A stretch of DNA of 46,025 bases, taken from NCBI GenBank assembly GCA_003139995.1, contig PLIC01000064.1:1-46025 (forward strand), read 5' to 3'. A model generated the notes under the pieces. The model made no database searches, was not told where the DNA came from, and saw only the letters and a list, made by a program, of their open reading frames with translations. Positions 1 to 46,025 of the stretch are shown piece after piece; the first letter of the stretch is position 1; each line of letters starts with the position of its first letter. This DNA comes from Candidatus Acidiflorens stordalenmirensis (GTDB lineage: Bacteria > Acidobacteriota > Terriglobia > Terriglobales > Acidobacteriaceae). The position numbers were made by a program, and so were the translations under genes.

Positions 1-396
1 GATCAATGGGCTTACGAGAACCAGGTGCAACTGCACTTCATCACCCCCGGACGGCCCATGGAGAACGGCTTCATCGAGAGCTTCAACGGCAAGTTCCGCG
101 ACGAGTGTCTCAACGAGAACTGGTTCCTCGATCTGGCCGACGCGCGGGAGAAGATCGAGACCTGGCGGTGCGACTACAATCAGGTGCGGCCGCACTCGGC
201 CCTCGGGTATCTCACCCCGGAGGAGTTCGCAAAATCGTGGGCGGCGACGGGCGGTGGAAAAGACGCGGGCGGGACCCGCTTGGAAAACGCTCCGCGTTTC
301 CCACTTTCCCACCGCCTCGACGGCTGCCAGAGGGTAGTTACGAAGGCTGTGTTAGAGAACCCAAACCCGGAGAAAGTCTCATTATCCGTGGACTAA
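1..396 (+). CDS. IS3-family transposase OrfB, C-terminal part (5' end outside window)
   Basis: This is the C-terminal 131 residues of a DDE integrase-type transposase, open from base 1. The motif ENGFIESFNGKFRDECLN (from about residue 21) is the conserved block around the third catalytic acid (E) of IS3 transposases. The following W-R-x-D-YN-x-x-RPHSALGY-LTPEEF stretch is the usual C-terminal signature. The first two catalytic aspartates and any OrfA lie upstream, so it cannot be said whether the whole element is intact. The stop lies inside the probable right inverted repeat, as is common in this family. The family assignment is firm and the subgroup is uncertain. Confidence 0.9.
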   Translation, partial: DQWAYENQVQLHFITPGRPMENGFIESFNGKFRDECLNENWFLDLADAREKIETWRCDYNQVRPHSALGYLTPEEFAKSWAATGGGKDAGGTRLENAPRFPLSHRLDGCQRVVTKAVLENPNPEKVSLSVD

Positions 397-413
397 AAAC
401 GGGGGGCAGGTCA
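1..413 (+). mobile_element. Right end of an IS3-family insertion sequence
   Basis: The transposase tail is followed at about 389-413 by TGGACTAAAAACGGGGGGCAG then GTCA. On the other strand this reads TGACCTGCCCCCCG..., a typical IS3-type terminal inverted repeat. The element therefore probably ends at 413. The left end is outside the window, so target-site duplication cannot be checked. Confidence 0.7.
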
Positions 414-433
414 AGGCCAATGCCGGTTATTCG

Positions 434-915
434 ATGCAAGGAGAAATGCCACTCCCTGAACTTGAAGATGAGCTGCAGACTGATCGCGTGGGATATCGGG
501 AAGGCCTAAGATGGATGCGATCGAACCCCAGAAAGGTTGCGGTTCTAATGTTTCATAAGCAAATGTGGTATCTGGGAAATGATTCAGATGCACTGTATTC
601 CACGTTTAACGGTGAAAAGGAAGAAATGAATGCAGCCAGCCTAGACATAAGATCTGGCATTTGTTCCGGAAACTGTTGACTAACACTTTCTGGTTGATGT
701 TATGGTGCGTTATCGTCTTACTCCTCCCGGCACTGCGCGCTGCGTTCAAAGAGCGTAGTGAGATAGCACTTTGTTTTCTGCCGCTCGTGTATCAATTCTT
801 CATTGAAACGGCGTCTGAAAGCGGCCCGAGGCATCCCCTCTCCTACAATGCAATCATTGTGCTGCTCATTGCAGTTTCTGTCGACTTCCTGCGCGGCCAG
901 AGCGCAAGGTCAGTG
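434..915 (+). pseudogene. Decayed GT-C/PMT-like membrane glycosyltransferase fragment
   Basis: Two overlapping open frames (434-679 and 661-981, frames 2 and 1) look like consecutive pieces of one membrane protein. The first contains WMRSNPRKVAVLMFHKQMW, resembling the W-x-x-x-NP-x-x-x-x-x-L-x-x-x-K segment before the last membrane part of bacterial PMT/GT39-type proteins. The second is very hydrophobic (LLTNTFWLMLWCVIVLLLPAL...) and includes SGPRHPLSYNAIIVLLIA, similar to the family's final loop and helix. There is no good start codon or ribosome site. It sits between an IS3 end and an IS21-type end, so it is most likely a truncated, frameshifted relic. The family assignment is from memory and tentative. 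Confidence 0.45.
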
Positions 916-938
916 GCGTTCGCCGGGACTCCATATAA

Positions 939-1006
939 GCGCCGGAGCAAAAATAGACCGCATCACACCGAAGCGACGTGATGCGGCGGAGTAAAAGTAG
1001 ACCGCC
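939..1006 (+). repeat. IS21-type left-end multiple terminal repeats
   Basis: Two similar direct repeats, GCGCCGGAGCAAAAATAGAC (939-958) and GCGGCGGAGTAAAAGTAGAC (983-1002), lie 44 bp apart just before istA. Repeated terminal boxes are typical of IS21-family ends, where the transposase binds more than one site. Between them a perfect 9-bp inverted repeat, CCGCATCAC (958-966) and GTGATGCGG (978-986), could form a hairpin. The outer boundary of the element is not defined here. Confidence 0.6.
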
Positions 1007-1101
1007 GGATTCTTGTTTCACGGGGCACGGCTGCCTGCGGGGGTAAGGGAACTGGTTCGGTTCCGTTGAGCCGACGGCAGCGATCGTGGAACACCGGAGG
1101 G

Positions 1102-1640
1102 ATGTACTTAGTGGAGATCTATGGGCGTGTACGGCGAGTGGTTTTAGTCGAGGGCAGAAGTCAACGGTCGATCGCGCTGGAGTTCGGCCTGGCGCGCGTA
1201 ACGGTACGCAAGATGTTGGGGTATTCGATTCCGCCGGGCTACCGGCGGGAAGAGCCGGCGAAGCGGCCCAAACTGGGGCTGTGGGTAGGCATGATCGACG
1301 CCATTCTCGAAGAAGACAAGAGCAAACCAGCCAAGCAGCGGCATACGGCGAAGCGGATCTTCGATCGGTTGCGGGCGGAGCACGCATTCCCGGGCGGCTA
1401 CACGATCGTGAAGGACTACGTGCGGGCCGCGACGCTGCGCCGCCGGAAGATGTTCGTTCCGCTGAGGCATGCTCCGGGCATGGCGCAGGCCGACTTCGGC
1501 GAGGCGCTGGCGATCGTCGGTGGCGAGGAGCAGAAGGCGCACTACTTCGCGATCGACCTGCCGCACTCCGACGACTGCTTCGTCCGGGCGTTTCCGGCGG
1601 AGACGACGGAAGCGTTCCTGGAAGGCCACGTTCAGGCCTT
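1102..1640 (+). pseudogene. istA: IS21-family transposase IstA, 3'-truncated
   Basis: From the ATG at 1102 the frame reads MYLVEIYGRVRRVVLVEGRS followed by a helix-turn-helix (QRSIALEFGLARVTVRKML) and PPGYRR, the classic N-terminus of IstA. Further on, HAPGMAQADFGEA carries the first DDE aspartate of the integrase core. Similarity stops near residue 180, after LEGHVQAF, where a full IstA would continue for about 300 more residues with the remaining catalytic acids. The frame then runs on into unrelated sequence to 1839. No istB follows. The gene is dead, cut by a deletion that joined it to a Crp/Fnr gene. Confidence 0.8.
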
Positions 1641-1991
1641 CTGCGCTTCCTCAGAGAGCGCGCCGACGCCTCTCTCCATGCCACCCAGCATCTCGCCCGA
1701 GATTGTTCCGATGCCTATGGCGTGGTGCGCACGATCGGGTTGTCACACTCGGTGTCGGAGAGGTTTGCCAGATTCTTGCTCGAAACCGCCGCCGAGGGCG
1801 AGGTCAGCAACGGAACGGTGCGCGTCCGACTGGCGATGACCCATGAAGAAATCTTACAGCTCGTCGGCACCAGCCGCGAAACGATCACCCGCCTCCTGTC
1901 CGAGTTTCGGAGACACCAGATGGCGGAACTGAAGGGCTCGACGTTGATTATCCGCAACCGTCCGGCACTGAAGCACATGGTCGGAGCTTAG
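1635..1991 (+). pseudogene. Crp/Fnr-family regulator, C-terminal remnant
   Basis: In a different frame from istA, the sequence reads LRFLRERADASLHATQHLAR, the dimerisation helix of a Crp/Fnr regulator. A winged helix-turn-helix follows: MTHEEILQLVGTSRETITRL then LSEFRRHQMAEL, ending at a TAG at 1989-1991. The cyclic-nucleotide-type beta-roll that should come first is missing. The join with istA lies near 1633-1641. Only about 118 residues remain, without their own start, so it is not expected to be expressed as a working regulator. Confidence 0.75.
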
Positions 1992-2385
1992 AGACAAGCA
2001 ATGCCTGTATGGGGACGGGCGCCCTCGCGAGCCTGCGCGGTTTTGCCGAAGCCCCGAGCGAAGCCGAGGGGGAAGTCGAAGGGTGCAAGCCGGGCAACGC
2101 TCGGCAGCGCTCTTCGCTGGCGCCAATTCGACAGATAGCTTCGCCCACGGCGGCCGCTACAGCGGGAAGCAGGAAAAAGGCGCTCACGCCTTCCACCAGA
2201 CGTACCGCGAGCCGATTCCCGCATAAGTGGTAACAGGAGAGCTAGCACTGCCGAGTGGCGGTGAGAGGCGCAGAACCGTCGTGGTCAACACAACATCGCG
2301 TTAGAATGGTCATCGGCAGGGCGGAGCGCGATATCGTTTGAGGAAGGGCCACCCTTTCGTCGACGGAGCCGCCTCCAGTACCGGC
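1992..2385. other. Intergenic region without recognised gene
   Basis: About 390 bp between the Crp remnant and the TPR membrane protein. Short open frames exist on both strands but none has family resemblance or a ribosome site. A clear promoter was not found. A TTG at 2338 and the ATG at 2386 are both possible starts for the next gene. Confidence 0.5.
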
Positions 2386-4221
2386 ATGTCAGCGTCCCGC
2401 GAAAATCACGTCCTCATCTTTTGTCTCCTATTGGTGGCTGCCACCCTTGCTTTCTACAATCCCATCGTCCATAACCAGTTCGTCGATTTCGACGACTTGT
2501 CCTATATTCAGAAGAATAACCATGTTCTGACTGGTCTGACGTGGGACAACGTGAAGTGGGCGATCACGACCCATCGCGACGGAAACTGGCATCCGTTGAC
2601 CTGGTTGTCGCATGCCTTGGATTGCCAGCTCTTTGGCCTCAATCCCGTGGGCCATCACTACACCAACCTTCTGCTGCACGCGGCCAATGCTGTGCTCCTC
2701 TTCCTGCTATTGCGGCGGGCCACTGGATTCAAATGGTCCAGTCTGGTGGTCGCTGCTTTGTTTGCCCTGCACCCGGTCAACGTTGAGTCCGTTGCCTGGG
2801 CCGCTGAGCGCAAGAATGTGCTCAGCATGTTCTTCTTCCTGCTCGCTCTCCATGCTTACGACCGGTATGGGCGCGGGGGCGGACGGTATCTTTATTGGTT
2901 AGTAACCGTTTTTTTTGCTCTCGGCCTGATGGCGAAACCGCAGATCGTCACTCTGCCTTTTGTGCTGCTGCTTTGGGACTACTGGCCGCTCCAACGAATG
3001 GGCGCCGCTGGCGGGTCACCTGCGGCTGCCACCCCACGCTCGTTCGCGTATCTCGTTTGGGAGAAGTTGCCCCTCTTTGTTCTTGCCGCGGCGGATTCGG
3101 TCGTTACGGCACTGACGCAGCGCGCAGGCGAATCGGTGCGGACGCTTTCGGAAGTTTCGGTGTCGGCGCGGCTGGAGAATGTCTTCGTCTCCTATGTGAG
3201 ATATATAGGGAAAGCGTTCTGGCCGTCCCGGCTCGCTCCCATGTATCCACGTCCAGAAGGTTCGCTGCCCGCCTGGCAGGTGGTGGGAGCCGCGGCGCTG
3301 CTGCTTCTGCTGTCCGCGCTCGTGCTGCGCTGGCGTGACCGCCGCTATTTGCCCGTAGGCTGGTTCTGGTTCCTGGGAACTTTAGTCCCGATGATCGGGA
3401 TCATAACGGTTGGCGAGCAGTCGATGGCCGACCGCTACGCCTACATCCCCTTCATCGGTTTGTTTGTCGCGGTCGTGTGGACTCTCGGTGAGGCAGCCTC
3501 GAAGCGCGGAATCCGAGGCGTTTGGCTCACCGGTCCCGCCGTTGCCGTACTCTTCCTTCTGGGATCGCTCACTTATCGCCAGCTAGGCTACTGGCGCGAC
3601 AATGAAACTCTCTGGCGCTATACGTTGCGCGTAACCGAAAAAAATTTCGTGGCGCACAATAATCTCGCGATCGCTTTGGCCAAGCAGGGCCAGCCCGACG
3701 AGGCGATCCGGGAGTTCCGGGCTGGCAGGGCGCTGCACACCTATCCGCCGGCCCAAATCCTTGCGCTGGCTTTGTACGAATTGCACGTTGGACATCCCCA
3801 GGAAGCGATCGAGGAATGCAATGCGGCGCTGCGTGCTTCCGCCGATCCGAAGGTTCAGGCCGCCGCATGGAGCGGGGTTGGTCAAGCTCAGTTGCAGTTG
3901 CACCACTACGATCAAGCCGCCGACAGCTACCGGAATGCTCTGCGCCTGAATCCGGAGGACGGCGGCGCGCTGATTGGAACGGGCCTCCTCGCGCTGCGCC
4001 AGGGGCAGTCCGGCTTGGCGGTTACGCAGTTCTTCCACGCGGTGAAAGTCGATCCCAGCGATGCGAATGTCCTTCTCTACGCGCAAGCTCTGCGCCGGGA
4101 CGGGCGTACTGCGGAGGCCGACTCCGCTTTGGCGCAAGTCCAGAAGATCTCCTCGGACTTAGGCCAAGCGCAGTTCGACGCAGGACAATTCCTCTCCTTT
4201 GCCGGCCTGAAGCCGCTGTAG
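2386..4221 (+). CDS. TMTC-like GT-C membrane protein with C-terminal TPRs
   Basis: A 611-residue protein with about ten hydrophobic segments and then tetratricopeptide repeats (about residues 424-600, e.g. NNLAIALAKQGQPDEAIREF). The first membrane helix starts at residue 8 and is followed by an FDD motif (35-37) in the first large loop. GT-C glycosyltransferases usually keep their catalytic acid there. HPLTWLSHALD and HPVNVESVAWAAERK are landmarks of the bacterial relatives of eukaryotic TMTC O-mannosyltransferases. The likely role is transfer of a sugar from a lipid-phosphate donor to a protein or glycan at the outer face of the membrane; the substrate is unknown. The start at 2386 fits the family; a TTG at 2338 would add 16 residues. 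A paralogue lies at 41950. Confidence 0.85.
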   Translation: MSASRENHVLIFCLLLVAATLAFYNPIVHNQFVDFDDLSYIQKNNHVLTGLTWDNVKWAITTHRDGNWHPLTWLSHALDCQLFGLNPVGHHYTNLLLHAANAVLLFLLLRRATGFKWSSLVVAALFALHPVNVESVAWAAERKNVLSMFFFLLALHAYDRYGRGGGRYLYWLVTVFFALGLMAKPQIVTLPFVLLLWDYWPLQRMGAAGGSPAAATPRSFAYLVWEKLPLFVLAAADSVVTALTQRAGESVRTLSEVSVSARLENVFVSYVRYIGKAFWPSRLAPMYPRPEGSLPAWQVVGAAALLLLLSALVLRWRDRRYLPVGWFWFLGTLVPMIGIITVGEQSMADRYAYIPFIGLFVAVVWTLGEAASKRGIRGVWLTGPAVAVLFLLGSLTYRQLGYWRDNETLWRYTLRVTEKNFVAHNNLAIALAKQGQPDEAIREFRAGRALHTYPPAQILALALYELHVGHPQEAIEECNAALRASADPKVQAAAWSGVGQAQLQLHHYDQAADSYRNALRLNPEDGGALIGTGLLALRQGQSGLAVTQFFHAVKVDPSDANVLLYAQALRRDGRTAEADSALAQVQKISSDLGQAQFDAGQFLSFAGLKPL

Positions 4222-4244
4222 CGCCGCAACCGGAAGAAATTTAT

Positions 4245-4267
4245 ACCGCCGAGACGCGGAAAAGACA
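4245..4267 (+). repeat. Single copy of the CCGCCGAGACGCGG dispersed repeat
   Basis: ACCGCCGAGACGCGGAAAAG matches the repeat family seen at 25506, 26259 and 27543. Here it stands alone in the 62-bp gap between two convergent genes, with no clear inverted partner nearby. Confidence 0.5.
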
Positions 4268-4283
4268 GCTGTCAGCTGGCTTC

Positions 4284-5444
4284 TCAGGTCCGCTTCAACA
4301 GCAAACAAGTAATGTCGTCGTGCTGCGGAGTGTTGCCCACGTGCCGATCCAAGTCCGCCAGTAGGCTGCGCAGCAGTTCTGCGGGTGCCGACCCCGACTC
4401 ACGATCCACCATTCGTATCAATGCCGGTTCGCCGTATTCCTCATCCTTTTGATTGACCGCTTCGACGACCCCATCGGTAAAAATCACCAGCCAATCTCCG
4501 CGGTCCAGGCGAGTCGTTCTCAACTCGTAGTGCGATTCCGCAAAAATCCCTACCGGGATGCCTCCCGCCTCCAGCCGCTCCCTAGCGCCTGAGGACTTCC
4601 GAAGAATCGGGACATTATGCCCTGCGTTGACATAAACGATGTCCCCGGTCGCCGGATCCAGTTCGGCAAGGAAGGCGGTCGTGAAGCGAACTCCGCCCAT
4701 GCTGTTCGAGCAGGCATAGCGATTCACGCCGGCCACCAATTCGGCGAGCGCGACGCCGCTCGTCGACAACGTCCGCAGACTCGCCTGAAAAGTCGCCATC
4801 AGCATCGCCGCCGGAATGCTCTTTCCCGCCACATCCGCCACCACAAACAGAATGCGGTCTTCGCTCAACGAGCGACCGGGCCGCAGGATCACATCGTAGT
4901 AATCGCCCGCCACCGTGTTTGCCGGACGTGTCGCGTACGCAATCTGGTATCCCGGAATCTGCAGCGGCGCGCCCGGCAGCAACCATGCCTGAATGTCCTT
5001 GGCGATCTCCAGGTCGCGTTTCATCACCACTCGGTCCGCCAACTCCAGCAGCAGGACGACGAATATCAGCAGCCCGCCCCACAGGCGCAAATCGAATTCA
5101 CCGATCTCGACATGATTGGCGCCGTTGGTGTAAGAAAACCGGCCGGCAGGAAGGAGCAGCAGAATCAGCGCCAGCAGCAGCAGCACGCGGCGCGCCGGGG
5201 TCAGCTTTTCCAGGATCGCCCAGAACATCGCCTTCGCGATTTGCCAGCCCCGCCGGAATCGGGACGGTTCCGCCTGCAGATGGTCGAGCCCCGCCGAGTA
5301 GAGCCGGTAGCTCGATCGCGCATCTTTTGCAAACTGCGACCAGAGCTGGTTCACAGCCAGCCCCTCGCTCACCCGATGCCAGAATTGCCGGGCATTGCCC
5401 TTCAATCGAGATCGTGGCGGAACAGTGCGCTTAGGAGAGGCCAT
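4284..5444 (-). CDS. Membrane-anchored PP2C-type (SpoIIE/RsbU) serine phosphatase
   Basis: A 386-residue protein with two membrane helices (about 87-103 and 121-136) and a C-terminal PP2C-SpoIIE domain from about residue 145. Metal-binding signatures are visible: AGDYYDV (D181), VVADVAGKSIPAAMLMA (D204), AGHNVPIL and FTDGVVEAVN. Proteins of this type dephosphorylate anti-anti-sigma factors or similar partners. No anti-sigma kinase or antagonist is encoded nearby, so the target is unknown. The gene is last in a minus-strand run and starts 31 bp after the M16 gene upstream of it, with only a weak ribosome site. The N-terminal 85 residues are cytoplasmic-looking and unassigned. Confidence 0.9.
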   Translation of the reverse strand: MASPKRTVPPRSRLKGNARQFWHRVSEGLAVNQLWSQFAKDARSSYRLYSAGLDHLQAEPSRFRRGWQIAKAMFWAILEKLTPARRVLLLLALILLLLPAGRFSYTNGANHVEIGEFDLRLWGGLLIFVVLLLELADRVVMKRDLEIAKDIQAWLLPGAPLQIPGYQIAYATRPANTVAGDYYDVILRPGRSLSEDRILFVVADVAGKSIPAAMLMATFQASLRTLSTSGVALAELVAGVNRYACSNSMGGVRFTTAFLAELDPATGDIVYVNAGHNVPILRKSSGARERLEAGGIPVGIFAESHYELRTTRLDRGDWLVIFTDGVVEAVNQKDEEYGEPALIRMVDRESGSAPAELLRSLLADLDRHVGNTPQHDDITCLLLKRT

Positions 5445-5475
5445 GGCGGAGTCAACATTATAGGCTGGCGCCCGC

Positions 5476-6975
5476 TCACGGATGCTCGCCCTGTCCCGGC
5501 ACCAGCCCCGGCGGCGGCGCCGGAATCGTAATATCCAGCTTGTTGACCGTCCCGAGCGATGGCAATGGCTTGTCGAATTCGCTCACGTTACCCACCACCA
5601 CCACCGCCATCTGCTCGCGGTGGATGTACTTCGCCGCTACCCGCGCTACGTCTTCCTTAGTAACTCCTTCGATCCCTTTCTGAAAGTTCTCTAGAAAATC
5701 CAGCGGATAGCCATAAAACTCGTAAGCCATTTTTTCCTGCAAAACCTTCGCCGGTGAATCGAAACGGAAGACAAAAGAATTCAAAATCGCGTCCTTGGCG
5801 CGCTTGATTTCCTCATCGTTAATGGGACGCTTGGCGAGATCGGCGATCTCTTCATCGAGCGCCTGAATGGATTCGATGGTGGTCTTGCTCTTGGTGCCCA
5901 CCATCAGCCGCAACATGCCGGGATGATCCCAGCCCGCGCCCACTCCACCGCCTGCTGCGTATGCGAGTCCTTTGCTGGTTCGAATTTCATTAAACAGCCG
6001 CGACGAAAATCCTCCGCCGAATGCTTCGTTGAACACCGACACCGCAAAGTAATCGGGATTCCTGCGCGTAATGCCCAGCGCCACCATCAGAATGTTGCTT
6101 TGATTCACGTCGGTCTTGTCGGCCTGGTAATAACCAGGTTTCGCGGGATCCGGCTTGAACTGGGCTTGAGGCTCATCCTTCCTTGCCACGGGACCTTTCG
6201 GCCAAGAGGCAAATGCCGCGCGCAGTTTGGCTTCCATGGCGGCAGAATCAAAGTCGCCGACTACGCCGAGGATGATGTTGTTCGGGTGAACGTGATCGTC
6301 GTGCCACTGTACAAGATCCTGACGAGTGATCGCCGCCACGGTCGCATATTCCGCGACCCGCGCATAAGGATTATTTGCGCCGTAGACCAGCTTCGCCGCT
6401 TCCCGTCCCGCGATCTGTTCGGGATCGTCATTGCGCCGCGAGATGCCGTCGTACATCCCCTTCTGCGCAATTTCAATTTTGCCGGCGCGGAATTCCGGAT
6501 TCTTCAGCACATCCTCGAACACGCGAAACACGTCGTCGAAATCTTCTTTCAGACACGACCAGCTCACGGTTGTCGAGTCGATGCCTCCGCCGGTCTCGAC
6601 CTTCGCGGCGCGCTGCTCCAGATAGTCGTCGAGTTGATCGCCGGTCTGAGACTTCGTGCCGCCGGTGCGCCACACTTCGCCATAAACATCGGTCAGGCCC
6701 GTCTTGTTCGGCGGAACCGAGCGCTCGCCGCCACGGATGCGAGCGGTGCCATCAATGGTCGGCAACTCGTGGTCTTCCTGGAGAAAAACCACCATGCCAT
6801 TCGGCAACTCGATGCGCTTCGGCTGCGGTGGATGAAACGTGGGCAACTTAGGAATCGGTATCTGCTGCCAGGGCTGCTGCGAAGTCGCCTGCGCCTGCGC
6901 CCACAGTTGCAAGTTGCCGCTGAAGAAGCCAACTAACACGACCAGAGCAAAGAAAGAAAAGAGCGCGCGCTTCAC
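5476..6975 (-). CDS. M16-family peptidase homologue, catalytic motif lost
   Basis: A 499-residue exported protein with signal peptide MKRALFSFFALVVLVGFFSG. It has the two-lobed M16 fold, including the C-lobe motif SKGLAYAAGGG. Where active M16 enzymes have HxxEH, this one reads TDVYGEV (about 95-101), so it cannot bind the catalytic zinc. Such inactive subunits pair with an active partner, as in mitochondrial MPP and several bacterial periplasmic M16 pairs. The partner is the gene directly upstream: its stop and this start share an ATGA overlap (6972-6975), suggesting coupled translation and equal amounts. Confidence 0.92.
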   Translation of the reverse strand: MKRALFSFFALVVLVGFFSGNLQLWAQAQATSQQPWQQIPIPKLPTFHPPQPKRIELPNGMVVFLQEDHELPTIDGTARIRGGERSVPPNKTGLTDVYGEVWRTGGTKSQTGDQLDDYLEQRAAKVETGGGIDSTTVSWSCLKEDFDDVFRVFEDVLKNPEFRAGKIEIAQKGMYDGISRRNDDPEQIAGREAAKLVYGANNPYARVAEYATVAAITRQDLVQWHDDHVHPNNIILGVVGDFDSAAMEAKLRAAFASWPKGPVARKDEPQAQFKPDPAKPGYYQADKTDVNQSNILMVALGITRRNPDYFAVSVFNEAFGGGFSSRLFNEIRTSKGLAYAAGGGVGAGWDHPGMLRLMVGTKSKTTIESIQALDEEIADLAKRPINDEEIKRAKDAILNSFVFRFDSPAKVLQEKMAYEFYGYPLDFLENFQKGIEGVTKEDVARVAAKYIHREQMAVVVVGNVSEFDKPLPSLGTVNKLDITIPAPPPGLVPGQGEHP

Positions 6976-8516
6976 TGTCCACCTCCTTGCGGCCCTGCAC
7001 CCGCTCCCGGAGGCCCGCCTGCAAACTCGATAATCCCCACCGTCCGGTTATCGGGTGTGAACGTCTGATTCGCGACGCGCCGGATATCTGCCTTGGTAAC
7101 TTTTTCGATGCGGTCGACCGAGCGGAACAATTCCCGCCAGTCGTCATAGCGCGACTGATACAGACCAAGCGCGAGCGCCAGACCCTCGTTCGATCCGAGC
7201 GAGCGGATCAGGTTCGCCTTGGCCCGCGTCTTGATCATTTTCAACTCTTCATCCGAGATGTCTTCTTTCTTCAGCCGCTCAATCTCCGCGTGAATCGCAT
7301 CGCCCATCTCCTGCGGCTTGTGGCCCGGAATCGGGAGCGCGTAAAAGGCGAACAGGTGCGGATACTTACTTCCCGGATACCCGGTAAATCCGGCCGCGTC
7401 CGATGCGATCTGCTTGTCGCGAACCAGCGCCCGGTAGAGCCGCGAAGTGCGTCCATTCGACATCAGGTCGGCGATGGCGTCGTAAATCTCGTTATCCGGG
7501 CTGCGGTAGTCGGGGCGGTGATAGCCTTCGAGATAGAACGGCTGCGACTGCTCGTGCAGCACGACGGTTCGTTCGGAATTCTGCGCCGGTTCGGTGGTCG
7601 TGGCCGTGTCGGGTTTGGGACGCGCCGGAATTCGCGAGAAATATTTCTCGACAACCGGCATCGCCTCTGAAGCTTTCACGTCTCCAACCACGGCGACGAC
7701 CATGTTCGAAGGCACATAGTACTTATCGAAAAAAGTTTGCGCGTCGGTCGCGGAAAAAGAATTCAAGTCCGAGATCCACCCGATCGTCGGCCGGTGGTAA
7801 GGATGGGCCGCGAATGCCTCTTCCGTGAATTGCTCGGATAGTCGCCCCTGGGGATCGCTGTCGGTCCTCATGCGGCGCTCTTCAATCACGACATTGCGCT
7901 CTTTGTAAAATTGCCGCATCGCCGGATGCAGAAAGCGCTCCGATTCGAGATAGGCCCACAATTCCAGCCGGTTGATGGGGAACGAGTAGAAGTAGCCAGT
8001 TTCATCGTAATCGGTGAAGGCGTTCATCCCCTCGCCGCCTTCGCCTTCGACGATCTTGCCGAACTCATTGTTGTAAGGCGCGGAGAACTTGTCGGCGGCC
8101 GCAATCGCGTCCTTCCACGTTTGCTCAAGTTGCTTGAGCTTCTGCTCGTCGCGGTTCACCGGCTTGTCGCGCTCGGCAATGTAGGCGGCGTAAGCCTCTT
8201 CAACTTTCGCCAGCGCAACTTTCTCGCCGGCGTAGTCGCGCGTGCCGATGGTGTCCGTTCCCTTGAACGCCATGTGCTCGAACATGTGCGCGAGGCCTGT
8301 CTTGCCCATAGGGTCCTGCACCGAGCCCGCATCCACGTGCGTGAAGAACGAAAACACCGGAGCCTCCGGCCGCTCGCAAATGACGATGGTGAGGCCGTTG
8401 GCGAGCTTCTTCACCGTGGTGCGCTTCTCGAACGAGGCCACATCCTGGCCGACAGCAAGCGAGCACAGCGCAAAACAAACAACAATTGTTTGTAGAAAAG
8501 TTAAGCGGGATTTCAT
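6972..8516 (-). CDS. M16-family zinc metallopeptidase, active subunit
   Basis: A 514-residue exported protein. The start at 8516 is chosen because GGAGGTAGG lies just upstream and the frame then opens with a signal peptide (MKSRLTFLQTIVVCFALCSL, ending AVGQ). The inverted zinc motif H77-M-F-E80-H81 is intact, with an acidic GEGGEGMNAFTD segment further on as the likely third-ligand region. It should degrade peptides in the periplasm or outer membrane, together with the inactive partner encoded next. It begins 34 bp after acr3 on the same strand, so it may be read through from the ars genes, although nothing ties its function to arsenic. Confidence 0.93.
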   Translation of the reverse strand: MKSRLTFLQTIVVCFALCSLAVGQDVASFEKRTTVKKLANGLTIVICERPEAPVFSFFTHVDAGSVQDPMGKTGLAHMFEHMAFKGTDTIGTRDYAGEKVALAKVEEAYAAYIAERDKPVNRDEQKLKQLEQTWKDAIAAADKFSAPYNNEFGKIVEGEGGEGMNAFTDYDETGYFYSFPINRLELWAYLESERFLHPAMRQFYKERNVVIEERRMRTDSDPQGRLSEQFTEEAFAAHPYHRPTIGWISDLNSFSATDAQTFFDKYYVPSNMVVAVVGDVKASEAMPVVEKYFSRIPARPKPDTATTTEPAQNSERTVVLHEQSQPFYLEGYHRPDYRSPDNEIYDAIADLMSNGRTSRLYRALVRDKQIASDAAGFTGYPGSKYPHLFAFYALPIPGHKPQEMGDAIHAEIERLKKEDISDEELKMIKTRAKANLIRSLGSNEGLALALGLYQSRYDDWRELFRSVDRIEKVTKADIRRVANQTFTPDNRTVGIIEFAGGPPGAGAGPQGGGQ

Positions 8517-8550
8517 CCTACCTCCACGACGGAACACCAAGAAATCGAAG

Positions 8551-9639
8551 TTACGTGGAGGCAGGGAAGATTGTCAAACGAGCGGCATCGGGAAAATAGT
8601 GGCGTTGGAAGTAAAGCGCGACGTTGACCAGCATAATCATCACGGGCACTTCGACCAGGGGTCCGATGACGGCGGCGAACGCAGCTCCGGAGTTAATGCC
8701 GAAAACGGAAACTGCGACCGCAATCGCGAGTTCAAAGTTATTCGAGGCTGCGGTGAAGGAGAGCGTGGCCGTTTTCGAGTAGTCGGCGCCGAGTTTCTTC
8801 CCCATATAAAACGAAACCAGGAACATCACGACGAAGTAGATCAACAGCGGCGCCGCGATTCGCAGCACATCGAGCGGGAGCCGAACGATGTAAGCGCCCT
8901 TGAGCGAGAACATCACCACAATCGTGAACAGCAAAGCAATCAGCGTGAGCGGGCTTACGCGGGGAACGAAAATACGCTCATACCACTCGCGCCCTCGAAC
9001 CCGAAGCAGCACCGTGCGAGTTACGAACCCAGCCAGAAAAGGAATGCCAAGATAAACAAAAACGCTCTTTGCGATTTCCCCGATGGAGACATGGACAATA
9101 GCACCGTGGAGGCCGAGTTTTGCGGGAAGAACCGTGATGAAGAGCCAGGCGTACGGCGAGTAGAAGAACACCTGGAACAAGGAATTGAAGGCAACCAGGC
9201 CGGCAGCATATTCGGTATCGCCGCTGGCCAGTTCGTTCCAGACGATGACCATCGCAATGCAGCGAGCCAGGCCGATCATGATGAGTCCAGCCATGTATTC
9301 GGGGTAGCCGCGCAAAAACACGACGGCCAAGGCAAACATCAGGATCGGGCCCACCACCCAGTTCTGGATGAGGGATAGACCGAGCACACGTTTGTTGCGA
9401 AAAACCTCGTGCAGTTTCTCATACCGCACCTTGGTGAACGGCGGATACATCATGACGATGAGTCCCACCGCAATCGGAATCGAAGTTGTGCCGATGCTGA
9501 AGCGATTCAGGAAAGGCACGATTCCCGGCAGTCGCCATCCCAAGGAGACCCCGATGACCATGGCGGCGAAGATCCACGCGGTTAGATAGCGGTCAAAAAA
9601 GCTGAGACGGCGGGATGGCTTCATCGTTGCTATGGTCAC
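8551..9639 (-). CDS. acr3: Arsenite efflux permease, ACR3 family
   Basis: A 362-residue, roughly ten-helix membrane protein of the bile/arsenite/riboflavin transporter superfamily. Family marks are [15 protein letters not shown] with the essential Cys127 in helix 4, and [16 protein letters not shown] with the conserved Glu in helix 9. It exports arsenite made by the ArsC encoded just before it. The ATG overlaps the arsC stop (ATGA, 9636-9639), so translation is probably coupled. An alternative start at Met6 (9624) is possible. Confidence 0.95.
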
Positions 9640-10139
9640 TGTCCTTGCCGCCCGATGCGATCCACTTCTTTCTTCAGCGCGAGGCGATCAAGGGCTGCCA
9701 AAGGAAGCGCGAGAAACAAACTGATTCGCCGGTCAAGAATAAAAAACGCATCGCGGAAGGCGCGATCGATTTCGGCGGAGTCTCCGTGAACGGCGGCAGG
9801 ATCGGGAACTCCCCAGTGCGCAGTCATGGGCTGTCCCGGCCACAGCGGGCAGGTTTCCTTGGCGGCGTTGTCGCAAACCGTGAAGACGAAGTGCATCGCG
9901 GGAGCGCCGGGTCGCCCGAATTCGTTCCAGTTCTTACTGCGCAGGCCGATTGTGGATATGCGGGCCATCTCAAGCTGCTTCAAAGCCTCGGGGCGAACCG
10001 CTCCCGAAGGATGGCTTCCTGCGCTGTAGGCCGTGAAGACGGGCTTTCCTTGGTGGTTGAGGATCGCTTCGGCCATGATCGAGCGCGCCGAGTTTCCCGT
10101 GCACAGGAACAGAACGTTGTAGTGAGCTTCCATGGTCAC
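9636..10139 (-). CDS. arsC: Arsenate reductase, low-molecular-weight phosphatase type
   Basis: A 167-residue protein with the LMW-PTPase P-loop C13-TGNSAR-S near the N-terminus, and two further cysteines in [16 protein letters not shown] (C89, C97). These three cysteines form the reduction relay of thioredoxin-coupled ArsC enzymes, which convert arsenate to arsenite in the cytoplasm. The C-terminal 25 residues are longer than usual. Start and stop overlap the neighbours by ATGA on both sides (10136-10139 and 9636-9639), placing it firmly in the ars operon. Confidence 0.95.
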
Positions 10140-10981
10140 CGTTTCGGTTTCACCGCGCGTACAAAGGCGCTCATGAACTTTCCATCGACCTGCGCCGCGA
10201 TCGCATCCACGTCAATGCCCGATGAGGAGAGAAACTCGCGTGCGTCCTCAACCCGATAAATTCGTGTCGGCTCAATCTCGATTTGCTCGAATCCGGCGGT
10301 GGCCAGCTTGCCGCGATATTCCTTTTCGTCCAGAGCGCCGGCGATGCAACCGACCCACGCCAACACACTCTGACGGACCTCGGGGGCGATTTCCCCGCGC
10401 GTGACCACGTCCGAAACAGCGAATCGTCCACCTGGTTTGAGCACGCGGAACGCGTCGCCGAGCACGCGGTCTTTGTCGGCGGAAAGATTGATCACGCAGT
10501 TGGAAATGACGACATCGACCGTGTTGTCGGGCAGCGGGATGCTTTCGATTTCGCCCTTCAGGAATTCGACGTTCTCCGCTCCCGCCCTGCGCTTGTTTTC
10601 GTTCGCCAGCGCAAGCATTTCGTCCGTCATGTCGAGGCCGTAGGCCTTGCCGGTAGGCCCGACGCGCCGAGCCGAGAGCAGCACGTCAATGCCGCCGCCC
10701 GAACCCAGATCAAGCACCGTCTCGCCGGGATTTAGCTGTGCAAGCGCGGTTGGGTTGCCGCATCCAAGCGAGGCCAGCAGCGCCTCTTCGGGGATCTGTC
10801 CGGCCTGCGACGCGTCGTACAGATTCGAAGTGATCGGATCGCACGACAGTCCGCTGGCCGCCGCCGCGCCGCAGCAACTGCTGCTGCCGCCGCTTGTGAC
10901 GCGCAAGGCCGCTTGTCCGTATTTTTCTTTTACGACTTCCTTGATTTTGATATTCACGATATCGACATTGGCATCGGGCAT
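10136..10981 (-). CDS. arsM: Arsenite S-adenosylmethionine methyltransferase
   Basis: A 281-residue class I methyltransferase. The SAM-binding loop is VLDLGSGGGIDVLLSAR. The cysteines expected to hold As(III) are present: C47 in SCDPIT, C162 in VISNCVINLS and C212 in WVGCIAGALDE. The 50-residue spacing of the last two matches characterised ArsM enzymes. The N-terminus also has a Cys pair (SSSCCGA, C36-C37). It methylates arsenite to volatile or less toxic species. It starts 11 bp after arsR behind a good AGGAG, and its stop overlaps the arsC start. Confidence 0.95.
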   Translation of the reverse strand: MPDANVDIVNIKIKEVVKEKYGQAALRVTSGGSSSCCGAAAASGLSCDPITSNLYDASQAGQIPEEALLASLGCGNPTALAQLNPGETVLDLGSGGGIDVLLSARRVGPTGKAYGLDMTDEMLALANENKRRAGAENVEFLKGEIESIPLPDNTVDVVISNCVINLSADKDRVLGDAFRVLKPGGRFAVSDVVTRGEIAPEVRQSVLAWVGCIAGALDEKEYRGKLATAGFEQIEIEPTRIYRVEDAREFLSSSGIDVDAIAAQVDGKFMSAFVRAVKPKR

Positions 10982-10992
10982 GATGGTTTCTC

Positions 10993-11355
10993 CTATTTAC
11001 AGAATTGGACGAGGTCTTGCGCCTTAAGCGCCTTGTTCCGAGTGCAGCACTCGGCGTAAAGAAATTGCAGGATTTCGCGCAGCGCTTCCGTGTTGGCGGT
11101 GTAACGCAGAAACGTGCCCTTGCGCTCGACCTGCACAAGGTCTTCGTTCTTGAGCTTGTCGAGATGGTGAGAAAGCGTGGAGCCGGGGATGTCGAGATCG
11201 TCCTGAATCTCGCTAACTACCAGGCCCTCGGGATGCGCGGTGAGCAGCAATTGCATAATGCGCAGTCGCGGCTCGGTGCCCATGGCGGAAAACATGTCGG
11301 CATAGCGGGCGACACGTTCGCTGTTCTTTCGGGCTTTGCTGGCGGCGCTGACCAT
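10993..11355 (-). CDS. arsR: ArsR/SmtB-family arsenic-responsive repressor
   Basis: A 120-residue winged helix protein with recognition helix STLSHHLDKLKNEDLV and wing VERKGTFLRY. It lacks the CVC metal site in the alpha-3 helix (the segment reads LVVSEIQDDL). Instead it has C103-C104 and C119 at the C-terminus, as in the Acidithiobacillus-type ArsR proteins that bind As(III) there. It should repress its own operon (arsR-arsM-arsC-acr3). There is no ribosome site before the ATG. The promoter lies so close that the transcript probably begins at the start codon. Confidence 0.94.
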   Translation of the reverse strand: MVSAASKARKNSERVARYADMFSAMGTEPRLRIMQLLLTAHPEGLVVSEIQDDLDIPGSTLSHHLDKLKNEDLVQVERKGTFLRYTANTEALREILQFLYAECCTRNKALKAQDLVQFCK

Positions 11356-11390
11356 AATTCGATAATACTAGAAATATAGATAACGGTCAA
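11356..11390 (-). promoter_or_regulatory. ars operon promoter and probable ArsR operator; leaderless start
   Basis: Read on the minus strand: TTGACC (11385-11390), a 17-bp spacer, TATTAT (11362-11367), then six bases and the arsR ATG. A start of transcription seven bases past the -10 box falls on the A of ATG (11355). The spacer and -10 hold an imperfect palindrome around a central CTAG (ATCTATATTT / TATTATCGAA, 6 of 10 positions matching). Its position suits repression by ArsR. Confidence 0.7.
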
Positions 11391-11544
11391 GAGCGAAGAA
11401 AAGAACGGCTGTGTCCCCGCCGCCCGGGCCGAAGCGTGGCTACGCCCAATGAAGACGAAAGGGAAGCCGGCGCCGGGAGAGCGTCGCAAGTTATAATTCC
11501 GGCTCGCGCATGACCGCTGCCGCGGCGGAGAGCAAGAAAACCAT

Positions 11545-12300
11545 ATGGCGCACCTCTACGTTGGCACCTCCGGATGGGCTTATCCGACATGGAGGCCTGA
11601 TTTCTATCCGGAGAAACTTGCACAGAAGAAATTTCTAAATTTCTACGCATCGAAACTGAACGCCGTCGAAGTCAACTACACCTTCCGCCAGTTGGTAAAA
11701 GAGACGACCGTGCAGAACTGGATCGCCGAAACGCCCAAGCATTTCCGCTTCAGCATCAAAGCGCACCAGTCGCTCACGCACATCAAGCGGTTGAAGGGCG
11801 CGGAAGAATCCTTGGCGCGGTTTCTCGCCACGCTGAAGGCTTTGGCGCGCGCCGGGCGGCTGGGCCCGCTGCTCTTTCAACTGCCACCGAATTTCAAAGC
11901 GGACCAGGCGGTACTCTCCGCATTTCTGAAACGCTTGCCGCGAAGTGTGCGCGCGGCGTTTGAGTTCCGCCACGAATCGTGGTTTGCCGACCCCACGTTC
12001 ACGGATGCCACATGCGACACGCTGCGCGAGCACAACATCGCGCTCTGCGTGGCCGAAACGGAAGACCGGGGCACTCCCGATGTAGTCACCGCCGACTACG
12101 CTTACTACCGCTACCGCAAGTCCACTTACACGGCCCAGGAACGCAAGACGATCGTCGCTCGCATTCGCGAGAATCTCGCTGCCGGCCGCGATGTGTTCGC
12201 GTACTTCAAGCACGAAGAGACTCCGGAAGGCGCGCTGTACGCAGTGGATTTGCTGCGAGCGGGCGAGGCGAGGACGCAGAAAGCAACCCTCAGGCGCTAA
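11545..12300 (+). CDS. DUF72 (YecE-like) TIM-barrel protein
   Basis: A 251-residue protein with the DUF72 landmarks YVGTSGWAYPTW at the N-terminus, NAVEVNYTF, FRFSIKAHQSLTH, GPLLFQLPPNF and FEFRHESWF. The family has a TIM-barrel-like fold and no generally agreed biochemical role. Nearby genes give no hint: it stands alone between the divergent ars operon and the recombinase pair. Length and motif order are normal for the family. Confidence 0.92.
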   Translation: MAHLYVGTSGWAYPTWRPDFYPEKLAQKKFLNFYASKLNAVEVNYTFRQLVKETTVQNWIAETPKHFRFSIKAHQSLTHIKRLKGAEESLARFLATLKALARAGRLGPLLFQLPPNFKADQAVLSAFLKRLPRSVRAAFEFRHESWFADPTFTDATCDTLREHNIALCVAETEDRGTPDVVTADYAYYRYRKSTYTAQERKTIVARIRENLAAGRDVFAYFKHEETPEGALYAVDLLRAGEARTQKATLRR

Positions 12301-12331
12301 AGCGCGGGCACATTTCCAATGGACTCAACGG

Positions 12332-12347
12332 CACGACTGAAGTCGTG
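12332..12347. repeat. Palindromic dispersed repeat (GACTGAAGTC type)
   Basis: CACGACTGAAGTCGTG is a perfect 7-bp stem around GA, followed by ACCTTCCCAAAAC. The copy at 22316-22335 has the same architecture and a similar flank (CCCTTCAAAAC). It lies in the 163-bp gap after the DUF72 gene and may act as a terminator or be a REP-like element. Confidence 0.6.
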
Positions 12348-12463
12348 ACCTTCCCAAAACCCGCTTCAGTTCGAGTTTCTGCGCAGACTGCTAGGCAGGC
12401 TCAATTAAGCCCGCATCCTGCTCGTTACTTTTCGGGTTCTGCCTGACATCCCATACTCATCTC

Positions 12464-13405
12464 ATGGCTTCGGATGCCAACGCGCGGACGCTTTCTGCGT
12501 TTCTCGACTATCTGCGAGTGGAGCGCGGGTCGGCGAAGTTGACGATTGCCGCTTACACGAGCGATCTGGCGCAGTTCGCGGAGTTTCTGGAGAAGCGCCA
12601 CGTGATTCTGAGCGGAGCGCGGCGGGACGATGTGCGCGAATACATCCAGGAATTATTTTCGAATGCGCTCGACGGGCGCTCGGTGGGGAGGAAGCTTTCG
12701 GCCATCCGGCATCTTTACCGGCATTTGCTGCTCGATGGAAAGATCGACAAGGATCCGACGCTGAACATCGACTTGCCGAAACAGTGGAAGGTGCTGCCCA
12801 AGGCGCTGAGCCGCGATGAAGTTGGCGCGATGCTGGTCGAAACGAAGCCGCGAAATGAAACGCCACGCGCTCATGCTCTCGCGCTCCGCGATCACGCCGT
12901 GCTGGAGCTTCTTTATGCCGGGGGCGTGCGTGTCTCGGAAGTTGCCGACGCGCGGCTCGAAGACTTGAAGCTGGAAATGGGATACATGCTGGTGCGCGGC
13001 AAGGGCGATAAAGAGCGGATGGTGCCGCTCGGAGTGCCGGCCCAGCGAGCATTACAGCAATACTTGAAAAGCAGCAGGGAAGTGATTGCTAAGAAAAGAA
13101 CTTCGCCGCTTTTGTTTCTGGGCACGGGAGGCCGGCGGCTGACGCGTCAGCGCCTGTGGCAGTTGGTGGGCAAAGCGGGGCTTGCTTCCGGACTTCCTGC
13201 TGGACGACACGCCAGTCCGCACATGCTGCGTCACTCCTGCGCGACGCACATGGTGGAGAATGGCGCCGATCTCCGGACAGTGCAGACTATCCTCGGGCAC
13301 GCCGACATTTCGACCACGCAGATTTATACGCACGTTGCGCTCGACCGGCTGAAGAGCGTGTACGCGAAGCATCATCCGCGGGCGAAGGCGAGGAACAATT
13401 TGTAA
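12464..13405 (+). CDS. xerD: Tyrosine site-specific recombinase, XerC/XerD type (first copy)
   Basis: A 313-residue recombinase with an N-terminal SAM-like core-binding domain (about 5-90) and a catalytic domain. All active-site groups are visible: R156 in GGVRVSEV, K in RGKGDKERM, H-x-x-R in HMLRHSCATH, H in LGHADISTTQ and the nucleophile Y288 in IYTHV. The length is typical of XerC/XerD, which resolve chromosome dimers at dif. The choice between XerC and XerD is uncertain; a second copy follows after a hairpin. No dif site, integron or phage gene was recognised beside it, so a chromosomal Xer role is likelier than a mobile integrase. Confidence 0.9.
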   Translation: MASDANARTLSAFLDYLRVERGSAKLTIAAYTSDLAQFAEFLEKRHVILSGARRDDVREYIQELFSNALDGRSVGRKLSAIRHLYRHLLLDGKIDKDPTLNIDLPKQWKVLPKALSRDEVGAMLVETKPRNETPRAHALALRDHAVLELLYAGGVRVSEVADARLEDLKLEMGYMLVRGKGDKERMVPLGVPAQRALQQYLKSSREVIAKKRTSPLLFLGTGGRRLTRQRLWQLVGKAGLASGLPAGRHASPHMLRHSCATHMVENGADLRTVQTILGHADISTTQIYTHVALDRLKSVYAKHHPRAKARNNL

Positions 13406-13503
13406 TTTGGTAATCGGGTAATTTGGGAATTTGAAAACCAGATCGAGGGCGAGACGCCGAGTGCGGCACGGAGCCGGTTTTCAAATTACCGGATTACAAA
13501 TTA
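13403..13503. repeat. Long imperfect hairpin between the two recombinase genes
   Basis: AATTTGAAAACC (13428-13439) and GGTTTTCAAATT (13476-13487) are perfect inverted arms 36 bp apart. Outside them, TAATTTGGTAATCGGG (left) pairs almost fully with CCGGATTACAAATTA (right). The left arm has an extra 8-nt GGAATTTG-type duplication. The left arm overlaps the stop codon of the first recombinase gene. It resembles a REP/BIME-type extragenic element; a regulatory or terminator role is possible. Confidence 0.75.
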
Positions 13504-13561
13504 CTCAATTGCCAATCTTCTCCGTGGATCTGTGTCGCTGCGCCGGGTGTTCTTTGAGCTC

Positions 13562-14503
13562 ATGAACGAAGCTGCCAACAATACGCGCACTATCGTCGAA
13601 TGCGCTACCGACGACTTCCTGCGGCACTTGCGGGAGCGGAATGCCTCGGCGCACACGATCAAGGCTTACACCGGAGACCTCGACAACTTTGCCGCTTACA
13701 TAGGTCCGAGAATGGGCTCGCGCGATTGGAAGACGATCGACCACATTGCGGTCCGCGGCTTCCTCTCGCATCTGTACGACAAAGGGTTGAGCAAGACTTC
13801 CGTCGCCCGCGCGCTGGCAGCGGTGCGGTCGCTTTATCGCTGGCTGGCGCAGGAAGGCGTGGTCGAGCAGAATCCGGCGAAGCTGGTTTCCACTCCACGG
13901 CTGCCGAAGAAACTGCCGCGCGTTCCGACGATTGAGGAAATGAATTTCGTGCTCGACGGCAAAATGCCGGAGGTGGCATCGTTTCCGGAGCGCGATCGTC
14001 TGCTGCTCGAACTGCTCTACGGCTGCGGCATTCGCAACTCGGAGCTGGTCGGCATCAATCTCGACGACATCAGCCTGAACAACGAGGCCATTCTGATTCG
14101 CGGAAAAGGGAAGAAGGAGCGCTACGTCCCGTTCGGAGGCTCGGCGCTCGCTGCGCTTGCCGTTTACCTGCCGTGGAGGCAACAACTGCTTGCGACGCTG
14201 AAGAACACGCCGGGAAAGTTCATGCCCGCGCTGCTCGTCAACCAGCGCGGCGGGCGGCTTACGACGCGCAGCGTAGGACGCATCGTCAAGCGCATCGCGG
14301 TGGCCAAGGGACTGTCGCCCGAGGTTCATCCGCATACGCTGCGTCACGCCTTCGGCACGCACATGCTGGAAGAGGGAGCGGATTTGCGCGCCATCCAGGA
14401 ACTGCTCGGGCATGAGCGCCTGGCGACCACGCAACGCTACACGCAGCTCTCGGTTAAGCACGTGATGAACGTTTACGATCAGACCCACCCGCGAGCGAAG
14501 TGA
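13562..14503 (+). CDS. xerC: Tyrosine site-specific recombinase, XerC/XerD type (second copy)
   Basis: A 313-residue recombinase from the ATG at 13562; an in-frame GTG at 13532 would add ten residues. Catalytic residues are R158 in [10 protein letters not shown] in [31 protein letters not shown] and Y293 in RYTQLS. The N-terminal domain ([20 protein letters not shown]) is a normal core-binding domain. The [14 protein letters not shown]-type spacing and AFGTHML look slightly closer to XerC, hence the label, but this is a guess. Together with the preceding gene it could form the XerCD pair, which is unusual because the two are usually unlinked. Confidence 0.88.
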
Positions 14504-14605
14504 CAGCAAAATTAAGAGGACTTAACGTGACCGGCTTTCCTTGCGCGTTGCTCCCCTGGCGTGAGATAGTACCCCGTTCTAGACCTTTGACCAGCTAACG
14601 GTGAC

Positions 14606-15220
14606 ATGATCCGCTTCATTCCGCGCGAGACCAAGTTTTTCGATTTGTTTGCCGAGCTTTCGACCAGCATGAACGAGGGTGCGCGCTTGCTGCGCAGCAT
14701 TCTGGAAGATCCCCACGACCTGGAAGCCCGCGTCGAACAGATGCAAGCCATCGAGCATCGGGGCGACAAAGCGATCCACGCCATCATGACCAAGCTGAAC
14801 CAGAGCTTTATTACGCCTTTCGACCGCGAAGATATTCATCATCTGGCGTCGTCGCTGGATGACGTTCTCGACTTCATGAATACGGCGGCCACGCGCCTGG
14901 TGATGTACAAAATCACGCAGCCAACGGCGGCGGCGGCGGAGCTGGCGGGAATCCTCGTGCTGCAAAGCGAAGAACTGGCACTCGGCGTTTCGCTGCTCGA
15001 GAAAAATGGCAAGGTGATGCAGCACTGCGACGAAATCAACCGGCTCGAGGACGATGCCGATCAAGTCAGCCGCAAGGCCATTGGGGAACTGTTCGAACAC
15101 GAGAAAGATCCCATCCAACTGATCAAGATGAAAGAACTCTATGAATTGCTCGAAACCGCAACCGACAAGGCCGAAGATGCGGCCAACGTATTGGAAGCGA
15201 TCGTGCTGAAGAGCGCATAG
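14606..15220 (+). CDS. DUF47/PhoU-like phosphate transport accessory protein
   Basis: A 204-residue, all-helical protein of the DUF47 (TIGR00153, PhoU-like) family. It begins MIRFIPRETKFFDLFAELS and carries the repeated E/D-rich helices that bind metal clusters: IEHRGDKAIH and INRLEDDADQVSR, with a final ETATDKAEDAANVLE. Such proteins sit next to Pit-type carriers and are thought to control or assist them in the cytoplasm. The pit gene follows after 45 bp on the same strand, so the two almost certainly form an operon. Confidence 0.93.
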   Translation: MIRFIPRETKFFDLFAELSTSMNEGARLLRSILEDPHDLEARVEQMQAIEHRGDKAIHAIMTKLNQSFITPFDREDIHHLASSLDDVLDFMNTAATRLVMYKITQPTAAAAELAGILVLQSEELALGVSLLEKNGKVMQHCDEINRLEDDADQVSRKAIGELFEHEKDPIQLIKMKELYELLETATDKAEDAANVLEAIVLKSA

Positions 15221-15265
15221 GTTCAGCCTTATCCCGATGCCACTGCCGCAAAGGAGCGAATCCAG

Positions 15266-16315
15266 GTGAACGCGGACGTTCTGCTGGTAGCGATTACGGT
15301 TCTGGTCGCTCTGATTTTCGACTTCTTCAATGGGTTTCACGACGCGGCCAACAGCATTGCCACGGTGGTCTCGACGCGTGTTCTCTCTCCCAAGCTGGCA
15401 GTTGTGTGGGCGGCTGTATTCAACTTCCTGGCCGCTTTTCTACTGGGCATCGCAGTGGCCAACACCATCGGCCGCGGCATGATTCGACTCGATGCCGTGG
15501 ATCAGTACGTGGTGCTGGCCGCGCTGTTCGGCGCCATTGTCTGGGATCTGCTGACGTGGTGGTGGGGGCTGCCCACATCCTCGTCGCACGCGTTGATTGG
15601 CGGATACGCTGGCGCCGCCATGACGCATGAGGCAATCCATGCCGGATGGCGTTCCGCTCCATCGGTGATAATCGCCGCCGGGTGGTACAAGACCCTGATC
15701 TTCATTGTGGTCGCGCCCATCATGGGACTGGTCATGGGCTTCACGTTCATGGTCGCCATTTATTGGCTGCTGAGGAACAGGGCGCCGCAACAGGTTGATA
15801 AGTGGTTCCGCAAGTTGCAACTGCTCTCGGCGGCCGCCTACAGCCTGGGGCACGGCGGCAACGACGCGCAAAAAACCATGGGTATCGTCGCCGGCGCTCT
15901 CTATACCGCGGGATTCATGAGCAAGGAAGACATGCTCGGCAACTGGGGACACCTGCACTGGCCCATCATCCTCGCCGCGAATGCCGCCATCGCCGGCGGA
16001 ACTTATTTCGGAGGCTGGCGCATCGTGCACACGATGGGGCAGAGGATCACGAAGCTGAAACCAGTTGGCGGTTTCTGCGCGGAGACCGCCGGGGCCATCA
16101 CTCTGTTTGCGACTGCCCTGGCCGGAATTCCAGTCAGCACGACGCACACCATTACCGGGGCCATTGTAGGCGTGGGCGCGGTCAACCGTTTATCGGCAGT
16201 GCGCTGGGGAGTTGCGACGCGGATTGTGTGGGCGTGGCTGGTCACCATTCCCGCGGCGGCGGTTATGTCCGGCGCGGCCTTCTGCTTGATCCGGGTTTTT
16301 CTGCGGCAGGCGTGA
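15266..16315 (+). CDS. pit: Low-affinity inorganic phosphate transporter, Pit family
   Basis: A 349-residue membrane protein starting at GTG 15266 behind AAGGAGCG. The two inverted PiT signatures are clear: FDFFNGFHDAANSIATVVSTRVLSP near the N-terminus and GHGGNDAQKTMGIVAGAL in the second half. GLPTSSSHALIGG and GIPVSTTHTITGAIVG are the paired half-helices that form the phosphate site. It imports metal-phosphate with protons or sodium. It is shorter than E. coli PitA (about 500 residues), lacking the long central loop, as is usual for Pit proteins paired with DUF47. Confidence 0.95.
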   Translation: MNADVLLVAITVLVALIFDFFNGFHDAANSIATVVSTRVLSPKLAVVWAAVFNFLAAFLLGIAVANTIGRGMIRLDAVDQYVVLAALFGAIVWDLLTWWWGLPTSSSHALIGGYAGAAMTHEAIHAGWRSAPSVIIAAGWYKTLIFIVVAPIMGLVMGFTFMVAIYWLLRNRAPQQVDKWFRKLQLLSAAAYSLGHGGNDAQKTMGIVAGALYTAGFMSKEDMLGNWGHLHWPIILAANAAIAGGTYFGGWRIVHTMGQRITKLKPVGGFCAETAGAITLFATALAGIPVSTTHTITGAIVGVGAVNRLSAVRWGVATRIVWAWLVTIPAAAVMSGAAFCLIRVFLRQA

Positions 16316-16384
16316 GTTTCCTGGGCGTGTGGATCGGGTCTTTTTTTCTGGCGTGTCCGCCGGGTCTCTGTGAAAAATAGGTCA

Positions 16385-16396
16385 TTACCCCGGTAA
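16385..16396. promoter_or_regulatory. Short palindrome upstream of the HD-GYP-like gene
   Basis: TTACCCCGGTAA is a perfect 5-bp inverted repeat with a 2-bp centre, about 95 bp before the next start codon. It could be a protein-binding site; nothing else supports a function. Confidence 0.25.
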
Positions 16397-16489
16397 CTTT
16401 GCACGGGCGCGCTATTGCTTCAACATGGCAAGAGGAGTTTTCTCGCTCACGCTAACGAAGCTGGACGATCGGGAATTTGGGAATTGAAG

Positions 16490-17398
16490 ATGAGTAAAAT
16501 CGCCAAAGAAAGTGTACTGCTGCTATCGCTGTTGCTGATTGCGGCGATGGTGCAATTCTTCGCCCAGTCGCTGCCCATGGCGCTCTGCCTGTACTTTCTG
16601 CCGACTTTGTACTCGGCGTACTACTTCGGACGCCGGCACGCGACTTTGACCGCTTTCGCCTGCGTATTCCTGGTCGTTCTGCTCGACTTTCTGAACAACA
16701 TGATGCCTGCACACCGGGTGCTATCGTTGCCTGGGGAGCGGCTGTTCAACTTTGCCATCTGGGCAGGGGCTTTGGTGGTTGTTGGCTACGTGATGGGCAC
16801 ACTTTACGAGCGCAAGCAGGCGATGACCACCGACATCCGGGAAAGTTTCAGCGGGCTGCTGCTGGTTTTGCAACACGTCATGGCCAACGAGAAGCTCGGC
16901 GTAGGTGAGACCCAGCGCGTGGTGGAGGCGTCGACAAGAATGGCGGAGGCGATGGGCTTGGGTTCGGATCGCATCGAGTTGCTGCGGTCGGCAGTGTTGC
17001 TGCGGGACCTGAGCAAGCTCGGCATCACGAACGACATTCTCTACAAGGCCGCCGACATGAGCCGCGACGAAGTGGTGGCGAGTTTCCGCAAGTCCCGCAA
17101 GGCGGATGGGCGCGCGCAGGCCGCCGGGAATTCGCTGCGGCGGGTGATTCCGATCATCGTCGCGCAGCAGATTGTGCAGGACCAGGGAGCGCGTTCGGTC
17201 AACGTTCCGATCGAGGCTCACATTCTGGCCGTGGCGGATGCTTATCAGAAATTAATCAGTGGCGCCGACGGCAAAGCTCTGTCGCCCAGCCAGGCCGAGC
17301 ACGAGATTGTGGCGCGGGCAGGCCAGAAGTTCCACCCTGGCGTGGTGCAGGCCTTGACGAAAATCCTGGACGGGCAAGCTCAGGGCGCGGGGGCATAA
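16490..17398 (+). CDS. Membrane protein with degenerate HD-GYP-like domain
   Basis: A 302-residue protein with four or five N-terminal membrane helices (about 8-110), of the kind seen in sensor proteins. A cytoplasmic helical domain follows (about 120-300). The segment RIELLRSAVLLRDLSKLGIT, then NDILYKAADMS, lines up with the HD-GYP motif LxxAALLHDIGKIGIPD-x-IL-x-K. The metal His is Arg (R172) while the Asp is kept (D173), and GK is SK. The HxxxG and GYP motifs are not found. C-di-GMP hydrolysis is therefore unlikely; binding or scaffolding is more plausible. The start at 16490 fits a first helix right after MSKIAKE. An earlier ATG at 16415 is in frame but less likely. Confidence 0.75.
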   Translation: MSKIAKESVLLLSLLLIAAMVQFFAQSLPMALCLYFLPTLYSAYYFGRRHATLTAFACVFLVVLLDFLNNMMPAHRVLSLPGERLFNFAIWAGALVVVGYVMGTLYERKQAMTTDIRESFSGLLLVLQHVMANEKLGVGETQRVVEASTRMAEAMGLGSDRIELLRSAVLLRDLSKLGITNDILYKAADMSRDEVVASFRKSRKADGRAQAAGNSLRRVIPIIVAQQIVQDQGARSVNVPIEAHILAVADAYQKLISGADGKALSPSQAEHEIVARAGQKFHPGVVQALTKILDGQAQGAGA

Positions 17399-17428
17399 AA
17401 TCAGGGGTAGATTCCCGGGTAAATAAGG

Positions 17429-20284
17429 TCAAGGGGTTTCGGCCAGCGCCGAACTCTTCGAATTCTCTTTCGGCTTGTGCGAGTCTTTTCCGCGCAATTC
17501 TTTTTCTCTCAATTCCTGCCACAGGGTCACCACTCTGGATTTCAACTCGGACGTCAGCCGTTCATACGCGGCCTCGCTCGCTTCATTCACCGGCGGAGGT
17601 TGAATCGGCTTGCCGAACACCAGTTGCAGATCGGTGAACTTCGGGAACTTTTTGTGGCGGGGCCAGGCTTCGTAGAAGCCCTCGATCGCGACCGGGACAA
17701 TCGGGGCTTGCGCGTGGATCGAGAGAATCGCGGCACCCTTGCGGAATACTCTCGGGCTGCCGTCGTTGGTGCGCTCGCCCTCGGGATAGAGAATCAGAAT
17801 GTGTCCCTGTCTGAGGCCAAAGGCTCCGGCGCGCATGGCTGGCACGAGGTTCGCGTCCGGATCGAGGACCGCCACGCGAACCCATCGCGCCAGCCGCCGC
17901 ATGAATCCTGCACCGAAAATGTCGCTCGTGCCCAACGCAAAGGTGTCGCGAAACAGGCGCCACGGCAGCGCCCCGGCCAGCACCAGCGGATCCATATAGC
18001 TCTGGTGATTCGAGCAGAGCAGGTACGGGCCTTTTTCGGGCAGATTTTCGAGTCCGCGCATTTTGAGGTGAAAGCGGTCGAGCGCGAAAAGATAAATCAG
18101 TTTCCCCAGCAGAAAGAAAAAGACTTCGGCGAAAATATTGTGGCCCGCCAGCGCGAGCACATCGGGATCGGTCACCGGCTCGCTCAAGATTGTCGACCAG
18201 GCTGGCGCTGCCGCTCTGGCTTGGCCTTCGCCGCGGCTCGCGCTCCGAAGAACGGCATCGACCAGGTCGCGCACCGAATAAATTTCCCCCAGTTGCGACT
18301 CGGGCACTTCGCCGCCAAGCTGCTGCTCGAGTGCGGTCAGCAATTCGACGCGTTGCATGGAATCGAGTCCCAAATCGAGTTCCAGATTGTGGGTGGGATG
18401 AATCGCGTCGAGGCGGTTGCGCGAAGACTCGCGCGACGATTCACGAATTATGGCGAGGGCGCGCTTCACATCCTCGCGCTCCAGCCACGATTGTTCGTCG
18501 TTGGTTAGCGGCTTCTCATTCTCCGTGCCAATGCCGGAATCGCCGCTGCCGTTCGTCTGTTTCAACTCCCGAACTTTTTTTTCAATCTGGAAGCGCTTTA
18601 ACTTGCGTGTGGTCGTGCGCGGCAGGTCTTCCTGCCAAATGTCATAACTTCCCAGACGTTTGGTGGAAGCGATCTTGTGGGAGAGCGCTTCAATTTCGGA
18701 GCGGATCGCTTCTTTTGAGTTGACGATCTTGCGCGCGCGCAGCAGTTCAAAGTTGGGCACGACCACGGCGTGCAGACGCTCTGACGCCGGATCTCCCGGG
18801 CGCGCCTCCAGCGCCATCACGCAAATCTCTTTCACGTACTGCGCCTGGAGGTAGTGCGCTTCGACCTCCTCGGGATACACATTTTTCCCATTGGCGAGCA
18901 CGATAACTTCCTTGCACCGCCCGGTGATGAATAAATTGCCGCCGGAATCGAAGTAGCCGAGATCGCCGGTGTAGAGCCAGCCGTCGCGCAGCGCCTCGGC
19001 CGTGGCCTCCGGACGATTCCAATATCCCTTCATCACGAGCGCGCCGCGAATCGCAATCTCACCTACGGGCGTGGTGCCTTCTTCCGCCGGTTGCAGGCCA
19101 ACAATCTTTTCTTCGACAATCTTGGCCTCAACTCCAGGAAAAGGCTGTCCGACTGAGCCAAAGACAATGCGCTGCCCGGGAGGGTTGATGAAGATGCCGC
19201 CTGAGGTTTCCGTCAGTCCGTACGCATTCAGAACGTCGATGCCAAAAGAGTAAAAGTCGCGGGCGATGGCGGCGTCGAATCGCGATCCGCCGGTCACCAG
19301 ATACCTCATGCGCGAGCCAAAGGTGGCGTGGATCTTTGCGAAGAAAAGTTTGCCCGCGTTGACACCGATTCGCCGCAGCGCGCGGTTGAACGCCATCAGC
19401 GCGCGCGCCAGCGACAGCGTGAACTTGCCGCGGTTGCCGAGTTCTTTGAAAATGCGCTCGTGAATCAGGTAGAAGAACTGGGGCACCACGGCAAACGCGG
19501 TGATGCCGCGTTCCTCGAAAGCGCGCAGCAATTCGGTGGTGTTCAGCGTCTCCAGGTACACGACGCGCGAGCCATTGAATAGCGGCAGGAAAAGGTTCGC
19601 CATCTGCGCGAGCACATGAAACATCGGGAGAATTCCCAACAGCGCATCTTCGGGACCAATCTTCATTGTGGCGAGCACCGAGTTCGCCTCGCCGACGAGG
19701 TTGGCGTGGGTGAGCATGACGCCCTTCGGATCGGCGGTGGTGCCCGAGGTGTAGAGCAGCGCCGCCAGGTCGTCCTCAGCGGGGACGATGGGCTGAAAGC
19801 CAGCGGGGCCGGCGGCGAAGATGGAATCGAGATCGGCGGCGAAGTTGGGTTCGGTCACGTTAGTCTGAATGAAATTTCGTTCGGTTGCCGCCGACGTCAT
19901 CACTAGACCCACGTTGATTCCCTCGACCGATTCCATCGCCGCCGGAAGATGCTGCGCATCGCAGAACAGCAGGGAAGCCCCGCTGTCGATCAACAACGTC
20001 TTCACCTGGCCCGCGTGGAAGGCCGTGTCGAACGGAACTGCCGTCCGTCCGGCGGCGATGATCCCTAAATATGCCGCCACCCATCGTGGATGGTTCGCCG
20101 CCAGAATCGCTACGCGCGCGTCGCGCGGAACCCGCGTCGAAAGCCAATTTGCGACGCTCTCCGACATCCGCGTCAGTTCCGCGAAGGTGACACGCTCAAT
20201 CGTCTGCTGCCGCTGAATCTCAAGGGCAATGTTGTCGGGGAACTTCCGGGCCGATTCCTGAAACCGCTCATAGAACGTGGGCAT
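17429..20284 (-). CDS. Acyl-AMP ligase / acyl carrier / PlsC acyltransferase fusion
   Basis: A 951-residue three-domain enzyme. Residues 1 to about 570 are an AMP-forming ligase with Y178-TSGTTADPKG and the later AYGLTETSG and YTGDLGYFD blocks. Residues about 605-690 are an acyl-carrier domain with LDLGLDSMQRVEL, where S642 should carry phosphopantetheine. Residues about 735-920 are a PlsC/LPLAT acyltransferase with NHQSYMD (759-765) and YPEGERT. The natural reading is activation of a fatty acid, loading on the built-in carrier, and transfer to a lysophospholipid. This is like E. coli Aas but with reversed domain order and its own ACP. It stands alone on the minus strand. The acceptor lipid is unknown. 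Confidence 0.93.
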   Translation of the reverse strand: MPTFYERFQESARKFPDNIALEIQRQQTIERVTFAELTRMSESVANWLSTRVPRDARVAILAANHPRWVAAYLGIIAAGRTAVPFDTAFHAGQVKTLLIDSGASLLFCDAQHLPAAMESVEGINVGLVMTSAATERNFIQTNVTEPNFAADLDSIFAAGPAGFQPIVPAEDDLAALLYTSGTTADPKGVMLTHANLVGEANSVLATMKIGPEDALLGILPMFHVLAQMANLFLPLFNGSRVVYLETLNTTELLRAFEERGITAFAVVPQFFYLIHERIFKELGNRGKFTLSLARALMAFNRALRRIGVNAGKLFFAKIHATFGSRMRYLVTGGSRFDAAIARDFYSFGIDVLNAYGLTETSGGIFINPPGQRIVFGSVGQPFPGVEAKIVEEKIVGLQPAEEGTTPVGEIAIRGALVMKGYWNRPEATAEALRDGWLYTGDLGYFDSGGNLFITGRCKEVIVLANGKNVYPEEVEAHYLQAQYVKEICVMALEARPGDPASERLHAVVVPNFELLRARKIVNSKEAIRSEIEALSHKIASTKRLGSYDIWQEDLPRTTTRKLKRFQIEKKVRELKQTNGSGDSGIGTENEKPLTNDEQSWLEREDVKRALAIIRESSRESSRNRLDAIHPTHNLELDLGLDSMQRVELLTALEQQLGGEVPESQLGEIYSVRDLVDAVLRSASRGEGQARAAAPAWSTILSEPVTDPDVLALAGHNIFAEVFFFLLGKLIYLFALDRFHLKMRGLENLPEKGPYLLCSNHQSYMDPLVLAGALPWRLFRDTFALGTSDIFGAGFMRRLARWVRVAVLDPDANLVPAMRAGAFGLRQGHILILYPEGERTNDGSPRVFRKGAAILSIHAQAPIVPVAIEGFYEAWPRHKKFPKFTDLQLVFGKPIQPPPVNEASEAAYERLTSELKSRVVTLWQELREKELRGKDSHKPKENSKSSALAETP

Positions 20285-20370
20285 GGGTCGAAGAAAATAT
20301 TACAGGAAATCGAGGTGTATGGGCTGGGGCCCTCAGCGACCGCCCATCTACCGTCTGGGGGTAGATTCGT

Positions 20371-20871
20371 TTATTTGCTCGGCTTTTTCATTTCACTCTT
20401 GATTTTGTCTTTTACCCCGCCCAAAAATGCCGTTGTAGCTTTCATGTCTTTACAGAAGGGATCCTTTGTTTCGCCCTTCAGGGCCATGGTGATAGTCACC
20501 TTCTTCGCCGCAAAGTCAAACCGCAAGGTGTTCACCACGCATATCGGGGAACTATCAATGGCGATCAGTTCCCGTTTGTCCCAGCGGAGAATATCGAAAC
20601 TGTTGAGAGTTGCCCCAGCTTCTCCGGAGAGGTACGTAGCGTCAGCTTCCTCGCAAAAGCCAAAACGCTCATAGCAGTGAATTTCGGTGGACCATACCGC
20701 CAAGTGGTCGTCGGCGTCCGACCATCTGCCCACGGCGTAGGCATACAGGGTTTCGGTTTTCTGCGCTCCTGCCACGACCGAACTGACGTCGAGAATTTGT
20801 GGGGTCTGATCCTGGGCGTAAACGAAAGCCGTTGATAATAAAACGACCACAAAAAGTAGGATTCGTTTCAT
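20371..20871 (-). CDS. Secreted protein of unknown function
   Basis: A 166-residue protein starting at 20871 behind GGAGGAA, with signal peptide MKRILLFVVVLLSTAFVYAQ. The mature part has four cysteines (IHCYERFGFCEE, SPICVV, DPFCKDM), probably two disulphides, and a charged C-terminus (KDKIKSEMKKPSK). No family is recognised. The segment TLRFDFAAKKVTITMALKG looks like a beta-strand pair. It stands alone after the acyltransferase fusion gene. Confidence 0.8.
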   Translation of the reverse strand: MKRILLFVVVLLSTAFVYAQDQTPQILDVSSVVAGAQKTETLYAYAVGRWSDADDHLAVWSTEIHCYERFGFCEEADATYLSGEAGATLNSFDILRWDKRELIAIDSSPICVVNTLRFDFAAKKVTITMALKGETKDPFCKDMKATTAFLGGVKDKIKSEMKKPSK

Positions 20872-20959
20872 GGTTCCTCCAATTCTCAAATGGCAAGCGT
20901 CGATACATCGGATGGAGCCTGATGGGGTGAATATACTAAAGAGAAAGGGTGAAAACTAG

Positions 20960-21103
20960 GCATCGATCCGATCGGTACTGGGTCAGTTTGAATCGACGGA
21001 TCACGTTTGGAGCCTCGCGGAATTGATCGCGCTGATACCAAAGCCCAGTGTGTCGGCATCGCGGATCGAAAGAGAACTCGTATTGCAAGCCCTTGGCCGC
21101 TAA
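20960..21103 (+). pseudogene. Possible transposase C-terminal remnant
   Basis: An open frame without start codon reads ...STDHVWSLAELIALIPKPSV, then SASRIERELVLQALGR and a stop at 21101-21103. The DHVWSLAELI stretch resembles the end of IS1-like transposases as remembered, but the match is short. It runs through the left 16-bp inverted repeat at 20974 and converges on the hydrolase gene. Confidence 0.25.
20974..20989 (+). repeat. Left 16-bp inverted repeat of a 1-kb cassette
   Basis: GGTACTGGGTCAGTTT, exact reverse complement of 21973-21988. The identity stops abruptly on both sides of the 16 bp. Similar GGGTCAGTTT ends occur on some insertion sequences, as far as memory allows. Confidence 0.8.
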
Positions 21104-21864
21104 ATCTTAGGCTTTTGAATGTCGGGCAACTCGTGCAGCATTGTTATCATTTGCTCGAAAGTAGCGAGTCGCTGTGATACTTCTTCTGCTGAATGCTGGT
21201 TAGTACAACCAAAAAATGCGTTAATGGCGGCTCGGAAGAAACAGTTAGCGTAGCACTCTTGTTCCAGCACTCCATCTTTCGTGTCTAGGAAATCCTTGGA
21301 ACTGTCATGGCAGATGGTGCCGTATTGCGTTATTCCATCACAGTTAGGATCAATGGACTTGATTGCGTGCAGCACTGTAAAGGCTAACAAGGCTCGATCC
21401 TTGTCTGTTTTTGCGAAAGGATACGCCCAATCTGTCAATGGCTTTGCAATAGACCTTCCGCAGCCGATGAATGCGTATGGTTCGGATGCCTCGTAACACG
21501 CCGAACCATCGCAGACCATTAACGAAAGTCCCTCGTCCCTGTGGCGAATCGCGGCTATCAATTGCAGCCCCAAGTCTCCTATCGACTGTTGGTGGGCGCT
21601 GTTAAATTCTGCCGTTTCTAGCGAGATCGTTTCTCTTGCTATAGCCAGTGAGTGATGTTTGCCAGCCATAACATTACGCAGATGTTGGATGAGTGTTTGT
21701 GCATGAGGAACGCTGCCAGCTATAGCAAAGAGAGCATCAACGTCTTTTCCGATGGCGTGCCTAAAAATCTTGTCCCCATAGTGTTGCGTAAATCCGTCCT
21801 CGTATAGACTGTCGGTGCAGAGAAGAATCGAGTTTTCGAGTTTGAATCCGGCTGCTATCGTCAC
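21100..21864 (-). CDS. Solitary proteasome-beta-like Ntn hydrolase
   Basis: A 254-residue protein that begins MTIAAGFKLENSILLCTDS and continues GDKIFRHAIGKDVDALFAIAGSVPHAQTLIQHLR. This is the layout of a proteasome-type Ntn hydrolase. After removal of Met, Thr becomes residue 1, Asp falls at 17 (CTDS) and Lys at 31 (GDKIF), against T1, D/E17 and K33 in 20S beta subunits. AGSVPHAQTLIQ matches the AG-x-x-x-DAQ-x-L segment. It is longer than beta subunits (about 200 residues) and has no alpha subunit or ATPase neighbour. By eye its codon use is AT-richer than its neighbours, and it lies inside a 16-bp inverted-repeat cassette, which suggests transfer. Substrate and oligomeric state are unknown. 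Confidence 0.7.
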   Translation of the reverse strand: MTIAAGFKLENSILLCTDSLYEDGFTQHYGDKIFRHAIGKDVDALFAIAGSVPHAQTLIQHLRNVMAGKHHSLAIARETISLETAEFNSAHQQSIGDLGLQLIAAIRHRDEGLSLMVCDGSACYEASEPYAFIGCGRSIAKPLTDWAYPFAKTDKDRALLAFTVLHAIKSIDPNCDGITQYGTICHDSSKDFLDTKDGVLEQECYANCFFRAAINAFFGCTNQHSAEEVSQRLATFEQMITMLHELPDIQKPKI

Positions 21865-21972
21865 ACTCTTCGTTCTCGGAAGTCGTTTAACTACACGTTC
21901 TACAAATGGCTGGGCTTGTGCAAGGCAAGCGGCTTTAGCGTCCCCATGCTACTCTCCTCCCTGTGGAAAGTG

Positions 21973-21988
21973 AAACTGACCCAGTACC
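21973..21988 (-). repeat. Right 16-bp inverted repeat of a 1-kb cassette
   Basis: AAACTGACCCAGTACC, exact reverse complement of 20974-20989. It ends 16 bp before the GGGGAG ribosome site of the antitoxin-like gene. Confidence 0.8.
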
Positions 21989-22017
21989 ATCCCATCCTAA
22001 CGTTGGGGAGAAACACC

Positions 22018-22242
22018 GTGGTGATGAAGAAGATCACGTTTAGTGCGGATGAAAACAAAATTGAACTGGCCCGCGAGGTCGCTCGCAGCGAGCACAAGAC
22101 GTTGAACGACGCCTTCCGCGATTGGTTGAACTGGTATGGCTCCCGCAAGGTGAGCCGCGTGGAAATAGCAGCGTTGTTTGAAAAACTCAAGTACGCCGAT
22201 GCTGGACGAAGGTTCACGCGGGATGAGATGAACGAACGTTAG
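22018..22242 (+). CDS. Orphan VapB-like antitoxin
   Basis: A 74-residue protein, KKITFSADENKIELAREVAR..., with the beta-strand plus two-helix layout of ribbon-helix-helix antitoxins. Its C-terminal tail ends in FTRDEMNER, as antitoxins that wrap around PIN toxins often do. GGGGAG at 22005-22010 fits the GTG at 22018 best (7-nt spacing); the ATG at 22024 is the alternative. No PIN or other toxin gene follows: the next 225 bp hold only palindromic repeats. The toxin has either been lost or never belonged here. Confidence 0.65.
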   Translation: MVMKKITFSADENKIELAREVARSEHKTLNDAFRDWLNWYGSRKVSRVEIAALFEKLKYADAGRRFTRDEMNER

Positions 22243-22278
22243 GTCCGTTTCTTTAGGCTTCTCGCTCTGTGGCGCCTC

Positions 22279-22335
22279 GGCGGCTAAAGCCGCCCGCGAT
22301 TTTTGCCGGGCTTACGGCGCGGCTGAAGCCGCGCC
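22279..22335. repeat. Pair of perfect GC-rich palindromes
   Basis: GGCGGCTAAAGCCGCC (22279-22294) and GGCGCGGCTGAAGCCGCGCC (22316-22335) are perfect stems of 7 and 9 bp around AA and GA. The second is followed by CCTTCAAAAC, like the copy at 12332. They lie between the antitoxin-like gene and secA. Confidence 0.7.
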
Positions 22336-22468
22336 CCTTCAAAACAAATTCAAGAGCTGAGTTTTCCGCAGCGGGCTTGTGGCGTTTGTCCTTCGCCATC
22401 TCTCCCGCATCTAATGTGCTAGGCTTTTACTGATACGTGGGACGCGTGTCCTCTGAAGGGTTTCTGTT

Positions 22469-25400
22469 TTGATCAACACATTGCTGGGCAAGATTTTCGG
22501 GACGAAGAACGAACGCGAGATCAAGCGTCTGCGGCCTCGTGTGGAGGCCATCAACGCGCTTGAGCCGGAGATGCGGAAGCTCTCCGACGACGAACTTCGC
22601 GGCAAGACGGCGGAGTTTCGCGCGCGCATTCAGGAGCGTCTCAGCTCGATTGCCGACGAACCGGAAGCGGATTCCGATCTCCAGGATATTGACCGCCAGA
22701 AGGAAATCGAAACCGAGCGCGCCGAGGTGCTCAAGGGGGTTCTCGACGAGCTGCTCGATGAAGCGTTTGCCGTGGTTCGCGAAGCCGGACGGCGCATGCT
22801 CGATATGCGGCACTTCGATGTGCAGTTGATCGGCGGCATGGTTCTGCACGAAGGCAAGATCGCCGAAATGAAGACCGGCGAGGGCAAAACGCTGGTCGCG
22901 ACGCTCCCGGTGTATCTGAACGCGCTGAGTGGACGCGGCGTACATGTGGTCACCGTCAACGATTACCTGGCCAAGCGCGACTCGGAATGGATGGGCAAGC
23001 TCTACAGTTTTCTCGGTCTTACAGTTGGCGTCATCGTCCACGACCTTGACGATGCGGAGCGCCGCGCCGCTTACGCCGCCGACGTGACCTACGGCACGAA
23101 CAACGAATTCGGTTTCGACTATCTGCGCGACAACATGAAGTTTGACCTGCACGACTGCGTGCAGCGCATGCACAACTTCGCCATCGTCGACGAAGTCGAT
23201 TCCATCCTGATCGACGAAGCGCGGACGCCGCTCATCATTTCGGGGGCGAGTGAGGAATCCACCGACAAGTATTACAAGGTGAATCGCATCATCCCCAAGC
23301 TGGAAAAAGGCGAAGAAATCGACACGCAGCCGGGCGAGCCCAAGATCATGACCGGCGACTTTGTGGTCGACGAAAAACACCGCAATTGTACGGTCACCGA
23401 CGATGGCTGGGAAAAAGTGGAAAAGCTGCTGGGCATCGGCAACATCGCCGACCCGGAGAACTGGGCGCTGAAGCATCACGTGGAAACCGCCGTCAAAGCG
23501 CACGCGCTTTATAAGAAAGACGTCGAGTATGTGGTGAAAGACGGCGAAGTGCTGATTGTGGACGAATTCACCGGGCGCTTGATGCCGGGCCGCCGCTGGT
23601 CCGACGGGCTGCACCAGGCGATCGAGGCCAAGGAGAATGTGAAGATCGAGCGCGAGAACCAGACGCTCGCCACCATCACGTTCCAGAATTATTTCCGCAT
23701 GTATAAGAAGCTGGCGGGCATGACGGGCACGGCGGAAACCGAAGCGCCGGAATTCGAAAAGATTTACCGGCTCGAAGTCGTTGTCATTCCGACCAATCGC
23801 CCGCTGCTGCGTCAAGAAAATCCGGACATCGTTTACCGCACGGAGAAAGAAAAGTATTTCGCGGCTTCCGACGAAATCCAAAGGCTGCACGAGAGCGGCC
23901 AGCCGGTGCTGGTGGGCACGGTCTCGATCGAAAAGTCGGAGCGGCTTTCCGAGCTGCTCAAGAAGAAGGGAATCAAGCACGTCGTTTTGAACGCAAAGTA
24001 TCACGAGCGCGAAGCGGAGATTGTGGCGCAGGCCGGACGCAAGGGTATGGTGACCATCGCCACGAACATGGCGGGCCGTGGCACCGACATTCTGCTCGGC
24101 GGCAATGCCGAATTTATGGCTAAGCAGGAATGCGTGAAGAAGGGAATCGCGCAGCCGATCCGCGCCGCGCAAGGCAAGATCGAAGCCGAGGTTGACGATC
24201 CGAACCGCACGGTTTGGTATTACGCGGGGAATGAGTACGCCGCGCCGACCGATCAGTGGAACGAGATTTTTACGCGTTACAAGAGCGACACGGACCAGGA
24301 ACATAAGGAAGTGATCGGGGCAGGCGGGTTGCACATCTTCGGTACCGAACGCCACGAAGCGCGCCGCATCGACAATCAACTCCGTGGGCGCGCCGGCCGC
24401 CAGGGCGATCCCGGTTCGTCGCGCTTCTATCTTTCGCTTGAAGACGACTTGATGCGGATCTTCGCCAAAGAGTGGGTTTCAAACTTGCTGCAACGCCTCG
24501 GCATGGAGGAGGGCGTCCCCATCGAATCGCGCATGATCACGCGCCGAATCGAAGCTGCGCAGAAAGCCGTCGAAGGGCAGAACTTCGAGGCCCGCAAACA
24601 TCTGCTTGAGTACGACGACGTGATGAATAAGCAGCGCGAAGCGGTTTACGGGCTGCGCCGCCGTTTGCTGGAAGGACTCGACCAGAAAGATCTCATCGTC
24701 GAAGACTACGTCTCCGGGATTCTCGGCGACATTCTGGAACGGCATTGTCCGCCGAAAGAGCACGTCGCCAACTGGGACTTGAAAGCCCTGAAAGACGCGG
24801 TCTTCACGCGCTTTGGCGTTGACATCTATGTCGAAGGCCTCAAGCCCGAGCAGATGAACCGCCAGGAACTGGGCGATGCGATTTTCGACAAACTGAAAGG
24901 GCGCTATGACGCGAAAGAGAAGCTGATCGGCGCCGAAGCCATGCGCTATCACGAGCGCATGATCATGCTGAGCGTGATCGACGCGCAATGGAAAGATCAC
25001 CTGCTCTCGATGGACCACCTGAAAGAGGGTATTGGCCTGCGCGGATACGGACAGCACGATCCGCTGGTCGAATACAAGCGCGAGTCCTTCGACATGTTCG
25101 AAGAAATGATGCAGCGCTTTCAGGAAGAAACGGTCCGCTATCTGTACCTGATGCAGATCATGGAACGTCCGCCGGACTCTGGAGCGAGGCCAGGAGGCAT
25201 CGGAGGGGGACCAAACGAGCCGTTCGAGCAGGGGCCCGAAGCCGGCGTGCCTTCAGTCATCACCGGTGGTCGAGGCGGCAACGGACGTCCGCCGCGCCAG
25301 GTTGCAACCTCAGTGGACGAAATCGAAGAGGCCTTCCAGCGCAAGAAAAAGAAGGAGTTGGAACAAGCGCGCATGGCCGGAGCTGGCGATATGCAAGTGC

Positions 25401-25498
25401 AGCAGGTAGTGCGCTCGGGGGAAAAAATAGGGCGCAACGATCCTTGCCCTTGCGGCAGCGGCAAGAAGTATAAGAAGTGCTGCGGGTCGAATTCGTAG
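22469..25498 (+). CDS. secA: Preprotein translocase ATPase SecA
   Basis: A 1009-residue motor that drives proteins through SecYEG. It starts at TTG 22469 behind GAAGGG ([11 protein letters not shown]). Nucleotide-binding motifs are [15 protein letters not shown] (about 133-147), [20 protein letters not shown] and, in the second motor lobe, [15 protein letters not shown] and [14 protein letters not shown]. The C-terminal zinc hook that binds SecB and the membrane is [19 protein letters not shown]. The linker before it (about 895-930) is Gly/Pro-rich. Length is slightly above E. coli SecA (901), mainly from insertions around residues 275-320 and 560-615. Confidence 0.97.
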
Positions 25499-25505
25499 GA
25501 GCTTT

Positions 25506-25680
25506 CACCGCAGAGAACGCGGAGATCGCCGAGAAATGCTTTGGCTAGAGTTCTCAGGGTCCGCAGTAAATCATTTCTTTTTGCGATCAAGCGGCGCGAT
25601 CAATCGGCTGTCCCTCGCGCTCGTCGTCTTCCTTTTCCTTCCAGTTTCTCTCTCCGTGCTCGGCGTCCCTGCGCTTAAGC
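25506..25680. repeat. MITE-like unit with inverted CCGCNGAGACGC-type ends (copy 1)
   Basis: CACCGCAGAGAACGCGGAGA (from 25506) and, inverted, a copy at about 25644-25680 (CTCTCTCCGTGCTCGGCGTC, then CCTGCGC) bound a 175-bp unit directly after secA. The arms are imperfect. No convincing gene lies inside. Confidence 0.6.
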
Positions 25681-26247
25681 GCTTTTTGATTTCTTGCGGA
25701 GTGCTTTGAACGTCATCTCCGTGGCCTCGCTGTGAGTCGCGCGTTTCCATGAGAAGAACAGCTCCGCGTAAGTTTCGGTGATGTAGTGTGCGGGCGCAAT
25801 GCCCAGCACTCGCGCCGTGCGGTCGATCCAGCGCGAAGGCCCCTCAATCTCGCCAAAGTCTCCGATCGGCGTCTGATCGAACACGACATGGCCGGTGCCG
25901 TCGCTCCACTCCGCGCGATATTTTTCGTAGCGAAACGTGGGCGCGAACCCAAGCGCGCGCAGAATGGCGTCCATCTGGTGGCCGTTCTCCACGCGCGTTT
26001 CCAATTCGACGCGAACTTTATGGCGGCCGGCGTTGCCTTTCGCCTTGTGCGTCAGCAGCCAGGTCTCGCCGTACTTGCGCAGCCGGAGCAGTTCGCCCCG
26101 CTTGCGCAGCTTCTCGCCTGGCAGGTCGTAGAGTGAATTCACTTCGTGGGTGAAGCGGGTGATCTGCTTAAATCCCGCTTGCTTCAGGGACCGGGTTAGT
26201 TCGGGTAGATCCTCAATTCGAAATTTGATTTCGATTTCGTTCGGCAT
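25675..26247 (-). CDS. CYTH-domain protein (class IV cyclase / triphosphatase family)
   Basis: A 190-residue protein with the CYTH signature ExExK at its very start (MPN-E4-I-E6-I-K8). Alternating charged strands typical of the eight-stranded tunnel follow: LLRLRKYG, WLLTHKAKG, KVRVELETRVENG, YRAEWSDGTGHVVFDQTPIGDFGEIEG. Members hydrolyse inorganic or thiamine triphosphate or make cAMP; the sequence does not decide which. The start at 26247 is chosen because the ExExK motif must be near the N-terminus; the frame extends 45 codons upstream into repeat sequence. Its stop codon lies within the end of the repeat unit. Confidence 0.88.
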   Translation of the reverse strand: MPNEIEIKFRIEDLPELTRSLKQAGFKQITRFTHEVNSLYDLPGEKLRKRGELLRLRKYGETWLLTHKAKGNAGRHKVRVELETRVENGHQMDAILRALGFAPTFRYEKYRAEWSDGTGHVVFDQTPIGDFGEIEGPSRWIDRTARVLGIAPAHYITETYAELFFSWKRATHSEATEMTFKALRKKSKSA

Positions 26248-26258
26248 TCCGAAATGAT

Positions 26259-26400
26259 AACCGCCGAGACGCGGAGAGCGCGGAGAAAAAGAAGGTCGGA
26301 TTCTCAGAGCGAAGAGTTGACTTGCTGGTCGTCCATGGAACAGATTACCTGGAGAATTGGAAACAAGCTTCTCTCCGCGCACTCTGAGTACTCTGCGGTT
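26259..26400. repeat. MITE-like unit with inverted CCGCNGAGACGC-type ends (copy 2)
   Basis: AACCGCCGAGACGCGGAGAG (from 26259) is mirrored by CTCTCCGCGCACTCTGAGTA, then CTCTGCGGTT (26371-26400). The two arms enclose a 142-bp non-coding unit between the CYTH gene and the MDR gene. Confidence 0.65.
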
Positions 26401-26513
26401 AGGGATTTTCTTTCGGTTCCAATGCAGATTGCCATCGTTCCTATGTAGAGCCAGAGCGGTTTGTGCTAGCTTGTAAGGTTAAAATTCCGGTTGTCCACGC
26501 TCCAGGAGCTCCC

Positions 26514-27536
26514 ATGAAAGCCGTTCGCATTCATCAGTTCGGTGGGCCGAAAGTTCTGGTCTACGAAGATGTCCCCGATCCCAAGCCGCGCAACGATCAA
26601 GTCCTCATCCGCGTGCGAGCGTGCGCTCTGAACCACCTAGACCTCTGGGCGCGCAAAGGTTTGCCCGGCGTTAATCTGCCGCACATTCTCGGCAGCGACG
26701 TCGCCGGCGAAATCGTCGAAGCCGGCGAGTACATCATCGACCTAAAACCCGGGCAGCGCGTGCTGCTCGCGCCCATGCTCTTCTGCAATCGTTGCCCGAA
26801 GTGTGTTGCGGGATTGCAAAATCAGTGCCGCCATTTCACCGTGCTCGGCAACGCCGTGGACGGCGGCAACTGTGAGCTGATTGCGGTGCCCGCCGTGAAC
26901 GTCATCCCGATCCCCGACTCGCTCGATTTCAACGAGGCCGCCAGTGTTCCTCTGGTGTTTCTGACCGCGTGGCACATGCTCACGGGACGCGCTGCGATTC
27001 GCCCCGGCCAAACCGTGCTGGTGCTGGGCGCGAATTCAGGGGTGGGCATTGCCGCCATCCAGATTGCAAAATTGTTTCACGCGCGCGTGATTGCTACGGC
27101 GGGCGACGAGCGCAAGATGGAGCGCGCTCGCGAAATCGGCGCCGATTTCGCCATCAATCATTATGAGCAGAAGATCTCGCAGGAAGTCCGCAAGATCACA
27201 AACTTCGAAGGCGTGGATATTGTCATCGAGCACGTCGGGCCGGCGACTTGGGATGAGAGCATGCGGTCGCTCAAGACCGGAGGCACGCTCGTAACCTGCG
27301 GCGCGACCACTGGGCCGAAAGTCGAACTCGATCTGCGATTTCTGTTCTCGCGCCAACTGGCATTGCTGGGATCGTACATGGGCACGATGAGTGAACTCCA
27401 CGAAGTGCTCGGCCACGTTTTTGCCGGGCGGCTCAAGCCCGTCATCGACCATACTTTTCCGTTGAGTGAAATCCGCACTGCCCATGAGTACATGGAGAAG
27501 AGCCAGATGTTCGGTAAGATCGTGCTGAAACCGTAG
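26514..27536 (+). CDS. MDR-family zinc-type alcohol dehydrogenase / quinone reductase-like protein
   Basis: A 340-residue oxidoreductase starting at ATG 26514 behind CCAGGAG. The N-terminal GroES-like domain has the structural-zinc cysteines FCNRCPKCVAGLQNQC. The catalytic-zinc positions are changed (ALNHLDLW, PHILGSDVAG instead of C and GHE), so it is probably a zinc-independent quinone- or enone-reductase-like member. The Rossmann nucleotide loop is LVLGANSGVGIAAIQIAK, fitting NADPH. The substrate cannot be inferred, and the neighbours are unrelated. Confidence 0.9.
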   Translation: MKAVRIHQFGGPKVLVYEDVPDPKPRNDQVLIRVRACALNHLDLWARKGLPGVNLPHILGSDVAGEIVEAGEYIIDLKPGQRVLLAPMLFCNRCPKCVAGLQNQCRHFTVLGNAVDGGNCELIAVPAVNVIPIPDSLDFNEAASVPLVFLTAWHMLTGRAAIRPGQTVLVLGANSGVGIAAIQIAKLFHARVIATAGDERKMERAREIGADFAINHYEQKISQEVRKITNFEGVDIVIEHVGPATWDESMRSLKTGGTLVTCGATTGPKVELDLRFLFSRQLALLGSYMGTMSELHEVLGHVFAGRLKPVIDHTFPLSEIRTAHEYMEKSQMFGKIVLKP

Positions 27537-27542
27537 GAGCAT

Positions 27543-28010
27543 TCGCCGCAGGGACGCGGAGGCCGCCGAAAGTTAAGCGATTTCGTCGGCGAGCTTAGTG
27601 AGCCTGGTCATGCGGCCCTCCTAGTTGTCGAACTCCCTCTGAAACGCGGCTAGGGCATCCTCAGCGGTAGGGTAATCGCCGGTCGGCTTCCCGATACTCG
27701 CTCCATCCTTCACGCGAGAAATTTGCCAGCTAGCCGGTAGGCTACTAGCGCGTTCGTTGTCAATTGACCCTACCTGTTGTCCGCTTTCGTCTTCTATTAC
27801 CTCGTACCCGGCGGCGCGGGCGGATTCATTGATGTTCAAGGTGGAGTGCGTGCCGTATTTCCAGCGCAACCTGAGTGTGTGGCGAGTGTGTTGAGTAGTC
27901 ATAATTTCACAGCTTGTCACGAAGCGAAGAAAAGACGAATCATCCATCGCATTTTCCATCACGCATATCGTATGGTTTCCTCAGCGCACTCGGCGTCTCT
28001 GCGGTTAAAA
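27543..28010. repeat. MITE-like unit with inverted ends enclosing a small gene (copy 3)
   Basis: TCGCCGCAGGGACGCGGAGG at about 27543 is mirrored by CTCAGCGCACTCGGCGTCTC, then TGCGGTTAAAA, at about 27980-28010. The interval contains one short minus-strand gene (27621-27902). The arms belong to the same family as the units at 25506 and 26259. Confidence 0.5.
27621..27902 (-). CDS. Small hypothetical protein
   Basis: A 93-residue protein starting MTTQHTRHTLRLRWKYGTHS. It has an acidic middle (VIEDESGQQVGSIDNE) and a C-terminal PTAEDALAAFQREFDN. No family is recognised, and no strong ribosome site was found. An upstream in-frame ATG (27962) would add 20 residues. It sits inside an inverted-repeat unit, so it may be passenger DNA. 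Expression is uncertain. Confidence 0.45.
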   Translation of the reverse strand: MTTQHTRHTLRLRWKYGTHSTLNINESARAAGYEVIEDESGQQVGSIDNERASSLPASWQISRVKDGASIGKPTGDYPTAEDALAAFQREFDN

Positions 28011-28017
28011 TACATCC

Positions 28018-28590
28018 ATGGCGCAAGAGCTCAGTTTCGGCCCCTACGTTGATATCGAAAACGGCAAGAAGGTGGTCAAGGAACTTGTCTTCGGGGATGG
28101 CGTGCCTGAAGGCATCGTGATGACCACGCTCGACTCGACGGTCAACTGGATGCGCAAGAATTCGATCTGGCCGATGACGTTTGGGTTGGCTTGCTGCGCG
28201 ATTGAAATGATGTCCATGGGCGCGTCGCGCTTCGATATTGCGCGCTTCGGCGCTGAAGTGTTTCGGCCGTCGCCGCGGCAGTCGGACTTGATGATTATCG
28301 CCGGGCGCGTCTCCAACAAAATGGCTCCCGTAATTCGCCAGCTCTGGGAGCAGATGCCGGAACCGAAGTGGGTGATTTCGATGGGAGCGTGCGCGACTTC
28401 CGGCGGCGTTTTCAATAATTACGCGCTGGTGCAGAGCGTCAACCAGGTGATTCCCGTGGATATCTATGTCCCCGGCTGTCCGCCGCGTCCCGAGCAGTTG
28501 ATTTATGCGATCACGTTGTTGCAGCAGAAAATCATGATTGAACGCGGCTCGATGAAGAAGGCGCTGAATCTGGTTCCGAGCGGCGAGTAA
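28018..28590 (+). CDS. nuoB: NADH-quinone oxidoreductase subunit B, orphan copy
   Basis: A 190-residue protein with the four cysteines of cluster N2: C59-C60 in [10 protein letters not shown]125 in GACATSGG and C154 in PGCPPRPEQ. It is the peripheral-arm subunit that hands electrons from the Fe-S chain to quinone. All key residues are kept. It is unusual that nuoA is not upstream and nuoC/D are not downstream; the flanks are a repeat unit and a convergent unrelated gene. It may serve a complex I whose other genes are elsewhere, or be a second copy. Confidence 0.95.
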
Positions 28591-28626
28591 AGGGCGTTGG
28601 GGCTCTAACTCTCAGTCCACCAGATT

Positions 28627-28657
28627 TTGTCATCCCTCGCTTTGCTCGGGATGACAA
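28627..28657. terminator. Bidirectional hairpin between convergent genes
   Basis: TTGTCATCCC (28627-28636) and GGGATGACAA (28648-28657) form a perfect 10-bp stem with an 11-nt loop, between the end of nuoB and the convergent zinc-ribbon gene. It has only short T tracts. The TGTCATCCC...GGGATGACA design is also a common dispersed repeat in some soil bacteria. Confidence 0.55.
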
Positions 28658-28666
28658 TTCAATCTC

Positions 28667-29776
28667 TCACTGTTTCATTCTTGTCGCCATCTGGCGTTCC
28701 GGCGGGGTCATCTGGTTCCAAACCGCGCTCAAGTCTTTTTCCAAGATCTGATTGTTGGGGTCCACCCGCAGGGCCAGCGCAAACCATAGATACGATGTCG
28801 GCAGATCGCGCGGTACGCAGTGGCCGGTGGCATACATGGTTCCGAACGCGCTCCGAGCCTTGGCATTCAATTTCGCCGAAGCGGTCTTCAGATACTTCAC
28901 GGCCTCGTCACAGTTTTTCGGCACGCCTCGTCCGTAGAGATAGGCCTCGCCTTTGCGAAAGGCCGCATCTCCGGTGTCAGCCGCGGCGGGCGCGGGCAAG
29001 TTTGAAGGCTTGGCCGAGGCCACGATGGTCCCACGCTTCGGCGCGCTCTTGTTGGCCAACGCGGTCGTCGGCGGAGGCGGATTCGCCGGCTTCGCTTCGG
29101 GCTTTACGGTTGTGTCCACGGTCTTCCGGGTAGCTCCGGCGCCAGCGCTTGCGTTCTCGGCCTGGCGCTGCTGAACTCCTGCCGCCGGCGCCGATCCCGC
29201 ATCGGGTGCTGGAGCCGCGTTCTGGGTCTCCGGCATAGTCAGTGGCTTCTCGGGCTTCCCAGCCGGCGCTTCGCTGGCTTTCGAAGTCGCGGCCTCCGGC
29301 TTTCGACTTTCCGTAGCGCCGAGATAATTCGTGTACGTCCACCAACCTGCTCCTCCCAATGCCACCAGCAGCGCCAGGAGCAGCAATATCCGCCGTCCGC
29401 CGGTCTTTGGCTGCTCGGGCTCAAAAAAGGAATCCAAGCCGCCGAAAGATTTTTCCCGCAGCGAGTCCATGCGAGGCTGATGCGGGCTGGACTGATTTGG
29501 ACTAGGTTGATTTGCGCCAGGATGATTCAAGCCCGCGATCGAGGGTCCGCCGAGCGACGGCGCGTGTCTGTTGGCGGGCCTGGCCGCGGTCTCTACGACG
29601 AGAGGCCGCAATTGTTCCGGCGCGTTCGTCATCTTTGGTGGGACCGCCGACTGTGGGCCCGGTACTGGCGAGCCCGCCGGCCGGCGAGGTTCGAGCCGAG
29701 CCTCGAGCAAGGTGCCGCACATTCCGCAAAAACGGAAATTGTCCGAATTGTCCTCACCGCACTCCGGGCAGATCAC
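28667..29776 (-). CDS. Zinc-ribbon, single-TM, Sel1-repeat protein
   Basis: A 369-residue protein. The N-terminus is a zinc ribbon (C3-x2-C6 ... C17-x2-C20: ICPECGEDNSDNFRFCGMCG). A long Pro/Asn-rich low-complexity stretch follows, then one membrane helix (about 129-148), then an Ala/Pro/Lys-rich linker and Sel1/TPR-like repeats near the C-terminus (GEAYLYGRGVPKNCDEAVKY, then FGTMYATGHCVPRDLPTSYLWF). The zinc ribbon should be cytoplasmic and the repeats periplasmic. The start GTG at 29776 has GGGAG in front. Function unknown; the layout suggests a scaffold or sensor. Confidence 0.8.
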   Translation of the reverse strand: MICPECGEDNSDNFRFCGMCGTLLEARLEPRRPAGSPVPGPQSAVPPKMTNAPEQLRPLVVETAARPANRHAPSLGGPSIAGLNHPGANQPSPNQSSPHQPRMDSLREKSFGGLDSFFEPEQPKTGGRRILLLLALLVALGGAGWWTYTNYLGATESRKPEAATSKASEAPAGKPEKPLTMPETQNAAPAPDAGSAPAAGVQQRQAENASAGAGATRKTVDTTVKPEAKPANPPPPTTALANKSAPKRGTIVASAKPSNLPAPAAADTGDAAFRKGEAYLYGRGVPKNCDEAVKYLKTASAKLNAKARSAFGTMYATGHCVPRDLPTSYLWFALALRVDPNNQILEKDLSAVWNQMTPPERQMATRMKQ

Positions 29777-29875
29777 CTGGTTCTCCCGATGTCTTTTCCT
29801 ACAGTTTAACTCCTGCCGGGCAAGGGCATTGCATTCGTCCGTTCATATTAGAATGCGGATGCGCGGTTTCCGCCC

Positions 29876-30592
29876 ATGCCGAAAGCGTCTAAAGCCAAGC
29901 CCACGCCCCCCGCGAAGCTTTTCGATACCAAGCTCGAACGCCTGCGCACCGGCCTCAACTGGATCATTATCCGCGTGCCGTTCGACGCAGCCAAACTCTG
30001 GGGGACGCGTGGCCAGATCAAGGTGAAAGGCGAAATCAACGGATTCGCGTTCCGCACTTCGCTGTTTCCCACCCGGGAGGGGTGGCACTTTTTGCTGATC
30101 AACAAGCGGATGCAAAAGGGAGCGCACGCCGTCGAAGGCAGCGTCGCCCGTTTTCGGATTGAACTCGACAGCGAAGAACGGACGGTTAGCCTCCCCGATG
30201 AGCTCAAGCGCATTTTCAGCCGCATTCCGAGTGAGGATCGCTCGCTTCGGAGCTGGTATGACGAGCTGAATCATTCTACGCGCAACGACATTGCCAAGTG
30301 GATCGCCGAACCCAAGAGCGCCGCAGCCCGCGTGCGGCGCGCGGAACAAATTGCGGAACGCCTGCTCGCGGTCATGGAGGCGGAACGGGAACTGCCGCCC
30401 ATTCTGCAGGTAGCTTTCGCGCGCCATCCACGCGCCCGTGAAGGTTGGGACGGCATGTCGGCCTCACGCCGGCGCGCGCACCTGTTTGGCATTTTCTACT
30501 ACAGGACTCCGGATGCCCGATCCCGCCGCATCGACAGAATGCTAGATGACGCTACCGCGCTCGCCGAGCGAATAAACAACAGAAAAAAGTGA
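29876..30592 (+). CDS. YdeI/DUF1905-type protein
   Basis: A 238-residue protein with an N-terminal DUF1905 beta domain (about 20-105: VPFDAAKLWGTRGQIKVKGEINGFAFRTSLFP..., then FLLINKRMQKGA). A C-terminal YdeI/OmpD-associated helical segment follows, with FSRIPSEDRSLRSWYDELNH and ARRVRRAEQIAERL-like spacing. Members have been linked to resistance against bacteriocins or cationic peptides, but the molecular role is not settled. It is divergent from the zinc-ribbon gene, sharing a 99-bp intergenic region. Confidence 0.82.
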   Translation: MPKASKAKPTPPAKLFDTKLERLRTGLNWIIIRVPFDAAKLWGTRGQIKVKGEINGFAFRTSLFPTREGWHFLLINKRMQKGAHAVEGSVARFRIELDSEERTVSLPDELKRIFSRIPSEDRSLRSWYDELNHSTRNDIAKWIAEPKSAAARVRRAEQIAERLLAVMEAERELPPILQVAFARHPRAREGWDGMSASRRRAHLFGIFYYRTPDARSRRIDRMLDDATALAERINNRKK

Positions 30593-30758
30593 GTGATATT
30601 CGGAGGACCCGGTGAATGGCCGCAATTCAAAATTTCGCCGGACACTATTTTCCGCGGGCGCCGAAAACCGCTCGTCACTGAGCCGGATAATCCGTATAAT
30701 TCAATCGTTTTAATGCCGGACTCTTTGCAGACTTCTTTTGACACCCGGAGGCGTTCGC

Positions 30759-32933
30759 GTGAAAATTCCAGCCACCGTTCTCGCCGTCGTTACGATCCTC
30801 ACTGTTTTTGCCGCTGCTCAAACCGTCACCGTGGACGTCTCGCGCTCCACCAATCACTTCGTCCCCAGTGAAACTCTGGGCGCCGGCGTCGACCGCATTC
30901 CCGTCGAGGCCATCGACAAAGATCTGCTTCCAGCCTCGCTGCAGGTAACGCAGTCTTCGGGCTGGCAGCCGGTGTCTTACCGCCAGAATACCGACTTGGC
31001 TATCGAAGCCTGGCACTGGAATCCGCAAGGAACCTGGAGCGATCCCGCAGGCAAAGGCTATTTCACGGGCGCTTCCGTTCCCACCGAAAGCCTGCGCTAC
31101 TCTTACGGATACGGGCTTCCGCGTCGCGGTTTCACCCGCAACGACGGCACGGAAGTCGGCTTCTCCCGCCTCACCGACGGTGACCTCAACACTTTCTGGA
31201 AGAGCAACCCCTATCTCACCCAACACTTCACCGGCGAGAGTGACGCTCTTCATCCGCAGTGGATCGTCCTCGATTTAACGCAGCCACAGCCCGTGAACAG
31301 CATTCGCATCGCGTGGGCCGATCCCTACGCTACTCACTATGTCGTCCAGTATTGGACCGGCGACGATGCCATCCGATTACCCACCCGTGGCGTCTGGCAA
31401 ACCTTCCCGCAGGGTGCTGTCACCACCGGCAAGGGCGGTACCGAAACCATCCGCTTCGTCGCGGCCCCGGTCGCCGTACGTTTCATACGCATCTGGATGA
31501 CGGAGTCTTCGAACACTTGCGATGCCGACGGCCCCGCCGATCCCCGCAACTGCGTCGGCTACTCCGTCCGCGAACTGTACCTCGGAACCATCACTAACGA
31601 CGGCGCTTTCCACGACTTACTGCGCCACACGCCCGATCAGGAGCAGACGACTACTTATGTCTCTTCCATCGATCCCTGGCATGAACCGTCCGATCTCGGA
31701 TCCACCCGCTCGGCCCAGGTGGGCTTTGACCTTTTCTTCACCAGCGGCGTCACCCGCGGACTGCCGGCCATGATTCCGGTCGCGCTGCTCTATGACACTC
31801 CCGACAACGCGGTCGCCGAGATCGCCTACATCGAGAACCGCCATTATCCGATCTCTTACGTTGAGATGGGCGAGGAGGCCGACGGTCAGTTCATGCTCCC
31901 GGAGGATTACGCGGCGCTCTATGTGCAGTGGGCGAGCGCGCTCCATCGTCTCGATCCGACGCTCAAACTGGGCGGGCCCGCATTCACAGGGGAAAACAAG
32001 GACATCGAAGCCTGGCCCGACGCCAGCGGCCGAGTCTCGTGGACCGGGCGCTTCGTCGACTATCTTAAGCAGCACGGGCGCATGAAGGACCTCGCCTTTT
32101 TCTCGTTCGAGCACTATCCCTACGACGCTTGCAAAACGCCGTGGGGAGTTCTTTATGACGAGCCTGAACTCATGCGCCACATCATTCAGGTGTGGCATGA
32201 AGACGGCGTCCCCGCCGACTTGCCGATGTTCGTCACTGAAGGGAATCTCTCCCCCGGCTCCAGCGAAACTTACGAGGACATTTTCGCCGGCATCTGGCTG
32301 GCCGATTACATCGGATCGTTGCTCGACGCGGGGGGCAAGGGCGTTTATTTCTTCCACTATCTGCCCTTGCCGATGGAGCCCGGCTGCAACCATTCTGCGG
32401 GCACGTATGGCATGTTCACGATTGACTCTTCGTACAAAATTCAGCAGCCGTTGGCACAGTTCTTTGTCGCGCAACTCATTAACCTGGAGTGGGCGCAGCC
32501 GGGCGGCGGAGAGCATCAGGTCTATTCGGCGAAGTCCGATATCGACGATGGCGCTGGCCGCCAACTCGTTACCGCGTACGCTCTGAAGCGTCCCGATGGC
32601 GAATGGTCCCTGCTCGTCGTCAATCGCGACCAGGCGAACCCTCACCGCGTGCGCATCGCGTTTCGTGGGGCCGCTAATTCGACCGAGAGTTTCGCGGGTC
32701 CAGTCGAGATCGCGACTTTTGGCAGCGCTCAGTACAAGTGGAACCCGCAGAGCGCTCCCTCTGGGGCGCATGAGGAAACGGCGGCTGGTCCCACGGTCGT
32801 CGCCTCTGCGAACGGCAGGGCCGATCCCGACGGCCCGATCGCGCGCTCGAAGCAGAACGGGACCAAAGACACTGTCTACGATCTGCCAGCGGCGTCGGTG
32901 GTGGTAATCCGCGGAAAGGTCGCAGCGCCCTGA
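30759..32933 (+). CDS. Secreted discoidin-domain, clan-A glycoside-hydrolase-like protein
   Basis: A 724-residue exported protein. The GTG at 30759 is chosen because GGAGG lies seven bases upstream and a signal peptide follows (VKIPATVLAVVTILTVFAAA). Residues about 95-255 resemble an F5/8-type (discoidin) carbohydrate-binding domain (GFSRLTDGDLNTFWKSNPYL, WIVLDLTQPQPVNSIRIAW). Residues about 270-610 look like a TIM barrel: YVEMGEEADGQF (E372/E373) would supply the acid/base and FVTEGNLSP (E494) the nucleophile of a clan GH-A enzyme. A C-terminal beta domain follows (WSLLVVNRDQANPHRVRIAF). Polysaccharide hydrolysis is likely; the exact GH family and substrate are uncertain. Confidence 0.75.
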   Translation: MKIPATVLAVVTILTVFAAAQTVTVDVSRSTNHFVPSETLGAGVDRIPVEAIDKDLLPASLQVTQSSGWQPVSYRQNTDLAIEAWHWNPQGTWSDPAGKGYFTGASVPTESLRYSYGYGLPRRGFTRNDGTEVGFSRLTDGDLNTFWKSNPYLTQHFTGESDALHPQWIVLDLTQPQPVNSIRIAWADPYATHYVVQYWTGDDAIRLPTRGVWQTFPQGAVTTGKGGTETIRFVAAPVAVRFIRIWMTESSNTCDADGPADPRNCVGYSVRELYLGTITNDGAFHDLLRHTPDQEQTTTYVSSIDPWHEPSDLGSTRSAQVGFDLFFTSGVTRGLPAMIPVALLYDTPDNAVAEIAYIENRHYPISYVEMGEEADGQFMLPEDYAALYVQWASALHRLDPTLKLGGPAFTGENKDIEAWPDASGRVSWTGRFVDYLKQHGRMKDLAFFSFEHYPYDACKTPWGVLYDEPELMRHIIQVWHEDGVPADLPMFVTEGNLSPGSSETYEDIFAGIWLADYIGSLLDAGGKGVYFFHYLPLPMEPGCNHSAGTYGMFTIDSSYKIQQPLAQFFVAQLINLEWAQPGGGEHQVYSAKSDIDDGAGRQLVTAYALKRPDGEWSLLVVNRDQANPHRVRIAFRGAANSTESFAGPVEIATFGSAQYKWNPQSAPSGAHEETAAGPTVVASANGRADPDGPIARSKQNGTKDTVYDLPAASVVVIRGKVAAP

Positions 32934-32960
32934 GGCGTGGCGGACGTGCCTGGTTTCTCA

Positions 32961-32980
32961 ACATTGTTTATCTACAATGT
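32961..32980. promoter_or_regulatory. Perfect 7-bp inverted repeat upstream of the helicase gene
   Basis: ACATTGT-TTATCT-ACAATGT (32961-32980) is a 20-bp operator-like palindrome about 235 bp before the helicase start. It contains TACAAT, a possible -10 box. The bound protein is unknown. Confidence 0.4.
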
Positions 32981-33011
32981 GACCAACGTAAGCACGCGCG
33001 GAGGCTTCTTC

Positions 33012-33214
33012 TGCTATACTGACGTTAACGCTTTTGCTACGGTTTGCTCGTCACGCGGGGATCCTATTGGATCCGAAACACTTCCGCCATTTCCTGCCCG
33101 CCGTTTGGTTCCAGCGCCAATTTCAAATAGAGCGGCATGCGAACTCTCGACACGAGTCTGAGGACAAGTGTTGGAGAAATAGACATTAAGCCCCTCCAGA
33201 AAGAACACAATCGA
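33012..33214 (+). promoter_or_regulatory. Extended -10 promoter and long leader of the helicase gene
   Basis: TGCTATACT (33012-33020) is a good extended -10 box without a clear -35. From a start near 33027 the leader would be about 190 nt. It contains a GGATCC-TATT-GGATCC hairpin (33059-33074). Long structured leaders are common on cold-induced helicase genes; this one is inferred only. Confidence 0.4.
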
Positions 33215-34426
33215 ATGACCACATTTACGGAACTGCCCCTGTCTGCTGCCTTGCAGCAGAAGTTGGCGGCAGCTCAATTCATTACCCTTACACCCATCCA
33301 GGCGAACGCCATTACTCCTGCCCTTGAAGGCAAGGACGTGATTGGCACCGCCCAAACCGGCACCGGTAAGACTCTCGCGTTCCTGATTCCGATCCTCGAG
33401 ATGCTGCGCGCCGAATCGTCGAAAAATGAACCGTCGAAGAACATCAGCGCCCTTGTCCTGTTGCCAACGCGTGAATTGGCTATGCAGGTTCACGAGCAGT
33501 ACGAACAACTGCGCGACAAAAACATGCCGAAGGCGGCGCTGGTGATCGGCGGCGTAGCCGAGAAGGCGCAGATCCAAAGTCTCCGCTCCGGCTGCGAATT
33601 TGTCATCGCCACTCCGGGACGCTTGCAGGATTTCATCACTCGCAAATTCGCCGACCTGCGCCACGTGGAGATCCTTGTGCTCGACGAAGCCGACCGCATG
33701 CTGGATATGGGTTTTCTTCCGGCCATCCGGCGTATCGTGCAAATTCTGCCGCAGCGGCGCCAGACGCTCTGTTACTCCGCCACCATGGAGCAGTCGGTGG
33801 CCGCGCTGGTGAACGACTACACGCGCGAACCGGTGCGGATAGCGCTGGGATCGGTCCTGAAGCCTGCGGAAAGCGTGCAACTTGAAGCCTATGAGGTGCG
33901 GCCGTCCGAAAAACTCGATGTGCTGCGGCAGTTGCTGTATGAGGAAAAGGGGCAGACCCTGATCTTCACGCGCACGAAACGCGGCTCGCAAAGGCTGGCG
34001 AAAGAACTTGAGCGCGATGGCTTCTCGGCCGCCATGATTCACGGCGATCGCACGCAGTCGCAGCGCAACGCCGCCTTGAGTGGATTTCAGGAAGGACGTT
34101 ACCAGGTGCTGGTCGCGACCGATGTCGCATCCCGCGGCTTGCACTGCGACGACGTGGCGCACGTGATCAACTACGACATTCCAAAGATGGCGGAAGACTT
34201 CATTCACCGCGTCGGGCGTACCGGACGGGCCGGCTCTCAGGGCCGAGCCTCCACACTGGTAACAGGCGCGGAGGTTCTGGAGCTTCGCAATATCGAACGC
34301 ACCTTGAAGCTGCGTATCGAACGTAAGCAGGTGGATGCGTCGGCCAGCGAGCAGCCGAGGCGGTTTGTGCAAAACACGCTGGCATCGCGGACGTTAACGG
34401 CTTTGCCGGGTGAAGTGTTTGTCTAG
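33215..34426 (+). CDS. DEAD-box ATP-dependent RNA helicase
   Basis: A 403-residue helicase core with little extension: Q motif TPIQANAI, Walker A AQTGTGKT, PTRELA, TPGRL, LDEADRMLDMGF (D157-E-A-D160), SAT in YSATM, then the second lobe with ATDVASRGL and HRVGRTGRAG. It resembles the RhlE/DeaD group, unwinding short RNA duplexes in ribosome assembly or decay. The start at 33215 puts the Q motif at the usual place; an in-frame ATG at 33137 would add 26 unrelated residues. It is followed by rpsO and pnp, which fits a role in RNA turnover. Confidence 0.93.
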   Translation: MTTFTELPLSAALQQKLAAAQFITLTPIQANAITPALEGKDVIGTAQTGTGKTLAFLIPILEMLRAESSKNEPSKNISALVLLPTRELAMQVHEQYEQLRDKNMPKAALVIGGVAEKAQIQSLRSGCEFVIATPGRLQDFITRKFADLRHVEILVLDEADRMLDMGFLPAIRRIVQILPQRRQTLCYSATMEQSVAALVNDYTREPVRIALGSVLKPAESVQLEAYEVRPSEKLDVLRQLLYEEKGQTLIFTRTKRGSQRLAKELERDGFSAAMIHGDRTQSQRNAALSGFQEGRYQVLVATDVASRGLHCDDVAHVINYDIPKMAEDFIHRVGRTGRAGSQGRASTLVTGAEVLELRNIERTLKLRIERKQVDASASEQPRRFVQNTLASRTLTALPGEVFV

Positions 34427-34439
34427 ACATCTGTCTAGA
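34422..34439. repeat. Perfect palindrome over the helicase stop codon
   Basis: TCTAGACA-TC-TGTCTAGA is an 8-bp perfect stem that includes the TAG stop (34424-34426). It is followed by AAATTTG and could act as a weak terminator or RNA-stability element. Confidence 0.5.
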
Positions 34440-34463
34440 AATTTGTGGGAATTGGACTGGGTC

Positions 34464-34486
34464 CGCCGGAGCCTTGCGCTCCGGCG
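34464..34486. terminator. GC-rich hairpin between convergent genes
   Basis: CGCCGGAGC-CTTGC-GCTCCGGCG is a perfect 9-bp stem between the helicase gene and the convergent small basic gene. No T tract follows on either strand, so it is not a classical intrinsic terminator. Confidence 0.4.
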
Positions 34487-34501
34487 AATCCCCTAAGGCG
34501 T

Positions 34502-34753
34502 TTAGCGATCGGTTGCCTTGGCGCCGTGTGGGATGGATAGCTCGCTAGAAGTGGGTTCGTCGTCGTTATTGCCGATGCGGAACAGCGCGGCTTGCGCTTC
34601 GGCGTGCTCACGCATCTCACGCATCTCGTCCACCGCGCCGCCTTCCGGTTTTTCCTGCTTCCGCTGGCTCTTGCGCTCGTTCTTGTCCCGCTGTTTTTGT
34701 TGGCGTGCTTGTTCCTTCTGACGTTTGGTAAAAGTCGATCGGCCTCGTGGCAT
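34502..34753 (-). CDS. Small, highly basic coiled protein of unknown function
   Basis: An 83-residue protein. The first 40 residues are extremely Lys/Arg/Gln-rich (MPRGRSTFTKRQKEQARQQK, then QRDKNERKSQRKQEK), and the second half is acidic and helical. A strong ribosome site (GGGGAG) precedes the ATG. It is probably a nucleic-acid- or ribosome-binding protein, by composition only. Its position beside a helicase, rpsO and pnp agrees with that. No named family is recognised. Confidence 0.75.
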   Translation of the reverse strand: MPRGRSTFTKRQKEQARQQKQRDKNERKSQRKQEKPEGGAVDEMREMREHAEAQAALFRIGNNDDEPTSSELSIPHGAKATDR

Positions 34754-34834
34754 TCAAAATCTCCCCGTATTTCTATTTTTTATTATTGTGGCCGGCTACA
34801 TGCAGCGTCTGTAGGGTTGGCCCAGCTTTTGTCC

Positions 34835-34858
34835 CTGGAATAAACGACTGGAATAAAC
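34835..34858 (+). repeat. Direct repeat of CTGGAATAAAC
   Basis: Two exact 11-bp copies (34835-34845 and 34848-34858) lie two bases apart in the intergenic region between the small basic gene and rpsO. They could be paired binding sites for a regulator. Confidence 0.4.
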
Positions 34859-34993
34859 CAGAAGACTGCCGCATCCCTCGTTTGTTTCGAGTCTTAATCA
34901 TAGTATAACCTCGAACCAAGTCGAGATGCATCTCTGCGGCCGCATCGCGTGTGCGCTCGGTAGCGGGCCGATTCCGTGCTGCCGAGACATAAG

Positions 34994-35047
34994 CTACGAG
35001 CTGCGGGCTGCGGGACATCCGGTTTGCCCGAAGCTCGCAGCTCGCAG
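34994..35047. repeat. Imperfect 21-bp inverted repeat upstream of rpsO
   Basis: CTACGAGCTGCGGGCTGCGG (34994-) pairs with CCCGAAGCTCGCAGCTCGCA (35027-), with 18 of 21 positions complementary and a 12-nt loop. It lies upstream of the putative rpsO promoter and looks like a dispersed AGCTGCGAGC-type repeat. The rest of the 412-bp gap 34754-35165 shows no gene. Confidence 0.55.
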
Positions 35048-35090
35048 GTCACCAACACGGAATGAGCCCACTGCCGCGCGCGCCGATTGG

Positions 35091-35120
35091 TTGCCACCTT
35101 CGACAGCGGCGTGTTACCAT
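35091..35120 (+). promoter_or_regulatory. Putative rpsO promoter
   Basis: TTGCCA (35091-35096), an 18-bp spacer and TACCAT (35115-35120) form a moderate sigma-70-type promoter. The leader to the GTG start at 35166 would be about 40 nt. Confidence 0.4.
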
Positions 35121-35165
35121 CAAAAACGTTACCAAAACGAGAAGAGACAGGAGTGCAACAGGTTA

Positions 35166-35432
35166 GTGTTAGCCAGAGAGCAAAAGCAATCCGTCGTTGA
35201 CACGTATCGCACGCACGCTACCGATACCGGCAGTCCCGAAGTTCAAATCGCGCTGTTGAGCGAGCGCATTGGTCAGTTGACGGAACACTTCAAAACGCAC
35301 CAGAAAGACCACGGCTCGCGCCGCGGACTTCTCATGATGGTGAGCCGGCGTCGTGGTCTGCTCGACTACCTGAAGAAGTACGACTCGGAACGGTACAAAA
35401 CCGTAATTTCCAAGCTCGGCATCCGCAAATAA
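35166..35432 (+). CDS. rpsO: 30S ribosomal protein S15
   Basis: An 88-residue primary binder of 16S rRNA in the platform of the small subunit. The family core is complete: [60 protein letters not shown]. The start is the GTG at 35166; AGGAG at 35149-35153 is rather far (12 nt) but no better start exists, and the length then matches the usual 89 residues. It lies directly before pnp, the conserved rpsO-pnp order of many bacteria. Confidence 0.96.
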
Positions 35433-35441
35433 CAGCGCGAT

Positions 35442-35459
35442 CGGCCCTGTGTGGGGCCG
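35442..35459 (+). other. rpsO-pnp intercistronic hairpin
   Basis: CGGCCC-TGTGTG-GGGCCG is a perfect 6-bp stem just after the rpsO stop without a T tract. It recalls the processing stem-loops found between rpsO and pnp in enterobacteria, where RNase III and PNPase autoregulation act. A similar role here is inferred. Confidence 0.5.
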
Positions 35460-35575
35460 GTTCCACACTCCGAGAGCCTTAGCAATGTGCGTTCCCAACC
35501 GCGGCCTAGCATGCGCCTGTCCACGCGAACTCCGTACCCGCGTGCCTGCCCTTCTGCCCAAACAAAGGATGATCT

Positions 35576-38020
35576 ATGAAGCCTGAAGCCACAAAAGTTT
35601 CCGTCGAAATCGCAGGCGGAAAACAACTCTCCTTCGAAACCGGAAAACTTGCCAAGCAGGCCCACGGCGCCGCCGTCGTGCGCTTCGGCGAAAACGTTGT
35701 CCTCGCCACTGCCACCGCCAATCCTGAACCCCGCGAGGGCATCGACTTCTTTCCGCTCACCGTTGATTACCGCGAGTACACCTATGCCGGCGGACGCATC
35801 CCCGGCGGCTTTATCAAGCGCGAAGGCCGCATGAGCGAGCGAGAGGTCCTCACCAGCCGCCAGATTGACCGGCCGGTCCGTCCGATGTTCGCCAATGGAT
35901 TCAACTGCGAGACCCAGGTCATCACCTTCGTCCTCTCCGCCGATACCGAAAACGATCCCGACGTCTGCGGCATCAACGCCGCTTCGGCTGCCTTGACCAT
36001 CTCCGATATTCCTTTTCTCGGCCCGATCGCCGCCGTGCGGGTCGGCCTGATCGACGGTCGCTTCATCGCCAATCCCACATACACCGAAATGCGGGACGGC
36101 GTGCTCAACATCATGGTCGTAGGCACCGCCGATGCGATTGTCATGATCGAGTCCGGTGCGAAGGAAGTGAAGGAAGAGACGGTGGTGGACGCGATCGAAT
36201 TCGCGCACGTCGAAATCAAAAAAATCTGTGCCGCCATCAGCGAGCTGCGCAGCAAGGTCGGCAAGCCGAAGCGCCAGGTGACGCCGCCGGAATTCGACGA
36301 GGCTTACTTCAAGGGCCTGGAATCGAAGATCGGCGCTCGACTGGCCGAGGCTCTTGACACCGGGAAACATCCGAAATCCGAGAGCTACGAATTGGTTCGC
36401 TCTTTGGAGAAAGAACTGCTGGCTGCTCTGCCCGAAGACGACGAAGCGGGTAAGGCGAAGCTGAAAGAGTATTACGAGGTGCTGCGTGAGCGCATTTTCC
36501 GCCGTCAGGTGATCAATGACAAGCACCGGCCCGACGGACGCGCATTCGACCAGATACGCGAGATTTGGATCGAAGCCGGCGTTCTGCCTCGGGCGCACGG
36601 CAGCGCAGTCTTCACTCGCGGTGAAACCCAGGCATTAGTTACCACCACGCTCGGCACCAGCGACGACATGCAGCGTCTCGAGGGCTTTGAAGGCGAAGGC
36701 AAGAAGCGCTTCATGCTGCACTACAACTTTCCGCCGTTTTCCGTTGGGGAAGTTGGATTTATGCGTGGCGCTGGACGCCGTGAGATCGGCCATGGAGCAC
36801 TCGCCGAACGCGCCATTTCGGCGGTGCTTCCGACCGAAGACAATTGGCCCTACGCCATGCGTGTCGTCTCCGACATTCTGGAGTCGAACGGATCTTCGTC
36901 GATGGCCACGATTTGCGGCGCCTCGCTCTCGCTGATGGATGCGGGCGTGCCGTTGAAGGCTCCAGTGGCTGGAGTTGCGATGGGATTGGTGAAGGAGGGC
37001 GAGCAATACGCCATCCTGACCGACATTGCCGGCGCGGAAGATCATTACGGCGACATGGATTTCAAGGTTGCCGGAACCAAAGACGGCATCACCGCGCTGC
37101 AAATGGATATTAAGGTTGCGGGCATCACTTCGCAGATCATGCGCGAGGCGCTGGCGCAGGCGCAGCGTGGGCGGCTGTTCATTCTCGGAAAGATGGACGA
37201 GGTTCTCACCGCGGGCCGCGTCAAGGTTTCGACTTACGCGCCTCGTATCTACACCCTGCAAATTCCAGTAGACAAGATTCGCGACGTGATTGGGCCCGGT
37301 GGCAAGATGATCCGCAGCATCATCGAGCAGACCGGCGTGAAGATCGACGTGGAAGATTCTGGCAAGGTCAACGTGGCTTCGAACGATGAAGTCTCGGCGA
37401 ACAAGGCGTTGCAGATTATCCGCGACCTGACGGCTTCGGCCGAGGTGGGGAAGACTTATCTCGGCAAGGTCAGCCGCTTGGCGGATTTCGGCGCGTTCGT
37501 CGAAATTCTTCCCGGATTGGATGGCCTGCTGCACATCAGCGAGGTCGCCGAACACAGAATCAAGGATGTTCGCGACGAACTGAAAGAAGGCGACCAGGTG
37601 CTCGTCAAAGTTCTGGCCGTCGAAGGCAACCGGATCAAGCTGTCTCGGAAGGCAATTCTAAAAGAGCAGCGCGCCAAGATGGGCGGCGGGGCTCCGCCTC
37701 CGGAAACTGACGACGTAGCGCACGCGGCGTCCTCGGCGCTGCCAGTGCCGCCAGCGCCGCAAGGCGCGCCCACGGCAGTGATCGAAGGCGGCGCAGAGTT
37801 CGATGCGGATGACGAGCCAAACTTCAACCGTGTGGATGGAGTGGTTGCGTCGGTAGAGGCGGGTGGCGCGCGTCCGGAAGGCACGCGTGACGGACGCCCC
37901 AGCGGCGGTGGCGATCGTGATCGCAATCGTCGTCGGCGCGGTCGCGGCGGTCCGGGTCGCGGCCCAGGAGGTCGCCCCGGTGGCCACTCTGGCGGCGGTG
38001 GCGGACACGGAAGAAGGTAG
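35576..38020 (+). CDS. pnp: Polyribonucleotide nucleotidyltransferase (PNPase)
   Basis: An 814-residue 3'-5' phosphorolytic exoribonuclease. Two RNase PH domains occupy about 1-240 and 310-555, joined by an all-helical linker. A KH domain follows (about 565-615: VIGPGGKMIRSIIEQTGVKI), then an S1 domain (about 623-695: GKVSRLADFGAFVEILPGLD, GLLHISEV). Beyond residue 700 is an unusual 114-residue tail, first Ala/Pro-rich, ending in an Arg/Gly-rich stretch (RDRNRRRRGRGGPGRGPGGR and on) likely to bind RNA or partner proteins. E. coli PNPase is 711 residues, so the tail is the main difference. A strong terminator follows. Confidence 0.97.
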   Translation: MKPEATKVSVEIAGGKQLSFETGKLAKQAHGAAVVRFGENVVLATATANPEPREGIDFFPLTVDYREYTYAGGRIPGGFIKREGRMSEREVLTSRQIDRPVRPMFANGFNCETQVITFVLSADTENDPDVCGINAASAALTISDIPFLGPIAAVRVGLIDGRFIANPTYTEMRDGVLNIMVVGTADAIVMIESGAKEVKEETVVDAIEFAHVEIKKICAAISELRSKVGKPKRQVTPPEFDEAYFKGLESKIGARLAEALDTGKHPKSESYELVRSLEKELLAALPEDDEAGKAKLKEYYEVLRERIFRRQVINDKHRPDGRAFDQIREIWIEAGVLPRAHGSAVFTRGETQALVTTTLGTSDDMQRLEGFEGEGKKRFMLHYNFPPFSVGEVGFMRGAGRREIGHGALAERAISAVLPTEDNWPYAMRVVSDILESNGSSSMATICGASLSLMDAGVPLKAPVAGVAMGLVKEGEQYAILTDIAGAEDHYGDMDFKVAGTKDGITALQMDIKVAGITSQIMREALAQAQRGRLFILGKMDEVLTAGRVKVSTYAPRIYTLQIPVDKIRDVIGPGGKMIRSIIEQTGVKIDVEDSGKVNVASNDEVSANKALQIIRDLTASAEVGKTYLGKVSRLADFGAFVEILPGLDGLLHISEVAEHRIKDVRDELKEGDQVLVKVLAVEGNRIKLSRKAILKEQRAKMGGGAPPPETDDVAHAASSALPVPPAPQGAPTAVIEGGAEFDADDEPNFNRVDGVVASVEAGGARPEGTRDGRPSGGGDRDRNRRRRGRGGPGRGPGGRPGGHSGGGGGHGRR

Positions 38021-38055
38021 GGTCCGTTCCTAAGTAGCCAATTGAAAGTAGCGCG

Positions 38056-38082
38056 AAGGGCCGCAGCGATGCGGCCCTTTCT
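38056..38082 (+). terminator. Intrinsic terminator after pnp
   Basis: AAGGGCCGCA-GCGA-TGCGGCCCTT is a perfect 10-bp stem with a tetraloop, followed by TCT within a T-rich end. It lies 36 bp after the pnp stop. Confidence 0.8.
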
Positions 38083-38161
38083 ACGTGAGGGTTGCTTCGT
38101 CGCCGCGTGGGGAAAATTGCAAAGGCACGCGGACAGAAATGTCGGCGCCACGCGGGGAATA

Positions 38162-38959
38162 TCAGATGGACAAGCGTTTGAAGATAGTTTCCGGGATCTG
38201 TCGGACGGCGGTCATGATGTAACGCCAGATTCTTGGCGTGTAGAGGACGTCGGGGGAACGGCGTTCGAGGGCGCGTACGATGTCGCGAGCCACCTGCTCC
38301 GGATCGGCAAAGCGCGCGGAGTTGGGCAGGTGATCGGTCATCGGAGTCTGCACAGGCCCGGGCTTGATGGTGATGACGCGAACGCCAGCGGGATGCAAGC
38401 GGCTGCGGAGTCCTTGCAGGAAAAGAGAAAGCGCGCCTTTTGTCGAACCGTAAACGTAGTTGGAGCGGCGGGCTCGATCTCCGGCGACGGAGGTGATGGC
38501 GGCCAGGCATCCGGTGCCGCGGCGTTCCAAATCGGCGGCGAATAAGGTGAGGATCGCGGTGGCACTGACAAAGTTGACTTGCAACTCCTGAAGCAGAACA
38601 TCGATCGACGTTTCGGAATCCTCCTGGTCGTGCATGGAGCCGTAAGCGAGAAGCACGGTGTCAAAGTCACGGAAAGTTCGGCGGGCAAATTCGAAGACGG
38701 CGGCGTGTTGCTGAATAGAGGCTAAGTCGGCAGAATAAGTCGAGACATTGTGAGCGCCACGAACTAGTAAGTCAGCTTGTAGCTCGGCGAGACGCTGGGG
38801 CGAGCGAGCTACGAGAAGTAACTCGCGGCCCTGCCGGGCCAATTGGCGTTGAACTTCCAGCGCAATACCGGAAGTGGCGCCAAGGATGACGATCTTCTTC
38901 ATGGCGGTTGCGGGCGTGGCCGCGGGGCGGGTGGTTGTGGGGTGCGCGGCGATCGTCAT
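38162..38959 (-). CDS. DprE2-like short-chain dehydrogenase
   Basis: A 265-residue SDR enzyme. After a 20-residue Thr/Ala-rich lead, the Rossmann loop is VILGATSGIALEVQRQLA. Catalytic Tyr and Lys are in YVYGSTKGALS, and the Ser is in ITSVAGDRAR. GATSGIA and the late PGPVQTPMT are close to DprE2, which reduces polyprenyl-phospho-2-keto-erythro-pentofuranose to the arabinose form. The start at 38959 overlaps the DprE1-like stop (ATGA), so the two are translated together, as in the mycobacterial DprE1-DprE2 pair. Met20 (38902) is an alternative start. The exact sugar is an inference. Confidence 0.85.
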   Translation of the reverse strand: MTIAAHPTTTRPAATPATAMKKIVILGATSGIALEVQRQLARQGRELLLVARSPQRLAELQADLLVRGAHNVSTYSADLASIQQHAAVFEFARRTFRDFDTVLLAYGSMHDQEDSETSIDVLLQELQVNFVSATAILTLFAADLERRGTGCLAAITSVAGDRARRSNYVYGSTKGALSLFLQGLRSRLHPAGVRVITIKPGPVQTPMTDHLPNSARFADPEQVARDIVRALERRSPDVLYTPRIWRYIMTAVRQIPETIFKRLSI

Positions 38960-40317
38960 TGCGCCCCCGTTACGCGCCGCCAGAATGAGGACGATATCTT
39001 CGGGTCGATGTAGGGCACAAAGCCTCGCCAGCGCGGGAACGAGGCTTCAAACAGCGCGGGGCTCATGCGCGCGTCTTTAGCGGGGTAGAGCGCCCCACCG
39101 CTTTGCCGGACAATTTCATCGAGTGACTGCATAAGTCTAAGCGTCCGCTCGCCGCGCATGGCGAAGTCGAGCGCGATGGTGAGTCCGGGGCGCGGGAATG
39201 AGAGCATGCCAGCCGGTGGCGCGGAGCCGAATTGCTTCAGCACTCCTAAGAAAGAGCCCATGCCGGAGCGCGCGATGCGATCGAGTAATTCGGCGAATGC
39301 TTCGAGGTTCGTTTCCGGAATTACGCACTGATATTGCAGGAAACCTTGTTTGCCATAGAGCAGGTTCCATTGCCGAATGGAATCAAGCGGGGTGAAAAAC
39401 GAGTCGTAAGGAACGACGACTGCGCCTTTCTTGGCCGCGTGAATGCTGTAGTAGGCCATGTTGAAGGCCTTCACCGAGTAACGGTTGAGCATCCAGGACG
39501 GCAGTGCGAAAGGCAGTTTGGGGCCGCGCCGCGGGTGAAATTCCTTGCCATGATCGGCGGCATGGTTGCCGCGAAAGAAGATGCCACGAGCGTTCTTCCC
39601 GGCGAAACAGTCGAGCCAGGCCACGGTGTATTCGAAGCGGTCGTTGCTCTCGCGGTTCAGGTCGAGAAAAGTGTTCAGGGATTGAAAGGGGATGGACTCG
39701 GCGTCGATCCAGGGACCCGCTACGCGTTTGAGTTGAATGTCTGCCCACGCGATTACGCCAGTCAGGCCGAGGCCACCGATGGTGGCGTGCAGCATGTCGG
39801 AATTTTCTTCGGAATTGCAGATTACCAGGCCGTCGTTCGAGCGGTGCAGGCCGATTTGGCGGACGTGAGCGCCGAAAGTCCCAGCGCAGTGATGGTTCTT
39901 ACCGTGGACGTCATTGGCGCTGGCTCCGCCCACGGTGACAAAACGCGTGCCGGGCGTGACGGGAAGAAACCATCCTTTAGGAAGGAATACGTCGATGATG
40001 TCGGAGAGGCTGACGCCGCTTTCCGAGCGCAACATGCCAGTGGATTCGTCGAAACCGAGGATGCGGTTGAGACGGCGGCAGTCGACCAGATCGCGTCCGG
40101 CGTTGAGACAAGAGTCGCCGTAGCTGCGGCCGAGGCCGTAGGGAAGCAGGAAACCCGGCACCGCAGCTTTGAGAATGTCCGGCACCTGGTCGTTCCATGC
40201 AGGCTTGTGGACATGATGGTGCGCGCTCTTTGGGTAACGGCCCCACGAAAGAATTTGCTCGGTGGGCGGCGGTGCTGCGAATTGTTTGCGCAAGGCTGCG
40301 GCTGATTGACTCGACAT
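38956..40317 (-). CDS. DprE1-like FAD-dependent polyprenyl-phosphoribose oxidase
   Basis: A 453-residue flavoprotein of the VAO/ALO family. The FAD-binding PP-loop is LPYGLGRSYGDSCLN (about 58-72), followed by TPGTRFVTVGGASANDVHGKN-type FAD contacts. Near the C-terminus LYPAKDARM matches the LYTAKDSR segment of DprE1 that holds its active-site Lys. The enzyme would oxidise the 2'-OH of polyprenyl-phosphoribose. At the position of the benzothiazinone-target cysteine of mycobacterial DprE1 (ICVDF as remembered), this protein reads IALDF. The start at 40317 (MSSQSAAALRKQF) is preferred; a TTG at 40359 is possible. It lies between the UbiA and DprE2-like genes. Confidence 0.86.
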   Translation of the reverse strand: MSSQSAAALRKQFAAPPPTEQILSWGRYPKSAHHHVHKPAWNDQVPDILKAAVPGFLLPYGLGRSYGDSCLNAGRDLVDCRRLNRILGFDESTGMLRSESGVSLSDIIDVFLPKGWFLPVTPGTRFVTVGGASANDVHGKNHHCAGTFGAHVRQIGLHRSNDGLVICNSEENSDMLHATIGGLGLTGVIAWADIQLKRVAGPWIDAESIPFQSLNTFLDLNRESNDRFEYTVAWLDCFAGKNARGIFFRGNHAADHGKEFHPRRGPKLPFALPSWMLNRYSVKAFNMAYYSIHAAKKGAVVVPYDSFFTPLDSIRQWNLLYGKQGFLQYQCVIPETNLEAFAELLDRIARSGMGSFLGVLKQFGSAPPAGMLSFPRPGLTIALDFAMRGERTLRLMQSLDEIVRQSGGALYPAKDARMSPALFEASFPRWRGFVPYIDPKISSSFWRRVTGAQ

Positions 40318-40379
40318 ACTAAGTGTGCCGAAAGCAAATTCAATAACTTCGAAGGCCAAGTGGCCCTAATGTTATCGCC

Positions 40380-41852
40380 CTACCAGTTTATGTGTACCAT
40401 GCTTGCGGCGATGACGGCCACAGAGGCCAGGGCCACCCCGTAACTGACTGGGTCCCGGATGGCAAGCGTGACCGGGTCTTCCTTCAATTCTCCGCGATGC
40501 GCCAGGAGCCAGGTTCGGCTGAGCCAATAAAGAATGATGGGGCCAAGCAGAAAGAGAAACTCCGGCGAGGAGTAGAGCAGTCGGACGTCCTGACTCTGAA
40601 CGTAGAGGCTGAAAATGACGACAGCGGAAAAACTGCTGCCAACGCCGAGCGCGAGCAGAAGTTCGCGGTCGCCGGCGTGGTAGCCGCGTCCGGAGTTGCC
40701 GGCCTTAACTAAGTCGCTGGCGTGGAGTAACTCAGAGTAACGCTTCGCCATTGCGAGACTAAGAAAGAAAAACATCGAGAACGCCAGAAACCACTGCGAG
40801 AGTGGCGTGGCGGAAATCAAAGCTCCAGCGAGGATGCGGAAGCTGTAAAAGCTGGATAGAACGAAAACGTCGAGCAGAGCAATCTTTTTGAGATAGAGCG
40901 AATACAACATGGTAAGCGCGGCGTATCCAAGCAGGGCCAGGCCAAATTGCGCGTCGAAGAAGAAGCCCAGGCCGAGTGCCACGGAGAGCAAGATAAAGGA
41001 GGCGACGAAACCTCCAGGGATTGAGATTTCGCCGGCGGCGAATGGACGCCCTTTTTTCCATGGATGTTCGCGATCGGAATGGAGATCGAGAAGGTCGTTG
41101 AGAATATAGAGACCGGAGGCGCAAAAGCCGAAGAGCGCGAAGCCAATGAGGGTGCGGACAAGGGGCTCGACCGTGAGGTTATGGGACAGGGCGAGGGGCA
41201 GGAAAAGCAAAAGATTCTTCGCCCAGTGGTGGCCGCGGAGGGCGTTGATCCATGTTCGGAACGACGCGCGAAACGATGCGGGAGGTTCGAGGATCGTGCC
41301 TTTGAGCGTGGTTACGGCGGCGGCTTGTTCGGCACGGGCCTGCGTGCCGACCACGTATGCCGCCTGGGCATTCCGCCAAACGTCTAGATCGGCGGCAGAG
41401 TCGCCCACGTATTCGAAGCCGGTTTCGGCGAAGTGCTGCGCTAGAAACGCAGCTTTGGTCCCTCCCTTGAGATTCAGTTGGCCGTCGCTGGCGTGGACTT
41501 CGTCGAAGAGGCCGAGATAGCTGGAGATCGCATCGGCAATCTCGCGGTCGGCGGCAGTTGCGAGGGCGATACGGCGGCCGGCGGCTTTTTCCTGCCGGAG
41601 AAGATCAAGAACCTGCTGCCGATAGGGAAGACGAGCCGGGTTCAGTTGGATCCTGGCGGCGAGTTTGTGCTTGAGAGAGGCTCGTCCCGAAAGCAACCAG
41701 AAGGGAAGCAGCAGGAGCGTGATGGGGCGGGTTTTGAGGAGGACGAGGATGCACTCCCAAAGGACGTTGCCTCGGATCAGTGTGCCGTCGAGATCGACGC
41801 ACAAAATCGGGGATGGCACCTTGGCGGGTTTGGCTCCTGTGACAGACCCCAT
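40380..41852 (-). CDS. HAD phosphatase-UbiA prenyltransferase fusion (DPPR synthase-like)
   Basis: A 490-residue protein starting at 41852 behind GAGGATC. The N-terminal HAD domain (about 15-205) has CVDLDGTLI with D20 and D22. The C-terminal UbiA-type membrane domain (about 215-490) has GHHWAKNLLLFLPL, the prenyl-phosphate motif NDLLDLHSDREHPWKKGRP (from N252) and the second YSLYLKKIALLDVFVLSSFY block. This matches enzymes that transfer 5-phosphoribose to polyprenyl phosphate; the HAD part could remove the 5-phosphate, giving the DprE1 substrate. With the next two genes it forms an operon for polyprenyl-phospho-arabinose-type donors. The HAD role is inferred. Confidence 0.88.
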   Translation of the reverse strand: MGSVTGAKPAKVPSPILCVDLDGTLIRGNVLWECILVLLKTRPITLLLLPFWLLSGRASLKHKLAARIQLNPARLPYRQQVLDLLRQEKAAGRRIALATAADREIADAISSYLGLFDEVHASDGQLNLKGGTKAAFLAQHFAETGFEYVGDSAADLDVWRNAQAAYVVGTQARAEQAAAVTTLKGTILEPPASFRASFRTWINALRGHHWAKNLLLFLPLALSHNLTVEPLVRTLIGFALFGFCASGLYILNDLLDLHSDREHPWKKGRPFAAGEISIPGGFVASFILLSVALGLGFFFDAQFGLALLGYAALTMLYSLYLKKIALLDVFVLSSFYSFRILAGALISATPLSQWFLAFSMFFFLSLAMAKRYSELLHASDLVKAGNSGRGYHAGDRELLLALGVGSSFSAVVIFSLYVQSQDVRLLYSSPEFLFLLGPIILYWLSRTWLLAHRGELKEDPVTLAIRDPVSYGVALASVAVIAASMVHINW

Positions 41853-41949
41853 GGGATGATCCTCGCATAAACGAGGGGGCGAAATACTGGAATAAGTAGC
41901 ACACCGAGGTAACCTGGGTAACATGCGCTGGATGGGACGGGAGGTTAGT
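41853..41949. promoter_or_regulatory. Divergent promoter region
   Basis: A 97-bp gap shared by the divergent UbiA operon and the GT-C gene pair. It holds GAGGTAACCTGGGTAAC, a tandem GGTAAC motif. No confident -35/-10 pair could be assigned. Confidence 0.35.
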
Positions 41950-43986
41950 ATGAGTTGGTTCGGAGCGGAGCGATCGATTCTGGACACCACCCACATGGAC
42001 GAGACACAAGGACGCCCGGAACCTAGCGCGTCGGAATTGCTGGCCAAGCATCTGCGGCGGCCGAGCGTTCTGTTGCCATTGCTTGGGCTGGTCACGTTTG
42101 TGCTTTACAGCGGCTCGCTGTCTTTCGAGTTTGTATGGGATGACTGGCCCCAGATTGTGAACAATCCGATCATCCGGACATGGAGCAATCTGCCGCGGGC
42201 GTTCGGAAGCGACCTGTGGTACCACGTTGCTCGACACCAGGTGTATTACCGGCCGCTGTTTGTGGCGTGGTCGATGCTGAACTACACATTGTTCGGACTG
42301 CGGCCATGGGGATGGCACCTGGGAACGGTTCTGTTGCACGTAGGCGCGGTGGCGGCAGTGTTTTGGCTGGCGCGGCGGCTGGGATTGGAATACTGGACGG
42401 CAGCGCTGGCGGCGCTGATTTTTGCGCTGCATCCCGTTCACATTGAGCCGGTAACATGGGTTTCCGCAGCTTCGGACACGATGGTAACAATGTTTGCCGC
42501 ACTGGCTTTTGTGGCGTTTCTTAATGGGCGTGATCCGGAGCGCAATCCTGAACAAAAGAAAAGAGCGGCATGGTGGATTGCGTCTGTGGTGTTGCTGGCG
42601 TGCGCGCTGCTGACGAAGGAAATGGCGGTAATGTTTTCGGCGCTGGTGGGAATCTACGCCTGGCTGCACCCGGCGAAAAAAAAGGCAGCGCTTTCGCGGA
42701 GAGTTCTTGGTGCGGTGATGGAGGCGGCTCCATATGGGATGGTGACGCTAGCGTACGCGCTGCTGCGAAAGCACGCGTTGCTGTATGCAACTGGGCAGCT
42801 TAATCCCAATCACGGAATGATGGACGTGGTGCGGACTTTGCCGCTGGTGTTGTCCATTTATCTGAGGCAGTTGCTGGTTCCGGTGGGCATCACGGGGCTC
42901 TATTACACACCTTATGTTACGAGCCATATTACGAGCGCCATACTCCGTCAAGTGGTGGCGCCGGTGGTGGTGCTGGTGGCTGTGCTGGTTGGGTTGTGGT
43001 ATTGGAATCGGCGCGAGAGGAATTCCACCGTTGCGTTTGCCGGGTTGTGGTTGCTGGTTGGGCTGGCGCCAGCGCTCTATTTGCGAAACTTCGGCAACGG
43101 CGATTTCGTGCGCGACCGTTACATGTATTTGCCGTCGATCGGATTTGCGATTCTGGCGGCAATGGGGCTGCGGCGGCTGCCGTCCATCAAGGGATGGGGT
43201 GTCCCGGCCGTGCAGAGGTGCGCGGTACTCGTGTTGTGCGGTGGTTATGTGGTTGCTTCGATTGCACAGCAGGTGTACTGGGGAAACGATCTGCTGCTGT
43301 TGGCGCGCGGGCAAGCTCTGTATCCCGGGAATCCGTATGTGGTGGCGGGGCTGGCGAAGGAGTACAGCCAGCTGGGTGCGCACGATCGCGCGATTGAGCT
43401 GGCACGGTCGGTGGTAAGGGACCATCCGGAGTATGGTTATGGGCCGCTGGCATTGGCGGAAGTGTATATCCACGCCGGCCGATTCGAGGAAGGCCGCGTT
43501 TGGCTCGACCGCGTGAATCCGGATTACGCCAAATCGGAGGTGGGGATGGCGGGAGTCGCTGGACTGTATGGTCAAATGGGCGACTATGAGCGGGCTTTCG
43601 CGCTTTGCTCGGAGGTTTTGGAGAAGGAACCAAATCTTTATTCGGCGCTCTACAATTGCGGCAACATCCACTTGCTGGACGGTCAGTACCGGGAAGCAGA
43701 GCAGTTGTTGTCACGCGCGGTGCAGTTAGTGCCGGAACAGGCGGCTCCGAAACATTTTCTGGGGCGCGCGCTTCTCGAAGACAGGCGGAACACAGAGGCA
43801 CAACCTTACCTACTGCAGGCGGTGGTCATGGATCCGAAGGTTTGGGACTACCATTACTGGCTGGCAGAGTCATTTGAAGAAAGCGGGAATATATCCGCCG
43901 CGCGGACAGAGTATCAGCGAGCATTGCGACTGAACCCGGACAGTAAAGAAGCAAAGATACGGCTGACGGCGCTGGAGGCGAAGTGA
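41950..43986 (+). CDS. TMTC-like GT-C membrane protein with C-terminal TPRs (second copy)
   Basis: A 678-residue protein starting at ATG 41950 behind GGGAGG. It has the same architecture as the gene at 2386: a first helix, then VWDDWPQIVNNP (acid pair about 63-65) in the first outer loop, YYRPLFVAWSMLNYTLFG, FALHPVHIEPVTWVSAASD, many helices and TPRs in the last 200 residues (RAIELARSVVRDHPEYGYGP, EAEQLLSRAVQLVPEQ, YQRALRLNPDSKEAKIRL). It is probably a sugar transferase using lipid-phosphate donors. It diverges from the polyprenyl-phospho-pentose operon and overlaps the following GT-C gene by GTGA. Substrate unknown. Confidence 0.85.
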   Translation: MSWFGAERSILDTTHMDETQGRPEPSASELLAKHLRRPSVLLPLLGLVTFVLYSGSLSFEFVWDDWPQIVNNPIIRTWSNLPRAFGSDLWYHVARHQVYYRPLFVAWSMLNYTLFGLRPWGWHLGTVLLHVGAVAAVFWLARRLGLEYWTAALAALIFALHPVHIEPVTWVSAASDTMVTMFAALAFVAFLNGRDPERNPEQKKRAAWWIASVVLLACALLTKEMAVMFSALVGIYAWLHPAKKKAALSRRVLGAVMEAAPYGMVTLAYALLRKHALLYATGQLNPNHGMMDVVRTLPLVLSIYLRQLLVPVGITGLYYTPYVTSHITSAILRQVVAPVVVLVAVLVGLWYWNRRERNSTVAFAGLWLLVGLAPALYLRNFGNGDFVRDRYMYLPSIGFAILAAMGLRRLPSIKGWGVPAVQRCAVLVLCGGYVVASIAQQVYWGNDLLLLARGQALYPGNPYVVAGLAKEYSQLGAHDRAIELARSVVRDHPEYGYGPLALAEVYIHAGRFEEGRVWLDRVNPDYAKSEVGMAGVAGLYGQMGDYERAFALCSEVLEKEPNLYSALYNCGNIHLLDGQYREAEQLLSRAVQLVPEQAAPKHFLGRALLEDRRNTEAQPYLLQAVVMDPKVWDYHYWLAESFEESGNISAARTEYQRALRLNPDSKEAKIRLTALEAK

Positions 43987-45962
43987 AGCAGGAAATGGAG
44001 AATACTCCCGCGAAGTCAGGGGTTCACATTGACTCATCGCTTAACGTTGCAATGTTGAGCGTGGAAACAAGGGTTCACGAACAGCGCACGGATCCCGTGG
44101 AGGGCGCCAGCGAGGGTGAGGTGGCGGTGTTGACCGCCGCGCAGGGCTGGCTAGTTCGTTGGACGGTGTTGGCTGTGGTTCTCGCAGTTGCAGGAATTTA
44201 TGCTGGGTTCCATATTAGCCGTGGATGGGCGCCGTCCGACGACGGGACTCTAAGCCAAAGCGCGCTGCGGGTGATGCAGGGGCAACTTCCGCATCGCGAT
44301 TTTCGGGAGATCTACACCGGGGGGCTGAGCTTTATTCATGCGCTGGCGTTTCGAGCGTTCGGTGTGAATCTGATGTCGCTGCGCATTTGTGTGTTTCTGT
44401 TTTTTCTGGCCTGGCTTCCGGTCGTTTATTATATTGCGCTGCGCTTTACATCCGCGATTGGGGCGGGAGCGATCACGCTGCTCGGAGTGGCGTGGAGTTA
44501 TCCGAATTATCCGGCAGCAATGCCTTCCTGGTACAACCTGTTCTTCGCGACGTTTGGAGCAGCAGCGCTGCTGCGCTACTTGGAGGCGCGGACGCGACGA
44601 TGGCTTTTTGTTGCGGGACTGTGCGGCGGGGTGTCGATCCTGATCAAGGTGATTGGGGCGTACTACGTTGCCGGGGTGCTGCTGTTTCTTGCCTTTCTGG
44701 AACAGAGCGAGAGTCAGAGTGAGAGTGGAGAAGGGGAGAGTTCGAAGAGTAGCTGGCCGTACCGCGTGTTCAGCGTGGGTGCGCTGTTGCTGTTCCTGGC
44801 GACCCTGGTCGATGTGCTGCGCGCGCGGTTGGGGATGGCGGAGTTGTACCACTTCGTGCTGCCATCCGCGGTGGTGGTGGGGCTGATCCTGCTGGGAGAA
44901 CGGAGGGTTCGGGCGGGAACAGTGCGCCGATTCAAAACGATATTTCGGTTTGTGATTCCGTTTCTCTGCGGGTTCATAAGCCCGGTGATTGTTTTCCTGG
45001 TGCCGTATGCAAGGTCGGGAGCGATCCGCCAATTCTTTTCGGGCGTGACGTCCAGCGCAATCAGACGCTCGATCGAGTTGGGACTGATCCGTCCAGTGTC
45101 GGTCGAGAAGAGCATCTTCGCGCTGTCATTAGCGGGATTGGTTGCGGCGGCGATGTACTTGCGCGAATTTCAAGGGAAGGTTGTGAGCGCTGCTGTCGGC
45201 CTGGGGTTGGCGGTAATGCTCGTGAAGGCTGCGACCTCAGATGAGATCGTTTTGGGAGTGTGGTATTCGGCTGCGACCCTGACTCCGTTGGTAGTGTTGC
45301 TGGGTGCGGCGGCCGTGCTGGCGGCAGGGAAGCGGAGCGGCCCAACAAAGCTCCAACAGCAGCGGATAATGGTACTGATTTCTCTGACGGCGGTGTGTAG
45401 CCTGGTGCAGTATCCGTGGGCCGCGTCAATCTATCTCTCTTATGTGCTGCCGCTGACGTTGCTGGCCGCGGCGGCAATTGTGGCGACCGCGAAGAGACAA
45501 CCGGGGACGTATGTTTTGGCCGCAGTGGCGGGATTTTATCTGCTGTTTGGCGTGATTATGCTGGTTCCGGATTACATTTATGAATTGACCCACAAAGTAG
45601 GACGGATGGACGAACTGCATCTGGAGCGAGCGGGGGGATTGCGGATCAATTATGCTGCGAATTTTGCGGGCTTGATTCATTTTTTGCAGCAGCATTCGCC
45701 AAACGGATTGATGTATGCGGGTAATGACTGTCCGGAGCTGTATTTCCTCTCTGGGCTGAGGAATGTAACGCAAGACGATGGGGGCGCACCGCCGGAGGAA
45801 ACTCTGAAGGCGGTACGTTCTGACAATCTGAACCTGGTGGTCATCAACGATGCGCCGCTTTTCCCGGGGGCGACGATGAGGCCGGAGGTGAGGGCCGAGG
45901 TGATGAAGAGATTTCCCCATACCACGCGCTTCGGGTTCTTCCAGGTATTTTGGAAGCAGTAA
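43983..45962 (+). CDS. GT-C-type membrane glycosyltransferase-like protein
   Basis: A 659-residue protein with a 55-residue cytoplasmic lead and about twelve membrane helices. The first outer loop carries GWAPSDDGTLSQSALRVMQG then LPHRDFREIYTGGL. This resembles the acid motif and GQ-x-P-x-x-D-F-x-x-x-Y-x-P/G-G pattern of GT39/ArnT/Wzy-like GT-C enzymes. The C-terminus has a soluble part (GLMYAGNDCPELYFLSGLRN). The GTG at 43983 overlaps the stop of the preceding gene (GTGA); an ATG at 43995 is an alternative. It probably works with the preceding gene on the same glycan. The acceptor is unknown. Confidence 0.8.
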   Translation: MKQEMENTPAKSGVHIDSSLNVAMLSVETRVHEQRTDPVEGASEGEVAVLTAAQGWLVRWTVLAVVLAVAGIYAGFHISRGWAPSDDGTLSQSALRVMQGQLPHRDFREIYTGGLSFIHALAFRAFGVNLMSLRICVFLFFLAWLPVVYYIALRFTSAIGAGAITLLGVAWSYPNYPAAMPSWYNLFFATFGAAALLRYLEARTRRWLFVAGLCGGVSILIKVIGAYYVAGVLLFLAFLEQSESQSESGEGESSKSSWPYRVFSVGALLLFLATLVDVLRARLGMAELYHFVLPSAVVVGLILLGERRVRAGTVRRFKTIFRFVIPFLCGFISPVIVFLVPYARSGAIRQFFSGVTSSAIRRSIELGLIRPVSVEKSIFALSLAGLVAAAMYLREFQGKVVSAAVGLGLAVMLVKAATSDEIVLGVWYSAATLTPLVVLLGAAAVLAAGKRSGPTKLQQQRIMVLISLTAVCSLVQYPWAASIYLSYVLPLTLLAAAAIVATAKRQPGTYVLAAVAGFYLLFGVIMLVPDYIYELTHKVGRMDELHLERAGGLRINYAANFAGLIHFLQQHSPNGLMYAGNDCPELYFLSGLRNVTQDDGGAPPEETLKAVRSDNLNLVVINDAPLFPGATMRPEVRAEVMKRFPHTTRFGFFQVFWKQ

Positions 45963-46025
45963 GAGGACATCAAGTCCAATTCGGATTGCAGGTGGGCCGG
46001 TCCTTTAGAGCATTTTTTGTATCAC

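Follow-up and report, generated by a model that had tools for sequence, protein, structure and literature searches.

Is the proteasome-like hydrolase gene that lies between two exact inverted repeats in an acidobacterial contig an ordinary chromosomal gene, or is it the payload of a mobile element? The question is raised by a 46,025-nucleotide stretch of Candidatus Acidiflorens stordalenmirensis (contig PLIC01000064.1; the whole stretch is called the window below), in which GGTACTGGGTCAGTTT (20974-20989) and its exact complement AAACTGACCCAGTACC (21973-21988) enclose a unit of 1015 bp (20974-21988). From the sequence alone, the original prediction had read this unit as a non-autonomous mobile cassette carrying an Ntn hydrolase, or as an insertion between two relic ends. 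Comparison with related genomes makes it very likely (probability about 0.9) that the unit is a mobile insertion cassette, that is, a transposase-deleted derivative of a passenger-carrying IS1-like element; this estimate covers the cassette reading and not the function of the gene. The ends, the 7/8 duplication, the empty site, the transposase remnant, the intact relatives, and the presence of the hydrolase beside two transposase families are shown, and what is inferred from them is marked as such below.

Ends, target site and transposase remnant of the window unit

The 16-bp inverted pair is the sole one reported between 20800 and 22300. No further match to its sequence was found in the window, even at three mismatches, and no further exact match in the 5.49-Mb assembly beyond the two unit ends. 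The repeat alone is moderately surprising and no more, given that 3/200 Markov-1 sequences of window composition contain a perfect 16-bp inverted repeat within 1.1 kb. This frequency is what speaks for the rival explanation of a chance repeat around an ordinary gene. However, none of the 200 sequences had the same repeat together with an 8-bp duplication (at least 7/8), and the duplication, the empty site, the recurrence of the ends across the family and identical ends on complete elements all but exclude chance. The features of the unit are collected in Table 1.

Table 1. Features of the cassette and of its host flanks, in window coordinates
Feature	Position	Strand	Basis or remark
Host flank, conserved promoter-like stretch (tgaatatactaaag..gaaaactagg)	20921-20965		Element-free in L020, L022, L025 and L026
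Left copy of 8-bp target duplication, ATCCGATC	20966-20973		7/8 against 21989-21996
Left terminal inverted repeat, GGTACTGGGTCAGTTT	20974-20989	+	Same 16-bp end in L094 and L160
C-terminal remnant of IS1-like transposase, ..STDHVWSLAELIALIPKPSVSASRIERELVLQALGR and stop	20990-21103	+	By-eye comparison with intact transposase C-termini
Proteasome-like Ntn hydrolase, 254 aa, GTG start then Thr (Thr1)	21100-21864	-	Pfam Proteasome, 3.3e-07
Right terminal inverted repeat with inner TTCCACAGG box	21960-21988	-	Outer 16 bp identical to left end
Right copy of 8-bp target duplication, ATCCCATC	21989-21996		7/8 against left copy
Host flank, small ORF upstream of secA	22024-22242	+	Antitoxin-like by eye only; common to same-genus genomes

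Several parts of the original prediction can be judged here. The perfect repeat held, being exact and corresponding to the ends of a mobile element, and a target duplication just outside 20974 and 21988, which had been proposed as a check and had itself been missed, is present at 7/8. The claim that the inside is AT-richer than the flanks held only partly: inside the unit, GC content is 0.46-0.52, compared with 0.55-0.63 at greater distance, yet low values (0.48-0.55) also extend over the left flank from about 20250. The suggestion of a transposase tail running through the left repeat also held, as the ORF there is a transposase C-terminus. Together, the recurring ends, the duplication and the empty site support the non-autonomous cassette reading.

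In related genomes, the genes for acyl-CoA synthetase and secA are divergent, with the conserved promoter-like stretch between them. In two genomes of the same genus, G011 (L020) and G017 (L022), this stretch continues directly into the small antitoxin-like gene without any element, which is the empty site that had been proposed as a further check; in the window, the element lies between the two. The alignment at the empty site is short, and the flanks align while the target octamer itself has diverged. In G010 (L025) and G020 (L026), the promoter-like stretch is present and neither the element nor the antitoxin-like gene was matched. The antitoxin-like ORF had no Pfam match. A protein search of 24 genomes of the genus, including the window's own, detected no close copy of the hydrolase, only distant relatives (24-34% identity) in three others. 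Thus, related genomes with the hydrolase at the same place and without the repeats, which would have refuted the cassette reading, were not encountered.

Other observations concern the host flanks themselves. In relatives, the promoter-like stretch directly precedes the acyl-CoA synthetase gene; in the window, it is separated from the start of that gene by 20285-20920, which contains a 172-aa ORF on the minus strand (20371-20889) with a signal-peptide-like start and no Pfam match. This segment appears to be an additional insertion, about 620 bp long and distinct from the cassette. Upstream of secA, 22275-22373 is a dispersed repeat with many copies in this and related genomes, in pieces of about 30-100 bp that are mostly 75-100% identical.

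The remnant at the left end is about 36 codons long and was compared by eye with intact C-termini such as that of L094 (..LTDHVWTVEELCALLPKPTVRASKIESELVTKALSR). The stop codons of remnant and hydrolase overlap (CTAA, 21100-21103), and the transposase and hydrolase ORFs of L067, L070 and L093 likewise overlap by a few bases. Because the left-end ORF reads as a transposase C-terminus and overlaps the hydrolase ORF much as in relatives, the window unit corresponds to a parent element lacking the part from the left end to the last approximately 36 transposase codons. It has no functional transposase, and its passenger hydrolase ORF is intact. Only broken pieces of a related transposase, all on one contig, were detected in this genome, and no intact cognate transposase was found in the assembly (E <= 1e-40; 92.8% complete). 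The inner part of the left end lacks the TTCCACAGG box, which the right end retains. Since one end lacks this box and only broken pieces of a related transposase were detected in the genome, the cassette is possibly immobile today. A 1067-bp cassette of the same design occurs in the same genus (L154 in G003), with a different hydrolase, its own transposase remnant and a 7/8 target duplication. Another cassette, L194 (1411 bp), has no transposase match, and its ends resemble those of L190, a locus linked to an IS1595 transposase.

The proposed history begins with an IS1-like transposon with approximately 29-bp ends and a transposase of some 295 aa, whose hydrolase payload would have stood tail-to-tail against the 3' end of the transposase gene. 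A deletion starting immediately inward of the left end and reaching the final stretch of approximately 36 transposase codons would have removed the transposase, keeping both ends and the hydrolase, and insertion would have taken place between the acyl-CoA synthetase promoter region and the antitoxin-like gene upstream of secA, duplicating 8 bp. Movement as one unit is an inference, and the element may have moved before its transposase was lost; mobilisation in trans may still be feasible, which is again inferred, in the absence of transposition data.

Complete IS1-like elements and their cargo

The 16-mer end, with at most one mismatch, was found in 129/300 genomes of the same family, compared with 26/300 for a reversed-pattern control that was counted by eye; GGTAGTGGGTCAGTTT was the commonest form listed. 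Several matches form pairs on the plus and then the minus strand, 33 bp to 5 kb apart and with differing contents, and in many ends the TTCCACAGG box continues inward of the 16 bp. Eight end pairs picked by eye (L066-L073) and 40 fetched regions, mostly around transposase matches (L091-L130), were examined. End pairs enclosing a transposase or its remnant were present in 8/8 of the former and 30/40 of the latter, giving 38 elements; the 30 come from regions that are mostly best matches to one hydrolase-bearing transposase. The target duplication is a perfect 8 bp in 36 elements and 7/8 in L068, and it was untestable in L129, which meets a contig edge. Members of the IS1 family have a short target duplication (8-9 bp) and ends starting with GG. 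In the present search, the GG start was required by the script and is therefore no independent family criterion.

Most of these elements (35/38) are 2.1-5.1 kb in size; L112 is a plain insertion sequence of 1085 bp, and L103 and L130 have only small ORFs besides the transposase. The parental plan was first seen in L066 and L067, where a hydrolase on the other strand is placed tail-to-tail with an IS1-like transposase (about 295 aa). The transposase of L067 scores 27.0 bits against Pfam DDE_Tnp_IS1 (cut-off 24.1) and 54.9 bits against NCBIfam transpos_IS1, below the cut-off of 100; as it passes the former and not the latter, it is named IS1-like here. The exact 16-bp ends of the window unit (16/16) were found on L094 (3230 bp) and L160 (3078 bp), each with an IS1-like transposase, a hydrolase in the same slot and an 8/8 duplication. 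Thus, the search for the same ends in other genomes and around other genes, also suggested by the original prediction, was successful. The alternative of an insertion between two relic ends was rejected, as complete elements with the same ends hold the hydrolase in the same slot. In a phylum sample, the IS1-like transposase was detected in 31/297 genomes at E <= 1e-60, in several families, a wider distribution than that of the hydrolase.

Some variants of these elements were also observed. Very small ones contain little beyond two ends: L080 (962-994) 33 bp, L078 (947-983) 37 bp, L079 (952-1013) 62 bp and L003 (1501-1646) 146 bp, with perfect 8-bp duplications in L079 and L080. In L072 (1039-2720), an internal deletion joins a small N-terminal ORF (GRKGGQIGGKRR) to the transposase C-terminus, and this derivative retains its ends, its duplication and an SDH-like protease. 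Many elements also have, close to one end and 5' of the transposase, a small basic ORF with the pattern GGxxGGxxRA..LT..R..IA.KAA.ARW; the copy in L067 (1036-1341) had no NCBIfam match. In L094, a second IS1-like end pair (3898-8339; GGTAGTGGTGCAGTTT) with its own perfect 8-bp duplication encloses the hydrolase element.

A profile search found the hydrolase in 7/38 IS1-like elements (L066, L067, L068, L070, L071, L093 and L094), which is not a population frequency, since eight elements were picked for their end pairs and the others lie mostly near one hydrolase-bearing transposase. Five of the 38 carry a ClpP-like or SDH-like protease: those of L072, L105, L116 and L118 are above a Pfam cut-off, and that of L069 is apparently broken and falls below it. 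Among 85 cargo ORFs collected, 73 were scanned, some of which may not be genes. Their 39 Pfam families comprise, among others, P63C (5), CLP_protease (4), GmrSD, TIR domain, Panacea, DUF3800, AlbA-type domain and DNA methylase, and their 269 PADLOC families RmrA (2), HEC-06, type II methyltransferase and capP (2). Such family matches are weak evidence of function.

The hydrolase and its association with two transposase families

The equivalents of Thr1, Asp17 and Lys33 are all present in the window hydrolase. A profile built from ten relatives matched 20S beta subunits in the PDB at 1e-11, and PHROGs gave a weak HslV-family match (1.7e-05). An AlphaFold2 model (mean pLDDT 80.9, pTM 0.76) predicts the alpha-beta-beta-alpha fold; its top Foldseek matches were Anbu and 20S beta proteins at probability 1.00, with Anbu 5nyg the best (TM 0.68/0.74, probability 1.00). 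The three catalytic positions are invariant in hydrolase alignment A1, and Thr, Asp and Lys occur together in 49/54 rows, the five exceptions being one row with Ser and four that are N-terminally incomplete as extracted. Four short rows (L166, L192, L197 and L200) were left out of the tree and of the triad count. The protein is thus inferred to be an N-terminal-threonine peptidase, peptidase activity itself being an inference, and by analogy with its relatives it would probably form rings, for which there are no assembly data.

Many relatives have, as judged by eye, a Pro/Arg-rich in-frame leader before Thr1 (KPxPKPxRLPxRK-like). The leader is recurrent and may be translated, although its codons also contain a Shine-Dalgarno-like stretch. 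In the window, no in-frame ATG, GTG or TTG was found upstream of the GTG start. No PADLOC match was obtained for three hydrolases scanned singly. The window hydrolase forms a long tree branch (2.53 against a median of 0.98) and has no close relative for a selection test, and it could possibly be decaying.

The hydrolase profile matched 52/300 genomes of the same family at 59 places, a patchy distribution, and all of these except G026:C31, which a contig edge truncates, were examined (58 loci). All six matching genomes in the phylum sample (6/297) belong to the window's family, and a narrow query against 84,980 species genomes gave 17 confirmed loci, titled Acidobacteria, Acidobacteriia, Acidobacteriaceae or Terriglobia. 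The nearest transposase lies within 1 kb at 36/58 loci, 15 being IS1-like and 21 IS1595; among these 36, 29 hydrolases are within 300 bp of the transposase and 29 are tail-to-tail with it, the latter in both groups. The IS1595 assignment rests on the transposase of L005 (the same locus as L173), with an ISXO2-like DDE domain (PF12762, 1.8e-33) and a zinc ribbon (PF12760, 3.1e-09), and the remaining IS1595 transposases were assigned by similarity to it. Terminal inverted repeats with a duplication (8/8 or 7/8) were found at 17/21 IS1595-linked loci; most of their ends resemble CA.GATTATTCACTTGACAAAG, those of L185 and L190 being of another type. Ends with a duplication surround 29/58 hydrolase loci, plus L068, and 0/58 shuffled copies (one mononucleotide shuffle per locus). 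L171, with a 12-bp inverted pair and an 8-bp match 5.4 kb apart, was excluded from the element count.

These distributions bear on a second rival, namely that the hydrolase is a host gene of this bacterial family, beside which insertion sequences land or which they occasionally acquire, the payload being unimportant to the elements. A transposase or ends were found at 39/58 loci. Of the 19 loci without either, eight have a contig end within 700 bp, and the other 11, where each flank exceeds 700 bp and no element can be detected, speak for a host gene. However, the gene is patchy within the family, its linkage is to two specific transposase families, mostly at short distance and in one orientation, and ends and duplications surround the gene, which refutes this explanation for those copies. 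A host gene is therefore considered very unlikely.

The hydrolase was also looked for in viral and plasmid sequences. A relative with a similar leader (L201, 4869-5657) lies in a 107-kb viral contig, with no IS1-like transposase or end pair in the 10.4 kb examined, and phage records gave no match for it. No match for the L067 hydrolase was found in PLSDB. The end pattern occurs in at least 120 stretches of viral contigs, and the 121 viral-contig loci examined contained three hydrolase matches, 29 IS1-like transposases and 19 end pairs with a duplication.

Is the payload exchanged between carriers? A tree of 54 hydrolases shows the carrier labels intermixed, with at least nine changes needed for the two. 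L068 (IS1-like) has L151 (IS1595) as its sister (SH-aLRT 90), both within a well-supported group of five (97). The IS1-like label is somewhat clustered, with 10 changes and 12/500 shuffles as low, and well-supported branches alone force three changes for IS1-like and seven for IS1595. As the label is clustered and these branches force few changes, the number of exchanges remains uncertain. The tree comes from a quick search in which 25/51 inner branches are weak and long branches meet.

Pairwise comparison was made for 27 of the 36 linked elements, those with a transposase above 350 bits. For 11 IS1-like elements (55 pairs), transposase identity is 67-92% (median 76%) against 20-42% (median 26%) for the hydrolase, and for 16 IS1595 elements (120 pairs) the values are 56-94% (median 67%) and 17-50% (median 25.5%), the transposases being closer than the hydrolases in 175/175 pairs. 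Between L070 and L157, synonymous divergence reaches 2.53 in the hydrolase, as against 1.09 in the transposase; both values are high and imprecise, but they suggest that the hydrolase genes split before their present carriers. Hydrolase dN/dS could be computed for four of 11 pairs, the other seven being saturated, and the values (0.12-0.21) argue, as far as four pairs can, for purifying selection. Positive selection as the cause of the divergence is unsupported by these finite pairs. An old pool of functional hydrolases moving between carriers fits best, very fast divergence in place not being excluded. The hydrolase thus looks old, under selection and exchangeable as a payload, its role being inferred.

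Possible roles of the payload and comparison with known systems

A third rival is that the hydrolase is part of the transposition system, as a peptidase removing the transposase, a host repressor or strand-transfer complexes, in which case its fixed tail-to-tail position would reflect coordinated control. For phage Mu, Clp unfoldases perform removal of this kind. In favour of this explanation are the tail-to-tail arrangement of 29/36 linked hydrolases in both transposase groups and the ClpP-like or SDH-like proteases of five other elements among the 38. Against it, the hydrolase profile finds nothing in 31/38 IS1-like elements, the hydrolases do not closely track the transposases, and the hydrolase persists in transposase-free cassettes (the window unit, L154 and L194). 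Transposition control is therefore thought unlikely. Instead, the payload is inferred to help the element or its host to compete against other genetic elements, in the manner of the defence-type genes of sister elements; this reading is preferred over transposition control, at slightly less than even odds, and the probability left by these two readings belongs to an unresolved role.

A bolder reading, no more than possible, is that IS1-like and IS1595 transposons of acidobacteria draw on a common market of payloads. A proteasome-like peptidase that is hyperdivergent but catalytically conserved, and in other elements ClpP-like or SDH-like peptidases, would be swapped in and out, for attack on or protection from phages or rival elements. 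If this were true, such mini-transposons would supply proteasome homologues whose targets are unknown, and the window unit would be a transposase-free spin-off that kept its payload.

Proteasome homologues outside the 20S proteasome comprise Anbu, HslV, BPH and 22 new subfamilies described by Fuchs et al. 2021 (PMC8665760). Their survey reports spread by phages for two subfamilies (PPH and AAH) and no telling genomic context; the words 'transpos' and 'acidobacter' are absent from the main text. The window hydrolase shares the predicted fold and the Thr/Asp/Lys triad with these proteins, its model being closest to Anbu. In contrast to them, the present hydrolases are carried by transposons, many have a Pro/Arg-rich leader, and phylum-sample hits are confined to the window's family. 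No description of a proteasome homologue as a transposon payload was found in the openly licensed literature searched. The role of many bacterial proteasome homologues is unknown and their neighbourhood uninformative (PMC8665760), whereas these hydrolases have a clear context, in transposons beside a transposase and with sister elements bearing defence-type genes, which offers a testable route to function.

As to the element itself, the ISsaga paper (PMC3129680) describes insertion sequences with passenger genes, and also cassettes that have no transposase of their own but can be activated by a cognate one. Like mobile insertion cassettes (MICs, e.g., MIC231 with IS231 ends), the window unit consists of insertion sequence ends enclosing a passenger gene without its own transposase, and MIC231 reportedly carries a peptidase gene. 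The window unit differs in its ends, which are IS1-like rather than IS231/IS4, in its retained transposase remnant, and in its payload, a proteasome-like Thr peptidase carried by complete elements of two IS families as well. The complete relatives resemble transporter ISs (tIS) in that these IS1-like or IS1595 elements have passenger genes and show 8-bp duplications; Siguier et al. 2009 is reported to treat the IS1595 family and its relation to IS1. What sets them apart from tIS is that a single peptidase family is found repeatedly in both IS families, usually at the same position, and appears to be exchanged between the two. Tn7-like transposons with defence cargo (PMC8649781) are likewise transposon platforms with diverse, often defence-type cargo, whereas the elements described here are very small, use IS1-like or IS1595 transposases and carry few cargo genes. 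Even very small IS-like elements can thus carry exchangeable peptidase payloads that outlast the transposase.
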